Below are positions 1-64,000 of a DNA stretch of 64,000 bases, one piece after another. Position 1 is the stretch's first letter, and each line of letters opens with the position of its first letter. Origin of the DNA: Pyramidobacter porci (lineage in GTDB: Bacteria > Synergistota > Synergistia > Synergistales > Dethiosulfovibrionaceae). The notes below the pieces were generated by a model. It did no database searches, had not been told where the DNA came from, and was given only the letters and a program-made list of their open reading frames with translations. The stretch lies in the NCBI RefSeq assembly GCF_009695745.1, contig NZ_VUNH01000005.1:62001-126000 (forward strand), read 5' to 3'. A program made the translations under genes and the position numbers.

Positions 1-1545
1 GGCACCCTGATGGACATCCGTCCCGACTACGCCAACGTCGAACGGGAAGGCCGACTCGAGCGCGTCGATCCCGACGAGGTCGCCCCCGGCACGGTCATCG
101 TCGTGCAGCCCGGCGAGAAGGTGCCCATCGACGGCGTCGTCGCCGCGGGAAGCTCGACGCTCGACACCGCCGCCCTCACCGGCGAGAGCGCGCCGCGCGA
201 AATCGAACCCGGCGACGAGATCCTTTCCGGCTGCATCAACATGACCGCCCCCCTGAAAGTGAAAACCACGCGCGAGTTCGGCCAATCCACCGCCTCGAAG
301 ATCCTCGACCTGGTCGAGAACGCCAGCTCGCGCAAATCCAAATCCGAAGAGTTCATCAGCAAGTTCGCGCGCGTCTACACGCCCGCCGTCTGCGGCGGCG
401 CGCTGGCGCTGGCCGTGCTGCCGCCGCTGGCGCGGATTTTCGCGATGGGGCTCTCCCCCGACTGGGGCGAGTGGCTCTACCGCGCCCTCACATTCCTCGT
501 CATCAGCTGCCCCTGTGCGCTGGTGGTCAGCATCCCGCTGAGCTTCTTCGCCGGGCTGGGAGGCGCCAGCCGCGAAGGCGTGCTCGTCAAAGGCTCCAAT
601 TATCTCGAAACGCTGGCGAACACGAAGTGCGTCGTCTTCGACAAGACCGGCACGCTCACGCAAGGCGTCTTCGGAGTCAGCGACGTGCACCACTGCCCCA
701 TCGAGCGCAAACGTCTGCTCGAGTTCGCCGCGCTGGCCGAGAGCGCTTCGCCGCATCCGATCAGCAAATCGCTGCGCCTCGCCTATGGCAAACCGATCGA
801 CCGCGCCCGCGTCGCCGACGTCCGGGAGATCGGCGGCGAAGGAGTCACCGCCGTCGTGGACGGACTGCCCGTCGCCGCCGGCAACGTCAAGCTCATGGAG
901 CGCCTCGGCATCCCCTGCATCCGCTGCCGCAGCGCCGGCTCGATCGTGCACATGGCCGTCAGCGGCGAGTACGCCGGTCACATCGTCATCTCCGACATGA
1001 TCAAGCCCAACGCCAAGGAAGCCGTGAGGCGGCTCAAGGCTGTCGGCGTGAAAAAGACCGTCATGCTCACGGGAGACCGCCGCCTCGCCGCCGAACAGAC
1101 CGCGCGGGAGCTTGGCGTCGACGAGTTCCACGCCGAGCTGCTGCCGGCCGATAAAGTCGCCAAGGTCGAGGAGCTCCTGGCATGCCAGCCCATCGGCGCA
1201 AAGCTGGCCTTCGTCGGCGACGGACTCAACGACGCACCCGTGCTCTCGCGCGCCGACATCGGCATCGCCATGGGCGCGATGGGCAGCGACGCCGCCATCG
1301 AGGCCGCCGACGTCGTGCTGATGGACGACGATCCCCTCAAGATCGCCAAAGCGATCCAAATCGCGCGCAAATGTTTGGGCATCGTCCGCCAGAACATCTG
1401 GTTCGCCATCGGCGTCAAGCTCGCCTGTCTGGCTCTGGGCGCGCTGGGGTTCGCCAACATGTGGCTGGCCGTCTTCGCCGACGTCGGCGTGATGGTGCTG
1501 GCCGTGCTCAACGCCATCCGCGCGCTGTTCGTCAAAAGCCTGTGA
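1..1545 (+). CDS. Heavy-metal P1B-type ATPase (Zn/Cd/Pb exporter), 5' truncated by window edge
   Basis: Membrane pump that exports divalent metal at the cost of ATP. The reading frame is open to base 1, so the ATG at 10 is internal and the N-terminal metal-binding domain and first membrane helices are missing. Visible in order: actuator loop with TGES, the CPC metal-binding helix (SCPCALVV), the phosphorylation motif DKTGTLT, an ATP-binding-domain HP dipeptide (SPHPIS), the hinge GDGLNDAP, and two final helices. The Lys in the penultimate helix (GVKLACL) and the Asp in the last helix (FADVGVMVL) are marks of the P1B-2 (ZntA/CadA) group, which supports Zn/Cd/Pb rather than Cu. A hairpin terminator lies 160 bases downstream. 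The metal is inferred from these residues only. Confidence 0.93.
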   Translation, partial: GTLMDIRPDYANVEREGRLERVDPDEVAPGTVIVVQPGEKVPIDGVVAAGSSTLDTAALTGESAPREIEPGDEILSGCINMTAPLKVKTTREFGQSTASKILDLVENASSRKSKSEEFISKFARVYTPAVCGGALALAVLPPLARIFAMGLSPDWGEWLYRALTFLVISCPCALVVSIPLSFFAGLGGASREGVLVKGSNYLETLANTKCVVFDKTGTLTQGVFGVSDVHHCPIERKRLLEFAALAESASPHPISKSLRLAYGKPIDRARVADVREIGGEGVTAVVDGLPVAAGNVKLMERLGIPCIRCRSAGSIVHMAVSGEYAGHIVISDMIKPNAKEAVRRLKAVGVKKTVMLTGDRRLAAEQTARELGVDEFHAELLPADKVAKVEELLACQPIGAKLAFVGDGLNDAPVLSRADIGIAMGAMGSDAAIEAADVVLMDDDPLKIAKAIQIARKCLGIVRQNIWFAIGVKLACLALGALGFANMWLAVFADVGVMVLAVLNAIRALFVKSL

Positions 1546-1703
1546 AGGCGAAACAAAAACGGGCGCGCCTTATAAGGACCTGTTTCACGGCGGAGGTACC
1601 AAGACACGGAGAAAAACCAAATTCCTTTCGGAAAGACCTGCCGCGATCCCAACATTTCGCGCCGCGCTTCAGGCCGCGGCGCGAAAACGGTCGGACGGCG
1701 TGA

Positions 1704-1741
1704 AGCGCCCGACAGCCGCCGGGCTGTCGGGCGCTTTTTTG
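1704..1741 (+). terminator. Rho-independent terminator
   Basis: A perfect 14-bp stem (1704-1717 with 1722-1735), loop GCCG, followed by a T run to 1741. It ends transcription of the metal ATPase. Confidence 0.9.
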
Positions 1742-1922
1742 TTCATAGCGAATTTTCGACGCGGAGCCCTCATGTCGGCACGGGGCGATTTCCGCCGTCG
1801 GAAGTCGGCAAATCTCATGAAGAATTCTTCGCCTGCGCGTGGAGCCGCTTCGGGAAAATCTTCCGAAGCGCGCTCAAAAATTCGCGGGCGTCGGGGAAAT
1901 CGTGACACGCTCTTTACTCACC

Positions 1923-1950
1923 TTGACACAAATCGGCGTTATGATATTAT
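1923..1950 (+). promoter_or_regulatory. Promoter of the nik operon
   Basis: TTGACA at 1923-1928, 16-base spacer, TATTAT at 1945-1950. The start of transcription would fall near 1957, about 105 bases before the first gene. Confidence 0.7.
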
Positions 1951-1964
1951 TTTGTCGTAGCACG

Positions 1965-1980
1965 ATGACGGAAACGTCAT
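1965..1980. promoter_or_regulatory. Short dyad, possible metal-repressor operator
   Basis: ATGACG-GAAA-CGTCAT, a perfect 6-bp inverted repeat just after the predicted transcription start. The half-sites resemble those of the E. coli NikR box, but the spacing is much shorter, so NikR binding is only a suggestion. Confidence 0.35.
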
Positions 1981-2062
1981 TTTCGGGTGGCGATTTCTCG
2001 CTTTCGGGTCACGGAACCGCCGCAATTCGACAAAATCTTTTTGGTTAAGGAGGAAACATTTC

Positions 2063-2854
2063 ATGTCTCAGCGCAAAACGTTCTCCCTGTTCTCGGCGGC
2101 GCTTCTCGTCTCGGCCCTTTCCGGCGCGGCCATGGCCCACGAACTGACGCTGCGCGCCAACGGCGAGGTCACGGAAGGCGCGCCTCTGGCGGTGTCGGTG
2201 CATTCGGGACACAAGTTCATCGTCCCCGAAGAAGTGGAAAGTCTCGAACGCGTCAAGGCCGGTCCCTTCGTGGACGGCAAGCTGATGCCCCAGCCCCTGA
2301 CCGGCAACGAGAAAGGACTGTGCATCGACTTCACGGTGCCGGAAGTCAAGGCCGGCGAGTCTTTGATCGTGGTCGCCGAAAAGGACGGCGGCGTCTGGAG
2401 CGTCACCAACGAGGGCGGCAAATCGGGGGCGCGCAAGGATCTCGAGGCTCAGGGGCTGAAGGTCAAGTCGGCGGTCAAGCACGACAAATACGCCAAGCTG
2501 ATCCTCAACGCCTCCAAGGACGACAAGAACTTCGCCACCGCCGTCGGCCATCCGCTGGAAGTCATTCCCGTGACCAATCCGGCCGACGCCAAGGTGGGCG
2601 AGTTCTTCGAGGTGAAGGTCGTGCTCGAAGGTCAGCCTTATACGGGCCCCGTCTGGGCGACTTACGACGGCTTCGTCACCGAGTATGAGAACACCTATGC
2701 CTACTACACCGAAGCGGAGAGCGGCACGGCGTTCATCAAGATCACCGCGCCCGGCCTCTGGGGCGTCCGCGCCCGTCAGGACGGCCTGCCCGGCGTCGAA
2801 GGGACCTACGACAGCCGCACGGTGCGTTCCTTCCTGCTCTTCGAAGTCAAATAA
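2063..2854 (+). CDS. nikK: DUF4198 exported metal-binding protein, NikK-like
   Basis: 263 residues with a signal peptide (cleavage likely at AMA-HELTL), so the mature protein begins with His and acts outside the inner membrane. The body matches the DUF4198 layout: two beta-sandwich-like halves, the first ending near residue 165, the second starting at EVIPVTNP and ending with VRSFLLFEVK. Such proteins accompany nickel ECF transporters (NikK in NikKLMQO) and are thought to capture or deliver the metal. It is the first gene of a five-gene operon and has an excellent AAGGAGG site 8 bases before ATG 2063. Nickel rather than cobalt is inferred from the NikK/NikL partners; no cobalamin gene lies nearby. 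Confidence 0.8.
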   Translation: MSQRKTFSLFSAALLVSALSGAAMAHELTLRANGEVTEGAPLAVSVHSGHKFIVPEEVESLERVKAGPFVDGKLMPQPLTGNEKGLCIDFTVPEVKAGESLIVVAEKDGGVWSVTNEGGKSGARKDLEAQGLKVKSAVKHDKYAKLILNASKDDKNFATAVGHPLEVIPVTNPADAKVGEFFEVKVVLEGQPYTGPVWATYDGFVTEYENTYAYYTEAESGTAFIKITAPGLWGVRARQDGLPGVEGTYDSRTVRSFLLFEVK

Positions 2855-2859
2855 CGATC

Positions 2860-3366
2860 ATGACGGCGCTTTCAATGTTTAAAAGAGCGGTCGCGACACT
2901 GCTGATGGGACTCGTGCTGACGGGTCCCATTGGTTGTTTGCGCGCTTCCGCCCATGGCGTGGGATACCGCCAGTCAGATCTGCCTTCGGTGCCGCTGGAA
3001 TTCTTCTACTCCACCGGCGAAACGATGAGTTATCTTGATACCAAAGTCTTCTCGCCCGCCGACGAAAAGTTCGCCAACCAGTCGGGACGCACCGACGCCG
3101 CCGGACGCTTCGCGTTCGTTCCCGACGTGCCCGGCACATGGCGCGTGATCGTCAAGGACGACGAAGGGCATCAGTGCGCGGCGGAAATCGACGTAACGCA
3201 GGAATTCCTTGACGGCGGCTCCGAAAAGTCCTCCGCTCTCGCCGTCAAAGAACAGAGCGCAGTGCCTCAGGGCGTGGATCTGGCGATCCGCTGCGTCCTC
3301 GGCGTCAGCCTACTCTTCAACGTCGCCGCGTTCGTCCTGCTGGCGCGCCGCGGAAAGGCGGCCTGA
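2860..3366 (+). CDS. nikL: NikL-like exported/membrane-anchored accessory protein
   Basis: 168 residues: signal peptide (to about residue 32, ending ASA-HGVGY), a carboxypeptidase-regulatory-like beta domain (residues 33-115, with TDAAGRFAFVPDVPGTWRV) and a single C-terminal membrane helix (about 140-162) ending in RRGKAA. This matches NikL of NikKLMQO systems, which replaces the NikN subunit. As in nikK, a His follows the predicted cleavage site. The ATG at 2860 is 5 bases after the nikK stop and has no strong Shine-Dalgarno, so translational coupling is likely; the ATG at 2875 is an alternative that still leaves a usable signal peptide. Confidence 0.72.
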   Translation: MTALSMFKRAVATLLMGLVLTGPIGCLRASAHGVGYRQSDLPSVPLEFFYSTGETMSYLDTKVFSPADEKFANQSGRTDAAGRFAFVPDVPGTWRVIVKDDEGHQCAAEIDVTQEFLDGGSEKSSALAVKEQSAVPQGVDLAIRCVLGVSLLFNVAAFVLLARRGKAA

Positions 3367-3368
3367 GC

Positions 3369-3977
3369 ATGCATATCAGCGAAGGCGTGCTTTCCACGGG
3401 CGCGCTGGCGGCCGGCTGGGCCATCACCGCGGCCGGCACGGCCGTGGGCCTGAAAAAGCTCAAGCCCGAGCGCATCGTGCGCGTGGCGCTGCTGTCGTCG
3501 GCGTTCTTCCTCGCGTCGCTGGTCAACGTCAAAATCGGCCCCAGCTCGACGCACCTTTCGCTCATCGCACCGATGGGGCTGGTGCTGGGCTGGTCAACCT
3601 TTCCCGCAGTGCTGGTGGCGCTGCTCTTGCAGGCGCTGCTGTTCCACTTCGGCGGGCTGGCGGTGCTCGGCCCCAACACGGTGGACGTGGCGCTGCCGGC
3701 GCTGTCGGTTTATCTGATTTTCGCACGGCCGATCCGCCGTCAGAGCGGCGCGGCCGCCGCGGTCTGGGCGTTCGCCGCCGGCACGCTGGCCGTGCTGCTG
3801 TGCGCCGTCGGCGTGGGACTGTTCCTCGGCGCCACGGATGAAAATTTTCTCGGCGTGGCGAAGGTAGTCTTTCTCGCTCACGTGCCGGTCGCGTTCGTCG
3901 AAGGCGCGATCACGGCGTTCATGGTGGCGTGGCTGAAAAAAGTTTCGCCGGAGTTCCTGTCGGGCGTCGACCGCTGA
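3369..3977 (+). CDS. nikM: Nickel/cobalt ECF transporter substrate-binding membrane subunit (CbiM/NikM)
   Basis: 202 residues with about six membrane helices. It starts MHISEGVL, the invariant N terminus in which His2 and the freed amino group take part in metal binding; a second conserved stretch is GPSSTHLSL (about residues 58-66). This S component picks up Ni2+ or Co2+ and works with the T subunit (next gene) and the ATPase. Length is that of short CbiM/NikM forms that lack a fused CbiN domain, in keeping with a separate NikL just upstream (2 bases away). The ATG at 3369 is fixed by the N-terminal motif. Confidence 0.9.
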   Translation: MHISEGVLSTGALAAGWAITAAGTAVGLKKLKPERIVRVALLSSAFFLASLVNVKIGPSSTHLSLIAPMGLVLGWSTFPAVLVALLLQALLFHFGGLAVLGPNTVDVALPALSVYLIFARPIRRQSGAAAAVWAFAAGTLAVLLCAVGVGLFLGATDENFLGVAKVVFLAHVPVAFVEGAITAFMVAWLKKVSPEFLSGVDR

Positions 3978-3993
3978 CGAAAGGACGGCGGCT

Positions 3994-4770
3994 ATGCGTC
4001 TCGATACGGGTGACCTGTTCGCGGAAAACGCGCGCGCTCCGCTTGATGTTTTCGACCCGCGCGCGCGGATCGTCTGCGCCGCTGCTTACGCAGTGACGCT
4101 GTCGGCGCTGGACCGGCCGGCGGCGCTGGCGTTCGCGGCGCTGCTGCCGGGCGCGCTGTTTTTCTGCGGCCCGCTTCGCCCCTTGCTGCGCTCGCTGCGC
4201 CAGCTCAATCTGGTCAGTCTGGTGATGACGTTTCTGCTGGCGCTGACCTGGCCGGGAGAAACGCTATGGGGGCCGTTCACGCGCGAAGGGATCCGTCAGG
4301 GGCTTCTGATCGCCGTCAGGCTGAATCTGATCTCGGTCGTGCTGCTGCGGCTGATCGCGGCCATGGGGCCGGCGCGCAGCGAAACGGCGCTCGCCCGCCT
4401 GGGCTGCCCGGAAAAGCTGCGCGTTCTGCTGCTGCTCACGCTGCGCGGCATTTATCTGCTTGCGGAGCGGATGGCCGCGGCCCTGCAGGCTGTCAATCTG
4501 CGCAGCGGCGCGCGCGGCGCGGGACGCTCGCCGCATTTGAAAGGGATGCTGCGCTGGCGCGTTTTCGCCTTCATGGCGGCATCGGCGCTGCTGCAGAGTT
4601 CCGACCGCTCCGAACGCATGATGCTGGCGCTGAACTGCCGCGGCGGGCTGGCGGGATTCGCCGCGGCGCAGCCGCTCCGCTGGCGAATCCGAGACACGGC
4701 GCTGGCCGTTTTCTGCGCGGTCGTGCTCGCAGCGGCGCAGGCGCTCGATTTTTCGGGAGGCTTTCAATGA
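3994..4770 (+). CDS. nikQ: Energy-coupling factor transmembrane subunit (CbiQ/NikQ)
   Basis: 258 residues, the T component that joins the metal-binding subunit to the ATPase. It starts DVFDPRARIVCAAAYAV, the usual N terminus of CbiQ, has several membrane helices, and shows the coupling-helix signatures ALARLGCPEKL and ALNCRGGLAGF (the A-R-G type motifs that touch the ATPase). It starts 16 bases after nikM and its TGA overlaps the start of the ATPase gene (ATGA at 4767), so the last two subunits are made together. Confidence 0.9.
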   Translation: MRLDTGDLFAENARAPLDVFDPRARIVCAAAYAVTLSALDRPAALAFAALLPGALFFCGPLRPLLRSLRQLNLVSLVMTFLLALTWPGETLWGPFTREGIRQGLLIAVRLNLISVVLLRLIAAMGPARSETALARLGCPEKLRVLLLLTLRGIYLLAERMAAALQAVNLRSGARGAGRSPHLKGMLRWRVFAFMAASALLQSSDRSERMMLALNCRGGLAGFAAAQPLRWRIRDTALAVFCAVVLAAAQALDFSGGFQ

Positions 4771-5513
4771 ATCCGGCCTCATCGGAAAAATCCGCCCGCC
4801 CGCTGGAAGTGCGCGCGCTTCATTACAGCTATCCCGACGGACACAAGGCGCTGAACGGCGTGTCGTTCAGCCTGCGCGAAAACGAGAAACTCGCGCTCGT
4901 CGGCCCCAACGGCTCCGGCAAGTCGACGCTGCTGCTTCATCTGGCCGGGGGCATCGCCGCCCGCCAGGGCGAGATCCGACTGTACGGACGGCCCGCCGGT
5001 ACGGAAGACTTGCGCCGGGCCGTCGGCCTGATCTTTCAGGAGCCGGACGACCAGCTCTTCATGCCGCAGGTCGCCGACGACGTGGCCTTCGGTCTCGTCG
5101 CCCGCGGCGTGCCCGCCGCCGAGGCGCGGCTGAAAGCGCTCGCCATGCTTGAACGACTGGACGCGGCGCACCTGGCCGAACGCCCGCCGCACCGCCTTTC
5201 CGGCGGCGAAAAGCGTCTGGCCGCTTTGGCCGGCATTCTGGTCATGGAGCCGCAGGTGATCGTTCTCGACGAACCGACGTCGGCGCTCGACCCGCGCGCG
5301 CGGCGGCGCGTCATCGAGACGCTGCGCGCGCTGCGCCGGCCGCTGATCCTCACCACGCACGACCTCGACATGGCGCTCGACGTGTGCAGCCGCGCCGTGC
5401 TGCTCCATGACGGGGCCGTCGCCGCGGAAGGATCCCTGCCCGGTCTGTTCCGCGACAAAGAACTGCTGGAACGCAACGGCCTCGAACTGCCGCTGCGGTA
5501 TTCCGCCACGTGA
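4767..5513 (+). CDS. nikO: Energy-coupling factor ATPase (CbiO/NikO)
   Basis: 248-residue ABC ATPase that powers the nickel/cobalt importer. Motifs: Walker A GPNGSGKST (about residue 50), Q-loop FQEPDDQLF typical of ECF ATPases, signature LSGGEKR, Walker B VIVLDEPTSALD and the switch His in TTHD. A longer open frame begins upstream, but the ATG at 4767, which overlaps the nikQ stop and follows GGGAGG, gives the normal family length. It is the last gene of the operon; a strong terminator and a parS-like palindrome follow. Confidence 0.93.
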   Translation: MNPASSEKSARPLEVRALHYSYPDGHKALNGVSFSLRENEKLALVGPNGSGKSTLLLHLAGGIAARQGEIRLYGRPAGTEDLRRAVGLIFQEPDDQLFMPQVADDVAFGLVARGVPAAEARLKALAMLERLDAAHLAERPPHRLSGGEKRLAALAGILVMEPQVIVLDEPTSALDPRARRRVIETLRALRRPLILTTHDLDMALDVCSRAVLLHDGAVAAEGSLPGLFRDKELLERNGLELPLRYSAT

Positions 5514-5525
5514 TCTGACGTTCCG

Positions 5526-5577
5526 AAAGACATCGGGGTGTCCGCACGATGACCGTGCGAACACCCCGATGTCTTTT
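5526..5577. terminator. Bidirectional rho-independent terminator
   Basis: Long hairpin with arms 5526-5546 and about 5552-5572, T run on the plus strand and an A-rich edge for the minus strand. It separates the convergent nik operon and the amino-acid binding protein gene. Confidence 0.88.
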
Positions 5578-5582
5578 TGTCC

Positions 5583-5610
5583 GCGGAATGTTCCACGTGG
5601 AACATTCCGC
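5583..5610. promoter_or_regulatory. parS-like ParB binding site (copy 1)
   Basis: The 16-mer TGTTCCACGTGGAACA (5589-5604) sits at the centre of a perfect 28-bp palindrome (5583-5610). It matches the bacterial parS pattern TGTTNCACGTGAAACA with one symmetric change and the form used in pseudomonads. It lies between two convergent genes. Two more identical copies occur in the window. Confidence 0.82.
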
Positions 5611-5614
5611 TCGT

Positions 5615-6364
5615 TCACTCGTTGAACCACTTGTCGCGCAGGGCTTGAAGTTCGCCGTTTTTGTCCATCTCCTCGATGATCCGGCTCACGGCGGCCGTCA
5701 GTTCCACGTTTTCCTTGGAGATGGCGATCGCCTTGTCGGCGCCGGTGATCTGCTTGTTGAAGGCGATCGCGATTTTGCCGTCGAAATCCTTGGCCTTGAC
5801 GTAGGCCTTGGCGGCGGGAATGTCCATGAAAGTCGCGTCGACGCGCCCGAGCGCCACTTCGCGCACGCACTCGTCGAACTTCTGGTATGTCTTGACTTCG
5901 ACATTGCCAAGGGCGCGCGCAAAGGTCTCCTGCACGGTGCCGATCTGTACGGCGACGGTTTTGCCGGTCAGATCGTCGGTGCTCTTGGGCTGATAGTCGA
6001 CGCGAGTGATGAAAGCGCTGTAGGAAATCTCGTAAGGCGACGAAAAGCTGACGCGCTTGGCGCGCTCCGGCGTCGCCGAAAGGCCGGCCGAGACCAGGTC
6101 GATCTTGTTGGCCATCAGCGACGGAAGCAGCGAATCGAAGATCATATCGAGCCACTGCAATTTTTTGCCCAGTTTTTTGGCGATGGCCTCGGTCATGTCG
6201 ATATCAAACCCGACCAAGTCGCCGGACTGCCCGTGAAACTCATACGGCGGATAGGCGCCGGACGTGCCGACAATCAGCGTCTCCTTGTCCATTGCCGAAA
6301 CGGCGAAAGCCGCCGTGGCGGCCAGGACGGACAAAACGGCCGCTACAGAAATACGTTTCCACAT
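5615..6364 (-). CDS. Amino-acid ABC transporter substrate-binding protein (probably arginine or other basic amino acid)
   Basis: 249 residues; signal peptide to about residue 22 (AAFAVSA), then a family-3 periplasmic binding fold: TLIVGTSGAYPPYEF at the start of lobe 1, GFDIDMTEAIAKKLG, and the hinge LTGKTVAVQIGT. It ends LQALRDKWFNE, as usual. It captures an amino acid for an ABC importer, but no permease or ATPase gene is next to it. The promoter (TTGACA-17-TATTAT) carries an ArgR-box-like sequence just upstream, and argG is the divergent neighbour, so arginine or a related amino acid is the likely ligand (inference). Start ATG 6364 follows AGGAGG. Confidence 0.88.
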   Translation of the reverse strand: MWKRISVAAVLSVLAATAAFAVSAMDKETLIVGTSGAYPPYEFHGQSGDLVGFDIDMTEAIAKKLGKKLQWLDMIFDSLLPSLMANKIDLVSAGLSATPERAKRVSFSSPYEISYSAFITRVDYQPKSTDDLTGKTVAVQIGTVQETFARALGNVEVKTYQKFDECVREVALGRVDATFMDIPAAKAYVKAKDFDGKIAIAFNKQITGADKAIAISKENVELTAAVSRIIEEMDKNGELQALRDKWFNE

Positions 6365-6425
6365 GCTGTTACCTCCTAAAAGTCAGTTTATTTTTATAGA
6401 CGACTATAAACTAGCCTTGAAACGG

Positions 6426-6454
6426 ATAATAATCCATCAAAGTTTATTTGTCAA
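6426..6454 (-). promoter_or_regulatory. Promoter of the amino-acid binding protein gene
   Basis: On the minus strand: TTGACA (6454-6449), 17-base spacer, TATTAT (6431-6426). Confidence 0.75.
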
Positions 6455-6459
6455 TAGAT

Positions 6460-6477
6460 AATGAATAATTATTCGTT
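6460..6477. promoter_or_regulatory. ArgR-box-like operator
   Basis: AATGAATAATTATTCGTT fits the ARG box WNTGAATWWWWATTCANW with a single mismatch. It lies 5 bases upstream of the -35 box of the binding protein gene and about 175 bases upstream of the argG -35 box. Confidence 0.6.
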
Positions 6478-6618
6478 AACACGTCGAATCTCGGAAACTC
6501 CAGAGCAAAACCTTGAAAATTGCGACATGAAACGGGGTGTTCGCTCGCTGAAAAGCCGCTATTCTTTTGATATCCCGCTGCTACTGCGCATGAAACGCCG
6601 GCTGATAATAAATGCAAG

Positions 6619-6642
6619 TTCATTTATTTTATAATAAATGAA
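6619..6642. promoter_or_regulatory. Perfect 10-bp dyad upstream of argG promoter
   Basis: TTCATTTATT (6619-6628) and AATAAATGAA (6633-6642) with a 4-base centre, ending 8 bases before the argG -35 box. It is a candidate operator, possibly a second diverged ArgR site. Confidence 0.4.
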
Positions 6643-6650
6643 ATTCGATA

Positions 6651-6678
6651 TTGACCAAAAAATAAATTATGGTATAGT
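6651..6678 (+). promoter_or_regulatory. argG promoter
   Basis: TTGACC at 6651-6656, 16-base spacer, TATAGT at 6673-6678. Confidence 0.72.
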
Positions 6679-6903
6679 AACACACAACAATATCAACTCA
6701 TGCTTTGAAACGTGCGGGATGCACGCAGCGCCCCATGTTCGGCAAAGAAAGGAGGCAGAACGGAATGACGCGTCTGCCGCGATGCGGGAGACCATCGCCC
6801 CGGGGCGATCCGAATGAACGGGGAGAAATCGGCGACTGTTTTCTGTCCAGGACGGCATGTTTGCGCGCCGCCCCAAAAACACACGGATACGGAGGAACAA
6901 TCC

Positions 6904-8124
6904 ATGAAGAAGGAAAACATCAAAAAAATCGTACTGGCGTACTCGGGCGGCCTCGACACTTCGATCATCATTCCCTGGCTGAAGGAGAACTACAATAATC
7001 CCGAGATCATCGCCGTTTCGGGCGACGTCGGGCAGGGCGACGAACTGGAAGGGTTGGAGGAAAAGGCCATCAAAACCGGCGCCGCCAAGTTGATCGTGGC
7101 CGACCTCGTCGACGAAATGGTGGACGGGATCATCATCCCGGCGCTGAAGATGGGGGCAAAATACGAAAAGTACCTGCTCGGCACCGCCTTCGCGCGCCCC
7201 GTGATCGGCAAGAAGCTCGCCGAAATCGCGCTGGCGGAGGGCGCCGACGCGATCTGCCACGGCGCGACGGGCAAAGGCAACGACCAGGTCCGCTTCGAGC
7301 TCGCCATCAAACGCTTCGCGCCGGACATGCCGATCATCGCGCCGTGGCGCGAATGGAACATAAAATCCCGCGACGAGGAGATCGACTACGCCGAGGCGCA
7401 TCACGTGCCGCTGCGAATCTCGCGCGAGACGAACTACTCGAAGGACAAGAACCTGTGGCATCTGAGCCACGAGGGGCTCGATCTCGAAGATCCCGCCAAC
7501 GAGCCGCAATACGACAAACCGGGTTTTCTCGAGATGAGCGTCTCGCCGATGCGGGCCCCGGACGCGCCGGAGTACGTCAGCGTCGACTTCGAGGCCGGCG
7601 CGCCGACGGCTTTCAACGGCAAAAAGATGAAGGCCTCGGACATCATCAGGAAGCTGAACGAGGCCGGAGGCAAGAACGGCATCGGCATTACCGACATCGT
7701 CGAGAACCGCCTGGTCGGCATGAAGGACCGCGGCATTTACGAGACGCCGGGGGGGAGCATTCTTTACTTTGCGCACGAGCAGCTGGAAATGATCACGGTG
7801 GACAAGGACACGCTGCACGTCAAGCAGAAGCTGGCCGTCGATTTCGCCGACCTCATTTACAACGGCAAGTGGTACACGCCGCTGCAGGAGGCGCTGACGG
7901 CGTTCGCCGACGAAGCGAACAAATACGTGACCGGCACGGTCAAACTCAAGCTGTACAAGGGCAACATCATCCCGGCCGGAACGACCTCGCCGTATTCGCT
8001 GTATTCCGAAAAACTGGTCACCTTCGGCGAAAGCGATTACGATCAGGCGCAGGCGGCCGGCTTCATCAACCTCTGGGGACTGCCCGTGAAGGTGCAGGCG
8101 CTGCGCGAGCTGGGCCGTCTGTAA
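6904..8124 (+). CDS. argG: Argininosuccinate synthase
   Basis: 406 residues, normal length. Joins citrulline and aspartate with ATP to make argininosuccinate in arginine biosynthesis (cytosol). The N-terminal ATP-pyrophosphatase loop AYSGGLDTS is at about residue 12, followed by GDVGQGDEL, the citrulline/aspartate region [13 protein letters not shown] and [17 protein letters not shown]. The frame stays open further upstream, but ATG 6904 has GGAGG at 6891-6895 and gives the usual N terminus. argH is not adjacent; an ArgH-like protein at 35104-36600 belongs to a different, AT-rich island. Regulation by ArgR is suggested by the ARG-box-like site upstream. Confidence 0.97.
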
Positions 8125-8318
8125 GCGCTCCGGCGCCATTGTCCTCGGGCGCGGGGGCACGATCGGAGGAAACGCGGATCGGGCAGAAAAATTTTTCGGC
8201 GTCATGTGCCGCGGGCATAGCGAACGATTGAACAAAAGCATTCGACTTCTTCGAGTTGAAGCGTATGATCGACTCACGGGGCGGCAAGGCTCGAATTCAG
8301 TCAGCACAGGAGGCTCCA

Positions 8319-9077
8319 ATGAAAAAACAAACCGCCGGGCGCGACGTCCTTGGCGCGATCGCACCCAAATTCGCCGAGCTCAACGACGACGTGCTCTTTG
8401 GACAAGTGTGGTCGCGGAGCGACCGGCTCTCGCTGCGCGACCGCTCCATCGTCACGGTCACGGCTCTGATTACGAAGGGAATTTTCGACAATTCGCTCAA
8501 ATACCACCTCGCCAACGCCCGCAACAACGGCGTCACCGCCGTCGAAATGGCCGAGCTGCTCACGCACCTGGCCTTTTACGCCGGCTGGCCCAACGCCTGG
8601 GGCGCTTTCGCTCAGATGAAGGAAGTTTACGCCGGCGGCGAGCCGAACGACGGAAGCGACAAGGCGGCGTTCGACCGCGCCAACATCTTCGGTCAGGGAC
8701 AGGAAAACACAGCTTACGCGCAGTACTTCGTCGGCACCTCGTGGCTCAATCCGCTCACGCCCAGAGGGACCGTGCCGTTCATGGCCAACGTCACCTTCGA
8801 GCCGGGCTGCCGCAACAACTGGCACGTGCACCGCGCGGCCCGGGGCGGCGGCCAGATCCTGCTCTGCGTCGCCGGGCGCGGCTGGTACCAGGAGGAAGGC
8901 AAAGACCCCGCCGAACTGACGCCCGGCCAAGTCGTCGTCATCCCCCCAAACGTCAGGCACTGGCACGGCGCGGCGCGGGACAGCTGGTTCTCCCACGTTT
9001 CCGTGGAGGTCCCCGGCGAAAAGACATCCAACGAATGGCTCGAACCGGTCGAGTCGGAACTGTATCGCTCACGATAA
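8319..9077 (+). CDS. Carboxymuconolactone decarboxylase-family / cupin two-domain protein
   Basis: 252 residues. The N-terminal half (about 15-115) is an AhpD/CMD-type helical domain (DRSIVTVTALIT..., then HLANARNNGVTAVEMAELLTH), here without the CxxC of peroxidase-active members. The C-terminal half is a cupin: EPGCRNNWHVHRA supplies HxH metal ligands and PPNVRHWHGAA the second cupin motif. Such fusions are common in anaerobes and are usually annotated as CMD proteins of unknown substrate; no function beyond possible small-molecule (quinone, lactone or peroxide) chemistry can be stated. ATG 8319 is chosen for its AGGAGG site 5 bases upstream; an upstream in-frame ATG at 8256 lacks one. A possible promoter is TTCGAC-17-TATGAT (8241-8269). 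Confidence 0.85.
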   Translation: MKKQTAGRDVLGAIAPKFAELNDDVLFGQVWSRSDRLSLRDRSIVTVTALITKGIFDNSLKYHLANARNNGVTAVEMAELLTHLAFYAGWPNAWGAFAQMKEVYAGGEPNDGSDKAAFDRANIFGQGQENTAYAQYFVGTSWLNPLTPRGTVPFMANVTFEPGCRNNWHVHRAARGGGQILLCVAGRGWYQEEGKDPAELTPGQVVVIPPNVRHWHGAARDSWFSHVSVEVPGEKTSNEWLEPVESELYRSR

Positions 9078-9083
9078 TTTTTT

Positions 9084-9116
9084 CGCAGTCTGTCTTCGGG
9101 CAGGCTGCGTTTTTTT
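9084..9116 (+). terminator. Rho-independent terminator of the CMD-cupin gene
   Basis: 11-bp stem with a TTCG tetraloop (CGCAGTCTGTC / GGCAGGCTGCG, two G-U pairs) followed by seven T. Confidence 0.9.
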
Positions 9117-9118
9117 GC

Positions 9119-9152
9119 AAAAAAATCCGGGGCCGATTTCTCGGCTCCGGAT
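9119..9152 (-). terminator. Rho-independent terminator of the minus-strand gene at 9169
   Basis: Stem ATCCGGAGCCGA / TCGGCCCCGGAT as read on the minus strand, then a T run (plus-strand A run at 9119-9125). It is back to back with the plus-strand terminator. Confidence 0.88.
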
Positions 9153-9168
9153 CGGGGTTGTGCAAAAC

Positions 9169-10050
9169 TTATTCGGCGGGGAACAGCGCGGCGGCGGTCA
9201 TGTCAAGGTAGTTGAGGCCGTCGTACTGCGGAAAAGCCGCGATCGCGCCCTTTTTGAATTCTTCGCCGCTGCCGCTCGACGCGGCCAGCTCTTTGAGTTT
9301 TTCCACGTAGCGGATCTTCTCGCTGACGGCGTCCTGACCTTCGGGCGCGCTGTGGGCGGGCAGGATCATGGCGTACTGCGCCTCGCGGTAGCCGCGCAGC
9401 GTCTTCAGCATGGCGTCCATGTGGGCCGCGCCGCCGATGATGGAGTGCGTGTGTTTGCCCAGCATATGCGTGGAAACGGCGTTGATGGCGGGAATGACAA
9501 TGTCGTAGGCATCGCCCTGTGCGACGAGGATGAACTCGACGCCGCCCAGTGTCACCGGCCCGGCGGCAAGGACTTTCGCGATCGAAACGGTGTCGCTGCC
9601 GCGAAACTCATCGCCGAACGCCTTGTGCAGCCCCTCGGTGATGGCCGCCGTCGAACCGCCGGCAATGGCGTTTTTCGCCGCCTCAGTGCCGTAAATCGTC
9701 ATGCCTTCGGCGTAGCTGGCGCCGGCCGGGTGAGCGCTGACGAACAGATCTTTCATCGGTTTGTTCAAACCGCCGATGTAGCTCTTCCACGCCTCGAGGT
9801 TCGCGGTGAACGGGGGCAGCTCGATGCCCACGAGCGCGTCCGCTCCTTCCACGATATAAGCCTCGTCGGCCAGAGCGTCGCCCGTGGCGTAGGCGTGCAG
9901 CTTGACGTCGCCGTAATCGAACACGGTCATGACGCCGGCGGCAAGCGGCACTTCCTTCACCTTCGGCGCCGTGACGGCGGCCGAAGCGGCGGACGCTGCG
10001 CAAACGAACAGGGCGAAAGCGGAAAAAGCGGAACGGACGGATTTTTTCAT
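9169..10050 (-). CDS. Exported metallo-beta-lactamase-fold-like protein lacking the usual zinc ligands
   Basis: 293 residues with a clear signal peptide (MKKSVRSAFSAFALFVCAASAASA). The layout resembles secreted MBL hydrolases: DEAYIVEGADALVGIE on the second strand, then DLFVSAHPAGASYAEGM where HxHxDH is expected, and MILPAHSAPEG where the ILPGH element occurs. Only scattered His residues remain, so the classical dinuclear zinc site appears lost. The family assignment rests on the fold pattern and is tentative; the substrate is unknown. It is a single-gene unit with its own promoter (10096-10124) and terminator. Confidence 0.55.
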   Translation of the reverse strand: MKKSVRSAFSAFALFVCAASAASAAVTAPKVKEVPLAAGVMTVFDYGDVKLHAYATGDALADEAYIVEGADALVGIELPPFTANLEAWKSYIGGLNKPMKDLFVSAHPAGASYAEGMTIYGTEAAKNAIAGGSTAAITEGLHKAFGDEFRGSDTVSIAKVLAAGPVTLGGVEFILVAQGDAYDIVIPAINAVSTHMLGKHTHSIIGGAAHMDAMLKTLRGYREAQYAMILPAHSAPEGQDAVSEKIRYVEKLKELAASSGSGEEFKKGAIAAFPQYDGLNYLDMTAAALFPAE

Positions 10051-10095
10051 TTTTCATGCCTCCAATGGATTTGATGATCAATTGCTGACGGTCCG

Positions 10096-10124
10096 AGTAT
10101 AGAAACCCCGTTGTTTTCCTGCAA
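10096..10124 (-). promoter_or_regulatory. Promoter of the MBL-like gene
   Basis: On the minus strand: TTGCAG (10124-10119), 17-base spacer, TATACT (10101-10096). Confidence 0.7.
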
Positions 10125-10145
10125 GAAGGCACAATAAAGTGGTCT

Positions 10146-10163
10146 GGTTACCGCCAGGTAACC
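10146..10163. promoter_or_regulatory. Dyad GGTTACC-GCCA-GGTAACC
   Basis: Perfect 7-bp inverted repeat about 20 bases upstream of the -35 box of the MBL-like gene; a possible operator or small hairpin. Confidence 0.4.
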
Positions 10164-10482
10164 GCTCCGGCCAGGCACCGCAAAAAAATTTTCCCGAAAA
10201 TCTTTCCGATGGGTCGCTGGCCGGCAGTTTCATTATTCATCCCCGCTTTCGTTATGAAGGGCACAGATTCTTCGCCCTTTTTTTCAGAGCGCCGAAACAA
10301 CGGCACGAAACCGCGTGCCGCGTGCTTTTTGCGGCACGGCCGCGCGCCGGCACGGCATTTTCAATGATGTTTTCTCATTGAAGATCAGTATCAAAAAAAT
10401 CCGCCGCAGCTTCTTGACTCTACCATGATAAAGTGATAACATGCCATTCGTAAATTTTCTCGGAAAGGCGGAACGTTTTCCC

Positions 10483-11781
10483 ATGACTCACCCCGGCTCA
10501 GAACTCATCGACCGACTCTATCGGGCGACTCTCGGCCTGAAAACGCCCGCGGAGTGCGCCGCGTTTTTCGAGGACCTCTGCACGATCACGGAGATCCAGA
10601 ACATGGCGCAGCGCCTCCGCGGCTCGGGCGGGAAGAGCGGTGAAAGAATGAACATCGACTCGAACTCCCTCAAGTACGACGAGCGCGCCATTTTCGCGCT
10701 GCGCTCGCTTTACTCGAGATACGGCTACTCCTGCTACAAAATGAGCAAGTTCGAGGAATACGATCTGTACGTGCGCAACAAGGATTTCCTCGTCAGCGAC
10801 AGCGTCATCACCTTTACGGACACGAACGGGCGCCTGATGGCCCTCAAGCCCGACGTGACGCTTTCCATCATCCGCCACATCAAAGACGAGCCCGGCGTCG
10901 TCCAGAAGCTCTTCTACAACGAGAACGTCTACCGTATCTCGCAGAAGACCCGCACGTTCAAGGAGATCATGCAGGTCGGCCTGGAGTGCGTGGGCGCCAT
11001 CGACGCGTACTGCATCGGCGAAGTGCTGACGCTCGCCGCCGAAAGTCTGCGCTGCATCTCGCCGCGCTGCGTGCTCGATGTCGCCCATCTCGGCATCATC
11101 GCCGCCATCATCGACGACTTCTCCTTTTCCGAAAGCGTCCGCCGCGCCGTTCTCAAGTGCATCAACGAAAAAAACGTACACGAGCTGAGTCTGATCTGCG
11201 CTCAGTCCGGCGTCGAGGAGAACAAGTCCGCCGCCCTCCGCCAGCTGGTGTCGCTCTGCGACCGTCCGGCCGCGGCCATGCCGAAGCTTCGCGCCCTGCT
11301 GAGCCGTTCCGGCAGCGCGCGTCTTGCCGAGCAGATGGACAAGCTGGAACGCATCGTCGTCCAGTTCAAAGGAACGGATCTCGAGGACATGCTGCGCGTG
11401 GACTTTTCCGTCGCCAACGACCTCAATTATTACAACGGCATCGTTTTCCGCGGCTTCGTCGAAGGCGTGCCGACGGGCGTCCTTTCCGGCGGCCAGTACG
11501 ATCGACTCATGCGCAAGATGAAGCACCAGTCGGGCGCCATCGGTTTCGCCATTTATCTGGATCTGCTCGAACGGCTCGACCACGCCGAACGAACCTACGA
11601 CGTGGACACGGTCCTTCTCTACGACCGCCGCGACGATCCCCGCGCGCTGCGCGCCGCCGCGGCAAAGCTTATGGCCGGCGGACACAGCGTCATGGCCCAA
11701 AAGGAAGTGCCCGAAGGCATCAAGTTCAGGCAGCTGATGAGACTCGACGGAAACGAGGCGAAGTTCATTGAACATGCTTAA
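10483..11781 (+). CDS. hisZ: ATP phosphoribosyltransferase regulatory subunit HisZ with an N-terminal TrpR-like (YerC/YecD) remnant
   Basis: Residues 56-432 (from the Met codon at 10648) form HisZ, the histidyl-tRNA-synthetase-like partner that short-form HisG needs for activity and feedback control: DTNGRLMALKPDVTLSIIRH, YNENVYR and GGQYDRLM are visible. Residues 1-45 (LYRATLGLKTPAECAAFFEDLCTITEIQNMAQRLR, positions 13-47) match the first helices of YerC/YecD TrpR-like proteins, but the helix-turn-helix half is missing and only about nine linker residues follow. YerC-type genes often sit just before hisZ, so a deletion probably fused the two. ATG 10483 follows GAAAGGCGG; whether HisZ is also started at 10648 is open. 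Confidence 0.88.
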   Translation: MTHPGSELIDRLYRATLGLKTPAECAAFFEDLCTITEIQNMAQRLRGSGGKSGERMNIDSNSLKYDERAIFALRSLYSRYGYSCYKMSKFEEYDLYVRNKDFLVSDSVITFTDTNGRLMALKPDVTLSIIRHIKDEPGVVQKLFYNENVYRISQKTRTFKEIMQVGLECVGAIDAYCIGEVLTLAAESLRCISPRCVLDVAHLGIIAAIIDDFSFSESVRRAVLKCINEKNVHELSLICAQSGVEENKSAALRQLVSLCDRPAAAMPKLRALLSRSGSARLAEQMDKLERIVVQFKGTDLEDMLRVDFSVANDLNYYNGIVFRGFVEGVPTGVLSGGQYDRLMRKMKHQSGAIGFAIYLDLLERLDHAERTYDVDTVLLYDRRDDPRALRAAAAKLMAGGHSVMAQKEVPEGIKFRQLMRLDGNEAKFIEHA

Positions 11782-12403
11782 CGTGGCGCTGCCCAAAGGG
11801 CGTCTGGGCGAGCGGGTCTACTCCATGTTCGCGCGGGCCGGGCTGGAATGCGGCGGCGTGCTCGAACCGGGGCGCCGTCTGATTTTCGAAAACCCGCGCA
11901 AGGGCGTGCGCTACTTCTGGGTCAAGCCCTCCGACGTCGCCATTTACGTGGAGCGGGGCGCCGCCGACCTCGGCGCAGCAGGCAAAGACATCCTGCTCGA
12001 AAACGAACCCGACGTTTACGAGCTGCTCGACCTCCATACCGGCGCCTGCCGCATGGCCGTCGCCGCGCGGGCAGACTTCCGCGACAATCCCGACCGCACG
12101 CTGCGCGTCGCCAGCAAGTTCGTGCACATCGCCCAGAACTATTACGCCGCCAAAGGACGCGACATCGACATCATCCGCATCAACGGCTCGGTGGAGCTGG
12201 CGCCGATCCTCGGCCTTTCCGACGTGATCGTCGACATCGTCGAAACGGGCACGACGCTGAAGGAAAACAATCTGCGCGTGCTCGACACGGTCGTCTCCAT
12301 CAGCGCGCGGCTCATCGCCAACAAGGCGAGCTTCAAATTCAAAAACGGACAGATCTTGGAGATCATGCGGGCCATGACCGCCATGACGGAGGCAGAACAA
12401 TGA
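11774..12403 (+). CDS. hisG: ATP phosphoribosyltransferase, short form
   Basis: 209 residues: the short HisG, which lacks the C-terminal regulatory domain and works as a hetero-oligomer with HisZ. It condenses ATP and PRPP in the first step of histidine synthesis. Seen: NVALPKGRLGERV at the N terminus, GAADLGAAGKDILLE, KFVHIAQNYY and the PRPP-binding DIVETGTTLKENNL. ATG 11774 overlaps the end of hisZ by eight bases; a TTG at 11768 is also in frame. The 3' end overlaps hisD by four bases. Confidence 0.96.
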   Translation: MLNVALPKGRLGERVYSMFARAGLECGGVLEPGRRLIFENPRKGVRYFWVKPSDVAIYVERGAADLGAAGKDILLENEPDVYELLDLHTGACRMAVAARADFRDNPDRTLRVASKFVHIAQNYYAAKGRDIDIIRINGSVELAPILGLSDVIVDIVETGTTLKENNLRVLDTVVSISARLIANKASFKFKNGQILEIMRAMTAMTEAEQ

Positions 12404-13680
12404 TCAGAATATTGAAATGCGGCGAGGTCGCCGACGAGGATATCCTCGCGCGCGCCATCCCGACGGCGGACGTCGGGAGCGTCGTGGCGGAAATCATCGC
12501 CGACGTGCGGAAAAACGGCGACGCGGCGCTGAAAAAATACGCCGAGAAATTCGACGGCGCCAGACTCGAAACGCTGACAGTGACACCGGCGGAGATCGAG
12601 GCCGCCATGGCGCAGGTCACGCCGGAGTTCATCGGCATCCTCGAGAAGGCGGCGGGGAACATCCGCGCCTTTCATTCGCGCCAAGTCAGGAACGGCTTCA
12701 TCATCAACGACGAGCCAGGCGTCGTCATCGGCCAGAAGATCATCCCCATGGACCGCGCCGGCATTTACGTGCCCGGAGGCACGGCCGCCTACCCTTCGAC
12801 GGTTTTGATGGACCTCATTCCCGCCAAGATCGCCGGCGTGCGCGAGATCATCATGACGACGCCGCCGCGCCGGGACGGTTCGATCGATCCCGCCATCCTC
12901 GCCGCCGCTCGCGTCGCCGGAGCCGACCGGATCTTCAAGAGCGGCGGCGCTCAGGCCATCGCCGCTTTGGCTTACGGAACGGAAAGCGTGCCGCGCGTGG
13001 ACAAGATCGTCGGTCCCGGCAACGCGTTTGTCGCCGAGGCGAAGAAACAGGTCTTCGGCGCCGTCTCCATCGACATGATCGCCGGCCCCAGCGAGATCCT
13101 CGTCATCGCCGACGGCCGGACCAATCCGCGCTGGTGCGCCGCCGATCTGCTCTCGCAGGCCGAGCACGACACAATGGCCAGCGCCGTGCTGATCACGGAT
13201 TCCATGGCGCTGGCCCAGGCCGTCCAGGCCGAGATCGAGCGCCAGCTCCCCAAACTGGAGCGGAGCGAGATCGCCCGCGCCGCCATCGAGAACAACGGCA
13301 AGATCATCGTCGCCGACACGCTGGCGAAAGCCGTCGAGATCGCCAACGCGATCGCGCCGGAACACCTGGAGCTGTGCGTCGACGCTCCGTTCGACTATCT
13401 TGACGGCATCCGTCACGCCGGTTCGGTGTTTCTCGGCCGCCACTGTCCCGAGGCGCTGGGCGATTATTTCGCCGGCCCCAACCACACCCTGCCCACCGGC
13501 GGCACGGCGCGTTTTTCAAGCCCGCTGTCGGTGGACGACTTCGTGAAGAAATCGCAGTACATCTATTACACGCGCGACGCTCTGCGCAAAGCGGCGCCGG
13601 ACGTTGCCGGCTTCGCGCGCCAGGAGGGGCTGACGGGGCACGCCCGCAGCGTCCTGAGCCGAACGGAGGAAAAACAATGA
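12400..13680 (+). CDS. hisD: Histidinol dehydrogenase
   Basis: 426 residues, full length. Performs the last two oxidations, L-histidinol to L-histidine, with NAD+ and zinc. Motifs: IPMDRAGIYVPGG, KSGGAQAIAALAYGTE, VDKIVGPGNAFVAEAKK, IDMIAGPSEILVIAD, LSQAEHD and the catalytic APEHLEL; GDYFAGPNHTLPTGG near the C terminus. ATG 12400 overlaps the hisG stop (ATGA). A longer open frame runs through hisG in this phase but the family N terminus (MIRILKCGEVADED) sets the start. Confidence 0.97.
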   Translation: MIRILKCGEVADEDILARAIPTADVGSVVAEIIADVRKNGDAALKKYAEKFDGARLETLTVTPAEIEAAMAQVTPEFIGILEKAAGNIRAFHSRQVRNGFIINDEPGVVIGQKIIPMDRAGIYVPGGTAAYPSTVLMDLIPAKIAGVREIIMTTPPRRDGSIDPAILAAARVAGADRIFKSGGAQAIAALAYGTESVPRVDKIVGPGNAFVAEAKKQVFGAVSIDMIAGPSEILVIADGRTNPRWCAADLLSQAEHDTMASAVLITDSMALAQAVQAEIERQLPKLERSEIARAAIENNGKIIVADTLAKAVEIANAIAPEHLELCVDAPFDYLDGIRHAGSVFLGRHCPEALGDYFAGPNHTLPTGGTARFSSPLSVDDFVKKSQYIYYTRDALRKAAPDVAGFARQEGLTGHARSVLSRTEEKQ

Positions 13681-14738
13681 GCCGCTTTTTCAGCAGCAAA
13701 TACGCCGGGCTGGTTCCCTATGTGCCGGGCGAACAGCCGCGCAGCCAGGAGTTCATCAAGCTGAACACGAACGAATCGCCTTTTCCGCCCTCTTCGCAAG
13801 CCCTCCGCGCCGCCGCGGAGGCCGCGCGCCGGCTGAACCTCTACTCCGACCCCGAGTGCCGCGCCCTGAACGCGAAACTGGCCGAGGTCTACCATCTCGC
13901 GCCCGAAGAGATCCTGTGCACCAACGGTTCCGACGAGATCCTCAACTTTGCCTTCATGGCCTTCTGCGACGCTGACCATCCCGCCGCCTTCCCCAACGTC
14001 ACCTACGGTTTTTACAAGGTCTTCGCGGCGCTGAACGGCGTGCCGTACGAGGAGATCCCGCTGCGCGAAGACTTTTCCGTGAACGTGAACGATTACGTCG
14101 GCCTGAACAAAACCATCTTCATCGCCAATCCCAACGCTCCCACGGGGCTGGCCCTGCCGCTCGCCGACGTCGAGCGCCTCGTCAAGGGCAATCCCGACAG
14201 CGTCGTCGTCGTCGACGAGGCCTACGTCGACTTCGGCGGCGAAAGCGCGCTGCCGCTGGTCCACAAGTACGACAATCTGCTCGTGACCATGACGTTTTCC
14301 AAGTCGCGCTCCATGGCCGGAGCCCGCCTCGGCTTCGGCGCCGCGTGCAAGGCGCTGATCGCCGACCTGAACGCGATCAAATACGCCACCAACCCCTACA
14401 ACGTCAACGGCATGACCATGGCCGCCGGCATCGGCGCGCTGGAAGACGAGGAATACACGCGCGCCAACTGCCGCGCCGTCATGGAGACACGCGAAATCGT
14501 CACCGCCGCGCTGCGCGAAATGGGTTTTGAACTCGGCGACTCGAAGGCCAATTTCGTGTTTCCCCGCCACCCCAAAATCGACGGTCGCAAGCTCTACGAG
14601 GAATTGCGCGCCCGCGGCATCCTCGTGCGCCATTTCGACACGCCGCTGCTGGCCCGGCACAACCGCATCACCATCGGCAGCCGCGAGCAGATGAACCGTC
14701 TGCTGGACGCGCTGGAAAACATTTTGGAGGAATGCTGA
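13677..14738 (+). CDS. hisC: Histidinol-phosphate aminotransferase
   Basis: 353-residue PLP enzyme that converts imidazole-acetol phosphate to L-histidinol phosphate. Visible: KLNTNESPFPPS at the N terminus, CTNGSDEILNFAF, NPNAPTG, VVVDEAYVDF, and the Schiff-base Lys in TFSKSRSMAGARLGF. It overlaps hisD by four bases (ATGA) and is followed with no gap by hisB. Confidence 0.96.
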   Translation: MSRFFSSKYAGLVPYVPGEQPRSQEFIKLNTNESPFPPSSQALRAAAEAARRLNLYSDPECRALNAKLAEVYHLAPEEILCTNGSDEILNFAFMAFCDADHPAAFPNVTYGFYKVFAALNGVPYEEIPLREDFSVNVNDYVGLNKTIFIANPNAPTGLALPLADVERLVKGNPDSVVVVDEAYVDFGGESALPLVHKYDNLLVTMTFSKSRSMAGARLGFGAACKALIADLNAIKYATNPYNVNGMTMAAGIGALEDEEYTRANCRAVMETREIVTAALREMGFELGDSKANFVFPRHPKIDGRKLYEELRARGILVRHFDTPLLARHNRITIGSREQMNRLLDALENILEEC

Positions 14739-15326
14739 ATGCGTCATGCCGAAATCATCCGCCAGACCGCCGAGACCGACATCGTCCTGAGGCTGGAACT
14801 CGACGGCACGGGGCAAAGCGAGATCGACAGCGGCGTGGGTTTTCTGGACCACATGCTGACGCTGCTGGCGCGGCACGGCCGTTTCGATCTGAAGCTGACC
14901 TGCCGCGGCGACACGAGCGTGGACGACCATCACAGCGTCGAAGACATCGGCATCTGTCTCGGCCGGGCCTTCGCGCAGGCGCTTGGCGAAAAGCGCGGCA
15001 TCTCGCGCTACGGGTTCTGTATCCTGCCCATGGACGAAGCTCTGATCCTCGCCGCCGTGGATTTTTCCGGGCGTGCGTGCCTCGGTTACAACCTGCCGAT
15101 CCGTGCGCAAAAGGTCGGCACCTTCGACACCGAACTGGTACAGGAATTCTGGCAGGCTTTCGCGCGCTGCGCCGGCTGTTCCCTGCATCTGCGCCGGCTG
15201 GCCGGCGGCAACTCGCACCACATCATCGAGGGCGCGTTCAAGGCGGCGGCCCGCAGCCTGCGTCAGGCCGTCGCCATCGAAGCCGATTGCGCCGACGAGA
15301 TCCCGTCCACCAAGGAGGTGCTCTGA
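14739..15326 (+). CDS. hisB: Imidazoleglycerol-phosphate dehydratase
   Basis: 195 residues, the single-function dehydratase (no fused phosphatase; that job is done by the PHP protein at the end of the operon). Two copies of the metal-binding His/Glu pattern are seen: DHMLTLLARHG with DDHHSVEDIGI in the first half, and GNSHHIIEGAFKA in the second. It starts on the base after the hisC stop and has GGAGG ten bases upstream. Confidence 0.96.
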   Translation: MRHAEIIRQTAETDIVLRLELDGTGQSEIDSGVGFLDHMLTLLARHGRFDLKLTCRGDTSVDDHHSVEDIGICLGRAFAQALGEKRGISRYGFCILPMDEALILAAVDFSGRACLGYNLPIRAQKVGTFDTELVQEFWQAFARCAGCSLHLRRLAGGNSHHIIEGAFKAAARSLRQAVAIEADCADEIPSTKEVL

Positions 15327-15327
15327 A

Positions 15328-15951
15328 GTGATCGCCATCGTCGATTACGGCGTGGGCAACCTCTTTTCGCTGCGCAGCTCCTTCGCGGCTCTCGGCGCGG
15401 CGGTGACCGTCACCTCCGACGCGGCTGAACTGCGCCGCGCGGAGAAGATCATCCTGCCCGGCGTCGGAGCCTTCGGCGACGCGGCCGGCAAATTGCGCGC
15501 CTCGGGGCTCGACCGCCCTCTGCGGGACGAGGCCGCGGCCGGCAAGCCGCTTCTGGGCATCTGCCTGGGCATGCAGCTGCTGTTCGACACAGGTTTCGAG
15601 TACGGCAAACACGCCGGGCTCGGCCTGATTCCCGGCGAAGTACGCGCCATCGCCGAAGCGGTCCCGCCGGGACTGAAGATCCCCCACATCGGCTGGAACG
15701 CGCTGAGGTTCAGAAAACCGACGCCGCTGTTCAAGTACGTCACGGAAGGCGACTGCGTCTACTTCGTGCACTCGTTCGCCGCGCGAGGCTGCGACGATTA
15801 CGTCACGGCCGAGACCGAATACGGCGCCTGGCTGACGGCGGCGGTCGCGCGGGACAACGTGTTCGGCTGCCAGTTCCACCCCGAAAAGAGCGGCTCCGTC
15901 GGCCTCGGCATCCTGCGCGCTTTCTGCGAGCTGGGGGGCTCCTCATGCTGA
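15328..15951 (+). CDS. hisH: Imidazole glycerol phosphate synthase, glutaminase subunit
   Basis: 207 residues. It releases ammonia from glutamine and passes it to HisF. Seen: IAIVDYGVGNLFSL at the N terminus, the nucleophile Cys in GKPLLGICLGMQLLF, and the His-Glu pair in FGCQFHPEKSG. The start is a GTG at 15328 preceded by AAGGAGG (15312-15318), two bases after the hisB stop; no ATG is available. The 3' end overlaps hisA by seven bases. Confidence 0.95.
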   Translation: MIAIVDYGVGNLFSLRSSFAALGAAVTVTSDAAELRRAEKIILPGVGAFGDAAGKLRASGLDRPLRDEAAAGKPLLGICLGMQLLFDTGFEYGKHAGLGLIPGEVRAIAEAVPPGLKIPHIGWNALRFRKPTPLFKYVTEGDCVYFVHSFAARGCDDYVTAETEYGAWLTAAVARDNVFGCQFHPEKSGSVGLGILRAFCELGGSSC

Positions 15952-16658
15952 TCTATCCGGCCATCGACCTTTACGCCGGCAAAGCGGTGCGGCTGCAGCG
16001 CGGCGATTACGCGCGGATGACCGTCTACAGCGACCGCCCCGAAGCCGTCGCTGCCGACTTCGCCGCCCAGGGGGCGAGACAGATCCATCTGGTCGACCTC
16101 GAAGGCGCCCGAAGCGGCGGCACGCCCAACCTCGAGACGATCGTCGCCGTCAAAAACGCTTCCGGCCTCTTCTGTCAGGTGGGCGGCGGCATCCGCAGCA
16201 TGGACGCGATCGCCGCGTATCTGGACGCCGGCGTCGACCGCGTCATCCTCGGCACGGCCGCGGCGACCCAGGCGCATTTCGCGGCCCGGGCCGTCGCACG
16301 ATACGGCGAGCGCATCGCCGTGGGCGTGGACATCAAAGACGGCTTCGCAGCCGTCAAAGGCTGGACGGAAAAATCGCCGCTGAAAGCGTTCGAGTTCTGC
16401 AGGCGCATGCAGTCCGACGGCGTTTCCACGCTGATCTGCACCGACATCTTCCGCGACGGCATGATGCAGGGGACGAACGTGGCGCTGTACAAAACTCTTT
16501 CGACCGAACTGAAAATGCGGATCATCGCCTCCGGCGGCGTCTCGTCGCTGGACGACGTCAAGCGGCTGGCCGCGCTGGGGCTGTACGGCGCGATCATCGG
16601 CAAGGCCTGTTACACGAAAGCGATTTCCATCGCGGCAGCGATCGAGGTGGCCAAATGA
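15945..16658 (+). CDS. hisA: ProFAR isomerase (phosphoribosylformimino-5-aminoimidazole carboxamide ribotide isomerase)
   Basis: 237-residue TIM barrel that opens the ribose ring of ProFAR to PRFAR. The N-terminal catalytic Asp is in YPAIDLYAGKAVRLQRGDY; phosphate-binding loops are GGGIRS (first half) and ASGGVSS (second half); the second catalytic Asp is in CTDIFRDGMMQG. Overlaps hisF by four bases. Confidence 0.95.
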   Translation: MLIYPAIDLYAGKAVRLQRGDYARMTVYSDRPEAVAADFAAQGARQIHLVDLEGARSGGTPNLETIVAVKNASGLFCQVGGGIRSMDAIAAYLDAGVDRVILGTAAATQAHFAARAVARYGERIAVGVDIKDGFAAVKGWTEKSPLKAFEFCRRMQSDGVSTLICTDIFRDGMMQGTNVALYKTLSTELKMRIIASGGVSSLDDVKRLAALGLYGAIIGKACYTKAISIAAAIEVAK

Positions 16659-17413
16659 TTACCAAACGGATCATCCCTTGTCTCGACGTCAAGGACGGGC
16701 GCGTCGTCAAGGGCGTCAACTTTGCGGGCCTTCACGACGTGTCGTCGCCGCCCGATCTGGCGCAATTCTACAGTTCCTGCGGCGCCGACGAGCTGGTGTT
16801 TTACGACATCACCGCGTCGTCGGAGGGGCGCAGGCTTTTCACGGAAATCCTGCGCGAGACGGCGCGCCGCGTTTTCATCCCGCTCACCGTCGGCGGCGGC
16901 ATCAGTGACGTGGCCGACTTCGAACGCGTGCTCTCCTGCGGCGCCGACAAAGTCAGCGTCAACAGCGGCGCCATCGCGCGCCCGCAACTGATCCGCGAAG
17001 CGGCGGCACTGTACGGCGACCAGTGCGTCGTGCTCTCCGTCGACGTCAAACGCGTGGACGGCGCTTTTCACGTGTTCGCCCGCGGCGGGCGCGACGATAC
17101 CGGCATGGACGCCATCGCATGGATCAAGCGCTGCGTCGGCGACGGCGCCGGCGAAGTGGTGGTCAACTCCATCGACACCGACGGCGTGAAAAAGGGATTC
17201 GATCTGGAAATGCTCGCCGCCGTCTGCGAAGCCGCATCGGTGCCCGTGATCGCTTCCGGCGGCGCCGGCAGCATCGGCGACTTCATCACGCTGTTCAAAA
17301 CGCTGCCCAAGGTCGACGCCGGGCTGGCGGCCTCAATCTTTCATTTCGGCGAAGTGAAGATCGCCGACCTCAAGGCGGAAATGGCCCGAAACCGTATTCC
17401 CGTCAGGCTTTGA
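16655..17413 (+). CDS. hisF: Imidazole glycerol phosphate synthase, cyclase subunit
   Basis: 252-residue TIM barrel partner of HisH. It forms IGP and AICAR. Visible: KRIIPCLDVKDGRVVKGVNF at the N terminus (catalytic Asp in CLDV), DELVFYDITAS, LTVGGGISD, and the second-half loops VVNSIDTDGVKKGFD and IASGGAGS. AICAR made here feeds purine synthesis. Confidence 0.97.
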   Translation: MITKRIIPCLDVKDGRVVKGVNFAGLHDVSSPPDLAQFYSSCGADELVFYDITASSEGRRLFTEILRETARRVFIPLTVGGGISDVADFERVLSCGADKVSVNSGAIARPQLIREAAALYGDQCVVLSVDVKRVDGAFHVFARGGRDDTGMDAIAWIKRCVGDGAGEVVVNSIDTDGVKKGFDLEMLAAVCEAASVPVIASGGAGSIGDFITLFKTLPKVDAGLAASIFHFGEVKIADLKAEMARNRIPVRL

Positions 17414-17432
17414 CCGAGAAAAGGACGATTGC

Positions 17433-18083
17433 ATGATTTCCATCGACGAACTGAAATTCGACGAAAAGGGACTGATCCCCGCCATCGTGGTCGATGCGGC
17501 CACAAAGCGCGTGCTCACGCTGGCCTACATGAACCGCGAGAGCCTGACGATCAGCATGGCCAAGGAACTGACCTGTTTCTGGAGCCGTTCGCGCCAGTGT
17601 CTGTGGCTCAAGGGCGAAAGCAGCGGCAACTACCAGCACATCGTCTCCATCGCGGCCGACTGCGACAAGGACGCGCTGCTCGTCATGGTCGATCCCGACG
17701 GGCCGGCGTGCCATCTCGGTACGACGTCGTGTTTCGCCAATCCCCTCTGGCGGAGCGAGAGCCGCGGCGAATTCTCGCTGGAAGAGCTGATGCGGCTCAT
17801 TGCCTCCCGCAAAACCGAGAAGAAGGAAAATTCCTACACCACGTACCTGTTCGAGAAGGGGCTCGACAAGATCCTCAAGAAAGTCGGCGAGGAATCCACC
17901 GAGGTGATCATCGCCGCCAAAGCGGAGGACACGAAAGAGACCGTCTACGAGATCGCCGACCTCGCCTACCATGTGCTGGTGCTGATGATCCAGGCCGGGA
18001 TTTCGCTCGACGACGTCATGCATGAGCTTGCCTCGCGGCATGTCATCGATCGCAAGGTAAAGCAGGAGAAAATGACCTCATGA
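17433..18083 (+). CDS. hisI: Bifunctional phosphoribosyl-AMP cyclohydrolase / phosphoribosyl-ATP pyrophosphatase
   Basis: 216-residue HisIE fusion for steps two and three. Residues 1-115 are HisI: TLAYMNRESL, FWSRSRQCLWLKGESSGN and the zinc ligands in DCDKDALL and ACHLGTTSC. Residues 125-205 are HisE, an all-helical MazG-like domain with KVGEESTEVIIAAK and ADLAYHVLVLM. The fusion is common outside Actinobacteria and archaea. Starts 19 bases after hisF. Confidence 0.96.
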   Translation: MISIDELKFDEKGLIPAIVVDAATKRVLTLAYMNRESLTISMAKELTCFWSRSRQCLWLKGESSGNYQHIVSIAADCDKDALLVMVDPDGPACHLGTTSCFANPLWRSESRGEFSLEELMRLIASRKTEKKENSYTTYLFEKGLDKILKKVGEESTEVIIAAKAEDTKETVYEIADLAYHVLVLMIQAGISLDDVMHELASRHVIDRKVKQEKMTS

Positions 18084-18871
18084 TCCGCGAGGACTTTCAC
18101 GTCCATACGACGTTCTGCGACGGCGAAGACCGCGCCGAGGCCGTCGTTCAGGCCGCCATCGCCATGGGCATGACGCGGCTGGGATTCTCCGGCCACGCGC
18201 ACACGCCCTGCGACGAATCGTACTGCATGTCTGCGGCGGGGACCGCCGCCTACAAGAGCGAGATCGCGGCGCTGCGCGAAAAGTACCGGCAGCGGCTGGT
18301 CATCTGCTGCGGCATCGAGCAGGATTATTTCGCCGATCTGCCCGCCGGCGACTACGACTATGTCATCGGCTCGGTGCACTATTTGAAGATCGGCGGCGAT
18401 TATGTGCCCGTTGACGAGAATCCCGAAATTTTTCAGAAGGCCGCCCAAAAATATTTCGGCGGCGACTTTTACGCGATGGCCGAACTGTACTATCGGCAGG
18501 AAGCCGACGTGGTCAGCCGCACTCACGCCGATCTGATCGGCCATTTCGACCTGATCGGCAAGTTCAACGAGGGCGGAAGATTTTTCGACGAAAATCATCC
18601 GCGCTATATAAAGGCCGCCTACGCTGCGCTGGACGCTCTGCTGGAAACGGGGCGTCCTTTCGAGGTCAACAGCGGCGCCATCTCCCGCGGCTGGCGTACG
18701 ACGCCTTATCCGTCGCCGCCGCTGCTGAAACGCATCGCCGCCAAAGGCGGCCGCATCGTTCTGTCCAGCGACAGTCACCGCGCCGCCACGCTGTGCTGCA
18801 AGTTCGACGAGTGCGAACGGCTCTGCGAATCCGTGGGACTGAAACCGGAGCGCTTCCGTCTTCGGCGGTGA
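18080..18871 (+). CDS. hisK: Histidinol-phosphatase, PHP family
   Basis: 263 residues. Removes phosphate from histidinol phosphate, filling the step that HisB does not cover here. Metal ligands of the PHP fold: DFHVHTTFCDG, GFSGHAHTP, IEQDYF, IGSVHYL, RTHADLIGHFDLIGK and LSSDSHRA at the end. Overlaps hisIE by four bases; last gene of the operon, followed by a strong terminator. Assignment to histidine synthesis rather than another PHP role rests on the operon. Confidence 0.93.
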   Translation: MIREDFHVHTTFCDGEDRAEAVVQAAIAMGMTRLGFSGHAHTPCDESYCMSAAGTAAYKSEIAALREKYRQRLVICCGIEQDYFADLPAGDYDYVIGSVHYLKIGGDYVPVDENPEIFQKAAQKYFGGDFYAMAELYYRQEADVVSRTHADLIGHFDLIGKFNEGGRFFDENHPRYIKAAYAALDALLETGRPFEVNSGAISRGWRTTPYPSPPLLKRIAAKGGRIVLSSDSHRAATLCCKFDECERLCESVGLKPERFRLRR

Positions 18872-18923
18872 ACGGGAAAAAGTCGGCATCGGCCGGAAAC
18901 GGCTCCTGGGCGCTCCGTACGCA

Positions 18924-18956
18924 AACGCCGGCGGTCAGACGACCGCCGGCGTTTTT
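18924..18956 (+). terminator. Rho-independent terminator of the his operon
   Basis: Perfect 13-bp stem (18924-18936 / 18941-18953), loop AGAC, T run to 18956. Confidence 0.92.
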
Positions 18957-18966
18957 CGTGGGATAC

Positions 18967-18982
18967 TGTTCCACGTGGAACA
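18967..18982. promoter_or_regulatory. parS-like ParB binding site (copy 2)
   Basis: TGTTCCACGTGGAACA, identical to the sites at 5589 and 53961, between the convergent his operon and mutM, 11 bases past the his terminator. Confidence 0.8.
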
Positions 18983-18989
18983 ATATCGT

Positions 18990-19874
18990 TCATCGAACGT
19001 CCTTTATTTTTTCCGCCGCTTCCTGCCGAAGCGAGGGCACTTTTGTTCCACTCCGCTTCTGGCAGCGCGGACAAAACACGCTGGAGCGGCCGCCGACGAC
19101 GGCGCGCTGCAACGTCGCGCCGCAGACGGGGCAGGGATCGCCGTCGCGCCCGTAAACTTTCAGCAACGGCGTGTTGCGGTATTCCGTGCCGCGTCCGCGC
19201 AGAAACTCTTCCGCCGAAACGGCGATCTGCTCCACGTGAAAACGCATCACCTCTCGGACCGCCCGCGCCAGGCCTTCCCATTCGGGACGGCTCAGCGAGG
19301 ACGCGGCGCGCGTCGGCCGGATCCGCGCGGCGAAAAGGATTTCGTCGCTGTAAATGTTGCCGATGCCGGCGACGACGCTCTGATCGAGCAGGCAGGTCTT
19401 GACGGCGCGGCGAGAGGCACCCAGCCGCTCTTTCAGCCAGACGGGCGTCAGCGCGGCGTCGAAGGGCTCCAGGCCGAGATCGTTCATGCCGGTACAGTCT
19501 TTCTCGCCCTTTCGCAGCAGCCAGAAGCGGCCGAAACGGCGCACGTCGGCAAAGCGCAGCTGCAGACGTCCGCTCAGCGAAAAAACGACATGCGTGTGCT
19601 TCTCCGCGGGAAATTCCGGCGGCACGGCCAGCAGCCGCCCCGTCATGCGCAGGTGCAACACCATCTCGGCGCCGTCGTCGAGGAAGAAGCGCAGGAATTT
19701 GCCGCGCCGTCCCATCCCCGTCACCGCGCGCCCCGTCGCGAGTCTGACGAAATCGTCCGGCGCCGGATGGGCGATCACGTCGCCACGGTTCAGCGCCACT
19801 CTTTCGATGCGGCGTCCGCAAATTTGCGGCGCCGTCACGTTCTTTACCGTTTCGACCTCCGGCAGTTCAGGCAC
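18990..19874 (-). CDS. mutM: Formamidopyrimidine-DNA glycosylase (Fpg/MutM)
   Basis: Base-excision repair enzyme that removes oxidised purines such as 8-oxoguanine. The N-terminal Pro is the catalytic nucleophile, so translation must begin directly before PELPEVETV: this is a GTG at 19874, with GGGAGG seven bases upstream; the TTG two codons earlier would bury the Pro. The protein is 294 residues: MPELPEVETV, HLRMTGRLL (Lys/Arg region), DQSVVAGIGNIYSDEIL, and a C-terminal zinc finger CPVCG...CPRCQ. About 20 residues follow the finger, slightly longer than usual. Confidence 0.95.
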   Translation of the reverse strand: MPELPEVETVKNVTAPQICGRRIERVALNRGDVIAHPAPDDFVRLATGRAVTGMGRRGKFLRFFLDDGAEMVLHLRMTGRLLAVPPEFPAEKHTHVVFSLSGRLQLRFADVRRFGRFWLLRKGEKDCTGMNDLGLEPFDAALTPVWLKERLGASRRAVKTCLLDQSVVAGIGNIYSDEILFAARIRPTRAASSLSRPEWEGLARAVREVMRFHVEQIAVSAEEFLRGRGTEYRNTPLLKVYGRDGDPCPVCGATLQRAVVGGRSSVFCPRCQKRSGTKVPSLRQEAAEKIKDVR

Positions 19875-19985
19875 GGTCAATCCTCCCGTCCTTCTCGTTC
19901 CGGGTTTGCCAAGGCCGCCGCGAGAACGCGCCTGCGCCCTTTCCGTCCCGTTCGAGAAATCGCTGAGATTTTAACACAGATTTGA

Positions 19986-20015
19986 TTTACAATCACTCGT
20001 GCAAGTGTTTATAAT
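19986..20015 (+). promoter_or_regulatory. Promoter of the glycogen operon
   Basis: TTTACA (19986-19991), 18-base spacer, perfect TATAAT (20010-20015). The spacer contains CACT...AGTG, a small dyad. Confidence 0.6.
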
Positions 20016-20070
20016 ACAAGTGGGAAATAATATCAATGCCGCACTTCAGGGCTCGGAGGAGGGAACAGAC

Positions 20071-22080
20071 ATGAACTTCGAATACAACAAAGCGATATGC
20101 CAGAACCTGCGTGAATCGCTGCGCCTGGAGTGGCTGGAAACCAACGGTCTGGGAGATTACGCCTCCAGCTCTATCGTTTCGTGCAACACGCGCCGTTATC
20201 ACGGACTTTTCGTCGCCAATCTCGACCGTCCGGCAGGGCGTCACGTGCTGCTGTCGGCGCTGGAAGAATCGCTGCTGCTTGGCGGGCACGAGTTCTTCTT
20301 CTCCTGCCGCCAGCATCCCGGCAACTTTTTCCCCAAGGGGCACGAATATTTGCGCGAGGCCGAGATCGGCGCCTGGCCGTTGTTCCGCTACCGCATCGGC
20401 GATGTCGTGCTGACGCGCGAGATCGTCATGCCGCACGGCGAACACCGCGTGCTGATCCGCTATTCGCTGGAAGGCGGCGCCGCGCAGGCCAAGCTGAGAA
20501 TCAAGCCGCTGCTCGCCTACCGGAATTTTCACGCGCTCACGCACGCCAACATGAATCTGCACGTGCGTACCTGGCCGGAGACAGCGGGCTTCAAGGTCGA
20601 GCCTTATGACGGGATGCCGCCGCTGTTCATGCAGACCGACGGACGTTTCACGTTTTTGCCGTCGCCCGATTGGTACTACAACGCCGAATACCTGATCGAG
20701 CGCGAGCGCGGCTTCCCCTACGCGGAAGACCTGTTTCAGCCCGGCCTGTTCGAGATCGAACTCGCGCCGCAGCGTCCCGTGATCCTCAGCGCCGCGCTGC
20801 AGCCAACCGGCAAAGCCGCACGGCTGGCGCGACTCTGGAACGACGAAACGCAGCGCCGCCTCCGCCGCAGCGACGACGAAAGCCTGACCGCCCATCTCGA
20901 GCGGGAGGGCGAAAAATTCCTCATCGACAGCCCGCGCAACGGAAAAATCGTGATCGCCGGCTATCCGTGGTTTGACGCCTGGGGGCGCGACACTTTCATC
21001 GCTCTGCCGGGGCTGACGTTCTGCGCCGGACGCAGCCAGGAGGGGGTGGACATCCTCGCGGGCGCGGGACGCGCCATAAAGAACGGCCTGATCCCCAACT
21101 GTTACGGAGCCGACGGCGTCCATCACAGTTACAATTCCGCCGACGCCTCGCTCTGGTACGTCTGGGCCGTTCAGCAGATGACCGAACAGGCCTCCAATGG
21201 GCTGCAGCTCGTCAAAAATCTGTGCTGGCAGCCTGTCAAGGAGATCATCGCCGCGTACGCGGACGGACGCGCCCCCCACACGCGCATGGATGAGTCAGGC
21301 TTGCTCCACGTCGGCGCTCCCGACACCCAGCTCACGTGGATGGACGCGTCGGTCGGCGGACGGCCGGTAACGCCGCGCTGGGGCTGCCCGGTGGAAATCA
21401 ACGCGCTGTGGTACAACGCCCTCGTTTTTGCCGGCAAGACCGCCGCTGCCCTGGGCGAAACGCCGCCGTGGGATAAAAAGCGTCTTGCGGCGCTGAAAAA
21501 GGAATTCCAGCGCCGCTTCTGGAGCGAAGAGCGCGGTTACCTGGCCGACGTATGGCGCGCGGACGGCGCCGACTGGAGCTTCCGCCCCAACCAGCTTTTC
21601 GCAGCCTCACTGCCCGAACCGGTGCTCGACCGGCCGCTGGCGGCGGAGATGCTGGCCCGGGTGCGCACGCTGCTGCTCACGCCGTATGGACTGCGCACGC
21701 TGTCGCCCGCCGACGCCAACTACAGATCGCTTTACGAAGGTTCGCCGGAAGAACGGGATTCCGCCTATCACCAAGGCACCGTCTGGCCGTGGCTGCTGGG
21801 AGCCTACGGCGATACCCTGCTCTTCGCTTTGTGGGATCGGCCGGCGGCCGCCCGGCATCTGCTGGGGACGATCACGCCGCTGTGCACTGCCCATCTCCGC
21901 GAGTACGGCGTCGGTTCAGTGGCCGAAATCTTCGACGCCGCGCCGCCGTACCGCCCCAACGGCGCCGTCGCCCAGGCCTGGAGCGTGGCGGAACTGCTGC
22001 GCGTCCTGAAAAAAATGCGGCGCGCCGCCCCCGGCGTGTATCGTCGCTGGGAGGCGCACCTGCGAGAGGAGACGATGTAA
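20071..22080 (+). CDS. Glycogen debranching enzyme (amylo-alpha-1,6-glucosidase type)
   Basis: 669 residues. The N-terminal half (about 20-280) is the GDE_N beta-sandwich (ETNGLGDYASSSIVSCNTRRYHGLFVAN); the C-terminal half is the GDE_C (alpha/alpha)6 barrel with GYPWFDAWGRDTFIALPGL, DASLWYV, QLTWMDA and HQGTVWPWLLGAY. It hydrolyses alpha-1,6 branches of glycogen. First gene of a four-gene glycogen set; ATG 20071 is preceded by GGAGGAGGG, while the open frame continues to 19999 without a good site. The next gene starts on the following base. Confidence 0.93.
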   Translation: MNFEYNKAICQNLRESLRLEWLETNGLGDYASSSIVSCNTRRYHGLFVANLDRPAGRHVLLSALEESLLLGGHEFFFSCRQHPGNFFPKGHEYLREAEIGAWPLFRYRIGDVVLTREIVMPHGEHRVLIRYSLEGGAAQAKLRIKPLLAYRNFHALTHANMNLHVRTWPETAGFKVEPYDGMPPLFMQTDGRFTFLPSPDWYYNAEYLIERERGFPYAEDLFQPGLFEIELAPQRPVILSAALQPTGKAARLARLWNDETQRRLRRSDDESLTAHLEREGEKFLIDSPRNGKIVIAGYPWFDAWGRDTFIALPGLTFCAGRSQEGVDILAGAGRAIKNGLIPNCYGADGVHHSYNSADASLWYVWAVQQMTEQASNGLQLVKNLCWQPVKEIIAAYADGRAPHTRMDESGLLHVGAPDTQLTWMDASVGGRPVTPRWGCPVEINALWYNALVFAGKTAAALGETPPWDKKRLAALKKEFQRRFWSEERGYLADVWRADGADWSFRPNQLFAASLPEPVLDRPLAAEMLARVRTLLLTPYGLRTLSPADANYRSLYEGSPEERDSAYHQGTVWPWLLGAYGDTLLFALWDRPAAARHLLGTITPLCTAHLREYGVGSVAEIFDAAPPYRPNGAVAQAWSVAELLRVLKKMRRAAPGVYRRWEAHLREETM

Positions 22081-23562
22081 ATGCGCGTGCTCATGCTTGG
22101 CTGGGAGTTTCCGCCCGACAAAAGCGGAGGCCTTGGCACCGCTTGTTACGGCATCACGCAGGCGCTGCTGCGAAAAGGCACCGACGTGCTTTTCATCATG
22201 CCGCAGACTCGCTTGACCGAGCACCCCGAGTCGCACGTCAGGCTGCGTTCCGCTTCGGGAACGCTGATCCCCGTCGTCTCGCGGAGCGAACCGGAGGCGG
22301 GGCGCGCCATGGCCGCGCCGGACAGCCATTCCCAAAACGGTACAAGGCCGCGGCAAAACTGCAGCATCGCGGAGCTTCAGCAGTTTGCCGCGCGGATGGT
22401 CGTGCGCGGCATCAGGTCGAGCCTCCGCCCCTACGACAGCGCGGTACGTTACGAACAACGACTCGGCCAGCGCGGGGCAAACCGCCGAACCAAAAGCGCC
22501 GGCGGAAAAGGCGAAATCTTTCGCCGCCTCGGGCTGCCGCAGTTCGACGGGAGCATTCAACCCGCCGACGCCGCTGCGTCGCCCTCACAGCCGCAAGACG
22601 CGGCCGTCCGCTGGAAGCCAGTCGAAATCCACGGCGGTTATGGTCAAGATCTGATGTCCGAAGTATACCGCTACAGTCTCGCGGCCGCGCAGATCGCGCG
22701 CGAAGAAGATTTTGACGTGATCCACGTGCACGACTGGATGACTTACCCGGCGGGGATCCTCATCAAGCAGATCACCGGCAAGCCGCTGATCACTCACATC
22801 CACGCGCTGGAACACGACCGCAGCGGCGAAAACGTCAATCCCGAGATCGCCCACATCGAGTGGGCCGGCATGACCGCCGCCGACCGCGTGGTCGCCGTAA
22901 GCTATTACACCAAGAGCAAAGTGATGCGCCTTTACCAGATTCCCGACGAAAAAATCGAAGTCGTCCACAACGCCGTCAACCGCAACGAATCGCAGCTGGG
23001 CTGGCGAGGCATCCCGCCGCATCGGGAGAAGCGCGTGCTTTTCATGGGCCGCATTACCTACCAAAAAGGGCCCGACTACTTCGTCGAAGCCGCTCGGCTC
23101 GTGCATGAACGCATGCCCGACGTGCACTTCGTCATGGCCGGCAGCGGCGACATGTTCTACCGCATGGTGCGCCGCATCGCCCAGCTGGGCATGGGGACCG
23201 CGTTCCACTTTCCCGGCTTCCAGTCCGGCGTGAACGTGGAACGGATGTATGCCAGCTGCGACCTTTACGTCATGCCCAGCGTCTCCGAACCCTTCGGCAT
23301 CGCCCCGCTGGAAGCCATGATCTGCGACACGCCGGTGATCCTTTCGCGGCAGTCCGGCGTCGCCGAAGTGGTGCGCAACGCGCTGAAGGTGGACTTTTGG
23401 GACGTTCAGGAGATGGCCAACAAAATCTGCGCCGTGCTCGCCTACCCGAAACTGGCCGAAGCGATGGTGAAGAACAGTCGCGAGGATCTGCGCCGCATCC
23501 GCTGGTCTGAAGCCGCCGATCGCCTGAACGCAATTTACCGTGACTGCATCCGGAGGAGTTGA
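22081..23562 (+). CDS. Glycosyltransferase family 4, glycogen/alpha-glucan synthase type
   Basis: 493 residues with a GT-B fold. N-terminal MLGWEFPPDKSGGLGTACYGI is the nucleotide-sugar synthase signature; VIHVHDWMTYPAGI and THIHALEHDRSGENVN follow; the C-terminal half has FMGRITYQKGPDYFVEAARLV and the E-x7-E motif in PSVSEPFGIAPLEAM. Residues about 80-190 form an unusual low-complexity, Arg/Ala/Gln-rich insert between the first strand region and the donor domain. The gene order debranching enzyme, GT4, GH57 is shared with Bacteroides-type glycogen clusters, which supports glycogen synthesis. Confidence 0.88.
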   Translation: MRVLMLGWEFPPDKSGGLGTACYGITQALLRKGTDVLFIMPQTRLTEHPESHVRLRSASGTLIPVVSRSEPEAGRAMAAPDSHSQNGTRPRQNCSIAELQQFAARMVVRGIRSSLRPYDSAVRYEQRLGQRGANRRTKSAGGKGEIFRRLGLPQFDGSIQPADAAASPSQPQDAAVRWKPVEIHGGYGQDLMSEVYRYSLAAAQIAREEDFDVIHVHDWMTYPAGILIKQITGKPLITHIHALEHDRSGENVNPEIAHIEWAGMTAADRVVAVSYYTKSKVMRLYQIPDEKIEVVHNAVNRNESQLGWRGIPPHREKRVLFMGRITYQKGPDYFVEAARLVHERMPDVHFVMAGSGDMFYRMVRRIAQLGMGTAFHFPGFQSGVNVERMYASCDLYVMPSVSEPFGIAPLEAMICDTPVILSRQSGVAEVVRNALKVDFWDVQEMANKICAVLAYPKLAEAMVKNSREDLRRIRWSEAADRLNAIYRDCIRRS

Positions 23563-23567
23563 GCGCT

Positions 23568-24749
23568 ATGCCATCGATCTGTTTCTATTTCCAGGTTCAT
23601 CAGCCGTATCGGCTGCGACACTACAGCTTCTTCGACATCGGGCAGGATCATTTCTACGAGGACGCCGAAGTCAACCGCACCATCCTCGATAAAGTGGCGC
23701 AGAAATGTTATCTGCCCATGAACGAACTGTTGCTGAAAATGATCCGTCGCTGGGAAGGGCGCTTCCGCGTCGCGTTTTCGCTCTCGGGCACAGCCATGGA
23801 TCAGTTCGAAGAGTACCAGCCGGAAATTCTCGACAGCTTCCGCACGCTTGTCGACACGGGCTGCGTCGAACTGATCTCGGAGACCTACGCCCATTCGCTG
23901 GCCGCGTTGTACGATCCCGACGAGTTCCGCGCGCAAGTCGCGCTGCACGACAAGCTGATCAAAAAACACTTCGGCGCGACGCCGCGCGTGTTCCGCAACA
24001 CCGAGCTGATCTACCGCAACGACATCGCGCGCATGGTCGAGGACATGGGCTACGAGGCGATCCTCACCGAAGGCGCCGACCACATCCTCGGCTGGCGCAG
24101 CCCCAACTACATGTACCAGCCGTCAAGCTGCACGAAGCTGAAGCTGCTGCTCAAGAACTACCGGCTGTCCGACGACATCGCCTTTCGCTTTTCCAACCGC
24201 GGCTGGGATCAATGGCCGCTCACCGCCGAAAAGTTCGCCGGCTGGGCGCACGCCGTCAACGGAGCCGGCGAACTGATCAACCTCTTCATGGACTACGAGA
24301 CGTTCGGCGAACACCAATGGGCCGAAACGGGCATCTTCGACTTCATGGAGGCGCTGCCGGCTGCCATTTTCGCCGATCCGAACTTCGATTTCGTCACGCC
24401 CTCGCAGGCGGCCGAGCGTTACTCGCCCATCGCCCGCATCGACGTGCCCAACGCCATTTCCTGGGCCGACGTGGAACGTGACCTGACCGCCTGGATCGGC
24501 AACGACATGGAATGCGACGCCATCGAGACCGTTTACTCGCTCAAGGAAAAAGTTCTGGCCGACGGCGACGAAGGCATTTTGCGCACCTGGCGGCGGCTGC
24601 AGACGTCGGATCATTTCTACTACATGTGCACCAAATGGTTCTCCGACGGCGACGTGCACAAATACTTCAATCCCTACGGCACGCCCTACGACGCCTATAT
24701 CAATTACATGAACGTGCTGTCCGACTTCAAAATGACGCTGGACGGCTAA
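23568..24749 (+). CDS. Glycoside hydrolase family 57 alpha-amylase
   Basis: 393 residues. GH57 motifs: FQVHQPYRLR at the N terminus, the nucleophile Glu in VELISETYAHS, RNTELIYR, and the acid/base Asp in NLFMDYETFGEH. It cuts alpha-1,4 bonds of glycogen inside the cell (no signal peptide). ATG 23568 has GGAGG about 12 bases upstream; a TTG at 23559 overlapping the previous stop is less likely. Ends YMNVLSDFKMTLDG. Confidence 0.93.
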   Translation: MPSICFYFQVHQPYRLRHYSFFDIGQDHFYEDAEVNRTILDKVAQKCYLPMNELLLKMIRRWEGRFRVAFSLSGTAMDQFEEYQPEILDSFRTLVDTGCVELISETYAHSLAALYDPDEFRAQVALHDKLIKKHFGATPRVFRNTELIYRNDIARMVEDMGYEAILTEGADHILGWRSPNYMYQPSSCTKLKLLLKNYRLSDDIAFRFSNRGWDQWPLTAEKFAGWAHAVNGAGELINLFMDYETFGEHQWAETGIFDFMEALPAAIFADPNFDFVTPSQAAERYSPIARIDVPNAISWADVERDLTAWIGNDMECDAIETVYSLKEKVLADGDEGILRTWRRLQTSDHFYYMCTKWFSDGDVHKYFNPYGTPYDAYINYMNVLSDFKMTLDG

Positions 24750-24782
24750 AAATCACGAGAGATCCGAGCAAAGGGGTATTTC

Positions 24783-27700
24783 ATGACGCATAAGGATTCG
24801 GCCCAGCTTCCCGCCACGCTCTTCGAAGTTTCATGGGAAGTGTGCAACAAAGTCGGCGGCATTTACACCGTGGTCGCCACCAAGGCCCGGCAGGCCGTGG
24901 AGCGCTTCGGACAGAACTATTTTCTGCTCGGTCCGGCGCGCGACAAGAACCCTGGATTCATCGAGGCTTCCTCCGAAGGCGAGGAAGGCCGCCTGTGGGA
25001 GACGTTCCGACGCGCCGCGGCGCTTCACAATCTGAAATGCCGCTTCGGGCGCTGGGACATCCCCGGTTCGCCCAAAGCGGTCCTGGTGGATTGGAAGGAA
25101 CGCTACAATCAGAATCAGATCCTTTACGATCTGTGGCGCGACTTCGGCGTCGATTCGCTCACCGGCGCGTGGGACTACGTGGAACCGGTGATGTTCAGCA
25201 TGGCCTGCGGCGAGGCGATCGCGGCGTTTTCGCAGGTCATCTCCGACGAGAACGAAGGCGAACGCGCCGTCACCGCCCATTTTCACGAGTGGATGTGCGG
25301 CGCCGGCCTGCTCTATTTGAAAAAGCACGCGCCTTCCATTTCCACGGTGTTCACCACTCACGCCACCGTACTGGGACGCTCCATGGCCGGGGCGGGACGC
25401 GACATCTACGCCGAGATGGATCAGATCAACGCGGCGCGCGAAGCCGACAACTTCAACATCACCGCCAAGTGTTCCATGGAAACGGCCGCCGCGCGCGAAG
25501 CCGACTGTTTCACGACGGTCAGCGCCCTCACGGCTCACGAGGCGGCGGCGTTTCTCGGCCGCCGTCCCGACCTGGTGACGCCGAACGGCCTGAGCCTGAG
25601 CTCCATTCCCGATTACAGCGGCGACCGTTCCGCGCCCGCCGCCAACAAGAAGAAAATTCTCGCCGCCGTCGGCCGACTGCTGTGCCGTCCGCTGCCGGAA
25701 AACAGCCGCCTGTTCCTGATCTCCGGACGTTACGAGTTCCGCAACAAAGGCATCGACCTGTTTCTCGACGCCGCGGCGGCACTGAACCGCTCGCGTTCCG
25801 CGGGCGAACCGCCCGTCATCGCCCTGTGCGCCGTCATGAACGGACACAACGGCATTGACGAGCGGGCGCTCTCGGGCGATCCCGTCCAGAAGCCCGACGA
25901 CGCGCCTTTCTGGATCACCGCCCATCGAGTGTTCGACAAGGTCCACGACCCGATCCTGAACGCCTGCGCCCGCCTCGGCTTGGACAACCGTCCCGAAAAC
26001 GCCGTGCAGGTGGTCCTCAACCCCGCCTTGCTGGACGGGCAGGACGGCCTCTTCGGCATGACCTACGACGATGTGCTGTCAGCCTGCGACGCGGGGATCT
26101 TCCCCTCGTGGTACGAGCCGTGGGGATACACGCCTCAGGAGGCCGCGGCCAATTCCGTGCCGACCGTCACCAGCGATCTGGCGGGCTTCGGCCTGTGGGC
26201 GCGCGAACAGGGCGAGAACGAGGGCATCGTCGTCATTGAACGCAGCCATACGCCTTACGAGGCGACGGTGAAAAAACTGGCCTCTTTGATGGGCGAGCTG
26301 GCTTCGCTGCCGGAGAAAGCGCTGACGGAACGCCGCGCCGCCGCCCGCGCGCTGGCCGAAAAGACCGATTGGTCCACCTTCTACCGGCACTACGATGACG
26401 CCTACGCCCTCGCCGCAAATCAAGCTCGCGAGCGCGTGGCCACGCGGCCGGTTTCGCGCATGGACGACGAGATCCTGACGCGCGTCTTCACCGGCACGCC
26501 GTCGGTGACGCCGCTGCTGCACGGTTTCACCAGTTCGGTCAAGCTCCCGGACAAGTTGAGCCGCCTCGACGAACTGGCGCACAATCTCTGGTGGACTTGG
26601 CATCCTGAATACGAGCCGCTGTTCCGCCGCGTCGATCCGGCCCTGTGGGACAAAATCGGTCACAACGCTGTCGAGCTGCTGGGGAAAACCGATCATGGCC
26701 GATTTGTCGAGCTGGCGCAGAACGAAGGATACGTGCAGCTTTACGGCCGCGCCCTGGAACGATTCGACGCCGACATGAAGGCGCCTTTCGACAAGTCGAT
26801 TCCCGAATTGACGGCTACAACGCCCGTCGCCTACTTTTCGACCGAGTACGGTATTCACGAAAGTCTGCCCATTTACTCCGGCGGTCTCGGCGTGCTTTCC
26901 GGCGACCACCTCAAGTCGGCCAGCGACCTGCGCATCCCGCTGGTCGCCGTGGGGCTGCTCTACAAGTGCGGTTATTTCCAGCAGAAAATCGCTCCCGACG
27001 GGCACCAAACGGCGCTTTATCCCGAGAACAATTTCCGGCTGCTGCCCATCAGCCGCGTCAAAAACGAAAAGACCGGCGAACACCTTTACGTGTCGCTCGA
27101 CCTGCCGGGGCGCACGCTTTTCGCCCGCGTCTGGAAAGTTCAGGTCGGGCGCGTGCCGCTCTATCTGCTCGACACCGACACGCCCAAGAACACCGAGGAA
27201 GACCGCCGCATCACCGAACGCCTCTACGTGGCCGACCGCGACACGCGCATCCGCCAGGAAATCCTGCTCGGCATGGGGGGACCGCGCGCGCTGGCGGCGC
27301 TGGGCTATCATCCGCGCGCCTACCACATGAACGAAGGGCATTCGGCCTTCATGGTCCTGGAACGCATCCGCCATCTCTGCCTGACCCGCGGCCTCAGCTT
27401 CGCCGCCGCCCGCGAAGTAGTGCGCGGCGACAGCGTCTTCACCACGCACACGCCCGTGGACGCCGGCAACGAACGCTTTTCCGCCGAGCTCATGCACCGC
27501 TATTTCGACGAGCTGGCGCGGCGCATCGGCGTCAGCCGCGACGAGCTGATGAACCTGGGCACCCGCCCGGGAACTTCCGGCGATTTCGAGATGACGCTGC
27601 TGGCGCTGAACCACGCCATGCGCAGCAACGGCGTCAGCCGCCTCCATGGCGGCGTGTCGCGCGCCATGTGGCAGTTCAACTGGAAAGGCGTGCCCACGGA

Positions 27701-29039
27701 AGAGATTCCCATCGGCTACATCACCAACGGCGTGCACCTGAACAGCTTTGCGGGCTCCCCCGCGGCGGCGCTGCTCGCAACGGCGGTGGGCGCGGACTGG
27801 AGCGCGCTGCCGCCGCAGTCGCCGCAATGGCGAAATGTAGAACAGATCGCCGACGCCGAAGTGTGGCAGGCCAAGCAGGAACAGAAAAAAGTCCTGCTGG
27901 ATCTGCTCAAGAAGACGTCGCCCAAGGCGTTCCAAAAAGCCTCCTCCGAATGGAAACAAGCGCCGCTTGTGATCGGTTTCGCGCGCCGTTTCGCGCCCTA
28001 CAAGCGCGCCACGCTCGTCCTCGCCGATCTGGCGCGGCTGACGAAGATCCTCTCGGACGCCCGGCGTCCCGTGATCCTCGTCTTTTCCGGCAAAGCCCAT
28101 CCGGCCGACACGCAGGGCAACGACCTGATCCAGAAAATCGTGCTCGCCAGCCGAAACGAATTCTTCGGCAAATTCTTTTTCATCCCCAACTACAACCTCG
28201 ACGTCGCCAGAATCATGGTGCAGGGCTGCGACGTGTGGCTGAACACGCCGCGCCGCCCCTACGAAGCCAGCGGCACCAGCGGCCAGAAAGCGGCCCCCAA
28301 CGGTACGCTCAACCTGAGCGTGTCCGACGGCTGGTGGTGCGAAGGCGACAACGGCCTCAACGGCTGGACCATCGGCCCCCGCGTCACCTCCATTCACGAC
28401 GCGCCCGCCGAGCAGAGCGATTACGCCGACGCCGAAAGCCTTTATGCGCTGCTGGAAGACGAAGTAGCGCCGCTCTACTTCGAACGCTCCGACGACGGCC
28501 TCCCCCACGGCTGGATCGCGCGCATGAAAAACAGTATTGCCACGCTGAGCCCGCAGTACAGCAGCGCACGCATGGTACGCCAGTACTTCGAAGAATGTTA
28601 CCGCCCGGCTGCGCAGCGCCACGTGAAAATGCGCGCCCAAAACCGCCTGCTGCCCCGCACGCTCGCGGCATGGAAAGCCGACGCTGGAGCGCGCTTCGCC
28701 GGCGTACGCATCGACCAGATCCAAGTCCAGGGCCTCGTGCAGAACGCCGTGGCCTGCACCGATCCGCTCAGCGTCACCGCGTATGTCGTGCCCGGCGCCA
28801 TGAAACCCGAAGAACTGCAGCTCCAGTTCGTGGCCGGACGCAGCGACGAGCGCAACTTCATCGAAAAACCCGACGTGCTCGCGCTCCCCTGCACCGGCAG
28901 CGACGATCAGGGACGCCTCGTCTATCAAGGCGCCTACACGCCCACCCACAACGGCCGCTACCTTTACGGCCTGCGCGTCCTCGCCTACAATCCCGACCTT
29001 GACAACCTGTTCGACACGGGCCTGATCCAGTGGGGCTAG
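24783..29039 (+). CDS. Fused GT3 glycogen synthase - GT35 alpha-glucan phosphorylase
   Basis: 1418 residues in one frame. Residues 1-545 resemble eukaryotic-type GT3 glycogen synthase: LFEVSWEVCNKVGGIYTVV, AHFHEWMCGAGLLYLK, TTHATVLGRSMAG, SGRYEFRNKGIDLF and the catalytic PSWYEPWGYTPQEAA. Residues about 565-1418 are a GlgP-type phosphorylase: N-terminal DUF3417-like part (LAHNLWWTWHPEYEPLF), YFSTEYGIHESLPIYSGGLG, MNEGHSAF, and the PLP Lys in EASGTSGQKAA (about residue 1169). One chain thus carries a synthetic and a degradative activity. Last gene of the glycogen operon. Similar long fusions exist in Bacteroidota and related phyla; activity of each half here is inferred from retained motifs. 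Confidence 0.9.
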   Translation: MTHKDSAQLPATLFEVSWEVCNKVGGIYTVVATKARQAVERFGQNYFLLGPARDKNPGFIEASSEGEEGRLWETFRRAAALHNLKCRFGRWDIPGSPKAVLVDWKERYNQNQILYDLWRDFGVDSLTGAWDYVEPVMFSMACGEAIAAFSQVISDENEGERAVTAHFHEWMCGAGLLYLKKHAPSISTVFTTHATVLGRSMAGAGRDIYAEMDQINAAREADNFNITAKCSMETAAAREADCFTTVSALTAHEAAAFLGRRPDLVTPNGLSLSSIPDYSGDRSAPAANKKKILAAVGRLLCRPLPENSRLFLISGRYEFRNKGIDLFLDAAAALNRSRSAGEPPVIALCAVMNGHNGIDERALSGDPVQKPDDAPFWITAHRVFDKVHDPILNACARLGLDNRPENAVQVVLNPALLDGQDGLFGMTYDDVLSACDAGIFPSWYEPWGYTPQEAAANSVPTVTSDLAGFGLWAREQGENEGIVVIERSHTPYEATVKKLASLMGELASLPEKALTERRAAARALAEKTDWSTFYRHYDDAYALAANQARERVATRPVSRMDDEILTRVFTGTPSVTPLLHGFTSSVKLPDKLSRLDELAHNLWWTWHPEYEPLFRRVDPALWDKIGHNAVELLGKTDHGRFVELAQNEGYVQLYGRALERFDADMKAPFDKSIPELTATTPVAYFSTEYGIHESLPIYSGGLGVLSGDHLKSASDLRIPLVAVGLLYKCGYFQQKIAPDGHQTALYPENNFRLLPISRVKNEKTGEHLYVSLDLPGRTLFARVWKVQVGRVPLYLLDTDTPKNTEEDRRITERLYVADRDTRIRQEILLGMGGPRALAALGYHPRAYHMNEGHSAFMVLERIRHLCLTRGLSFAAAREVVRGDSVFTTHTPVDAGNERFSAELMHRYFDELARRIGVSRDELMNLGTRPGTSGDFEMTLLALNHAMRSNGVSRLHGGVSRAMWQFNWKGVPTEEIPIGYITNGVHLNSFAGSPAAALLATAVGADWSALPPQSPQWRNVEQIADAEVWQAKQEQKKVLLDLLKKTSPKAFQKASSEWKQAPLVIGFARRFAPYKRATLVLADLARLTKILSDARRPVILVFSGKAHPADTQGNDLIQKIVLASRNEFFGKFFFIPNYNLDVARIMVQGCDVWLNTPRRPYEASGTSGQKAAPNGTLNLSVSDGWWCEGDNGLNGWTIGPRVTSIHDAPAEQSDYADAESLYALLEDEVAPLYFERSDDGLPHGWIARMKNSIATLSPQYSSARMVRQYFEECYRPAAQRHVKMRAQNRLLPRTLAAWKADAGARFAGVRIDQIQVQGLVQNAVACTDPLSVTAYVVPGAMKPEELQLQFVAGRSDERNFIEKPDVLALPCTGSDDQGRLVYQGAYTPTHNGRYLYGLRVLAYNPDLDNLFDTGLIQWG

Positions 29040-29062
29040 CAGATCTCTAAAACCACAAAAGG

Positions 29063-29112
29063 ACAACGGCTGTCTTCTCTTCCCATTTTTGGGAAGAGGA
29101 GACAGCCGTTGT
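29063..29112 (+). terminator. Long hairpin after the glycogen operon
   Basis: 23-bp stem with one G-U pair (29063-29085 / 29090-29112), TTTT loop. No T run follows (GTTGTTGTGA), so termination is probable but not textbook. Confidence 0.65.
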
Positions 29113-29170
29113 TGTTGTGACATATCACGTTCTATGGGGTAATATGGCGTGTTTTATACTATTTCTCAAT

Positions 29171-29994
29171 TAGAGCGTGTTCACGCTAAAACGCATCTAC
29201 AATCATAGCAAAGTAGATGAATCCACAAAACAGCACGTCAAGTTTATCGTAACGGGTAAATATTCTCCGAAATCGCTTAAGACGCAGGAAATATCGCTCG
29301 ATCTCGTTGCGTTGCTTATATCTCTCTTTATCATACTCCCATGGATCTCTGCGGTTCGATTTGGGAGGAACAACCGGAGAATACCCTTTCTCCATCGCTT
29401 TCTTCCGCATACTCTCTCCCTCGTAAGCTCTGTCCATCGGGATGTATTTTTGCTCTGGAACTCTTATGAGCTTGTCAAGCAGAGCCAGGCCTTCCGGCGA
29501 GTCATGGGCTTCTCCTCCGGAGAGCGCGAAGCTGACAGCCGATCTGTCAGTTGCGGTGACCATATGAATCTTCGTTGCGAGCCCGCCTCTCGATCTTCCA
29601 ATGGTCTGTTTTCCTCTTTTTTTAAAGCGCCTGTTCCGTTGGGATGGACCTTTGCCGAAGTGCTGTCCAGGCAGACCGATTCGACTCTTATGCGAATAAT
29701 GTTCTCCATTTGCAACGCTTCGAACAGGCGCTGTAAAACGTCGTTTTTGCTCCACCTGTTCATGCGTACATAAATCGTATGCCAGTTTCCATAGGATTTC
29801 GGCAATGCCCTCCATTTACAGCCGTTTTCGGTGACATACAGTATCGCATTGATCAGTTGGAGATTGCTCATGCTCACATTCCCGCGCTGACGGGGCAAGT
29901 GTTTTTCAATTCGCTCATATTGTCCTTGCGTAATTTCCATATGCACGTTATAGATTACTGTTGGGTAATTGTCTATTAGTGTGAACACGCTCTA
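29171..29994. mobile_element. Complete IS5-family insertion sequence
   Basis: About 824 bp with perfect terminal inverted repeats (TAGAGCGTGTTCAC at 29171-29184 and its complement at 29981-29994; symmetry extends three bases further into AAT/ATT). It encodes one transposase made by a -1 frameshift. A TA may be the target duplication. It lies exactly between the GC-rich glycogen block and the AT-rich island and ends two bases before the gntR stop codon. Confidence 0.92.
29186..29940 (-). CDS. IS5-family transposase, two frames joined by a -1 frameshift
   Basis: Frame A runs from ATG 29940 (MEITQGQYERIEKHLP) to past the slippery site and ends at 29464; frame B continues to 29186. The A7 run (plus-strand T7 at 29617-29623), reached in phase TTA AAA AAA, would let ribosomes slip -1 and give a joined chain of about 250 residues: DUF4096-type N domain (NGCKWRALPKSYGNWHTIY), then DDE residues in CLDSTSAKVH, PMDRAYEG and ERYFLRLKRFRRI. 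No internal stop or deletion is seen, so the element is likely active or recently so. Confidence 0.88.
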
Positions 29995-29996
29995 AT

Positions 29997-30695
29997 TCAA
30001 CTAATAGAAAGGTAGCGACATTTATCTGCTGGAAAAATAATTTTAGTGAACATAATTGGTTTGTCTTTCTCTAGCCATGTACGGTATAACAGTAACGCTA
30101 GTGTTTGGGAAGGTAACTGTAGATATAAGGCTTCATCATCATTTATAGCTATTGGTCGTACTTCAGAGAGCAAGTGTTTCATTTCGTAATGATATCTCTC
30201 TTTAATCATCTTATAAATAGGTTGAGTAAAATCATATCCGCTAATACCATTCCAGATTTCCTGAGGCAAGTAAGTTTTTTCTAGTGACCCTGGTTCTTTA
30301 GAGTTAGAGAAAAGACGAATTCTATATATTTCAATAACCTTATCATCTGCCTTTAGCTTCAGTCGATTTATTATTGATAATGTTGGACTAATCGCGTTTA
30401 TGCTAATAATTGAATGCTGTGATCCTAATTTCTCTGGAATCACAAATCTAATCAAATCCCCTACAAGAGCAGGCTGAGCTACGAACGTTCCTATGCCTTG
30501 ACGTTTGACAATAAGACCTTCTTGAACTAGTCCGTTCAGAGCCTGTCTGATCGTAGCACGAGAAACGCCAAATTGCGAACATAAATCAGGTTCACTAGGA
30601 ATCCTTGTTTCTGCGGACCACTCCCCACTTTCAATTTTTTCTCGAATGTATTCAATCACTTGATAATATAAAGCAACACCTGTTTTTTTCTGCAC
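29997..30695 (-). CDS. GntR-family (HutC/UTRA type) transcriptional regulator
   Basis: About 232 residues. N-terminal winged helix: YYQVIEYIREKIESGEW, RIPSEPDLCSQFGVSRATIRQALNGLVQEGLIVKRQGIGTFV, the standard GntR pattern. The C-terminal part is a UTRA-like ligand domain (EIYRIRLF..., EKTYLPQEIWNGI...). I choose the GTG at 30695 because AGAAGGG precedes it; an ATG at 30764 would add 23 residues that overlap an operator-like palindrome. It is the last gene of the AT-rich island and probably controls it. The stop lies next to the IS end. Confidence 0.88.
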   Translation of the reverse strand: MQKKTGVALYYQVIEYIREKIESGEWSAETRIPSEPDLCSQFGVSRATIRQALNGLVQEGLIVKRQGIGTFVAQPALVGDLIRFVIPEKLGSQHSIISINAISPTLSIINRLKLKADDKVIEIYRIRLFSNSKEPGSLEKTYLPQEIWNGISGYDFTQPIYKMIKERYHYEMKHLLSEVRPIAINDDEALYLQLPSQTLALLLYRTWLEKDKPIMFTKIIFPADKCRYLSIS

Positions 30696-30721
30696 TCTTA
30701 TGCCCTTCTTTAAATATATGA

Positions 30722-30733
30722 ATGTCCGAACAT
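30722..30733. promoter_or_regulatory. Operator-like palindrome upstream of gntR
   Basis: ATGTCCGAACAT. Its core TGTCCGRACA recurs in the 28-bp near-palindrome at the start of the island operon (36622-36649), suggesting that the same GntR protein binds both. Confidence 0.5.
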
Positions 30734-30770
30734 CCAGATTAGGCAAAGAGATTATACCATACATTCGCGT

Positions 30771-32693
30771 TCAAATTTGAGTTTTTTCTCTCTTCAAAAG
30801 GATATAATTAAAACCAATGACAGTTGCACAACCAGTTAACCCTATGGCATCAGAAAGAAGCCCAGGGTACATTAATAAGAGAGAGAAAGCTATGAGAAAA
30901 ATACTGGAGGTTTTACTCAGTCTCATCAGAGGAATGGCACACTGTTGTTGAAAACCATACGAAAGCGTTGAACATCCTAGCACTGCTGTTAGGGTGGCAA
31001 GTATAACTTGTCCAACACTCCCTTGTGCTAGCAGTGAAGGAGCATAACAAAACATATATGGCACAATAAAGGCAGAGACACCAATTTTGCATGAAGTAAA
31101 AGCAACTTTCATCGGGCTACTTTTAGAGATACTTGCTGCCGCATAAGCTGCCATCGCAACAGGAGGAGTAATAGCAGAGATGCAAGCAAAATAGAAAATA
31201 AACATATGCGTCTGTAAACTCGAGAGGCCAAGCTGAATCAACGCTGGTGCAGCAACAGCAGCACAGATAATATATGAGGCTGTTGTAGGTAACCCCATGC
31301 CAAGAATAATGCTTGTGATCATGGTCAAAAAAAGTGCGCATGCAAGAGAGTTACCCGCAATTGAAACAATCACACTGGCTAGTTTGACTCCAGCGCCAGT
31401 CATATTCAGAACTCCGATGATAATACCAGCTGTACAACAACTGGAAATCAGGGGACAAGCTGCGATAGCACCAGAACTAAGCGCACCAAAGACAGCCTTT
31501 AAGCTAAATTTCCTATTATTAACCACATAAACTACTACGCTTGAAAAGATACCATATAATGCGGCTTTGATGGGACTTGCTTGAATTACAGACAGTACAT
31601 AAATAAGGACAATCAGTGGTAATAACATATACATATTCCTTAAGATCATAGATTTTTTCGGCAGCTTATCTACGGATAATCCAACAAGATTGTCTTTTAT
31701 AGCTTCAAGGTCTACCATCACAAAAACAGTAAAAAAATATAATAGGGCAGGAATTAGTGATGCCAGCATAATCGTACGATATGGTACCCCAATCAACTGC
31801 GCCATAATAAATGCCGCAGAACCTAATATAGGTGGCATAATTTGACCACCGGTAGAGGCCGTAGCTTCGACAGCGCCAGCAAAATGGTTCCTATACCCAA
31901 TTGACTTCATCATAGGAATCGTAAAAGCACCGGTAGACACAACATTAGCTACAGAATTGCCGGATACAGTGCCAAATAACGCACTAGAAATCACTGCCAC
32001 CTTTGCTGGTCCGCCACGACGTGCGCCAGCGAAACTTAATGCCATATCAATAAAGTATGGGCCAGAACCAGACATGCTTAAAAACGCGCCAAACAGAATG
32101 AACAGGAAAACCATTGTTGCTGAAGCACTCAACGGCGTACTTAAAATAGCATCATAGCTTAGCATATAGCTCAATGTTTTCTGCCAGCGATATCCCTTAT
32201 GCCCCAAGGCACCAGGGATATACTTTCCAAAGTATGAATAAAGGAGAAAAAAAACAGCAATAGTAGGAAGAATATTGCCGCTTGTCCTGCGGGTACACTC
32301 CAAAGCTAAGATAACGATTATCCCCGTAAATATCAGGTCCGGCACATTCGGGTTGGAGCCAATACGATAAGCCATTGCTTGCGCGTCTATACACATATAG
32401 ACTGCAGAACTGACTGCTGCAATGATCAGCATAATATCATACCAAGGGACTGATTTTTTTACCGAGCAGTGTCTAGCACAATAAAGTGCAAGCGTCATTA
32501 CCAAGCCGAACATAATATGAAATGTATAAAGATACCAGCGAGTCATTGGAGCTACAGCTAGGCCATAGATGTGAAAAAGAGACATGATGATACCCAATGT
32601 GTACATGACCAGTTTCCATGCCCCCTTCAATTTCCGCTTAGGTACCCCTTCAATAATTTCTTCAGCCTCATCTCGTTTTTTTATAAAAAGCAT
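30771..32693 (-). CDS. TRAP transporter, fused small and large permease subunits
   Basis: 640 residues, with many membrane helices from start to end. The N-terminal 150 residues form the four-helix DctQ-like part; the rest is DctM-like, with the conserved SGSGPYFIDMALSFAGARRGGPAKVAVISSALFG region, SGNSVANVVSTGAFTIP, GGQIMPPILGSAAFIMA and GMGLPTTASYI. Such fused permeases pair with TAXI binding proteins, as here (next gene upstream). Import is driven by an ion gradient. Codon use is AT-rich, unlike the chromosome around it. Starts 282 bases after the TAXI gene. Confidence 0.92.
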   Translation of the reverse strand: MLFIKKRDEAEEIIEGVPKRKLKGAWKLVMYTLGIIMSLFHIYGLAVAPMTRWYLYTFHIMFGLVMTLALYCARHCSVKKSVPWYDIMLIIAAVSSAVYMCIDAQAMAYRIGSNPNVPDLIFTGIIVILALECTRRTSGNILPTIAVFFLLYSYFGKYIPGALGHKGYRWQKTLSYMLSYDAILSTPLSASATMVFLFILFGAFLSMSGSGPYFIDMALSFAGARRGGPAKVAVISSALFGTVSGNSVANVVSTGAFTIPMMKSIGYRNHFAGAVEATASTGGQIMPPILGSAAFIMAQLIGVPYRTIMLASLIPALLYFFTVFVMVDLEAIKDNLVGLSVDKLPKKSMILRNMYMLLPLIVLIYVLSVIQASPIKAALYGIFSSVVVYVVNNRKFSLKAVFGALSSGAIAACPLISSCCTAGIIIGVLNMTGAGVKLASVIVSIAGNSLACALFLTMITSIILGMGLPTTASYIICAAVAAPALIQLGLSSLQTHMFIFYFACISAITPPVAMAAYAAASISKSSPMKVAFTSCKIGVSAFIVPYMFCYAPSLLAQGSVGQVILATLTAVLGCSTLSYGFQQQCAIPLMRLSKTSSIFLIAFSLLLMYPGLLSDAIGLTGCATVIGFNYILLKREKTQI

Positions 32694-32833
32694 TTAGTTA
32701 TCACCTAGATTTATTCTTAGATTTTAATTTCATAGAAGTTCCGATAAAAAATAGGCGAAGACTCCGAGATTCTCACTCCAGTGTTCCTCGCCTTAGATAT
32801 AATACTATTTCTTAATTAAAGAGCCGAACACAA

Positions 32834-32922
32834 GGGCGCTGCGGAAGAGATTCACAAAGCGAGCTGCGCAGACCGCGCAGCGGTCGAGTATGTCCGAGCG
32901 ACTGAACTCCCTCGCAGCGCCC
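32834..32922. repeat. GC-rich structured element in an AT-rich spacer
   Basis: Perfect 10-bp outer stem GGGCGCTGCG / CGCAGCGCCC (32834-32843, 32913-32922) enclosing a second hairpin CTGCGC / GCGCAG (32864-32869, 32875-32880). It is sharply richer in G+C than the bases on both sides. It has no T run, so it is not a standard terminator. It could be a REP-like or small mobile repeat, or an RNA structure between the TAXI and TRAP genes. Confidence 0.5.
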
Positions 32923-32975
32923 AGAAAACTATGTTAATACTTTCTATCAAGAATTAGTATAACCTGTGAACATTA

Positions 32976-33956
32976 TTATTTCAAGATCAACCATTCAGGA
33001 ACTTTAACCCCTTTTTCTCTGTAGTACTTAAGCGCGCCGGGATGCAGCGGCATTGTCATTTTATCAATATTCTCAAATAAAATTGACTTAGCGTTTGGAT
33101 CAATTGATACTAGATCCTCATGTAGATCGTATGTAGCTTTAGTTAAGCTATAAATCACATTTTCAGAAACACTTTTATCAGCAACAAGCATATTCCAGAA
33201 AGAAAGCACCGGCCAGTTGTAGTTCTGGTTTTTGTAGGTATTTGCCGGTACTTCAGCACGTCCCCAGAAAGGGTATTTCTCAAAAATTTTAACAAAGTCC
33301 TCATTTGTCAGAGAAATAAATTTCAGTTCTTTAGTGGTTTCAAGGTCGAGCAACCATGCTGCAGGAATTCCAGTGATGCCAAAGGCTGCGTCGATTGTAC
33401 CATCTTTCAGTGCATCACACATGCCATTCGAACTCAAGCCGGCAACGCTCTGTGGTTGAATATTGAGAACACTTAGCAATGCTTTAACCGCATCACCACT
33501 TGTAGATCCCGGAGCGCCGCATGCAATTCGCTTGCCCTGCAGATCATAAATCGTATTGATGCTACTGTCTTTAGGAGCAAAAATATAAAGAACACTACAG
33601 TAAAGAGGAACTACACCAAGACAATTTTCATATTTAGTTCCGTTTGCCCACCCTATTCCCCGATAACCTTCGCCACCAAGCCATGTGGTAACCAAGCCGA
33701 GCTCCATATCTCCATTTTTCATGGACTGCATGTTCGTAATTGGACCAGGCGTTGCTTCGCTTGAGATTTCTACCCCATCGACATTTTTATTCATTAAGTT
33801 TGCCCAGCCTGTGCCAAGGATATAGTACGTTCCACCGATCGAAGAAGTGCCGAGGGCCATTCGTGTCGAGGAATGTGCCCCTGCTGTAGTGACAAAAGTA
33901 AATGTTAACAATGCCAGAGCGTAGACAGTTGTAAGGACAAAAATACGTTTCATCAT
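32976..33956 (-). CDS. TAXI-family TRAP transporter solute-binding protein
   Basis: 326 residues with a signal peptide (to about residue 27, TTAGAHS). TAXI features: MALGTSSIGGTYYILGTGWANLMNK, then SEATPGPITNMQSMKNGDMELGL, and the hinge LQGKRIACGAPGSTSGDAVKALL. It binds the substrate outside the membrane and hands it to the fused permease. TAXI proteins generally bind glutamate, related acids or unknown compounds; the dehydrogenase and lyase in this operon suggest an amino-acid conjugate. Confidence 0.92.
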   Translation of the reverse strand: MMKRIFVLTTVYALALLTFTFVTTAGAHSSTRMALGTSSIGGTYYILGTGWANLMNKNVDGVEISSEATPGPITNMQSMKNGDMELGLVTTWLGGEGYRGIGWANGTKYENCLGVVPLYCSVLYIFAPKDSSINTIYDLQGKRIACGAPGSTSGDAVKALLSVLNIQPQSVAGLSSNGMCDALKDGTIDAAFGITGIPAAWLLDLETTKELKFISLTNEDFVKIFEKYPFWGRAEVPANTYKNQNYNWPVLSFWNMLVADKSVSENVIYSLTKATYDLHEDLVSIDPNAKSILFENIDKMTMPLHPGALKYYREKGVKVPEWLILK

Positions 33957-33990
33957 TGTTACTCACCCCTTAATAGTAATTTAATAACAG

Positions 33991-35061
33991 TCACCCCATA
34001 ATATATCTTTGAATCTCTTTTACCGACTTACCTTCGAACCCTAAATTTAAAAGTTTAGTTCCGTCTTTCCTGAAATCACGCTCTCTGATAATATTCGCAA
34101 CATCAATAAGCAGGTCCGTTACAGGAGTAGGAACGTTAAACTTCTTGCCAATATCGGAGACCAGCGTCATATTCAGTGGTACATCTTCGTCGATAAAACG
34201 ATCAGGAACTTGAGCAGCATTAGCTGAAATTCCTTTTTCCTGAGGAAGCGGTACGTAATGAACACCCTTATAAAACATTTTACTTGTTTCATCACCAGAG
34301 ACAGGATGAAGCCCAAGAACATTCATAACAGACATACGTTCTTTGTCATAAAGTTCTTCGATTTTGATGGTTGATTTCGTACCCCAAGCATGGAAATCCT
34401 TGTCATTTTCAGTTGGTGCTTCTACTTTACCGAGATTGAACAGGTAGCTAGGTACGTGTCCCTTTGGATTGACGTTATTCATACCAACGCTGAGAGAATC
34501 CCGTTCTTGAATAATTTCTGGAATAACTGGCTTGATGATGTTAAAGAGTTCTTCATTTCTTTTTGCCGGAAGCGCAGCAATGGGAAGAACAGCTTTACGT
34601 GCTTTGATTCCAGCATGAGCAGGACCAATAAGCCTCGTCGCATATGGCATACTTCCACTTTCGCCAATGAGTGGAATTTCTTTAACTCCTGCTGCTTCAA
34701 GCGCACGGCGAAATAGAATGGAGCTCCCGGAATTACCGGGTATTAAGAGTATCGTATGTTCAGGCTTGATAAAGGGAGCCATCTGCTTTGCGAGTGCAGG
34801 ATGAAAGTTACTGACAATCGTGACGAGAAAAACATTTCCTGCAGACATGGCTTCTCCAAGAGAATCTGTTGCAAATGCTACAGGCGCAAAGCCTTCAACA
34901 ATAGGGCCGCTCATTTTAACCCCACCTATTTTTTTAATATCTTTAATAGGAACGGGGTTAATGTCATAAATAGCAGACAGTTTTAAACCACGAAGAATCA
35001 TGTCACCTGCAAGTGATTGGCCTCCATTGCCTGCCCCAATTATTACATATTTTTTTTCCAT
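33991..35061 (-). CDS. NAD(P)-dependent opine-type dehydrogenase
   Basis: 356 residues. N-terminal Rossmann fold with VIIGAGNGGQSLAGDMILRG, then GNVFLVTIVSNFHPALAKQMAPF and LIPGNSGSS, as in the octopine/nopaline dehydrogenase family; C-terminal helical domain with HPVSGDETSKMFYKGVHYVP. Family members reductively join, or oxidatively split, an amino acid and an oxo acid at a secondary amine. Next to an importer, breakdown of an imported opine is the more likely direction (inference). The substrate cannot be read from the sequence. AT-rich, part of the minus-strand operon, 42 bases after the lyase gene. Confidence 0.8.
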   Translation of the reverse strand: MEKKYVIIGAGNGGQSLAGDMILRGLKLSAIYDINPVPIKDIKKIGGVKMSGPIVEGFAPVAFATDSLGEAMSAGNVFLVTIVSNFHPALAKQMAPFIKPEHTILLIPGNSGSSILFRRALEAAGVKEIPLIGESGSMPYATRLIGPAHAGIKARKAVLPIAALPAKRNEELFNIIKPVIPEIIQERDSLSVGMNNVNPKGHVPSYLFNLGKVEAPTENDKDFHAWGTKSTIKIEELYDKERMSVMNVLGLHPVSGDETSKMFYKGVHYVPLPQEKGISANAAQVPDRFIDEDVPLNMTLVSDIGKKFNVPTPVTDLLIDVANIIRERDFRKDGTKLLNLGFEGKSVKEIQRYIMG

Positions 35062-35103
35062 CTAAACCCCTCCTAAAATGTTATAGTTCAAGATTCGTTA
35101 CAC

Positions 35104-36600
35104 TCAATCGTTACTGTTTAGCACGTCTTGTACTTTATCTAAGAGCATTCTGTATCTTTCTTTAACTTCAGTTTGTAATCTGTTATAGGCATCAATATCA
35201 TTGTCAAGCTTTAAGCTCATTTGCTTTGTAAGCTTTTCCGTTTCTTCTGAACGAGGAGAACCTTCACTGATCCTGTTTTCTACCGAAGAAGTGGCATCCA
35301 TTACTTTATCTATATGTTTCTTGGTCCATTTAAATGACCGCCCAGCAAAGTTCAAAGCAGCTTCATCAAGCTTTTTGCTGGTAATTCCTTGGCAGTTGAG
35401 ACCTGCATCAACACATTTCATGACTACTTGTCCCACAATTTCATGGGCAACACGGAAAGAAATATGCTCTTCCCTCACCAGCTCATCTGCCAATTCAGTT
35501 GCGGTACAGAAATTCCCATTCACTCGAGCTTTCATATTCTTTTCGTTAACTTTTAGTTTATTCAAGACTTCTTCTGTTAAGACTGTCATAGCCTCTATCT
35601 CCATAAAGGCGTCCCACAGATGATGCGTCGTCTCCCCACCCAGATCTCTGCTATGAGCGAAAGGAATTCCTCTCATACAACAAAATGCATCTGCAAAAGC
35701 TGCCAATAAATGTGAACATTTTGCCTTTATATATTCAAGTACGGCCGGATTTTTCTTTTGTGGCATAATACTGCTTGTAACGCAGATTGAATCATCAAGT
35801 TCAATATATCTAAACTCATCAGCACACCAATAATATAGATCATGAGCCACCCGATTAATCGTGGAGGCAAGTATCGCAAGCGTGGCGATGATTTCTAATA
35901 CATAATCCCGTGACGCAATTGCATCGAGAGTATTTACAATCGGCCCTTTAAATCCAAGTAGTTCAGCTGTAAAGCGTCTATCAATAGGAAAACTTGTACC
36001 AGCAAAGGCTCCTGCACCAAGTGTGGCATAATTAAGATGCTGATATGTAGCATAAATTCTGTCGAAGTCACGTTCTAATGCTTCGGCTACACCAGCAAAA
36101 TAAAAACCTAGCGTGATCGGCTGTGCAGGTTGCATATGCGTGTAGCCTGTCATAACTACGTTTTTATATTCTTCTGATTTTATAATTAGCGTATTTCGTA
36201 AAGCATTAAGCTGGGGGAAAAAATTAAGGAGTCGATCCCTTATATCCATCCGTAATATTGTTGAATGGAGATCATTCCTACTTCTTGCTGTATGTAATTT
36301 TCCACCAATATCAATACCTATATCATTAATAATATACATCTCTACATTGTAATAATAATCTTCATATTTTGGATCAAGAGTAAGGACTGTATTACCTTTC
36401 TTCTCTAATGCTATGAGTGAACGAAGAATTATTTGCGCATCATGTCGGCTAATAATTCCTTGTCTATAGAGCATCAACGTATGTGCTTGATTTAAACGTG
36501 ACATGTTATAGAAAGAACGTTCATTAGATGCCTTTAGAAAATTAGCACCTAAATATTTCTCTTGATTGAAACTCGGAGCTGCTTTTAGTCTTTCACGCAT
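35104..36600 (-). CDS. Argininosuccinate lyase-like enzyme (aspartase/fumarase superfamily)
   Basis: 498 residues. Superfamily motifs: HTARSRNDL (about 103-111, the ArgH signature HTGRSRNDQ with two changes), TGYTHMQPAQP (151-161, catalytic His), DRRFTAELLGF (207-217) and SSIMPQKKNP (276-285, catalytic Ser loop). It would remove fumarate from an N-succinyl-type substrate such as argininosuccinate. First gene of an AT-rich operon with an opine dehydrogenase and TRAP-TAXI importer, not with argG, so a catabolic role on a related compound is likely. Longer C-terminal tail than typical ArgH. ATG 36600 follows AGGAGG. Confidence 0.85.
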   Translation of the reverse strand: MRERLKAAPSFNQEKYLGANFLKASNERSFYNMSRLNQAHTLMLYRQGIISRHDAQIILRSLIALEKKGNTVLTLDPKYEDYYYNVEMYIINDIGIDIGGKLHTARSRNDLHSTILRMDIRDRLLNFFPQLNALRNTLIIKSEEYKNVVMTGYTHMQPAQPITLGFYFAGVAEALERDFDRIYATYQHLNYATLGAGAFAGTSFPIDRRFTAELLGFKGPIVNTLDAIASRDYVLEIIATLAILASTINRVAHDLYYWCADEFRYIELDDSICVTSSIMPQKKNPAVLEYIKAKCSHLLAAFADAFCCMRGIPFAHSRDLGGETTHHLWDAFMEIEAMTVLTEEVLNKLKVNEKNMKARVNGNFCTATELADELVREEHISFRVAHEIVGQVVMKCVDAGLNCQGITSKKLDEAALNFAGRSFKWTKKHIDKVMDATSSVENRISEGSPRSEETEKLTKQMSLKLDNDIDAYNRLQTEVKERYRMLLDKVQDVLNSND

Positions 36601-36621
36601 ATTAGCCTCCTAATCATAGAT

Positions 36622-36649
36622 ACGTCATGTCGTCCGGACAACTTGACGT
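36622..36649. promoter_or_regulatory. 28-bp near-palindromic operator of the island operon
   Basis: Two 14-base arms that match at 12 positions, outer arms ACGTCA / TGACGT, core GTCCGGAC. It covers roughly +1 to +28 of the predicted transcript, a classic repressor position. The core is shared with the site upstream of gntR. Confidence 0.6.
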
Positions 36650-36656
36650 TATATTT

Positions 36657-36684
36657 AGTATAGGCTATTCGTTTATAAAGTCAA
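36657..36684 (-). promoter_or_regulatory. Promoter of the AT-rich island operon
   Basis: On the minus strand: TTGACT (36684-36679), 16-base spacer, TATACT (36662-36657). Confidence 0.72.
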
Positions 36685-37013
36685 TACGTGAATAAATTCC
36701 TTCTAAAATGTCAAAATATAAGTGATAATTAGATTAACATCATGTTCTAATCGAGAAACGATAATTCTTTAAAAGTAACAAGAAATAACGCAGAATTACA
36801 AACAACTTAAGGACTCCTCTAGTTTGTTCCAGTACAAAAACATTGAATAAGATTCTCCTTCATCTCTTTCATGAGAGAACTGTGACATCGTCACTGAAAG
36901 AAATCCGGCGGACGGTTAAAGTGGGACCACAGCGCCCAAACACCCTGCGTCCGAAGAACGCGCCGGCAGCGGCGAAACGGACGCAGGAAAATCCCCGAAG
37001 GAGGAACGGAAAC

Positions 37014-38456
37014 ATGTCTGAAAAAAAGGAAGCAGTACGCGCGGCAAAACTTTTGATCGTCGGCGGCGGCCCCGGCGGGCGCGTGTCGTACATCACGGCC
37101 CGCCGTTTCGGCGTGGAACCGGCGGTCATGGTGATGAACGAGGAACCTACGGTCATCTGCAGCCTGCCCTACGGCGTGGGACGCCGCCTGATCCCCGACG
37201 GACCGGAAGCGACGGTCGTCGATCTGTCGCGGGAGAAACGCCTGCCGCCCGACGCCATGAAAGACGTCGTTTTCGGCTCCGTGACGTCGATCGACGCGGC
37301 GGCAAAGACCGCGACGGTCGCAGGCCCCGCGGGCGAGACGAAGATCGCCTACGAGAACCTGATCCTCGCCCCCGGCGCCGTTCCCTGGCTGCCGCCGGCG
37401 GAAGGAATCTTAAAAGAAAAGGGGGACGCTTCCGGCCCGATGGTCGCCGTCGGCGACCGGCTCGTCGACCGCTCGCGCCTCGCCGACGGCGTTTACGTCC
37501 TCAGGGGCGCCGCCGACGCCCGCGCGCTGGACGAACTGGCCGCGCGCGCCCAAAAAGTGGCCGTCGTCGGCACGGGAGCCGTCGGCCTGGAAATCATCGA
37601 AGCCCTTTCCGACCGCGGCGTCGCCGTCGTCGCCGTGGAAGCGCTGCCGCACGCCGTCTCGGCGCTGGACGCGGACATGGCCGCGGCGGTGGAGCGCCGC
37701 CTGCGCGAACGCGGCGTCGAGCTTCGCCTGAACGACGCCGTCGCAAGCTGGTTCCCCGGCACGCTGACGCTGCGCAGCGGAGAACTCACCGCCGACGCGG
37801 TCGTCTTCGCCTCGGGAGTGAGGCCGCGCCTCGATCTGGCGCACGCCATGGGGCTGAAAATCGAACGCGGCATCGTCGTCGACGCCGCGCAGCGCACCTC
37901 GCTGCCCTCGGTCTGGGCCGTGGGAGACGCCGCGCAGATCGCCGACGCCGCGTCGGGCAAATCCGTCCTGCCGCTGATCGGCACGCTGGCGATGCGCCAG
38001 GCCATGACAGCCGTCATGGATATCGCCGGGCTGCCCGCGCAGCTTCCGCCGGCAACCCTCTGGGGCGTGAGCGAGATCTTCGGCCTGCACTGGGGTTCTG
38101 TGGGCTGGAGCGAAGAAGCGGCCCGGCGCGCCGGACTCAACGCGATCTCGCTTTCCTTGCCAGTGCGCAGCCGCGACCCTTTCATGCCCTCGGGCAAGGA
38201 CGCCGTTTGGAAAGTCGTCCTCTCCGCGGGCGAGGACGAAGGTTTCAAGCCCGGCCAGATCCTCGGCTTCCAGATCGTCTCGGCAGGCGACAATCCCGTC
38301 CACCTCGCCGAACGCTTCGTGGATGTCGTCGCGCGGCGCGAGACCGTACAGGACCTCTTCGGACATTATTTCATCCACTCCCCCGCGCACAACGCCGTGG
38401 ACGATCCTTTCCTCGCCCTCATCGCCCTGGCGCTGGAGAAAATGCCGCGCCGGTGA
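37014..38456 (+). CDS. FAD-dependent pyridine nucleotide oxidoreductase, single-Cys (NADH oxidase/CoA-disulfide reductase-like)
   Basis: 480 residues. FAD-binding LLIVGGGPGGRVSYITARR at the N terminus, NAD-binding VAVVGTGAVGLEIIEALSDRG at about 180, and the second FAD motif SVWAVGDAAQ. Instead of a CxxxxC disulfide there is one Cys (residue 49, TVICSLPYGVG) in the place used by NADH oxidase, peroxidase and CoA-disulfide reductase as redox centre. The C-terminal interface domain is present. ATG 37014 follows AAGGAGG. It probably removes oxygen or peroxide or reduces a low-molecular-weight disulfide; the exact substrate is unknown. Confidence 0.85.
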   Translation: MSEKKEAVRAAKLLIVGGGPGGRVSYITARRFGVEPAVMVMNEEPTVICSLPYGVGRRLIPDGPEATVVDLSREKRLPPDAMKDVVFGSVTSIDAAAKTATVAGPAGETKIAYENLILAPGAVPWLPPAEGILKEKGDASGPMVAVGDRLVDRSRLADGVYVLRGAADARALDELAARAQKVAVVGTGAVGLEIIEALSDRGVAVVAVEALPHAVSALDADMAAAVERRLRERGVELRLNDAVASWFPGTLTLRSGELTADAVVFASGVRPRLDLAHAMGLKIERGIVVDAAQRTSLPSVWAVGDAAQIADAASGKSVLPLIGTLAMRQAMTAVMDIAGLPAQLPPATLWGVSEIFGLHWGSVGWSEEAARRAGLNAISLSLPVRSRDPFMPSGKDAVWKVVLSAGEDEGFKPGQILGFQIVSAGDNPVHLAERFVDVVARRETVQDLFGHYFIHSPAHNAVDDPFLALIALALEKMPRR

Positions 38457-38516
38457 GGCGGAAATGTCCGTGCCGCTTCAGCGCCTTCGAATGAAAATCG
38501 ATCGAACAAAAGGCAC

Positions 38517-38567
38517 TTGACGGGGGAAAGAATTCTGTTATATACTTTCGACGTAAGAAAAGTATAT
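38517..38567 (+). promoter_or_regulatory. Promoter with overlapping dyad, hutP operon
   Basis: TTGACG (38517-38522), 18-base spacer, TATACT (38541-38546). The -10 box is part of an inverted repeat ATATACTTT / AAAGTATAT (38540-38548, 38559-38567), a possible operator. Confidence 0.6.
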
Positions 38568-38628
38568 GAATCCATAGCATACTAAGTAAAAAGCCAAAGT
38601 TTTTTTGCGCCGGTAAAAGTATCTGAGT

Positions 38629-38679
38629 AAGCAAGTAAAAACAGGCCATGAGGCTTGCTTTCACTTGCTTTTATTTTTT
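38629..38679 (+). terminator. Terminator-like hairpin in the hutP leader
   Basis: AAGCAAGT (38629-38636) pairs perfectly with ACTTGCTT (38663-38670), with an inner AGGCC/GGCTT stem, followed by TTATTTTTT. It lies after the promoter and 23 bases before the hutP start, so it may be an attenuator; it could also serve as terminator of the upstream oxidoreductase gene. Confidence 0.65.
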
Positions 38680-38702
38680 CATCGGATGAGGAGAGTGATG
38701 CC

Positions 38703-39149
38703 ATGGTAACATGGGAGAATTTCATGATTCCCGACAACGAGGCCGATCTTTGTCGTTTGGCGATTCTCCTCGCCATGACGCCGAATCAGGACGTCGAAAA
38801 GGAAGTCATCGCGCAGTATCAAAAACTTGGCCTGCGCAGCGCCGCGACGATGATTTCGGGGTTCGGCATCGACAGCCAGACGAGCATCGTGCGAAGCGTG
38901 GTCAATCTCTGTCTGAACACGAACGTGATCGAACGCAAAAGGTCTCATGTTCATCCGGTCTGCCACTGCGTCCTCGAGACGGCGCAGAGTACCCGCGCTT
39001 CCGACGCCATCGGTCAGAACTTCTGCTTCAAGGCGGCCGTCGTGCGCCGCAGGGAAGAGTTCACGCTGTGCTTCTACGGCAACCTGGCCATGCACGAGCT
39101 GTCGGGACACAAATCCATCGGCGTCGGCTATCAGATCCTCGGCAATTGA
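38703..39149 (+). CDS. hutP: HutP-family RNA-binding antiterminator
   Basis: 148 residues, the length of Bacillus HutP. HutP is a hexamer that, with L-histidine and a metal ion, binds mRNA and opens a terminator. The metal ligands are kept: His84 and His88 in HPVCH and His136 in LSGHKSIGVG match HALYH and GLEHETFGVG of the Bacillus protein; AAVVRRREEFTLCFYGNLAMHEL matches the RNA-binding sheet. ATG 38703 follows GAGGAGAG. No hutH, hutU, hutI or hutG is nearby: downstream come a terminator, a transporter and an amidase, so this copy probably senses another ligand or uses histidine to control a different operon. Confidence 0.82.
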   Translation: MVTWENFMIPDNEADLCRLAILLAMTPNQDVEKEVIAQYQKLGLRSAATMISGFGIDSQTSIVRSVVNLCLNTNVIERKRSHVHPVCHCVLETAQSTRASDAIGQNFCFKAAVVRRREEFTLCFYGNLAMHELSGHKSIGVGYQILGN

Positions 39150-39209
39150 TTTTTGTACCGGCAATTAAATACAGTATCCAGTACGGCACCACGATAAACG
39201 GTTTCTCAG

Positions 39210-39275
39210 TAAGAGAGTAAAGCGCTGTTTCCGACGTTTCGGTCGGGGCAGAATGTTTTGCTCTCTTATTTTTTT
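39210..39275 (+). terminator. Strong terminator between hutP and the transporter (candidate HutP-controlled attenuator)
   Basis: TAAGAGAG (39210-39217) pairs with CTCTCTTA (39261-39268); the stem continues with G-U pairs and an inner CCGAC/GTCGG hairpin, then seven T. Its place between hutP and the structural genes is that of the hut antiterminator target in Bacillus. Clear UAG repeats were not seen. Confidence 0.8.
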
Positions 39276-39338
39276 ACGCGCCCCGAGGGGTTCGCTGCAT
39301 CGTCATGTTCTGAACAAATTCGAGAAGGAGGAACTGCT

Positions 39339-40727
39339 ATGTCACACGAGAACTCTGCCGCCAAATCCGGAACTTTTGTCACCCGCATGGGCAACGTCAT
39401 GCTGCGCTGGTCGCTGAAATACATGCCGGACGCCAGCATTTTCGCCGTTGTGCTGACTTTCATCGCGTTTATCCTCGGGATCACGCTGACCGATCAGGGA
39501 CCGATGCAGATGATCCAAAACTGGTACAAGGGATTATGGGAACTGCTCGGCTTCTCCATGCAGATGTCGCTCATCGTCATCACCGGTTCCTGCGTCGCCA
39601 ACGCCCCTCTCGTCAAGAGATGGATCGACGGGCTGGCGGGAATCCCCAACAGCGGACGTTCCGCCGCTTTTCTGGTCACGTTCGTCAGCGTCGTCGTCTC
39701 CTTTGTTCACTGGGGGCTGAGCCTGATCGTCGGCGCCATTCTTGCCAAGGAGTTGGCCCGCAATCTGCGGCTCAAGCGCATCCCCTTCGAGTACGGGCTT
39801 CTGGCCGCCGGGGCTTACGTGGGACAGATGACGTGGCAGGGGATGCTCAGTTCATCGGTCGGTCTGTTTATCGCCATGCCGGGACACGTTCTGGAAAAAA
39901 CGATGGGCATCGTGCCCATGTCGCAGTTCATGCTCAACCCGATGAACATCGCCGTCACCGTCGCGCTGGCGATCTTTCCCGCCGTCTTTGCCGCCATGCT
40001 GCAGCCGAAGAATCCCGACGAGTTCATGCCCCTTGACGAAAACGCCGTTCGCGCCATTGAAAAAGAAGACTTGAAGGTCAAACGCCGTCCCGAGAATCCG
40101 ACCGTCGGCGACGTTCTTAACTACAGCCCGCTGATTTCCCTCGCGCTCTGCGCCATGGGCTTCGTTTACATCTTCTGGGCTTTCAGCCGGAAGGGCTTGG
40201 GCGCCCTTGACTTCAACATGCTCAACGCGCTCTTCCTGTTTGTCGGCATTTTGCTCTACGGCAACATCGCCAACTACGTGCAGGCCGTCAAGGACACGAC
40301 CGCCGGCGTAGCCGGCATCATCTTCCAGTTTCCGCTCTACGCCGGCATCATGGGCATCGTCAAGTACTCGGGGCTCGTGCTGATTCTCGCCAACGGCATC
40401 GCCGCTATCAGTACCAAGGGGACCTTCTACCTGTGGACGTTTCTTTCTTCATCGCTGGTCAACATGTTCGTGCCCTCCGGCGGCGGGCAGTGGGCCGTTC
40501 AGGGGCCTATCGCCATCGAGTCGGCCAAGCTGATGGGCGCCGATCTGGTCAAAACGAGCCTGATGGTCGGCTACGGCAACACATGGACCAACATGGCCCA
40601 ACCCTTCTGGGCCATCGCCCTGCTGGGCATCACTGGGCTGGAAGCCAAGCACATCATGGGGTACAGCATGGCGATCATGCTGCTCAGCGGTTTCATCTTC
40701 GTGCTTGCCGCCGTTCTGCCCTTCTAA
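39339..40727 (+). CDS. TIGR00366/AtoE-type short-chain fatty acid or carboxylate transporter
   Basis: 462 residues, about eleven to twelve membrane helices. The AtoE-like pattern is clear: RWSLKYMPDASIFAVVLTFIAFILG near the start, FVHWGLSLIVGAILAKELAR, GAYVGQMTWQGMLSSSVGLFIA, and FVPSGGGQWAVQGPIAIESA near the C terminus. Members import short carboxylates such as acetoacetate or butyrate; the true substrate here may be the acid form of what the next-door amidase cleaves. ATG 39339 follows AAGGAGG. It lies directly after the attenuator. Confidence 0.88.
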   Translation: MSHENSAAKSGTFVTRMGNVMLRWSLKYMPDASIFAVVLTFIAFILGITLTDQGPMQMIQNWYKGLWELLGFSMQMSLIVITGSCVANAPLVKRWIDGLAGIPNSGRSAAFLVTFVSVVVSFVHWGLSLIVGAILAKELARNLRLKRIPFEYGLLAAGAYVGQMTWQGMLSSSVGLFIAMPGHVLEKTMGIVPMSQFMLNPMNIAVTVALAIFPAVFAAMLQPKNPDEFMPLDENAVRAIEKEDLKVKRRPENPTVGDVLNYSPLISLALCAMGFVYIFWAFSRKGLGALDFNMLNALFLFVGILLYGNIANYVQAVKDTTAGVAGIIFQFPLYAGIMGIVKYSGLVLILANGIAAISTKGTFYLWTFLSSSLVNMFVPSGGGQWAVQGPIAIESAKLMGADLVKTSLMVGYGNTWTNMAQPFWAIALLGITGLEAKHIMGYSMAIMLLSGFIFVLAAVLPF

Positions 40728-40742
40728 AGAGAGGTCATCCCC

Positions 40743-42197
40743 GTGACCGGTTTCGACTTCATGGAAGCGACCGTCGCCAAAGTCCACGCCGCCTATTTGG
40801 ACGGTTCGCTGACCTGCCGCGCGCTGTGCGAATACTATTTGGCACGCATTGACTGTCTGGAATCGCGGATCAATTCCATCATCTGCGTCAATCCCAAGGC
40901 GCTGGAAGAAGCCGAGCGCTTCGACGCGTACGTGAAGGAAAGACGTCGGCTTTGCGGAGCGCTTCACGGCATCCCCGTGATGCTGAAAGACAACTTCAAC
41001 ACGACCGACATGCCCACGACGGCGGGAAGCGTCGCGCTGAAGGGCTGGGTGCCGCAAAAAGACGCCTTCGTCACCAAAAGGCTGCGCGAAAGCGGCGCGC
41101 TGATCCTCGCCAAGACCAACTTGCACGAGTTCGCCATCTGGGGCGAAACGGTCAGTTCCATCCTCGGGCAGTCGGTCAATCCGTACGATCCGACGCGCAC
41201 CCCCGGCGGCTCTTCCGGCGGCACCGGCGCGACGATCGCCGCCAACATCGGCATCGTCGGCCTGGGCACCGACACGATCAACTCGGTACGTTCGCCCGCC
41301 TCGGCCAACAGCCTTGTCGGCATCCGCCCCACGATCGGCCTGGTCTCGAGGGCCGGCATCGTTCCTTACTCGCTGACGCAGGACACGGCCGGACCGATCT
41401 GCCGCACCGTGGAGGACGCGGCGCGGTGCCTCAGCGTCATCGCCGGCTACGATCCCGACGACGCGGAAACGGCGTGGGGCGTCGGGCACGTCGTGGAAGA
41501 CTACGCAAAGTATCTCGACGAAAACGCGCTGCCGGGCAAACGCATCGGCGTGCTGGAAAGCCTTTTCGGCAAGGAAGACGTCAACCGCTCCACCAACGCC
41601 GTCATGAGCGAAGCGATGAAGGTATTCGAGGCCAACGGAGCCACACTGGTTCCCGTCAGGGACGACATTGACCAGTCATGGCTGAGCAGCGAGACGTCCG
41701 TTCATCTCGACGATTTCCGCCGCGATCTGGACGGCTATCTCAGGGAACTGCCCGCCGACTGGCCCGTTCACAGCATGAAGGAAATCCTCGACAAAGGGCT
41801 GTTCCACCCGTTCTCGGAAAGCAACATGCGCGACGCGATGAAGCTCGGGGTCAGTACTCCGCGTTACCTTGAAAAGATGTACAACAAAATCGAGCTCCGC
41901 ACTCGCGTGTTGAAAATCATGGCCGATCTGCGGCTCGACGCGATGATCTACCCCCACCAGCAGCAGCTGGTCTGCAAATGCGGCGCCAGCCAGCGGCAGC
42001 GCAACGGCGTGCTCTGCTCGTCCACGGGGTTCCCTTCGGTCTGCGTGCCGGCGGGATTCGCTCCCGACGAAAACGCGCCGGTCGGCGTTCCCGTCGGCAT
42101 GGAGATCATCGGCCGTCCATGGAGCGAAGCGCTCCTCATCTCCATCGCCTACGCCTTCGAGCAGCATTCGCATTTCCGCAAGCCGCCGGTATTGTAA
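40743..42197 (+). CDS. Amidase signature family hydrolase
   Basis: 484 residues. Hydrolyses a C-N amide bond with a Lys-cisSer-Ser triad: Lys in GIPVMLKDNFNT, the Ser-Gly loop TPGGSSGGTGATIAANIG, and the nucleophile Ser in GTDTINSVRSPAS, where the usual Gly-Gly of DTGGSIR is replaced by Ile-Asn, a change next to the active site that may alter substrate choice. C-terminal GVPVGMEIIGRPWSEALLISIAYAFEQ is typical. No signal peptide. GTG start at 40743, 15 bases after the transporter. GatA is unlikely because gatB and gatC are absent. Confidence 0.88.
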   Translation: MTGFDFMEATVAKVHAAYLDGSLTCRALCEYYLARIDCLESRINSIICVNPKALEEAERFDAYVKERRRLCGALHGIPVMLKDNFNTTDMPTTAGSVALKGWVPQKDAFVTKRLRESGALILAKTNLHEFAIWGETVSSILGQSVNPYDPTRTPGGSSGGTGATIAANIGIVGLGTDTINSVRSPASANSLVGIRPTIGLVSRAGIVPYSLTQDTAGPICRTVEDAARCLSVIAGYDPDDAETAWGVGHVVEDYAKYLDENALPGKRIGVLESLFGKEDVNRSTNAVMSEAMKVFEANGATLVPVRDDIDQSWLSSETSVHLDDFRRDLDGYLRELPADWPVHSMKEILDKGLFHPFSESNMRDAMKLGVSTPRYLEKMYNKIELRTRVLKIMADLRLDAMIYPHQQQLVCKCGASQRQRNGVLCSSTGFPSVCVPAGFAPDENAPVGVPVGMEIIGRPWSEALLISIAYAFEQHSHFRKPPVL

Positions 42198-42219
42198 AAC
42201 AAGTCTAACGCCATAGAAT

Positions 42220-42262
42220 AAAAGAGCTGTCAGATCCAAAAAGGGGATCTGGCAGCTCTTTT
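42220..42262. terminator. Bidirectional terminator
   Basis: 18-base arms (42220-42237 / 42245-42262) with one G-U pair, A-rich on the left and T-rich on the right, between the convergent amidase and RND genes. Confidence 0.88.
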
Positions 42263-42269
42263 ATGATCT

Positions 42270-45200
42270 CTATTTTTTCCTCTCAGAGGGGCATGGAACG
42301 CGATAGGCAATCGCAGTCAGGACGGGGATCACGATCAGCGTCAGCACCGTGCTGACCGTCAGTCCCGACATGATGGTCACCGCCATCGGGCCGAAGAGCC
42401 GGTCATGGATCAGCGGGATCATGCCGAGCACCGTGGTCAGCGCCGACATGGCGACGGGGCGCACGCGGCTGACGCCGTCCGCGACGATGGCTTCGTAACG
42501 GTCGCGCCCGGCGGCGAAATCCGCGCTGACCTGATCGAGCAGCACGATGGAATTTTTCGCCAGCATGCCGACCAAGCTCAGCACGCCGACGATGGCCACA
42601 AAGCTCAGATCCATGCCGGCAACGCTGATGCCGCCGGCGATGCCGGTTATGATCAGCGGCAGCGAGAAGAAGATGATCAGCGGCTGGCGGAAACCGTTGA
42701 ACAGAAAGACCATGATGGTGAACATCACGACCAGCGCGGGGACGAAAGCCGTCGCCATGCCGCCGATGGCGTCGTCGAACATTTCTTTTTCGCCGCCCCA
42801 TTCCAAGTGATAGCCCACAGGCAGCTCGATCGCTTCGATGGCAGGACGCACGCGCCGCAGCATGGCGTCGGCGTTGTCTCCCAGCTTCACTTCGCTGGCC
42901 ACGGTGATCACGCGGCTGCGATCGCGGCGCACGACGATATCGTCCTCAAAGGTCACGTCCAGCGACGACACGACGGTCCCCAAAGGCACCGACGCCTGGG
43001 CGGCCGGAGCCCACAGGGGCAGCGCGCTGAGCATGTCGACGCGGTGGCGCTCCTCCGGCACGAGCGCGGCCAGAATGGGCAGAGAACGGTCGCCGTCGCG
43101 GAAAACGCCCACCGGAGCGCCAGTCGTCGCCACGAGAATGGCCTGATTGATCAGCGGGCGCGTCAAACCGAGATTCTGCATCTGATCCTTCAGCACCCGG
43201 GGACGGAACACCTCGACGGAATCGCGCCAATCGTGGCGGACGAAGTTTTGGCTGGGATCGTCCTCCATCACGGCGACGGCCTGCGCAGCCAGACGCCGCA
43301 GCACGGCGGGATCGTCGCCGTAGAAGCGGGCCTCGATTTTGGGAGTCATGCCGCTGCCGCGGGCAAAGTTGCGGCACGTCCCGCGGATGGAGGGCATATG
43401 ATCGGCGATGTACCGTTCGGTTTTCAGCAGCACGGGGCGCGTCTGCTCCTCGTCCCTCACTTCCACGACCAGCTGCGAAAAAGCGTTGTTGGGATCGGGC
43501 GGCGAATAGGTGAGCATGAAGCGCAGGCTGCCGCCGCCGATAAAGCTGGAAACGTTTTTCACCTCCGGCTGAGAGCGCAGGTACCGTTCCAGTTCGGCGG
43601 TCGCCTGACTTTGAGCTTCCAGCGTCGAGCCCTGGGGGCCCCACAGGTCGGCCATGAAGTAAACCGTGTTGGAGTCGGGAAAGAACGACTGGTCGAGACT
43701 GGCAAACTGCGCCAGAGCCGCGGCGAACAGCGCCAGTGTCGCCCCTACGGTGACGGCGCGGTGACGCAGACACCACTCGAGCGCCGCGCGGTACGCCCGG
43801 AACAGTCCGCGGTCGTAAGGGTCGTTCTCCTGTTTCTTCGCCTTCAGCATCATCTGCCCGAATACCGGCGTCACCGTCAGCGCCGCCACCCAGCTGAGCA
43901 TCATGGAGATCCCCACGACGGACAGCAGCGAGCCGCAGAACTCGCCCGTCATGTCGGGAGACAGCCCGATCGGGGCGAACGCCATGACAGCGATGAACGT
44001 GCCGCCCAGCATGGCCCATTTGGAGCTTTCGACCGCGTCGGAAGCGGCATCCTCTACCGCCACGCCGCGCTCCACGCCGACCAGCATTCCTTCGGTCACC
44101 ACGATGGCGTTGTCCACCAGCGAGCCCAGCGCGATGATCAACGCCGCCAGCGAAACGATCTGCAAAAAGATCCCCGCTTGATTCATCACCGCCACGGTTC
44201 CCGCGACGGTGAGCAGCAGCACGACGCCGATCAGCAGTCCCGACCGCAGCCCCATGAAGATCAGCAGCACGCCGATGACGATGGCGAGAGACTCGCCAAG
44301 ATTGACGATGAAGTCGTTGATCGACGCGGTCACCTGATCGGACTGCATATAGATCTCTTCCAGCTCCATACCGACGGGCCGGTGGATTTCCAGATCTTCG
44401 AGCCGCCGCGACACGGCGCGTCCCATTCTCACCACATTGCCTCCGGTCACCGTGGCGATGCCGACGCCCAGCGCGGGACGGCCGTTGAAGCGCATCATGA
44501 ACGTCTGCGGATCGACGAAGTCCCGCCGCACCGAGGCCACTTCCTTGAGACGGATCAGCCGGCCGCCGGCCCCGCCGATGACCAGATCGCCGATGTCTCC
44601 CACGGAAAGAATGGCGCTGGTCGGCGAAATGCGCACGTAGCGGTCGCCCGTGATCGTGCTGCCGATGGCGGAAAGGCTGTTCTGCTGATTGAGCACGGCG
44701 AAGACCGAAGCCGGCGACAATCCCAGCGAAGCCATGCGGCTGGACGAAAACTCGACGTACACACCTTCCTTCTGTTCGCCGAGGATCTGTACGCTGGCGA
44801 CCTCGGGCACGAGCACGAGCTGTTTTTTGAGAAAATCGGCGTAATCCCACAGATCCTTCATCGTGTAACCGTCGCCGATCAGCGCGTAAAACTGGCCGTA
44901 AACGTCGCCGAAGTCGTTGTTGATCAGGATCGCGCTGCCCGCCGGCATGTTCGGCTGCACGTCGTTCAGCTTCTGGCGCAGGATGTCCCATACCTGGGGC
45001 AGTTCCGATGAATCGTATTCGTCCTTGATGTCCACGTAAATGAGCGCCATGCCCGGCATGGAACGGGAGCGGATGTGCTTGACCTCGCCCATGGACTGCA
45101 CGGCGTCTTCGATGCGGCTGGTCACCTCGCGCTCGGTTTCGTAGGCCGTCGAGCCGGGATAGACGGCCGTGACCACGGCCGTCTTGATCGTGAAAGCCGG

Positions 45201-45332
45201 ATCTTCGAGCTTGCCGATCCGAAAATAAGCGACGATGCCCGCCACGGCGGTGAGAGCGCAGAGAAACAGCACCACCGCGCGGCGTCTGATGCTGGCGCGT
45301 GCGATATTCACTTTCCAACCCTCCGCTTTCAT
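42270..45332 (-). CDS. RND efflux transporter, inner-membrane pump subunit (AcrB family)
   Basis: 1020 residues, full length for the family. N-terminal helix followed by FRIGKLEDPAFTIKTAVVTAVYPGSTAYETEREVTSRIE-type porter domain start; twelve membrane helices in two halves; ALGSLVDNAIVVTEG is the conserved motif with the proton-relay-type Asp pattern in helix 4; MLAKNSIVLLD in helix 11. It expels hydrophobic or organic compounds using the proton gradient, together with the adaptor encoded just upstream; no outer-membrane channel gene is next to it. Starts seven bases after the adaptor stop. Confidence 0.95.
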   Translation of the reverse strand: MKAEGWKVNIARASIRRRAVVLFLCALTAVAGIVAYFRIGKLEDPAFTIKTAVVTAVYPGSTAYETEREVTSRIEDAVQSMGEVKHIRSRSMPGMALIYVDIKDEYDSSELPQVWDILRQKLNDVQPNMPAGSAILINNDFGDVYGQFYALIGDGYTMKDLWDYADFLKKQLVLVPEVASVQILGEQKEGVYVEFSSSRMASLGLSPASVFAVLNQQNSLSAIGSTITGDRYVRISPTSAILSVGDIGDLVIGGAGGRLIRLKEVASVRRDFVDPQTFMMRFNGRPALGVGIATVTGGNVVRMGRAVSRRLEDLEIHRPVGMELEEIYMQSDQVTASINDFIVNLGESLAIVIGVLLIFMGLRSGLLIGVVLLLTVAGTVAVMNQAGIFLQIVSLAALIIALGSLVDNAIVVTEGMLVGVERGVAVEDAASDAVESSKWAMLGGTFIAVMAFAPIGLSPDMTGEFCGSLLSVVGISMMLSWVAALTVTPVFGQMMLKAKKQENDPYDRGLFRAYRAALEWCLRHRAVTVGATLALFAAALAQFASLDQSFFPDSNTVYFMADLWGPQGSTLEAQSQATAELERYLRSQPEVKNVSSFIGGGSLRFMLTYSPPDPNNAFSQLVVEVRDEEQTRPVLLKTERYIADHMPSIRGTCRNFARGSGMTPKIEARFYGDDPAVLRRLAAQAVAVMEDDPSQNFVRHDWRDSVEVFRPRVLKDQMQNLGLTRPLINQAILVATTGAPVGVFRDGDRSLPILAALVPEERHRVDMLSALPLWAPAAQASVPLGTVVSSLDVTFEDDIVVRRDRSRVITVASEVKLGDNADAMLRRVRPAIEAIELPVGYHLEWGGEKEMFDDAIGGMATAFVPALVVMFTIMVFLFNGFRQPLIIFFSLPLIITGIAGGISVAGMDLSFVAIVGVLSLVGMLAKNSIVLLDQVSADFAAGRDRYEAIVADGVSRVRPVAMSALTTVLGMIPLIHDRLFGPMAVTIMSGLTVSTVLTLIVIPVLTAIAYRVPCPSERKK

Positions 45333-45339
45333 GGCCGGA

Positions 45340-46509
45340 CTAGAGCCCCTCGTCCATCAGACGGACTTTCTGCCCGTCGTGAAGAAAATGAACGCCGTAG
45401 ATCACGATCAGTTCGCCGCCGTGCAGCTGCGCAGAACTCACTTCAAGCGTGCCCTTAGGCCCGGGCTGACCGATCCGTACGGAGATCTTCCCGACCTGCC
45501 CGTCCTGGTAGCGCCACAGGAAAGCGCCCTCTTTCCCTTCGCTGACGACCGCCGTGGCGGGGACGCTGAACCAGCCATCCGGTTCAGCGCCGCCCAGATC
45601 GGCGGCGACCGTCACGCTCATGCCGGGCAGCGCCCTCACGTCTTCCGGCCGGGGCATCGTGACCGTGACGGCGTAAGTGCCGGTCTGCGGATCGGCCTGC
45701 GCGGAGAATTCCTTGAGCTGCACGGGGAAAGATCGACCGGGGACGGCGTCGAAACGGGCGGCCAGCCGAAAATCGCCGCTCAGACGAGCCAATTCCTTCG
45801 CATCGGCCGAAACGGGAATGGGAGCGCGCAGCACGTCCTTGTCCGGCACGTCGAAAACGATCTCCAGCGTCGAGAGATCCTGAAAGCTGACGATCGTCTG
45901 CTTGGCCGTCACGTCCTGAAAGTTTTCGACGAGACGGTCGGCGACGACTCCGTCGAAAGGAGCGCGCAGCTCCGTGTCTTTCAACGCGTCGCGCGCCGCC
46001 TCGGTCTGCGCCGTCGCGGCGTTCAGCGCGGCACGGGCCACGTTCAGCTGCGTCCGGTAGGCGTCGAACTGGGCGGAAGCGATCACTTTCTGCTGATAAA
46101 GCGCGCTGTAACGTTTGAAATTGGATTCGGCCTCGCCGTACTGAGCTCTCGCCTGCGCCTGACGGCTTTCGGCCTGCGCCAGCTGCGTTCTGAAATCGCG
46201 GGGATCGAGGCGGGCCAGCAGCGCGCCTTTTTCGACCGAGGCGCCTTTTTCAGCCGGCAGTTCCGCCAGCGTGCCGGGAACGCGAAACGACAGGTTGACG
46301 CGCTGGGCTCCCTGAATGAAGCCAAAATATTCGCTGCCGCTTCCGCCCTGCGCGCCGCCCAGGCGGACTGTCTTCACCGGACGGACGATTTCGGGCCGCG
46401 GCTCGGGATTTTCCCGCCGGCGGAACGTCTCCAGCCCCCAATACGCGCTTGAAAGCGCTGCTATCCCCGCGGCGATTTTCGCCAGCGCCACCAAAGAACT
46501 CTTCTTCAT
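45340..46509 (-). CDS. RND efflux periplasmic adaptor (membrane fusion protein)
   Basis: 389 residues. N-terminal signal/anchor helix (about 8-25), barrel-sandwich lipoyl-type part with GTLAELPAEKGASVEKGALLARLDPRDFRTQLAQAES, an alpha-helical hairpin rich in Ala/Gln (about 110-175), then ELRAPFDGVVADRLVENFQDV and the C-terminal beta-barrel. No lipobox Cys is present. It links the pump to an outer-membrane channel. First gene of the two-gene efflux operon; a TetR-type palindrome overlaps the predicted promoter. Confidence 0.93.
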   Translation of the reverse strand: MKKSSLVALAKIAAGIAALSSAYWGLETFRRRENPEPRPEIVRPVKTVRLGGAQGGSGSEYFGFIQGAQRVNLSFRVPGTLAELPAEKGASVEKGALLARLDPRDFRTQLAQAESRQAQARAQYGEAESNFKRYSALYQQKVIASAQFDAYRTQLNVARAALNAATAQTEAARDALKDTELRAPFDGVVADRLVENFQDVTAKQTIVSFQDLSTLEIVFDVPDKDVLRAPIPVSADAKELARLSGDFRLAARFDAVPGRSFPVQLKEFSAQADPQTGTYAVTVTMPRPEDVRALPGMSVTVAADLGGAEPDGWFSVPATAVVSEGKEGAFLWRYQDGQVGKISVRIGQPGPKGTLEVSSAQLHGGELIVIYGVHFLHDGQKVRLMDEGL

Positions 46510-46553
46510 AAGATTTCACTCCCCGCTGAATCATAAAAACATCGACAGGAAAC

Positions 46554-46599
46554 ATTCTATCAGCAAGAACCGCGACATGTCTGAACAGAACGGAGACAT
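46554..46599 (-). promoter_or_regulatory. Promoter and TetR-type operator of the efflux operon
   Basis: Minus-strand CAGACA (46583-46578), 18-base spacer, TAGAAT (46559-46554). A 23-bp dyad with 6-bp arms ATGTCT / AGACAT (46577-46582, 46594-46599) overlaps the -35 box, the usual position for a TetR-family repressor site. Confidence 0.5.
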
Positions 46600-46620
46600 T
46601 GCTCATCACGCCCCAACAAG

Positions 46621-46663
46621 AAAAGCCCCGAAAAAGCGCGCGTCCGCGTTTCTCCGGGGCCTT
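46621..46663 (-). terminator. Terminator of the tetR gene
   Basis: Hairpin GCCCCG (46625-46630) / CGGGGC (46655-46660) with an inner CGCG stem, and T's on the minus strand (46624-46621). Confidence 0.7.
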
Positions 46664-46729
46664 TCGGCGTGCACGTCGCTTTCGGCTCCCTGTATTCTCG
46701 CAAAAACGCCCCGCCGCCCGGACTGTCCG

Positions 46730-47272
46730 TTACCTGACGGGCAAGTTCAGCCGCGCTTCAATCAGCAGGCGGACCTCGCGAGCGACGAACTCGGGAGAAA
46801 AATCAGAGCCATCCGGTTCTTCCAGAATCATCCCGGCGATGCCATACGACAGGAGGCCGACCAGCAGCTCCCGCTGTTCCCGGGGCAGCGCGCCGCTCGT
46901 CGCGCAGCGCGACAGCAGCGGACGCAGATTGTCCTGGATGGCGCGGATGACGACGGCGACGGCCTGAGGGCGCATCTTCGTGGCGCTGAAAAGGCTCTTC
47001 AGTTCGGCGTAATAGCCCCTCATCGCGCGGATCATCAGCGCGAGAGAAGCCCCGGCGTCCTGCGACTGGGCGCCTCGCACGAGAAGCCTGGAGATTTCGC
47101 GGGAAACGGTCCACTCCAGCGCGTCCATGACATCCTGAAAATGGTAATAAAAGCCTCCGCGCGAGATGCCGCACCGCGTCGTCAATTCTCTGACCGTCAC
47201 CTTGTCCCAGGACTTTTCCCGCACCAGCCCGATCAGCTCGCGGGCGATCCGTTCTTTCAAATCGTCGTCCAT
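46730..47272 (-). CDS. TetR-family transcriptional regulator
   Basis: 180 residues. N-terminal helix-turn-helix: IARELIGLVREKSWDKVTVRELTTRCGISRGGFYYHFQDVMDAL, the TetR pattern with GFYYHF. The C-terminal ligand domain (about 60-180) is all helical and not assignable. ATG 47272 is preceded by GGCGGAG; the frame is open further upstream but lacks a start site. It sits upstream of and in the same direction as the RND operon, with its own terminator, and probably represses it. Confidence 0.88.
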   Translation of the reverse strand: MDDDLKERIARELIGLVREKSWDKVTVRELTTRCGISRGGFYYHFQDVMDALEWTVSREISRLLVRGAQSQDAGASLALMIRAMRGYYAELKSLFSATKMRPQAVAVVIRAIQDNLRPLLSRCATSGALPREQRELLVGLLSYGIAGMILEEPDGSDFSPEFVAREVRLLIEARLNLPVR

Positions 47273-47419
47273 GAACGCGTCTCCGCCCTTCTGCAAAATT
47301 TTCCCCGCGCGAAACGAAACCCCAGCCCGACGGAAAGGGGCTCGCCGGTCGCTTCCGCCCCGGGAATCTCCCCGCAGTTTTCGGAATCGCCGCGCTGCCC
47401 GACACAAAAATTGTACCAC

Positions 47420-47584
47420 TTATTTCATTTGCCGTTCCCAGAATGAGATGGCGTCATTGATCCATCCTTCCGCTATGGTTCCCGTGCCCAGACCGAATCC
47501 GTGTCCCAGACCTTCGTAGGCGTGAAATTCGGTGGCGATTCCCAGCGCGTTCAGTGCATCGATTCGCGCTCTCATTGTCCACCC
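47420..47584 (-). pseudogene. C-terminal remnant of an alpha/beta-hydrolase (esterase) gene
   Basis: Only the last 50 or so residues remain: RIDALNALGIATEF, then HAYEGLGHGFGLGTGT with the catalytic His, and AEGWINDAISFWERQM. This end is typical of BD-FAE/dienelactone-type esterases of about 280-320 residues. The rest of the gene, including the Ser and Asp of the triad, is gone; at about 47580 the DNA switches to the truncated alcohol dehydrogenase on the other strand. The stop codon lies just after the tetR promoter region. Confidence 0.75.
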
Positions 47585-48581
47585 TCTTCTCGACGAAGCG
47601 GGAAAAGAAGTCGCGGAGTTTTCGGGGATCATGTCCAACCCGACCTATGCCAAGGTTCAGGAGGGGGCCCGGCTGGCCCGCGAGAAAAAGGTCGATTTCA
47701 TCCTCGCGGTAGGCGGCGGGCCGGTCAGCGACTGCTGCAAGATCGTTTCAGCTCAGGCCGGGCTGAACGAGGACATCTGGGAGTTCGAATACGCAAAACG
47801 CCGGCGGCCCACGGAATTCATCCCCATGGGCGTCGTCGTCACCGTAGGCGGCACGGGATCGGAACAGAACGACGGCGCCGTAATCACCCACGAAGCGAAA
47901 AAGATCAAGTCGGCGCTCTGGGGGGCCTCCGCCGATTTCGCCGTGCTCGACCCTGCCTATACGATGTCGGCGCCGCTCACCCAAGCGGTGTCCGGCGCTT
48001 TCGATACGCTCTCGCACTGCATGGAGACCTATTTTGGACAGCCGCACGACGATAACCTTTCCGACGATCTCTCCGAAGCGGTGATGCGCAGCGTCATCCG
48101 CAACGCGCGACGGCTCGTGCGGGAACCGCGCAATTTGTCGGTCCGCGGCGAGCTGCTCTGGGCCGCCGCCATGGGCGAGAACGGCCTGCTCAAGGCCGGC
48201 AAGACCACGGACTTTCAGGCCCATCAGATCGAACATCAGCTGGGCGCTTATACAAACTGCAACCACGGCATGGGACTGGCGGTGATCCATCCGGTGCTGT
48301 ACCGCCACCTGTACGAAAGCGCGCCGGAGCGCTTCGCCCGTTTTGCCCGCAACGTCTGGAACGTTCCAGCCGGGAAGGACGACGAAGAGACGGCCCGCGC
48401 CGGGATTCGGGCGCTGGCGGATTTCATCGCCGAGATCGGCCTGCCCTCGAATTTCCGTCAGATGGGCATTGACGGCACGGACTTTTTCAAAGCCGTCGCC
48501 GAATCGACAAACATCTCCCAAGGCTGCTGTAAGCGGCTTACGGCCGGCGAGATCCTTCGGATTCTTCAGGAATGTCACTAG
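47532..48581 (+). pseudogene. Iron-containing alcohol dehydrogenase, N-terminally truncated
   Basis: Recognisable homology starts near 47580 (HPLLDEAGKEVAEFSGIMSNP) and continues intact: FILAVGGGPVSDCCKIV, VGGTGSEQNDGAVIT, the metal ligands in VLDPAYTMSAPL, DTLSHCMETYF, QAHQIEHQLGAY and TNCNHGMGLAV. The family is normally about 385-390 residues; some 50-60 N-terminal residues with the first nucleotide-binding strands are missing and replaced by about 16 unrelated residues (ATG 47532, no convincing ribosome site). The gene joins an esterase remnant in opposite orientation, so it is most likely a broken gene, though a shortened product cannot be excluded. Confidence 0.72.
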
Positions 48582-48622
48582 AGACTCGTTGAAACAACAA
48601 ATCAAACAAGGAGAAAAACACG

Positions 48623-49234
48623 ATGAAAAAACTGTTGATGCCGGTGTGCTGCGCGGCGCTTCTCGCCGCCGCGACGGCGGAGGCCAAAACGCTGGTGGCC
48701 TATTTTTCCGTGCCCGAAACGACCGCGGCGCCGGTGAACCGCGAAGAGGAGAACGGCGTCGTCACCGTCGGCGGCCAGGTGCTGGGCAACACCCAGTACG
48801 TGGCGCAGCTGATCGCCCGGGAAAGGCGCGGAGATCTGTTCCGCATCGAACCCCGGATCCCCTACACGACCGACCATGCCGAGCTCGTCGCGCAGGCCCG
48901 CGCCGAACAGCGCCGCCGCGTCCGTCCCGATCTGAAGCGCCGCGTGGACGACCTGAGTCGGTACGATACGGTTTTCATCGGCTATCCCATCTGGTGGAGC
49001 GATCTGCCCATGATCGTTTACAGTTTTCTCGAACAGCACGATCTGAAGGGCAAGACGGTGATCCCCTTCGTCACCCACGGCGGCAGCCATCTGGCCGGAA
49101 CGCCCGCGACGATCGCAAAGCTTCTGCCCGGTTCTCGCGTCGTCGCCGACGCTCTCTGCCTCGACCGCGACGACGTGGAGCAGACGGCCACAGCCGAAGT
49201 CGCCGGCTGGCTGAAAGCTCTGGATTTAAAATAA
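48623..49234 (+). CDS. Exported flavodoxin-like protein
   Basis: 203 residues. A signal peptide (MKKLLMPVCCAALLAAATAEA) precedes a long-chain flavodoxin fold: TLVAYFSVPETT (phosphate loop region), NTQYVAQLIARERRGDLFRIEP, YDTVFIGYPIWWSDLPMIVYSFLEQHDLKGKTVIPFVTHGG, the pattern of the flavodoxin_4 group. FMN binding is likely. Export of such a protein fits periplasmic redox work, perhaps with a secreted oxidoreductase. Separate ribosome site AAGGAGAA. Confidence 0.88.
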   Translation: MKKLLMPVCCAALLAAATAEAKTLVAYFSVPETTAAPVNREEENGVVTVGGQVLGNTQYVAQLIARERRGDLFRIEPRIPYTTDHAELVAQARAEQRRRVRPDLKRRVDDLSRYDTVFIGYPIWWSDLPMIVYSFLEQHDLKGKTVIPFVTHGGSHLAGTPATIAKLLPGSRVVADALCLDRDDVEQTATAEVAGWLKALDLK

Positions 49235-49289
49235 GCCCGCGGCAAAATCTTATCCATCTCATCACATGAGGACACAGGAGAAAATATCG

Positions 49290-50195
49290 ATGAGAAAAAA
49301 ACTGTTCGCGCTGTTCGCCTTCGTCGTTTCCGCCGCCCTGTTCGCCGTCGGGGCTTCCGCCGCGCCGGCGGCGAAGGACAAGGACGAGCTCGATCTTTAC
49401 GCTTATACCGTCGCCGACCTGAACGTCGTCAATCCTGAAACGGGCAGGACACTGCGCGGCCGGCTGTACCGCCCCGTGACCGCCGGGCGGACGCCGCTGG
49501 CGATCTGCGCCCACGAGCTGGGCAGCAATTACGCCCGCCGCTGGCCCCAGTACGGCAAAAGCCTGGCCTCTCACGGCGCGGCGGTCTACACGTTCGACTT
49601 CGCCGGCGGCGGCCCCAAGGAGCGAGCCGACGGCACGCCCGGCAGCCACAGCGACGGCGAGACGACCGAGATGTCGGTGATGACCGAAGTGAAAGATCTG
49701 GAAGCCGTGCTCGCCGCGGCCAAAACGTGGGATTTCGTCGACAGCGGGAGGATCGCGCTGATCGGCGGCTCTCAGGGCGGCGCGGTCTCCGTCGTCGCCG
49801 CGGCGCGCCATGCCGGCGACTTCAAAACGCTCGTGCTGCTTTATCCCGCCCTGCTCATCCGCGACGACCTGCACAAAAAGTTCGCTTCCGCCGACGCGTG
49901 CCCGCCCGTGTACAAGTACAACGGCTGGCTCGACGTCAGCCCCGTTTACGTGAAGGACATGTGGGATTACGACCTCTACGTCGACATGCCCAAATACGAC
50001 GGCCCGGTGTTGATCCTCCACGGCGACAGGGACGAGATCGTCCCCATGAGCTATTCCGAACGGGCCGCCGCGGCGCGAAAAAACACAAAAAGCGGAGGCC
50101 GCCGCCGTTTCCCGTGTGGGAAGCGGCGAGGCGGCTTTCGCTTTTCTTTTGCGGTCAATCCGCTTCCCGCGCGGGCAGCGGCGAAATTCGCGTGA
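49290..50195 (+). CDS. Exported alpha/beta-hydrolase, 3' truncated
   Basis: 301 residues from ATG 49290 (the frame is open to 49266). Signal peptide MRKKLFALFAFVVSAALFAVGASA, then a cinnamoyl-esterase-like hydrolase: AICAHELGSNYARRW (oxyanion region), YTFDFAGGGPKERADG, the nucleophile Ser in LIGGSQGGAVS, and the acid Asp in LILHGDRDEIVP. After SYSERAAAA (about 50078) the sequence turns into a Arg/Lys-rich tail that is translated from a terminator hairpin and overlaps the 3' end of the convergent gene; the expected catalytic His segment (GAGHGF-type) is absent. The gene is therefore probably inactive. Confidence 0.78.
   Translation: MRKKLFALFAFVVSAALFAVGASAAPAAKDKDELDLYAYTVADLNVVNPETGRTLRGRLYRPVTAGRTPLAICAHELGSNYARRWPQYGKSLASHGAAVYTFDFAGGGPKERADGTPGSHSDGETTEMSVMTEVKDLEAVLAAAKTWDFVDSGRIALIGGSQGGAVSVVAAARHAGDFKTLVLLYPALLIRDDLHKKFASADACPPVYKYNGWLDVSPVYVKDMWDYDLYVDMPKYDGPVLILHGDRDEIVPMSYSERAAAARKNTKSGGRRRFPCGKRRGGFRFSFAVNPLPARAAAKFA
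50088..50150. terminator. Large bidirectional terminator hairpin
   Basis: Arms 50088-50113 and 50118-50145 with a GTGT loop and small bulges; T-rich on both strands. It ends the sugar transporter operon (minus strand) and is read through by the truncated hydrolase frame. Confidence 0.85.
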
Positions 50196-51009
50196 CCAGA
50201 TGATTTTTGGCGATGAAGCCCGACGGAGCGCGGCCGTCTTCGAAATATGCCCGCACCGCTTCCAGTACGCCGCGGACGATCTCGCGCCCCAGCGGCCCGA
50301 CGCTGGCGGTCATGCGGCCGTCCGCGACGGCCCGAAGCGCTTCGGGGATCAGATCGACACCGCCAACGGGAAGTTCCAGTCCGCGCGGTGCCAAAACGTC
50401 GCAGACGCCGAGCGCCATCAGGTCGTTGGCGCAGAACACGGCGTCCGGCTGCCACGACAGCAGGCGTTCCATCGCGGCGCGCCCGCCAGCGCGGGTAAAA
50501 TCGCTCTCCTCCACGCGCACCGCTTCAGCGCCGCAGGTCCGCGCTTCGTCCAGAGCCCCGGCAACGCGGCCGGCGCTCTGACGCGCCGCTTTGGGGCCGG
50601 ACACGCAGGCGACGCGCCGCCATTTTTTTGCGGCGCGCGTCAGTTCGCGAGCGCAGAGCCGCCCCTGCTCTTCGAAGTCACAGACGGCCAGCGGCCGGTA
50701 ACGGGCGATGCCAGACGCCAGCGCCGGATCGCTCTTCGGCCCGACGTCGAACAGCGGCGTATCGCCGGCTCCCGCCGCGGCGGAAGCCAGCGCCGCACCG
50801 TCAAGAGGATTGACGATCAGCGCGTCGAAGCCGCGCCCCATCAAAGTTGCGCACAGACGCGCCTGCGCGTCCGCGTCGCGCGGCGGGTCGGGAAAGAAAA
50901 TCTGTGCTTCGAAGGGGAATCCGGGCAGAAACGTCCGGTACCAACGAAGCTGTTCCTGCCAGAAGGGGTTATCCTGATCGCCGAAGAGGATGCCGACGCG
51001 GCGCGGCAC
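50155..51009 (-). CDS. Periplasmic-binding-protein-fold sugar sensor without signal peptide
   Basis: 284 residues of LacI/RbsB-type fold (peripla_BP_4): VGILFGDQDNPFWQEQLRWY, FDALIVNPLDGAAL, CDFEEQGRLCARELTRAA, CANDLMALGVCDVLAPRG. No signal peptide is present (starts MPRRVGILFG) and no helix-turn-helix, so it appears to be a cytosolic ligand-binding protein. It follows the exported binding protein of the same operon by one base. It may sense imported sugar and act on a partner, or its signal peptide may have been lost; both are inferences. Confidence 0.72.
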   Translation of the reverse strand: MPRRVGILFGDQDNPFWQEQLRWYRTFLPGFPFEAQIFFPDPPRDADAQARLCATLMGRGFDALIVNPLDGAALASAAAGAGDTPLFDVGPKSDPALASGIARYRPLAVCDFEEQGRLCARELTRAAKKWRRVACVSGPKAARQSAGRVAGALDEARTCGAEAVRVEESDFTRAGGRAAMERLLSWQPDAVFCANDLMALGVCDVLAPRGLELPVGGVDLIPEALRAVADGRMTASVGPLGREIVRGVLEAVRAYFEDGRAPSGFIAKNHLVTRISPLPAREAD

Positions 51010-51010
51010 G

Positions 51011-52015
51011 CTATTTCCAGCCCTCGAAATTATTGATGTTCTCCGACGTGACCAGCGTGATGGGGATGCCGAGGCGCTCCGGCACGGCCAGCCCCTTGCT
51101 CAGCTTCAGCGTGTAGATCAGCGCGCCGCGCGTCCAGGCCGCCTGCGAGAACGTCGTCGAACCCGTCAGACGTCCGGCGGCGATCGCCTCTTTCGCCTGC
51201 GGGATGAAATCGGTGCCGTAGACCATCACGCCCTTGATTCCGGCCACTTCGAAGGCGTCGACGGCGGCGAGCGCCATCACGTCGTTGGCGCAGTACAGCC
51301 CCTTCAGTTCGGGATGCGCCTTGACCATGTTCGTGGCGATGTTGTAGGCCTCGTTGCGGTCCCAGTTGCCGGCCTGCACGGCGACGACTTTCATGCCCGC
51401 GGCTTCGAAGGCCGCGACCGCGCCCTCGCGGCGCAGGCGGCTCTGCATCGCGCCGGGCTTGCCCTCGATCATCGCTACGGCAGAACCGGCCGGCAGTTTT
51501 TTGCCCATGTCTTCGGCGCAGAGGCGTCCCTGCTCGAGAAAAGCGGCGGAGATCCAGCCGTCCATCTTCGCGCCGGCCTGGGCCAGCCCTTCGGCGCTCA
51601 CGGCCGGGCCGGAGCAGACCACGGGAACCTTTTTCTCGTTGGCCTTGAGCACGCCCGGCACCAGATTCATGCCGTCCAGCGGCGTGACGATGACAGCGTC
51701 GTACTTGCGGGCGATCATCGCCTCGAACAGGTCGAGCTGCGCGCGCGGATCCTTGTCGGTCGCGGGAGCCATCACCTCGACGGCGACGCCCATCTTTTCG
51801 GCCCACTCGCCGTAGCGTTCCTTCATCGTCACCCAATAGGGATTGGAAAGAGACGTCATCAGCACGCCGACGCGCTCCTTGCCCGTCAGTTCGGGCAGCG
51901 GCGCGAGCTGCTCTTCCAGCTTGGCGATGGAAGACAGCACCATCGGGTTCTCCGCCGCGCTCAGGGGCGCGGCGAAAGCGCACAGACACAGAAGCGGAAC
52001 GAGAAACTTTTTCAT
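51011..52015 (-). CDS. Sugar ABC transporter substrate-binding protein (RbsB/FrcB type)
   Basis: 334 residues with signal peptide MKKFLVPLLCLCAFAAPLSA. Body: VGVLMTSLSNPYWVTMKERYGEW, YDAVIVTPLDGMNLVPGVL, AAFLEQGRLCAEDMGKKL, MIEGKPGAMQSRLRREGAVAAF and CANDVMALAAVDAFEVAGIKG, the pattern for pentose/hexose binding proteins. It supplies sugar to the permease and ATPase encoded just upstream. A longer open frame in this phase is not the gene; ATG 52015 gives the signal peptide. Confidence 0.92.
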   Translation of the reverse strand: MKKFLVPLLCLCAFAAPLSAAENPMVLSSIAKLEEQLAPLPELTGKERVGVLMTSLSNPYWVTMKERYGEWAEKMGVAVEVMAPATDKDPRAQLDLFEAMIARKYDAVIVTPLDGMNLVPGVLKANEKKVPVVCSGPAVSAEGLAQAGAKMDGWISAAFLEQGRLCAEDMGKKLPAGSAVAMIEGKPGAMQSRLRREGAVAAFEAAGMKVVAVQAGNWDRNEAYNIATNMVKAHPELKGLYCANDVMALAAVDAFEVAGIKGVMVYGTDFIPQAKEAIAAGRLTGSTTFSQAAWTRGALIYTLKLSKGLAVPERLGIPITLVTSENINNFEGWK

Positions 52016-52077
52016 AACGGCACATCCTTCGAAAAAAAATATCACGGCGCCAGACGCCGGTAAAACACCGTTCGAAA

Positions 52078-53007
52078 TCAGCCGCGGCGCGCCTCGGAAA
52101 GCACGATCGAGACGAGGATGATCACGCCCACCGCCAGCTCCTGATAATACGAAGAGACGCTCCACATCGTCAGCCCGTTTTTGACGAGCGCCAGCAGCAC
52201 GCCCGCCAGCGCCGTGCCGAAAAGCGCCGCCCGGCCGCCCCGCGGCGCCGTTCCTCCCAGCACCGACGTGGCGATGGCGTCGAGGTTCATGGCCGCGCCC
52301 GCCAGCGGTTCGGCGCAGTTCAGGCGCGCCGTAATCAGAATCGAAGCCACAGCGGCGCAGAGACTGCATGCGCAGAACGTCCCGGTCCGCCAGCGCCGGT
52401 CGTTCACGCCGCAGCGCCGCAGCGCCTCGGCGTTGACGCCCAGCGTGCTGACGTACACGCCGCACCGCGTGCCGTAGTAGAGGACGAAGATCAGCGCGAA
52501 CAGCGCCGCGCTGATCAGAACCGAGACCGGCACGCCGCCGATCCGCCCGCGCCCGATCCACGTGAAATCCGGCGGCAGCCCGTACACCGGCGACGCCTGC
52601 GTGATCACCAGCGCCAGACCGGAGAAAATCGACATCGACGTCAGCGTTCCCATAAAGGGATTGACGCCCACGCGCACGATGATCAGCGAATTCCACAGAC
52701 CGACGCCCAACCCGCACAAAAGCGCCAGAACGCAGCCCGCCCACGCAGGCGCCCCGGCCTTCATCGCCAGCGCCGTCAGCACGCCCGTCAACGCCGCTGC
52801 GGAACCGACCGACAGATCGGTGACGCCGGACGTGAGGACCAGCGTCATGCCCAGGCCGGCGACGACGTTGACGGTGCTCTGGTCGAGGATGTTGCGCAGA
52901 TTGTCGGCGTCCCAGAAATAGGGCGACGTGGCGCAAAACAGCGCGCAGAAAAGCAGGATCACGCCGGCCAGCGCGAACTGCTGCAGATGTTTTTTCACGA
53001 AGATCAT
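52078..53007 (-). CDS. Sugar ABC transporter permease (FrcC/RbsC type)
   Basis: 309 residues, about eight to ten membrane helices, with the RbsC-family stretches NLRNILDQSTVNVVAGLGMTLVLTSGVTDLSVGSAAALTGVL, VGVNPFMGTLTSMSIFSGLAL, YVSTLGVNAEALRRCGVN and SVLGGTAPRGGRAALFGTALAGVLLALVKNGL. The 3' end of the ATPase gene overlaps its start (ATGA at 53004-53007). Confidence 0.93.
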   Translation of the reverse strand: MIFVKKHLQQFALAGVILLFCALFCATSPYFWDADNLRNILDQSTVNVVAGLGMTLVLTSGVTDLSVGSAAALTGVLTALAMKAGAPAWAGCVLALLCGLGVGLWNSLIIVRVGVNPFMGTLTSMSIFSGLALVITQASPVYGLPPDFTWIGRGRIGGVPVSVLISAALFALIFVLYYGTRCGVYVSTLGVNAEALRRCGVNDRRWRTGTFCACSLCAAVASILITARLNCAEPLAGAAMNLDAIATSVLGGTAPRGGRAALFGTALAGVLLALVKNGLTMWSVSSYYQELAVGVIILVSIVLSEARRG

Positions 53008-53738
53008 GACAGCGCCCCCGACATCCAGCCGGCCAGCTTCAGCGGATCCAGCCCGCGCGCCGGCTCTTCGCGGACCGTGACGCCGCGGCGGAGCACCGTG
53101 ACGCGGTCGGCGACCTGCAAAATCTGCGGCAGATTGTGACTGATGCACAGCAGCGTCAGTCCCCGGTCGCGCAGCTGCGACATGATCTCCAGCAGATGGG
53201 ACGATTCGCGCAGCCCCATGGCGGCGGTCGGCTCGTCCATGATCAGGATGCGCCCGCCCTGCGCGATGGCCCGCACGGCGGCCACGGCCTGACGCTGACC
53301 GCCGGAGAGTGCTCCCACCGGCACGCCGCATGCGGTGAGGCGGATGGAGAGGCGCGCCAGCAGCTTTTCCGCGTCGGCGACCATGCGCGCGCGGTCGAGA
53401 AAAACGCCCCATTTCAGGGGTTCCGCGCCCAGCCAGATGTTGGCGGCCACGTCCAGATGGTCGGCCAGCGCCAGATCCTGATAGACCACGGCCACGCCGA
53501 GGGCGCGCGCCTGAGGCACCGTCAGCCGCTCATAGCGTTTGCCGCCGGTTTCGATCGCACCGGCGTCGGGCGTCAGCACGCCGGCAAGACATTTGATCAG
53601 CGTCGATTTTCCCGCGCCGTTGTCGCCCACCAGCGCCATGATCTCGCCGCGGCGCAGTTTCAGCGAGCCGCCCGCGAGAGCTCGCACGCGCCCGAACGAC
53701 TTTTCCAGTCCCGCTGCCTGCAGAACGATGTCTTCCAC
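53004..53738 (-). CDS. Sugar ABC transporter ATPase, single-domain (FrcA type)
   Basis: 244 residues: Walker A LVGDNGAGKSTLIK, Q-loop VVYQDLALADHLDV, signature LSGGQRQAV, Walker B ILIMDEPTAAMGL and switch His ISHN. It has one nucleotide-binding domain rather than the two of RbsA or XylG, as in fructose-type FrcA. GTG start at 53738 after AAGGAGG. First gene of the operon frcA-frcC-binding protein-cytosolic binding protein. A TATAAT box on the minus strand (53780-53775) may be its promoter. Sugar unknown. Confidence 0.93.
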   Translation of the reverse strand: MEDIVLQAAGLEKSFGRVRALAGGSLKLRRGEIMALVGDNGAGKSTLIKCLAGVLTPDAGAIETGGKRYERLTVPQARALGVAVVYQDLALADHLDVAANIWLGAEPLKWGVFLDRARMVADAEKLLARLSIRLTACGVPVGALSGGQRQAVAAVRAIAQGGRILIMDEPTAAMGLRESSHLLEIMSQLRDRGLTLLCISHNLPQILQVADRVTVLRRGVTVREEPARGLDPLKLAGWMSGALS

Positions 53739-53960
53739 GGCGGCCGCCTCCTTTCTGTCGTTGATCGTTCATAAATTATATGAAAAATTTTGATGATGCG
53801 TGTCCGTTGATGCGAATAATTTTTATCACGAAAAGCGCAACCAATGCATCCTTATCGAGCAAGAGTCAGCAAAATGCGGCCGATTTCCGCCGACAGAGGG
53901 AAAGCACGTCTCTCGCCACGAAGACGCGGCGAAAAAAAGAAAACGGTGAGCGGCCGGCGA

Positions 53961-53976
53961 TGTTCCACGTGGAACA
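53961..53976. promoter_or_regulatory. parS-like ParB binding site (copy 3)
   Basis: TGTTCCACGTGGAACA, identical to copies at 5589 and 18967; just past the helicase terminator. Confidence 0.8.
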
Positions 53977-53985
53977 CAGCTTACG

Positions 53986-54018
53986 AAAAAAGCCTGGCGA
54001 TCGTTCGACCGTCAGGCT
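53986..54018 (-). terminator. Terminator of the helicase gene
   Basis: Minus-strand stem AGCCTGACG / CGCCAGGCT (one mismatch), about ten-base loop, then six T (plus-strand A run 53986-53991). Confidence 0.75.
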
Positions 54019-54095
54019 TTCCGCGTTGTTCGGCTTGAAGTTCCGCGCGTTCTTCCAGCTTTTTTCGTCTGCTTCGCGCGGCCTCCCTGATGCGC

Positions 54096-57000
54096 TCATT
54101 TCAGCGTCCAGCAGCCGTTACGGTCCGGCGCGGCCAGTCCGCGGGCGGCCGCGAGGGCCAGTCCGGCGGCCGCGGCGTTTCGCGCGGAGACTCCGGCGCG
54201 GGGGTAGCCGAGTTTTTTCGCCGTCTCGCACAGCAGGTCTTCTTCGGGCAGGGCGATCTGTTCGCGCAGCGCTTCGCAAAGGGCATTGGCCGCCTCCTGC
54301 GCGGGCACGTCGGCGGCGTCGCGTTTGGCGGCGCCGTCGCCGCTGACGCGGAACCCCTCGTAACCGTCGGGATCCTGACCGTCGTGCCAGTACCAGGTCA
54401 TATCCTCGCGTTCGGTCGTTTTCAGCGCCATCGACGCCAGCAGCCCGTTGAGATATTTCTGCGCGCGCGGCCCCAGACGGGTCATGCCGAGGCTTTGCAG
54501 CAGGCGGCGCGTCAGCAGTTTGGCGGAAATGGGCGCTTCGGTGCGCACGATGAGTTCGACGCGACCGCGCAATAATTTTTCGTTGCGCGGCTCGGCGAAT
54601 TCGGCCGCCGTGAGTTTTTTCTCGGGCAACAGCGCGGGGCGGTACATCCGGCCGGCCGTTCGGGGCGTAGTCATCGTTTTTTCGGCAGCGACATCTGCCT
54701 GCGGCGCAGGATCCGCCCGCTCTGCGCGTTCCGGCTCGCCGCCATCGGCCGCGGCGGCATTGCCGCGTTCTGCGGGGATCGCCGAGTCTCCTCCGTTTTC
54801 CGCGGCGGCCGCCGTTTCGTCTTCAGCGACGCGGCGCGCGGCCGCTGCGGCTTCGGCTTTCGCGGCTTCTTCCGCGGCGCGGCGTTCGGCCTCGCGCTCC
54901 TCGCGGCGGGCGGCGCGGCGCGCTTCGATGCGGCGCAGCAGGCGGCCGAGCTCGCGTTTCTTGTTGTCCCACCAGTCCATGGTCCAGACGCGTTCGATCG
55001 TCCAGCCCAGCCCCTTCAGCACGCCGATCTGGGAGATCTCGCGCTCGCGCACCATGCGGGCGTCGCGGTACGCGCCGCCGTCGAGCAGAACGCCCAGCAG
55101 GTATTCGCCGGGCTGATCGGGATCGACGACGCCGATGTCGACGCGGAATTTCGAATGTCCGACCTGGCGCGCCGTCTCGTAGCCGCGTTCAGCCAGCCGC
55201 GCGCAGATCTCGGCGGCGACGCCGTCGGGCTCGTGCGGGGCGTCTGTCCCGGCGGCGGACGCTTTCATCGGCAGATAGCCGCTCCGGGCGTACTGCAAAA
55301 ACGCTTTCAGCGCCGCCACGCCTTCCGAAGCGGTTCGGGTCAGGTCGATCTGTTCGGGTTCCAGCGACGAAAAGACCATCATCTCGGCGCGCGAGCGCGA
55401 CACGGCGACGTTGAGCCGCCGCCAGCCGCCGGCCTGGTTGACGGGGCCGAAGTTCATGCTCACGCGCCCTTCGCGGTCGGCGCCGAAGCCGATCGAGAAC
55501 AGGATCACGTCGCGTTCGTCGCCCTGCACGTTCTCGAGGTTTTTAATGAACAGCGGCTCTTCGGATTCCTGGTACCACTTTTCCAGTTCGGGGTCTTGCC
55601 CGCGGGCTTCTTCGAACAGGTCGTCGACGAGATTCTGCTGGGAGATGTTGAAGGTCACGACGCCGACGCTCTCGCCGCGCCGCGCCGGATCTTTGGCGCG
55701 GCGGATCACTTCGGCCACGACGGCTTCGGCCTCGGCGCGGTTGGTCCTGGCGCCGCCGCGGTCGAACGTGCCGTCGATCTTGACGAAGCTCACCTTCGAA
55801 ACGCGGTCGTTCGCCGACGGGAACGTGTAGAGCTTGTTCTCGTAAAACTGATTGTTGCTGAAGGCGATCAGGCTTTCATGGCGGCTTCGGTAGTGCCAGA
55901 GCAGGTGCGTCTCCGGCATGCCGAGCGCCAGGCAGTCGTCGAGGATGCTGGTGAGGTCGGCCACTTCGGGGTCTTCCTCGCGGTCGTCGAGATTGGTCAT
56001 GAAAAAGCTCGTCGGCGGCATCTGCTTGGGATCGCCGACGATCACGGCGTTCTTTCCGCGGGCCAGCGCGCCGACGGCCTTGCTGGTGGTGAGCTGCGAC
56101 GCTTCGTCGAAGACGACGAGGTCGAACATCTCGCGCCGCGGGTCGAGATACTGCGCGGCGGAGATCGGGCTCATGAGCATACAGGGGCAAAGCCGCGGCA
56201 GCAGATTGGGCAGCTGTTCGAAGAGGCGGCGGATGCTGAGGTTGCGCCCGCCGGAGCGGATGGCGCGCTGCAAGATGCCCAGTTCGGAGTTCTGCGACGC
56301 CTCGCGCGTGAAATCCGGCGCTTTGGCGGCCAGACTGTAAAAAGCCTCGGCGCTGGCCAGACGCGCCAGCTCGTCGATCAGCCCCTTGATCTGGGCGATC
56401 TTTTCATCGAAAACCGCGCCGGAGAAGCGGTTCAGCACGGGATCGCCGTCGACGGCGTCCTCGATGAGATTGCGCAGGCAGGCCTTGCGGTACGCCGGCA
56501 GCGCCTTGTCATGCTCCAGCCCGTTCCGGCAGGCCGATACGACCGGTCCCAACCCGACGGCTTCCGCTTCCGCGCACAAGCTGTTCCAGAGGATCCAGTC
56601 GCGCAACGCTTCGGCGTTGTCGAGCAGCGCGGCGCAGAGATCTTTCTGCGCCGCCGCCCAGTCCTCGCCGGCCGCCGGTTCTTCGGTGCGCAGCAGCGCG
56701 TTCAGCTCGCGGCGCGAAGCCCCCAGATCCAGACAGAGCGTCAGCAGCTCCGCGGCCGCCCGCTGCGATTCGGGATCGGCGGCGTGCCACCGCCGAAGCT
56801 CCGTTCCGCCGCCCAGTTCGTCAAGACGGGACGCGCTTTGCACGGCACTCCGGACCAGTTCGAGCACACGCCCCCAATCCGTCTCGCGGCCGCGATCGAG
56901 CGACTCAAGGCCGGGGCCGTACTCCCGCAAAAGCTGCCGGGCACGCGCCAGCTCGGCGCGATAGGCGTTCAGCCGGTCGAGATCGCCGGGCGCGTCCTCT

Positions 57001-60000
57001 TTGCCGCGCGGCGCCAGCGCGTAGGACGAAAGTTTTCTCACGAACCCCGACTCGGCCAACAGACGCGGCAGCAGCCACTTTCGCTCGATCCCGTCCCACT
57101 CGCCGCGCAGGGCCGCGCCGTCCTGTTCGAGAAACGCCGGGCGGTACGCTTTCAGCAATTCGCCGCCGATTTCCGCGGCGGCACGGTAATGCTCCGCCAT
57201 TTCCAGCACGCCGCGCAGATACGTTCCGGCGTCGTCTTCCGCCGCCCAGCGGCGCGGCGTTTCCCGCCACCGGACCAGCTCAACGGCGATGTCGCGAAGC
57301 TGGTCGTATTCCTTTTTCAAACGCGGCGCGCCCAATCCCAGCCGTGCCGCGAAGGCCCGCGCCGCGCGTTCCGAAGCGTCGAGGCGCGCCCGATAATCTT
57401 CGGCCAGCGCCGGCAGTTGGCTGCGCAAGCGCTGCGAGTACTCCGTTTCCGTCACAAGCCGCAGCGGATGGCCGCAGGGGCGCCCAACCGCCCGCGCCGC
57501 CGCGGCAAGGCGGCCGAGCAGCGACTCGTTGCGTTCCAAATCGGCCGCCGTCCAGGCGGCGGTGCGCGAATATTCGAGGCGGATGCCGGCGTCGTCGGCT
57601 TCGGCCAGCGGTTCGTAAGCGTTGATCATCTCGTAAACGGAAAGGCCCGACGCGCGTTTTTCATGCAGGCGGTGCGGATATTCCGCCAGCTCGGCGCGCA
57701 GCCGCGCGGCTTGTTCGGCTTTCTGCGCGTAGATCGGCGTTTTCTGCGCGCGTCCGGCTTCGGCGGCGGCGCGCAGCTGCTCGAGCACGTCTTTTTTGCG
57801 GGCTTTGTTGGAATGGAGTTCGAGGCAGAACGGATCGAGCCCCAGCTTGCGCAGGCGTTTCTGCACGACCGACAGCGCCGCCATCTTCTCGGCGACGAAG
57901 AGTACGGTCTTGCCCTGCGCCAGCGCGTTGACGATCAGCCCCGTGATGGTCTGCGACTTGCCGGTGCCGGGCGGCCCGTGCAGCACGAAGGTTTCACCCG
58001 CCACGGCCGTCTTGACGGCGTAAAGCTGCGACGAGTCCACCGGCAGCGGCAGCAGCAATCCGGTTTCGTCAAGCTCCCGCGGCGGCTCCATGGGTTCGGC
58101 TTCCCAGCTCAGCTTGCCGTCCATCAAACTTCGCACGACTTTGTTCTTTTCGAGGTCCGCCATGCGGTTGCGAATGTCGTTCCACATCACGAAGCGCGAG
58201 AACGAAAAGATGCCCACGAAGGCCGACTCGATCACGTCCCAGCGTTTCTGCTGCATCACGGCGCGGCGCACGGCGGTGAAGACGCGCACGACGTCGGCGC
58301 CGTGTCCGTCGGACGGCAGCGGATCGAGGCCGTCGATGACGATGCCGAAATTCTGCTTGAGCATCTCCAGCAGCGTCACGTTCATGACCGGTTCCTCGTC
58401 GCGCAGGCGCAGCCCGTATCCCTTGTTGGCGGCCTTGCGTACCAGCTCCGCCGGCAGCAGGACCAGCGGCGCGTAGCGCGCGCGTTCGCTGCGGTCGCTC
58501 TCGTACCAGCGCAGCAGCCCCAGCGACAGATACAGGCTGTTGGCGCCGTTTTCCTCGAGCGAGACTTTGGCGGCGCGATACAGTTCCTTGACGGCGCGCT
58601 GCAGCTCGGCTTCGCTCATCAGCGAGCGCAACCGGCCGTTCTGGCACTCCGAGGGCAGCAGCTCTTTGGAAACGGACAGGCCGGACGGCGGCTCCAAACT
58701 GCGTGCCGCGCCCTCGGGAAGACGCCATTCCTGCGGCCGCGGGGCAACGGTAAACTGCCGCCCGTCGGCGAGCGCGTCCTCGAGCTGCGGCAGCGACGGA
58801 GCCAGCACGGGGATCAGATTCTTCGAAGCGCGCAGGTTGAGCAGCGCGTTGCGCAGCCCCAGGTCGAGCAGCTTGCGCTCCCATTGCAAAATTTTCTTCC
58901 CGCGCGCGTCCAGCGGCTTTTGCCCCGTCCTCGCGCCTTCGGAAACGCGCGACGCCATTCCTTCGGGCGCATCCGTGAGTTCTGCCGAAGGACGCGCCTC
59001 GGATTCGATGCGCCAGCCGTGGTCGTCCTGCACGCGCAGCGGCAGCGGGCGGACCCCCGCCAGACGGGCGCGGTGCACGTCCACGACGAGACGCACGGGA
59101 TCTTCGCCGCCCATTTCGGCCGCAGCCGCGGCGCGGGCCTCATCGAACGTCATCCGCCGTCCGGCGGCCATGCCCGTGCACTCCACCGCGGCGATCTCGC
59201 CGATACCGTCGGCCATGCGCTTACTCACCAGCGACGGGTCGTCCTTCACCGCGTCCTGGAACGTCATCTCTTCCAGCCAGACGCCGGCGAAAATGTGATC
59301 GTTCTTGAGCAGAAGCAGCGGATACAGCCCCGCCGCTTCGAGGCAGGCCGCGTAGAGCAGCGTCAGGTCAAGGCAGGTACCCAGGCGCGCTCCTGTCACC
59401 GCGTCGCAGAGGCGCACGCGCTGCCCCGCCGCTTCGAAACTGGCCGGCGGCACGGCGTAGACGACGTCCAGCTCCTGAATCGCCCCGTACAGGGCGGCCG
59501 CCTGCTGGAGCACGCGATTGGGGTTCTGCGTCTGATAGGCGTCGAACGAGGGACTGCCCGTCCACTCTTTCAGCAGCTTCGAAGCGCGCTTCATCAGTTT
59601 GGCGATCTCGGGATGATTGGGTGTGACGAAAGCCGCCAGCAGCTCGGGATAGTAACCGCTTCCCTGCCACTCGTCGAAGGCCAGGAAGGTCACTTCCTTC
59701 ACGGCCGAAGCCAGACGGTTCTCTCCCTGCCAGACTTCCGCCGTCACCGTCGCGACGACGCGCTCCGTCAGCTGCGCAAGGCGTTCGGGCCGGAGCGCGA
59801 GTTTGAGGTCGCCGATCTCCGCGGTTTCCCCCGCCGGAAGCCGGGAGATGCCGAACTTCGCCGGCTCGACAAAATCTTCCGCCGCGAAAAGGCGCACTTC
59901 CAGGTCTTCCAGATCCGCCGCGCCGGAATTGCTCACGGCGACGCGGCGCGCCAGAGGCAGGCCGTTCTGCTGCTGCGCATAGTTGACGACGGGCGTCACC

Positions 60001-60038
60001 TGCATGTCCAGTGTGATTGCCGCGGTTCGTTCGTCCAT
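54096..60038 (-). CDS. Giant DUF4011 - SF1 helicase - Vsr-like nuclease - DUF3320 protein, probable phage defence
   Basis: 1980 residues in one frame. Order: N-terminal beta domain (1-120); transglutaminase-like segment with Cys222 and His248 (GTCLDLTLLYAACLEAAG, KNDHIFAGVWL); DUF4011 (about 385-640, ILQWERKLLDLGLRNALLNL); split SF1 helicase with Walker A GPPGTGKSQT (about 688) and Walker B LVVFDEASQL (about 1309), GDPKQMPPTSFF, LWHYRSRHESLIAFSN and NVQGDERDVILFSIGFG; PD-(D/E)xK/Vsr-like (MTES_1575) domain near 1620-1690 (SKFRVDIGVVDP, GVLLDGGAY); Glu/Ala-rich coiled linker; DUF3320 at the C terminus. The DUF4011-helicase-Vsr order is that of the single-gene Hhe anti-phage system as I recall it. 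Stands alone with its own terminator; no restriction-modification partner is near. Confidence 0.85.
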   Translation of the reverse strand: MDERTAAITLDMQVTPVVNYAQQQNGLPLARRVAVSNSGAADLEDLEVRLFAAEDFVEPAKFGISRLPAGETAEIGDLKLALRPERLAQLTERVVATVTAEVWQGENRLASAVKEVTFLAFDEWQGSGYYPELLAAFVTPNHPEIAKLMKRASKLLKEWTGSPSFDAYQTQNPNRVLQQAAALYGAIQELDVVYAVPPASFEAAGQRVRLCDAVTGARLGTCLDLTLLYAACLEAAGLYPLLLLKNDHIFAGVWLEEMTFQDAVKDDPSLVSKRMADGIGEIAAVECTGMAAGRRMTFDEARAAAAAEMGGEDPVRLVVDVHRARLAGVRPLPLRVQDDHGWRIESEARPSAELTDAPEGMASRVSEGARTGQKPLDARGKKILQWERKLLDLGLRNALLNLRASKNLIPVLAPSLPQLEDALADGRQFTVAPRPQEWRLPEGAARSLEPPSGLSVSKELLPSECQNGRLRSLMSEAELQRAVKELYRAAKVSLEENGANSLYLSLGLLRWYESDRSERARYAPLVLLPAELVRKAANKGYGLRLRDEEPVMNVTLLEMLKQNFGIVIDGLDPLPSDGHGADVVRVFTAVRRAVMQQKRWDVIESAFVGIFSFSRFVMWNDIRNRMADLEKNKVVRSLMDGKLSWEAEPMEPPRELDETGLLLPLPVDSSQLYAVKTAVAGETFVLHGPPGTGKSQTITGLIVNALAQGKTVLFVAEKMAALSVVQKRLRKLGLDPFCLELHSNKARKKDVLEQLRAAAEAGRAQKTPIYAQKAEQAARLRAELAEYPHRLHEKRASGLSVYEMINAYEPLAEADDAGIRLEYSRTAAWTAADLERNESLLGRLAAAARAVGRPCGHPLRLVTETEYSQRLRSQLPALAEDYRARLDASERAARAFAARLGLGAPRLKKEYDQLRDIAVELVRWRETPRRWAAEDDAGTYLRGVLEMAEHYRAAAEIGGELLKAYRPAFLEQDGAALRGEWDGIERKWLLPRLLAESGFVRKLSSYALAPRGKEDAPGDLDRLNAYRAELARARQLLREYGPGLESLDRGRETDWGRVLELVRSAVQSASRLDELGGGTELRRWHAADPESQRAAAELLTLCLDLGASRRELNALLRTEEPAAGEDWAAAQKDLCAALLDNAEALRDWILWNSLCAEAEAVGLGPVVSACRNGLEHDKALPAYRKACLRNLIEDAVDGDPVLNRFSGAVFDEKIAQIKGLIDELARLASAEAFYSLAAKAPDFTREASQNSELGILQRAIRSGGRNLSIRRLFEQLPNLLPRLCPCMLMSPISAAQYLDPRREMFDLVVFDEASQLTTSKAVGALARGKNAVIVGDPKQMPPTSFFMTNLDDREEDPEVADLTSILDDCLALGMPETHLLWHYRSRHESLIAFSNNQFYENKLYTFPSANDRVSKVSFVKIDGTFDRGGARTNRAEAEAVVAEVIRRAKDPARRGESVGVVTFNISQQNLVDDLFEEARGQDPELEKWYQESEEPLFIKNLENVQGDERDVILFSIGFGADREGRVSMNFGPVNQAGGWRRLNVAVSRSRAEMMVFSSLEPEQIDLTRTASEGVAALKAFLQYARSGYLPMKASAAGTDAPHEPDGVAAEICARLAERGYETARQVGHSKFRVDIGVVDPDQPGEYLLGVLLDGGAYRDARMVREREISQIGVLKGLGWTIERVWTMDWWDNKKRELGRLLRRIEARRAARREEREAERRAAEEAAKAEAAAAARRVAEDETAAAAENGGDSAIPAERGNAAAADGGEPERAERADPAPQADVAAEKTMTTPRTAGRMYRPALLPEKKLTAAEFAEPRNEKLLRGRVELIVRTEAPISAKLLTRRLLQSLGMTRLGPRAQKYLNGLLASMALKTTEREDMTWYWHDGQDPDGYEGFRVSGDGAAKRDAADVPAQEAANALCEALREQIALPEEDLLCETAKKLGYPRAGVSARNAAAAGLALAAARGLAAPDRNGCWTLK

Positions 60039-60173
60039 GACATTTCCCTCGCTCGTCGATGAGATGAAAAACTTTCTCTCCTCTTATAAACAAAAAGCGC
60101 CAAAAAGGCAAGCGCCGCCGAGCGATTCCCCCGCCCGCCGCCGAATTTTTCAGCGATGGCCGCCGGCGTCCAT

Positions 60174-60213
60174 AAAACAAAAGAGACCGGCACGAACCGG
60201 TCTCTTTTGTTTT
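60174..60213 (-). terminator. Terminator of the ketopantoate reductase-like gene
   Basis: Perfect 17-bp stem (60174-60190 / 60197-60213) with T-rich ends on both strands; it begins inside the stop codon region of the gene. Confidence 0.88.
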
Positions 60214-61126
60214 ACTTACGCCACTTTTCGTACGCCGCTTCGTGGTAGGGCACGGGCACGCCCGTTTCGCGGCCCAGTTGCACCATGCGGCCGATGATGT
60301 GATCCAGTTCGGTGCGGGCGGGATCTTTGCCGGCGCGCAGATCGCGGTACAGCGACGTGACCGTGTCGGCCGGCATTTTTTCAAAGGCGTCGATCAACTT
60401 GTCGGACAGCGACGCCGGCAGTTCCACCCCTTGGGCGGCCGCGACCGCCGTCATCTCGTCGATGACGGCGCGGATCACCTTTTTATGACCGGGGTCGGCC
60501 AGGACCTTGCCGGCCGGGCCGTCGTACCAGCAGAACACACAGCTGTTGCTGCCCATGGTCACGTACTTGTTCCAGCTGGCGCGCACGATGTGATCGGTCA
60601 CTTTCGTCTCGATGCCCGCCCGGTTCAGCAGCTCCGCCGCCGCGTCGAGCGCGGCCGGACGCGATCCGTCCCTCATGCCGACGACGACGCTGCACTGCCC
60701 CGCCGTCTGAACCACCGCGCCGGGCGCTTCCAAATGGCTGAACACGCGGATCGTGCCGTCGGCCAGCAGGCACGGCGGCAAAAACGGCTCCATCTGCTCG
60801 GAAACGACGACGCCGTTGAGCAGAGGGATCACCAGCGTCTGCGCCCCGACCATCGGGCTCATGGCCGCACAGGAAGCTTCCAGGTCGTAGCCCTTGCAGG
60901 CGACGATCAGCGCATCCATCACACCCAGCGCCGCCGCGTCGTCCGAAAGGGCGGCCGGACGCGCGGTAAAGCGCCCCAGTTTGACTGAATCCACCCTCAA
61001 TCCGCCGCGGCGGATCGCTTCGAGATTTTCGCCGCGGGCGCAGAAATACGTTTCTCCGTGGACGCGCGCCAGCGCGCCGCCCACAAAACCGCCGATACCG
61101 CCAATTCCGAACACGCCGACTTTCAT
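60212..61126 (-). CDS. Ketopantoate reductase-family (ApbA/PanE-like) dehydrogenase
   Basis: 304 residues. N-terminal NADP-binding VGVFGIGGIGGFVGGALARVHGE, then IVACKGYDLEASC, PLLNGV (the conserved nicotinamide/substrate loop), and the catalytic Lys in the C-terminal domain (RASWNKYVTMGSNS, with the Asn-Lys pattern). TSLYRDLRAGKDPARTELDHIIGRMVQLGRETGVPVP is the typical end with conserved Glu and Asp. It reduces a 2-oxo acid; pantoate synthesis is possible but panB/panC are not here, so only the family is claimed. ATG 61126 follows AAGGAGG; the open frame upstream has no site. Confidence 0.88.
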   Translation of the reverse strand: MKVGVFGIGGIGGFVGGALARVHGETYFCARGENLEAIRRGGLRVDSVKLGRFTARPAALSDDAAALGVMDALIVACKGYDLEASCAAMSPMVGAQTLVIPLLNGVVVSEQMEPFLPPCLLADGTIRVFSHLEAPGAVVQTAGQCSVVVGMRDGSRPAALDAAAELLNRAGIETKVTDHIVRASWNKYVTMGSNSCVFCWYDGPAGKVLADPGHKKVIRAVIDEMTAVAAAQGVELPASLSDKLIDAFEKMPADTVTSLYRDLRAGKDPARTELDHIIGRMVQLGRETGVPVPYHEAAYEKWRK

Positions 61127-61257
61127 CTTCCAGCCTCCTTCATTTCGTAAGACGGGGCGCTCAAGCCGTCCCGCCGTTCTCCCCGGAAGAGCGCCGCAAA
61201 AAAACGCTGCACCCAGTACGTCTCCGTTCATTATCTCAATTTTTTTCGCTGACTGTC

Positions 61258-61286
61258 TTGATTTTCTCCCAAACAACCTGTAGAGT
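61258..61286 (+). promoter_or_regulatory. Promoter of the aminotransferase gene
   Basis: TTGATT (61258-61263), 17-base spacer, TAGAGT (61281-61286). Confidence 0.55.
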
Positions 61287-61353
61287 ATTTAATTGAAATA
61301 CGCCCGACGAAGAGGCGTCGCTGTTTACCAAATCCGAAGGAGATGAAGCGACA

Positions 61354-62553
61354 ATGATCATTTCAGAACGAATCAGCAGCCTGTCCGCGTCCCCCATCAG
61401 AAAACTGAATCCCTACGCTGCCGCGGCAAAGGCCGCAGGCAAGAAAGTCTATCATCTGAACATCGGTCAGCCCGACATCGAAACGCCCGCCGGCTTCCTC
61501 GACGCGATCCACCGCTTCGACAAAAAAGTCATCGCCTACGGCGACTCGCACGGCAATCCGCGCCTGCTCGAAGCGATCCGCGCCTATTATCAAAGCTGGA
61601 ACATGGATTACGGCACCGAACAGATCACCATCACCAACGGCGGCTCGGAAGCGCTGCTGATCGCCATGATGGCGCTCTGCGATCCCGGCGACGAAATCCT
61701 CGTTTTCGAACCCTTTTACGCCAATTACAACGCGCTGGCGCGAGCGCTCAACATCACCGTCCGCGCCATTGCGACGCATGCCGAAAACGGCTATGCGCTG
61801 CCGGACGAGGCGCACGTGGAGCGCGGCATCACGCCGCGCACCAAAGCCATACTGCTGACCAATCCCGGCAACCCCACGGGGCGCGTCTATACGCCCGCGG
61901 AGATGGAACTGATCTCGCGCGTCGTACGCCGTCACAACCTGGCGCTGATCGCCGACGAAGTGTACCGCGAGTTCGTCTACGGAGCTTCGTATCGCAGCTT
62001 CGGCGCCATGCCGGAACTGGACGAGCATCTCGTGCTCGTCGATTCGCTCTCCAAGCGCTACAGCGCCTGCGGCGCGCGGATCGGCGCGCTGCTGAGCCGC
62101 AACAAAGAGTTCTGCGTCCAGATCATGAAATACTGCCAGGCCCGCCTGTGCTGCCCCGAGCTGGAACAGATCGGCGCCGCCGCGCTTTACGCCACGCCGA
62201 AGAGCTATCTCGACGGCGTCAACGCCGAGTACCGCCGGCGGCGCGACACGCTTCAGCGCGAACTCGCCAAAATCCCCGGCGTCGCCTGTTCGTCGCCGCA
62301 GGGCGCTTTCTACGTGATGATCAAAATGCCCATCGACGACGCCGAAAAGTTCGCGATCTGGCTGCTGGAACACTTCGACAGCCACGGCGAGACCGTCATG
62401 TTCGCGCCCGGCAGCGGCTTTTACGCCACGCCCGGCCTCGGCAGGGACGAAGCGCGCCTGGCCTACGTACTCAACTGCGCCGATCTCACCCGCGCCATCG
62501 AGATTCTCGGCGAAGGGTTGAAGGCCTATCCCGGCACGAAACTGCTGGCGTAA
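61354..62553 (+). CDS. PLP-dependent class I/II aminotransferase
   Basis: 399 residues, fold type I, AspC/AspB-like: LNIGQPDIETP, ITITNGGSEALLIAMMALCDPGDEI, LLTNPGNPTGRVYT, LIADEVYREFVYG and the Schiff-base Lys in VDSLSKRYSACGARIG; ends with GAFYVMIKMP and ARLAYVLN. An amino-group transfer between an amino acid (perhaps aspartate or an aromatic/branched acid) and a 2-oxo acid is expected; the substrate is not clear. AAGGAG lies before ATG 61354. Single gene with its own promoter. Confidence 0.92.
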   Translation: MIISERISSLSASPIRKLNPYAAAAKAAGKKVYHLNIGQPDIETPAGFLDAIHRFDKKVIAYGDSHGNPRLLEAIRAYYQSWNMDYGTEQITITNGGSEALLIAMMALCDPGDEILVFEPFYANYNALARALNITVRAIATHAENGYALPDEAHVERGITPRTKAILLTNPGNPTGRVYTPAEMELISRVVRRHNLALIADEVYREFVYGASYRSFGAMPELDEHLVLVDSLSKRYSACGARIGALLSRNKEFCVQIMKYCQARLCCPELEQIGAAALYATPKSYLDGVNAEYRRRRDTLQRELAKIPGVACSSPQGAFYVMIKMPIDDAEKFAIWLLEHFDSHGETVMFAPGSGFYATPGLGRDEARLAYVLNCADLTRAIEILGEGLKAYPGTKLLA

Positions 62554-62586
62554 AACACCCCCGCGAAAAGCCGCGCCGGAATCCTG

Positions 62587-63093
62587 TCACACTTCCATAG
62601 AGTAACGCTCCTCCCACAACGGACGCCCGAGCGTGATTTGCTGCGCGCGCCCGTCACGGACAAAGCCGTTCTTTTCGTAGAATCGCCTTGCTCGGATGTT
62701 GTCGCACAGCACCCATATCGTGAGGCGCGAATAGCCAAGGGACTTCAGCCTCTTGATGCAGAATTCCAGTCCGGCCTGGGTGGCCGGAGTTCCCCAGAAA
62801 TCGGGATGAAAGTAGATCGAGTATATCTCTCCGACGCAGTCAGGTTCGCCATCCTCGTGACTTCGGTACAGGGAAGCGACACCGGCGGGACGGCCGTCGA
62901 CCGTGAACAGATAATATTCTTCCCGCCGGGCGGCAATCGCACGGGCAAATCTCTCCGCCTGCTTGTCCGCGGTAAACGCCGCGACGATTTCGTCGGGGAC
63001 GATTCCTTTGTACGCCGTCCGCCATGAGCGCGAATGGATCTTTCCCATGGTGAAAGCGTCTTCCGTTTTCGCCATGACGGCCCCGAACTTCAT
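62587..63093 (-). CDS. GNAT-family N-acetyltransferase
   Basis: 168 residues. GNAT fold: helix start IHSRSWRTAYKGIVPDE, beta strands YYLFTVDGRPAGVASLYR and EIYSIYFHPDFWGTPATQAGLEF (acetyl-CoA loop, degenerate compared with Q/RxxGxG/A), then LTIWVLCDNIRARRFYEKNGFVRDG. Transfers acetyl to an unknown amine. I prefer the ATG at 63093, which has GGAGG eight bases upstream; an ATG at 63108 is also in frame. Confidence 0.88.
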   Translation of the reverse strand: MKFGAVMAKTEDAFTMGKIHSRSWRTAYKGIVPDEIVAAFTADKQAERFARAIAARREEYYLFTVDGRPAGVASLYRSHEDGEPDCVGEIYSIYFHPDFWGTPATQAGLEFCIKRLKSLGYSRLTIWVLCDNIRARRFYEKNGFVRDGRAQQITLGRPLWEERYSMEV

Positions 63094-63132
63094 GCGCCTC
63101 GCCTCCATTTCGTCCTTTCGTTGCGGCCATGC

Positions 63133-63172
63133 AAGAGGCGGCCCGCCGACGTGTTCCGGCGGGCCGCCTCTT
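63133..63172 (-). terminator. GC-rich hairpin after the M20 gene
   Basis: Perfect 16-bp stem (63133-63148 / 63157-63172). A T run is weak on the minus strand, so efficiency is uncertain. Confidence 0.55.
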
Positions 63173-63280
63173 TGACGTTCGGCATCGAACGTTTCACGCG
63201 GGACTTCTCGTAAGAAAAACGTCCTGCGAGCTTTCTCTTCGATTCTCTTTCCGCTTTCGCGGCGTCTCTCGCTTTATCTC

Positions 63281-64000
63281 CTAGCGCGCCGCTTCGGTCA
63301 GGAAATCCGCCGCGAACTGGGCCATCACGGCACTGCCGCGCTTGAGGATGCTCTCGTCCACGTCGTACTTCTCCTGATGGTTCGTGTAAACGTAGCCTTT
63401 TTCCTCGTTGCGGCTGCCGATGAAGCCGAAGATGTAGCGGCATTTTTCGCCGAACCACGAGAAATCTTCGCTGCCCATGATCGCGGGCATGTGCCCGACG
63501 CCTTCCTCGCCGTACAGTTTAACTACGGCGTCATGGGCAATGCGGTTCAGCTGTTCGTCCTCGTTGATCACGGGCAGGGTCAGATACTTGTATTCGAGCG
63601 TGCCCGCAGCGCCGAAGGCCGAGGCGGTGTCGGCGATAACGCGGCGCATGGCCTCCTCCACCGAGGTATCGGCTTTGAAGGTGCGCACCGTGCCCTCCAT
63701 TTCCACCTCGCGGGGCACGCAGTTCCAACGGTCGCCGCCGTGGATCGTGCCGACGGTGAGCACGAGGGGATTGAGCGGGTCGTTCATGCGCGACACGCAC
63801 TGCTGCAAGTTGTTGACGATCGCCGCCGAAACGGCGATGGCGTCGATGCCCAGATGCGGAGCCGAGCCGTGAGCCGACACGCCCGTGACGGTAATTTTAA
63901 ACTGATGGCAGCAGGCCATGCGGTTGCCCGGCGTCACGTCGATCAGCCCGCTCTCCAGCACGCCCCAGATGTGAGCGCCGTAAATGGCCTCGACGCCGTC
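63281..64000 (-). CDS. M20-family amidohydrolase/peptidase, 5' end beyond window
   Basis: The frame is open to base 64000; 239 C-terminal residues are present. Visible: GAHIWGV (catalytic-domain His region), the dimerisation/lid domain KITVTGVSAHGSAPHLGIDAI, GTIHGGDRWNCVPREVEMEGTVRTF, and the C-terminal catalytic part with PAIMGSEDFSWF (metal Glu/Asp region) and an FGFIGSRNEE loop. This fits the N-acyl-L-amino-acid (hippurate, IAA-amino acid) hydrolase group: it splits amide-linked acyl groups from amino acids with a metal. A GTG at 63961 is internal and not the start. Confidence 0.92.
   Translation of the reverse strand, partial: DGVEAIYGAHIWGVLESGLIDVTPGNRMACCHQFKITVTGVSAHGSAPHLGIDAIAVSAAIVNNLQQCVSRMNDPLNPLVLTVGTIHGGDRWNCVPREVEMEGTVRTFKADTSVEEAMRRVIADTASAFGAAGTLEYKYLTLPVINEDEQLNRIAHDAVVKLYGEEGVGHMPAIMGSEDFSWFGEKCRYIFGFIGSRNEEKGYVYTNHQEKYDVDESILKRGSAVMAQFAADFLTEAAR

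Follow-up and report, generated by a model that had tools for sequence, protein, structure and literature searches.

A probable HutP-type antitermination operon with two attenuators in Pyramidobacter porci

Introduction

HutP is a textbook example of an antiterminator that requires both a ligand and a metal ion. Its three-histidine metal site chelates the amino and carboxyl groups of histidine, and the targets of the Bacillus protein are evenly spaced NAG triplets. In Bacillus subtilis, a terminator lies between hutP and the catabolic genes, and NAG triplets are found at this terminator (PMC7430163, PMC8934654). In the non-subscription literature that was searched, HutP is described from one histidine operon, and the terms HutP family, HutP-like, and HutP homolog were not found.

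The locus described here belongs to the gut-type bacterium Pyramidobacter porci (Synergistota) and was analyzed within a window of 64,000 nucleotides. It shares with the B. subtilis hut system a protein of the same Pfam family and fold with the same three metal-ligand histidines, and a terminator with NAG triplets after hutP. It differs in that the operon lacks histidine genes, the spacing of the NAG triplets is not the same, and the protein falls outside the Hut branch of the family. An earlier note on this DNA had described the layout as that of Bacillus. This does not apply, since an additional terminator sharing the motif of the first precedes hutP, which implies control of hutP's own transcription.

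The HutP-family protein

The gene at positions 38703-39149 of the forward strand encodes a protein of 148 residues, which is a member of the HutP family by profile, fold, and metal ligands, as the earlier note had supposed. It matches PF09021 with 106.5 bits (E 1.6e-30; Pfam cut-off 25) over profile positions 1-127 of 128, i.e. over the full length. When the PDB was searched with a profile made from the window protein and 15 relatives, only its three HutP sequences (B. subtilis/Geobacillus) matched, with E-values down to 2e-24; the same search with the window protein as a single sequence gave no match because the protein is too diverged. The AlphaFold model (pLDDT 87.9) matches HutP chains and nothing else at E<=1e-3 (TM about 0.76); HutP also accounts for all of the best 11 PDB fold matches, with TM values of 0.68-0.76 normalized to query length. 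His84, His88, and His136, identified by alignment to the Geobacillus structure sequence, are the equivalents of the metal ligands His73/77/138 of B. subtilis HutP and are invariant in 16 diverse homologues, as is Glu92. The closest named record, from Pyramidobacter sp. C12-8, is 98% identical. NCBIfam returned no match for the window protein; a paralogue of the same genome (C13) matches PRK03065 below its cut-off.

In a tree of 63 sequences, a supported fork (96/90) sets the Hut branch apart from the clade of the window protein and the sequences closest to it. Non-Hut members have a conserved His131 in common that is absent from the hut proteins, and the window clade carries a lysine instead of the glutamate that follows His136 in hut HutPs. 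The statement of the earlier note that no histidine-degrading gene is present holds for the operon but not for the genome, where hutH and hutU are found on another contig, without hutP and without the motif shared by the two terminators. Given its position outside the Hut branch and the location of hutH and hutU elsewhere, this HutP-family member is not an orthologue of the histidine-responsive hut regulator. It is nevertheless conceivable, though unlikely, that histidine is still the ligand and that an ordinary HutP couples an amide/carboxylate operon to histidine availability: the metal-ligand histidines and the arginine of the S-T-R segment are retained, and the genome does encode hutH and hutU. 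The clade's place outside the Hut branch, its non-Hut residues, and hut genes that have neither motif nor hutP speak against this, as do relatives that adjoin malonate decarboxylase and CoA-transferase genes.

The malonate decarboxylase genes of this genome likewise lie elsewhere, without hutP or motif. Control in trans of the genome's own hut (C2), malonate decarboxylase (C4), and rpmE-thyX (C13) genes was considered and rejected; an exact-pattern search of the genome served as regulon search, and neither the shared motif nor a comparable AG-rich leader terminator was seen at these three loci.

Promoter, leader, and terminators

A sigma-70-like promoter, TTGACG-18-TATACT (10/12 matches), is found ahead of hutP at 38517-38546, where one had been proposed, and its sequence is identical in loci L007 and L041. 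Taken alone the call is weak, because three such sites occur within 4 kb against 1.6 expected. The following leader (38574-38635) harbors NAG triplets, the last four of which (38617, 38625, 38629, and 38633, in steps of 8, 4, and 4 nt) enter the 5' arm of the leader terminator at 38629-38679. This terminator consists of a hairpin (38629-38670; -20 kcal/mol, z -3.8, with none of 200 shuffles as stable) and a U run. The second, intercistronic terminator between hutP and the transporter gene (39210-39275) is strong as well, with a hairpin at 39210-39268 (-35 kcal/mol, z -5.6, again 0/200 shuffles as stable) and likewise a U run. Compensatory changes affect 5 of 14 pairs of the leader hairpin among seven relatives, with slid controls much lower, and 6 of 20 pairs of the second hairpin among five; the covariation scores of the hairpins are 0.34 compared to <=0.12 for slid partners. 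As just seven and five sequences entered the two sets, this covariation supports, but does not prove, selection on the helices. Both terminators had been proposed in the earlier note and are confirmed here.

The leader would be long enough for attenuation, so that a ribosome-coupled attenuator or a riboswitch might reside there with HutP as a bystander. This is highly improbable: a scan of the window against Rfam for riboswitches, T-boxes, and other RNA families gave no match, no candidate ORF for a leader peptide is present in the leader of the window or in those of close relatives, and the leader element recurs between two cistrons. The leader copy of this element, AGTAAGCAAGTAAA, lies at 38626-38639 and has its sole other exact copy in the genome (2.5 Mb) at 39208, where AGTAAGAGAGTAAA (39208-39221) lies at the 5' arm of the second terminator. 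The segment AGUAAGNNAGUAAA spans the base of the 5' arm of both hairpins and has no other exact copies in the genome according to an exact-pattern search; outside the 5' arms, the two hairpins are unrelated in sequence. In the window, the element is found twice at one mismatch compared to 0.04 expected by chance. In the genome search only exact matching is informative, because control patterns allowed one mismatch are hit 4 and 8 times. Between their 5' segments, the leader and intercistronic terminators reach a similarity score of 13, above the maximum of 11 among 54 control terminators and above 300 shuffles. Evaluated locus by locus, this similarity is clear in the window, L101, and L104, moderate in L009 and L087, and not significant in L008, L010, L095, and L097.

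All twelve hairpins examined carry NAG triplets clustered at the 5' arm, with a further group upstream and AG mostly at steps 0/4/8. Some 25 nt separate the two groups of the second terminator, which lie at 39172-39181 and 39207-39222. The upstream group, CAGUAUCCAG, is a pair with a 7-nt step and has counterpart NAG clusters in L008, L009, L010, and L041. At the terminator of a HutP attenuator, two NAG clusters separated by about 20 nt are expected; the first group here comprises two NAGs, not three, and the spacing is unlike that of the Bacillus attenuator, with steps of 8/4/4, 7, and 4 in place of even ones. UAG repeats are indeed not evident, as the earlier note remarked, but NAG triplets are, and they cluster both ahead of and within the two 5' arms; the RNA signal, suspected to differ, seems to be of the same kind, although it follows 4/8-nt steps. 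Within this genome the AG density is just modestly unusual (AT-matched fractions 0.047, for the leader, and 0.039, so that about 4-5% of AT-matched stretches are as dense). Since enrichment in the window by itself is too weak, the case for the NAG/AG signal is built on the comparison across loci.

The operon and its conservation

Downstream of the second terminator, the predicted transporter and amidase genes were confirmed by their Pfam matches. The AtoE-type short-chain fatty acid transporter (39339-40727, forward strand, 462 aa) matches SCFA_trans (PF02667) with 418.7 bits; against TIGR00366 it scores 413.5 bits, under the equivalog cut-off of 575.75. The amidase-signature hydrolase (40743-42197, forward strand, 484 aa, GTG start) matches Amidase (PF01425) with 321 bits, and its nearest solved relatives are peptide amidases (1m21, 265.8 bits). 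A strong terminator with 20 pairs (42218-42264), facing a gene on the opposite strand, closes the operon.

Gene order and hairpins are kept in relatives, one Pyramidobacter lineage excepted. Both hairpins are present in L041, L008, L009, and L010 (the last a Dialister MAG, 69% protein identity), and the leader hairpin is further found in L007 and in L045, which is more distant. In L041, L008, and L010, hutP and its terminator are again followed by the transporter and then the amidase; L009 retains both terminators, and the same transporter begins after them. In the exceptional C12-8 lineage (L007, L042, and L043), the leader terminator, hutP, and the amidase (97% identical) are kept; an amidohydrolase gene and one unassigned gene take the place of the transporter, and these loci lack the second terminator. 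In L045, from a Pyramidobacter MAG, another amidase operon begins with a leader terminator and a second hutP-like gene. It was considered whether the operon of the Dialister MAG is a Pyramidobacter contaminant; this was rejected, because a G+C content of 45.5%, compared to 48% at another locus of this MAG and 60% in the window, together with the 69% protein identity shows that it is not a Pyramidobacter fragment.

HutP homologues in other bacteria

Of the genomes searched, 66 of 188 from Synergistota and 134 of 380 from Negativicutes contain PF09021. Among 398 genomes taken from the phylum Bacillota, 135 encode relatives of the window protein. Many non-Hut members precede genes of small-acid catabolism, their cargo including malonate decarboxylase, CoA-transferase III, carboxyltransferase subunits, an OAD_beta subunit, CoA transferase, and M20 peptidase. 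The idea of the earlier note that HutP-type control was recruited to a non-histidine operon is supported as to the transfer, but not as a one-off event, since non-Hut homologues accompanied by AG-rich terminators occur widely in Bacillota. Linkage to thrS-infC was dropped as a general feature of the Negativicutes HutP group, since only Dialister-like loci show it.

The positive control, a true hut locus of Negativicutes (L101), encodes hutG-hutP-hutU-hutH and a further amidohydrolase, presumably hutI. Near-identical AG-rich terminators with the element CCUAGAGCUAURAGAUG lie ahead of hutG and after hutP. Malonate decarboxylase loci in Negativicutes (L087-L091, L095, L097, and L102-L104) each carry a HutP homologue with 23-28% identity to the window protein. 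As in the window, the homologue is mostly followed by an AG-rich terminator, and five of these loci (L087, L088, L095, L097, and L104) possess a second one, 5' of the OAD_beta-type gene that starts the cluster. Unlike the window operon, they contain an OAD_beta-type subunit, biotin ligase, and mdc genes, and hutP is located mid-operon. CoA-transferase III loci with a HutP homologue (L082-L086, L093, L096, L099, L117, L120, L126, and L134) resemble the window in the succession of hutP, usually an AG-rich terminator, and a catabolic gene; they differ in being single genes or short operons in which a leader terminator was mostly not seen.

Across these loci, the 5' arms of terminators after hutP homologues contain a median of 0.148 AG/nt (n=43) compared to 0.069 (n=60) in other terminators of the same loci (Mann-Whitney p 6.5e-7, an optimistic value because the loci are related and one simple finder was used for both sets). 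This enrichment bears on the reading that both structures are plain terminators, the first stopping stray transcription and the second setting the hutP/transporter ratio, while the protein regulates elsewhere or otherwise. Intrinsic terminators are indeed common, A/G-rich 5' arms also produce AG runs such as GAGAG, and AG density at this locus stands out only slightly. A terminator between promoter and hutP would, however, be pointless without relief, and a unique element common to both terminators, a layout kept over wide divergence, and the family-wide AG enrichment relative to control terminators make this reading improbable.

Proposed mechanism

The locus is probably a HutP-type antitermination operon with two attenuators that responds to a ligand other than histidine. 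By default, most transcription from the promoter at 38517 would end at the leader terminator, and the transcripts passing it would yield some HutP-like protein before ending at the intercistronic terminator. Together with a metal ion held by His84/His88/His136, the protein would then bind a small-molecule ligand. The liganded protein is predicted to grip the NAG triplets that lie ahead of and within each 5' arm, so that neither hairpin forms and the polymerase continues across hutP and the genes for the carboxylate transporter and the amidase. The leader attenuator would thereby make hutP expression dependent on HutP itself, a positive feedback suggested by the layout and not known from Bacillus. 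As judged by the gene neighbours alone, the ligand is most likely a substrate or product of the operon, i.e. a small carboxylate or its amide. Just as it holds histidine in HutP, the three-histidine site might chelate malonate-like acids.

Significance

The window system is real and conserved. The more interesting result is a general one: comparable arrangements in many other bacteria suggest that HutP belongs, as a single branch, to a broad and little-described family of RNA switches, a family of antiterminators whose terminators are AG-rich. There is about an even chance that RNA-binding sensors dependent on a metal form a large class in which HutP is merely the branch for histidine, while the three-histidine site of other members chelates malonate, substrates of CoA-transferases, or the acid or amide handled here, and that these proteins open AG-rich terminators at more than one point of an operon, including their own leader, with positive feedback. 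Were the family to govern the catabolism of malonate and of amides and carboxylates, as well as CoA-transferase pathways, in gut anaerobes of the Bacillota and Synergistota, it would constitute a general class of regulators with swappable ligands, whose RNA targets are recognizable in the sequence itself.

Further HutP homologues and neighboring genes

Pyramidobacter carries a second HutP homologue (8122-8736 of locus L003, on contig C13 of the source genome G000), which is followed immediately by rpmE and thyX. This linkage of a HutP homologue with rpmE-thyX recurs in 25 of the 30 Synergistota loci examined (L011-L040). No NAG terminator was seen next to the rpmE-thyX-linked homologue in Pyramidobacter. 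In the window itself, an octopine-dehydrogenase-like gene and an adjoining argininosuccinate-lyase-like gene occupy 33991-36600 on the minus strand and perhaps belong to an unusual amino-acid or opine-type pathway.

One malonate decarboxylase cluster holds two different hutP homologues (L089, L090, and L098), each followed by an AG-rich terminator of its own. The ribosome-binding regions of some hutP homologues contain long GAG runs (GAGAGAGTGAGAGTGAGAG), e.g. just 5' of 3005 in L088 and of 2249 in L102, both malonate decarboxylase loci. These runs might allow a HutP homologue to act on its own translation.

One Negativicutes genome (L100) harbors two tyrosine decarboxylase/permease pairs surrounded by three HutP-like genes, in which the metal-ligand pattern is changed; no AG-rich terminators were seen at this locus. 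In Dialister-like genomes, a HutP homologue lies between thrS and infC-rpmI-rplT (L049 and the related Dialister-type loci L069 and L071). The metal-ligand positions of this homologue are altered, which, together with its gene neighborhood, suggests that the HutP family includes a housekeeping branch.
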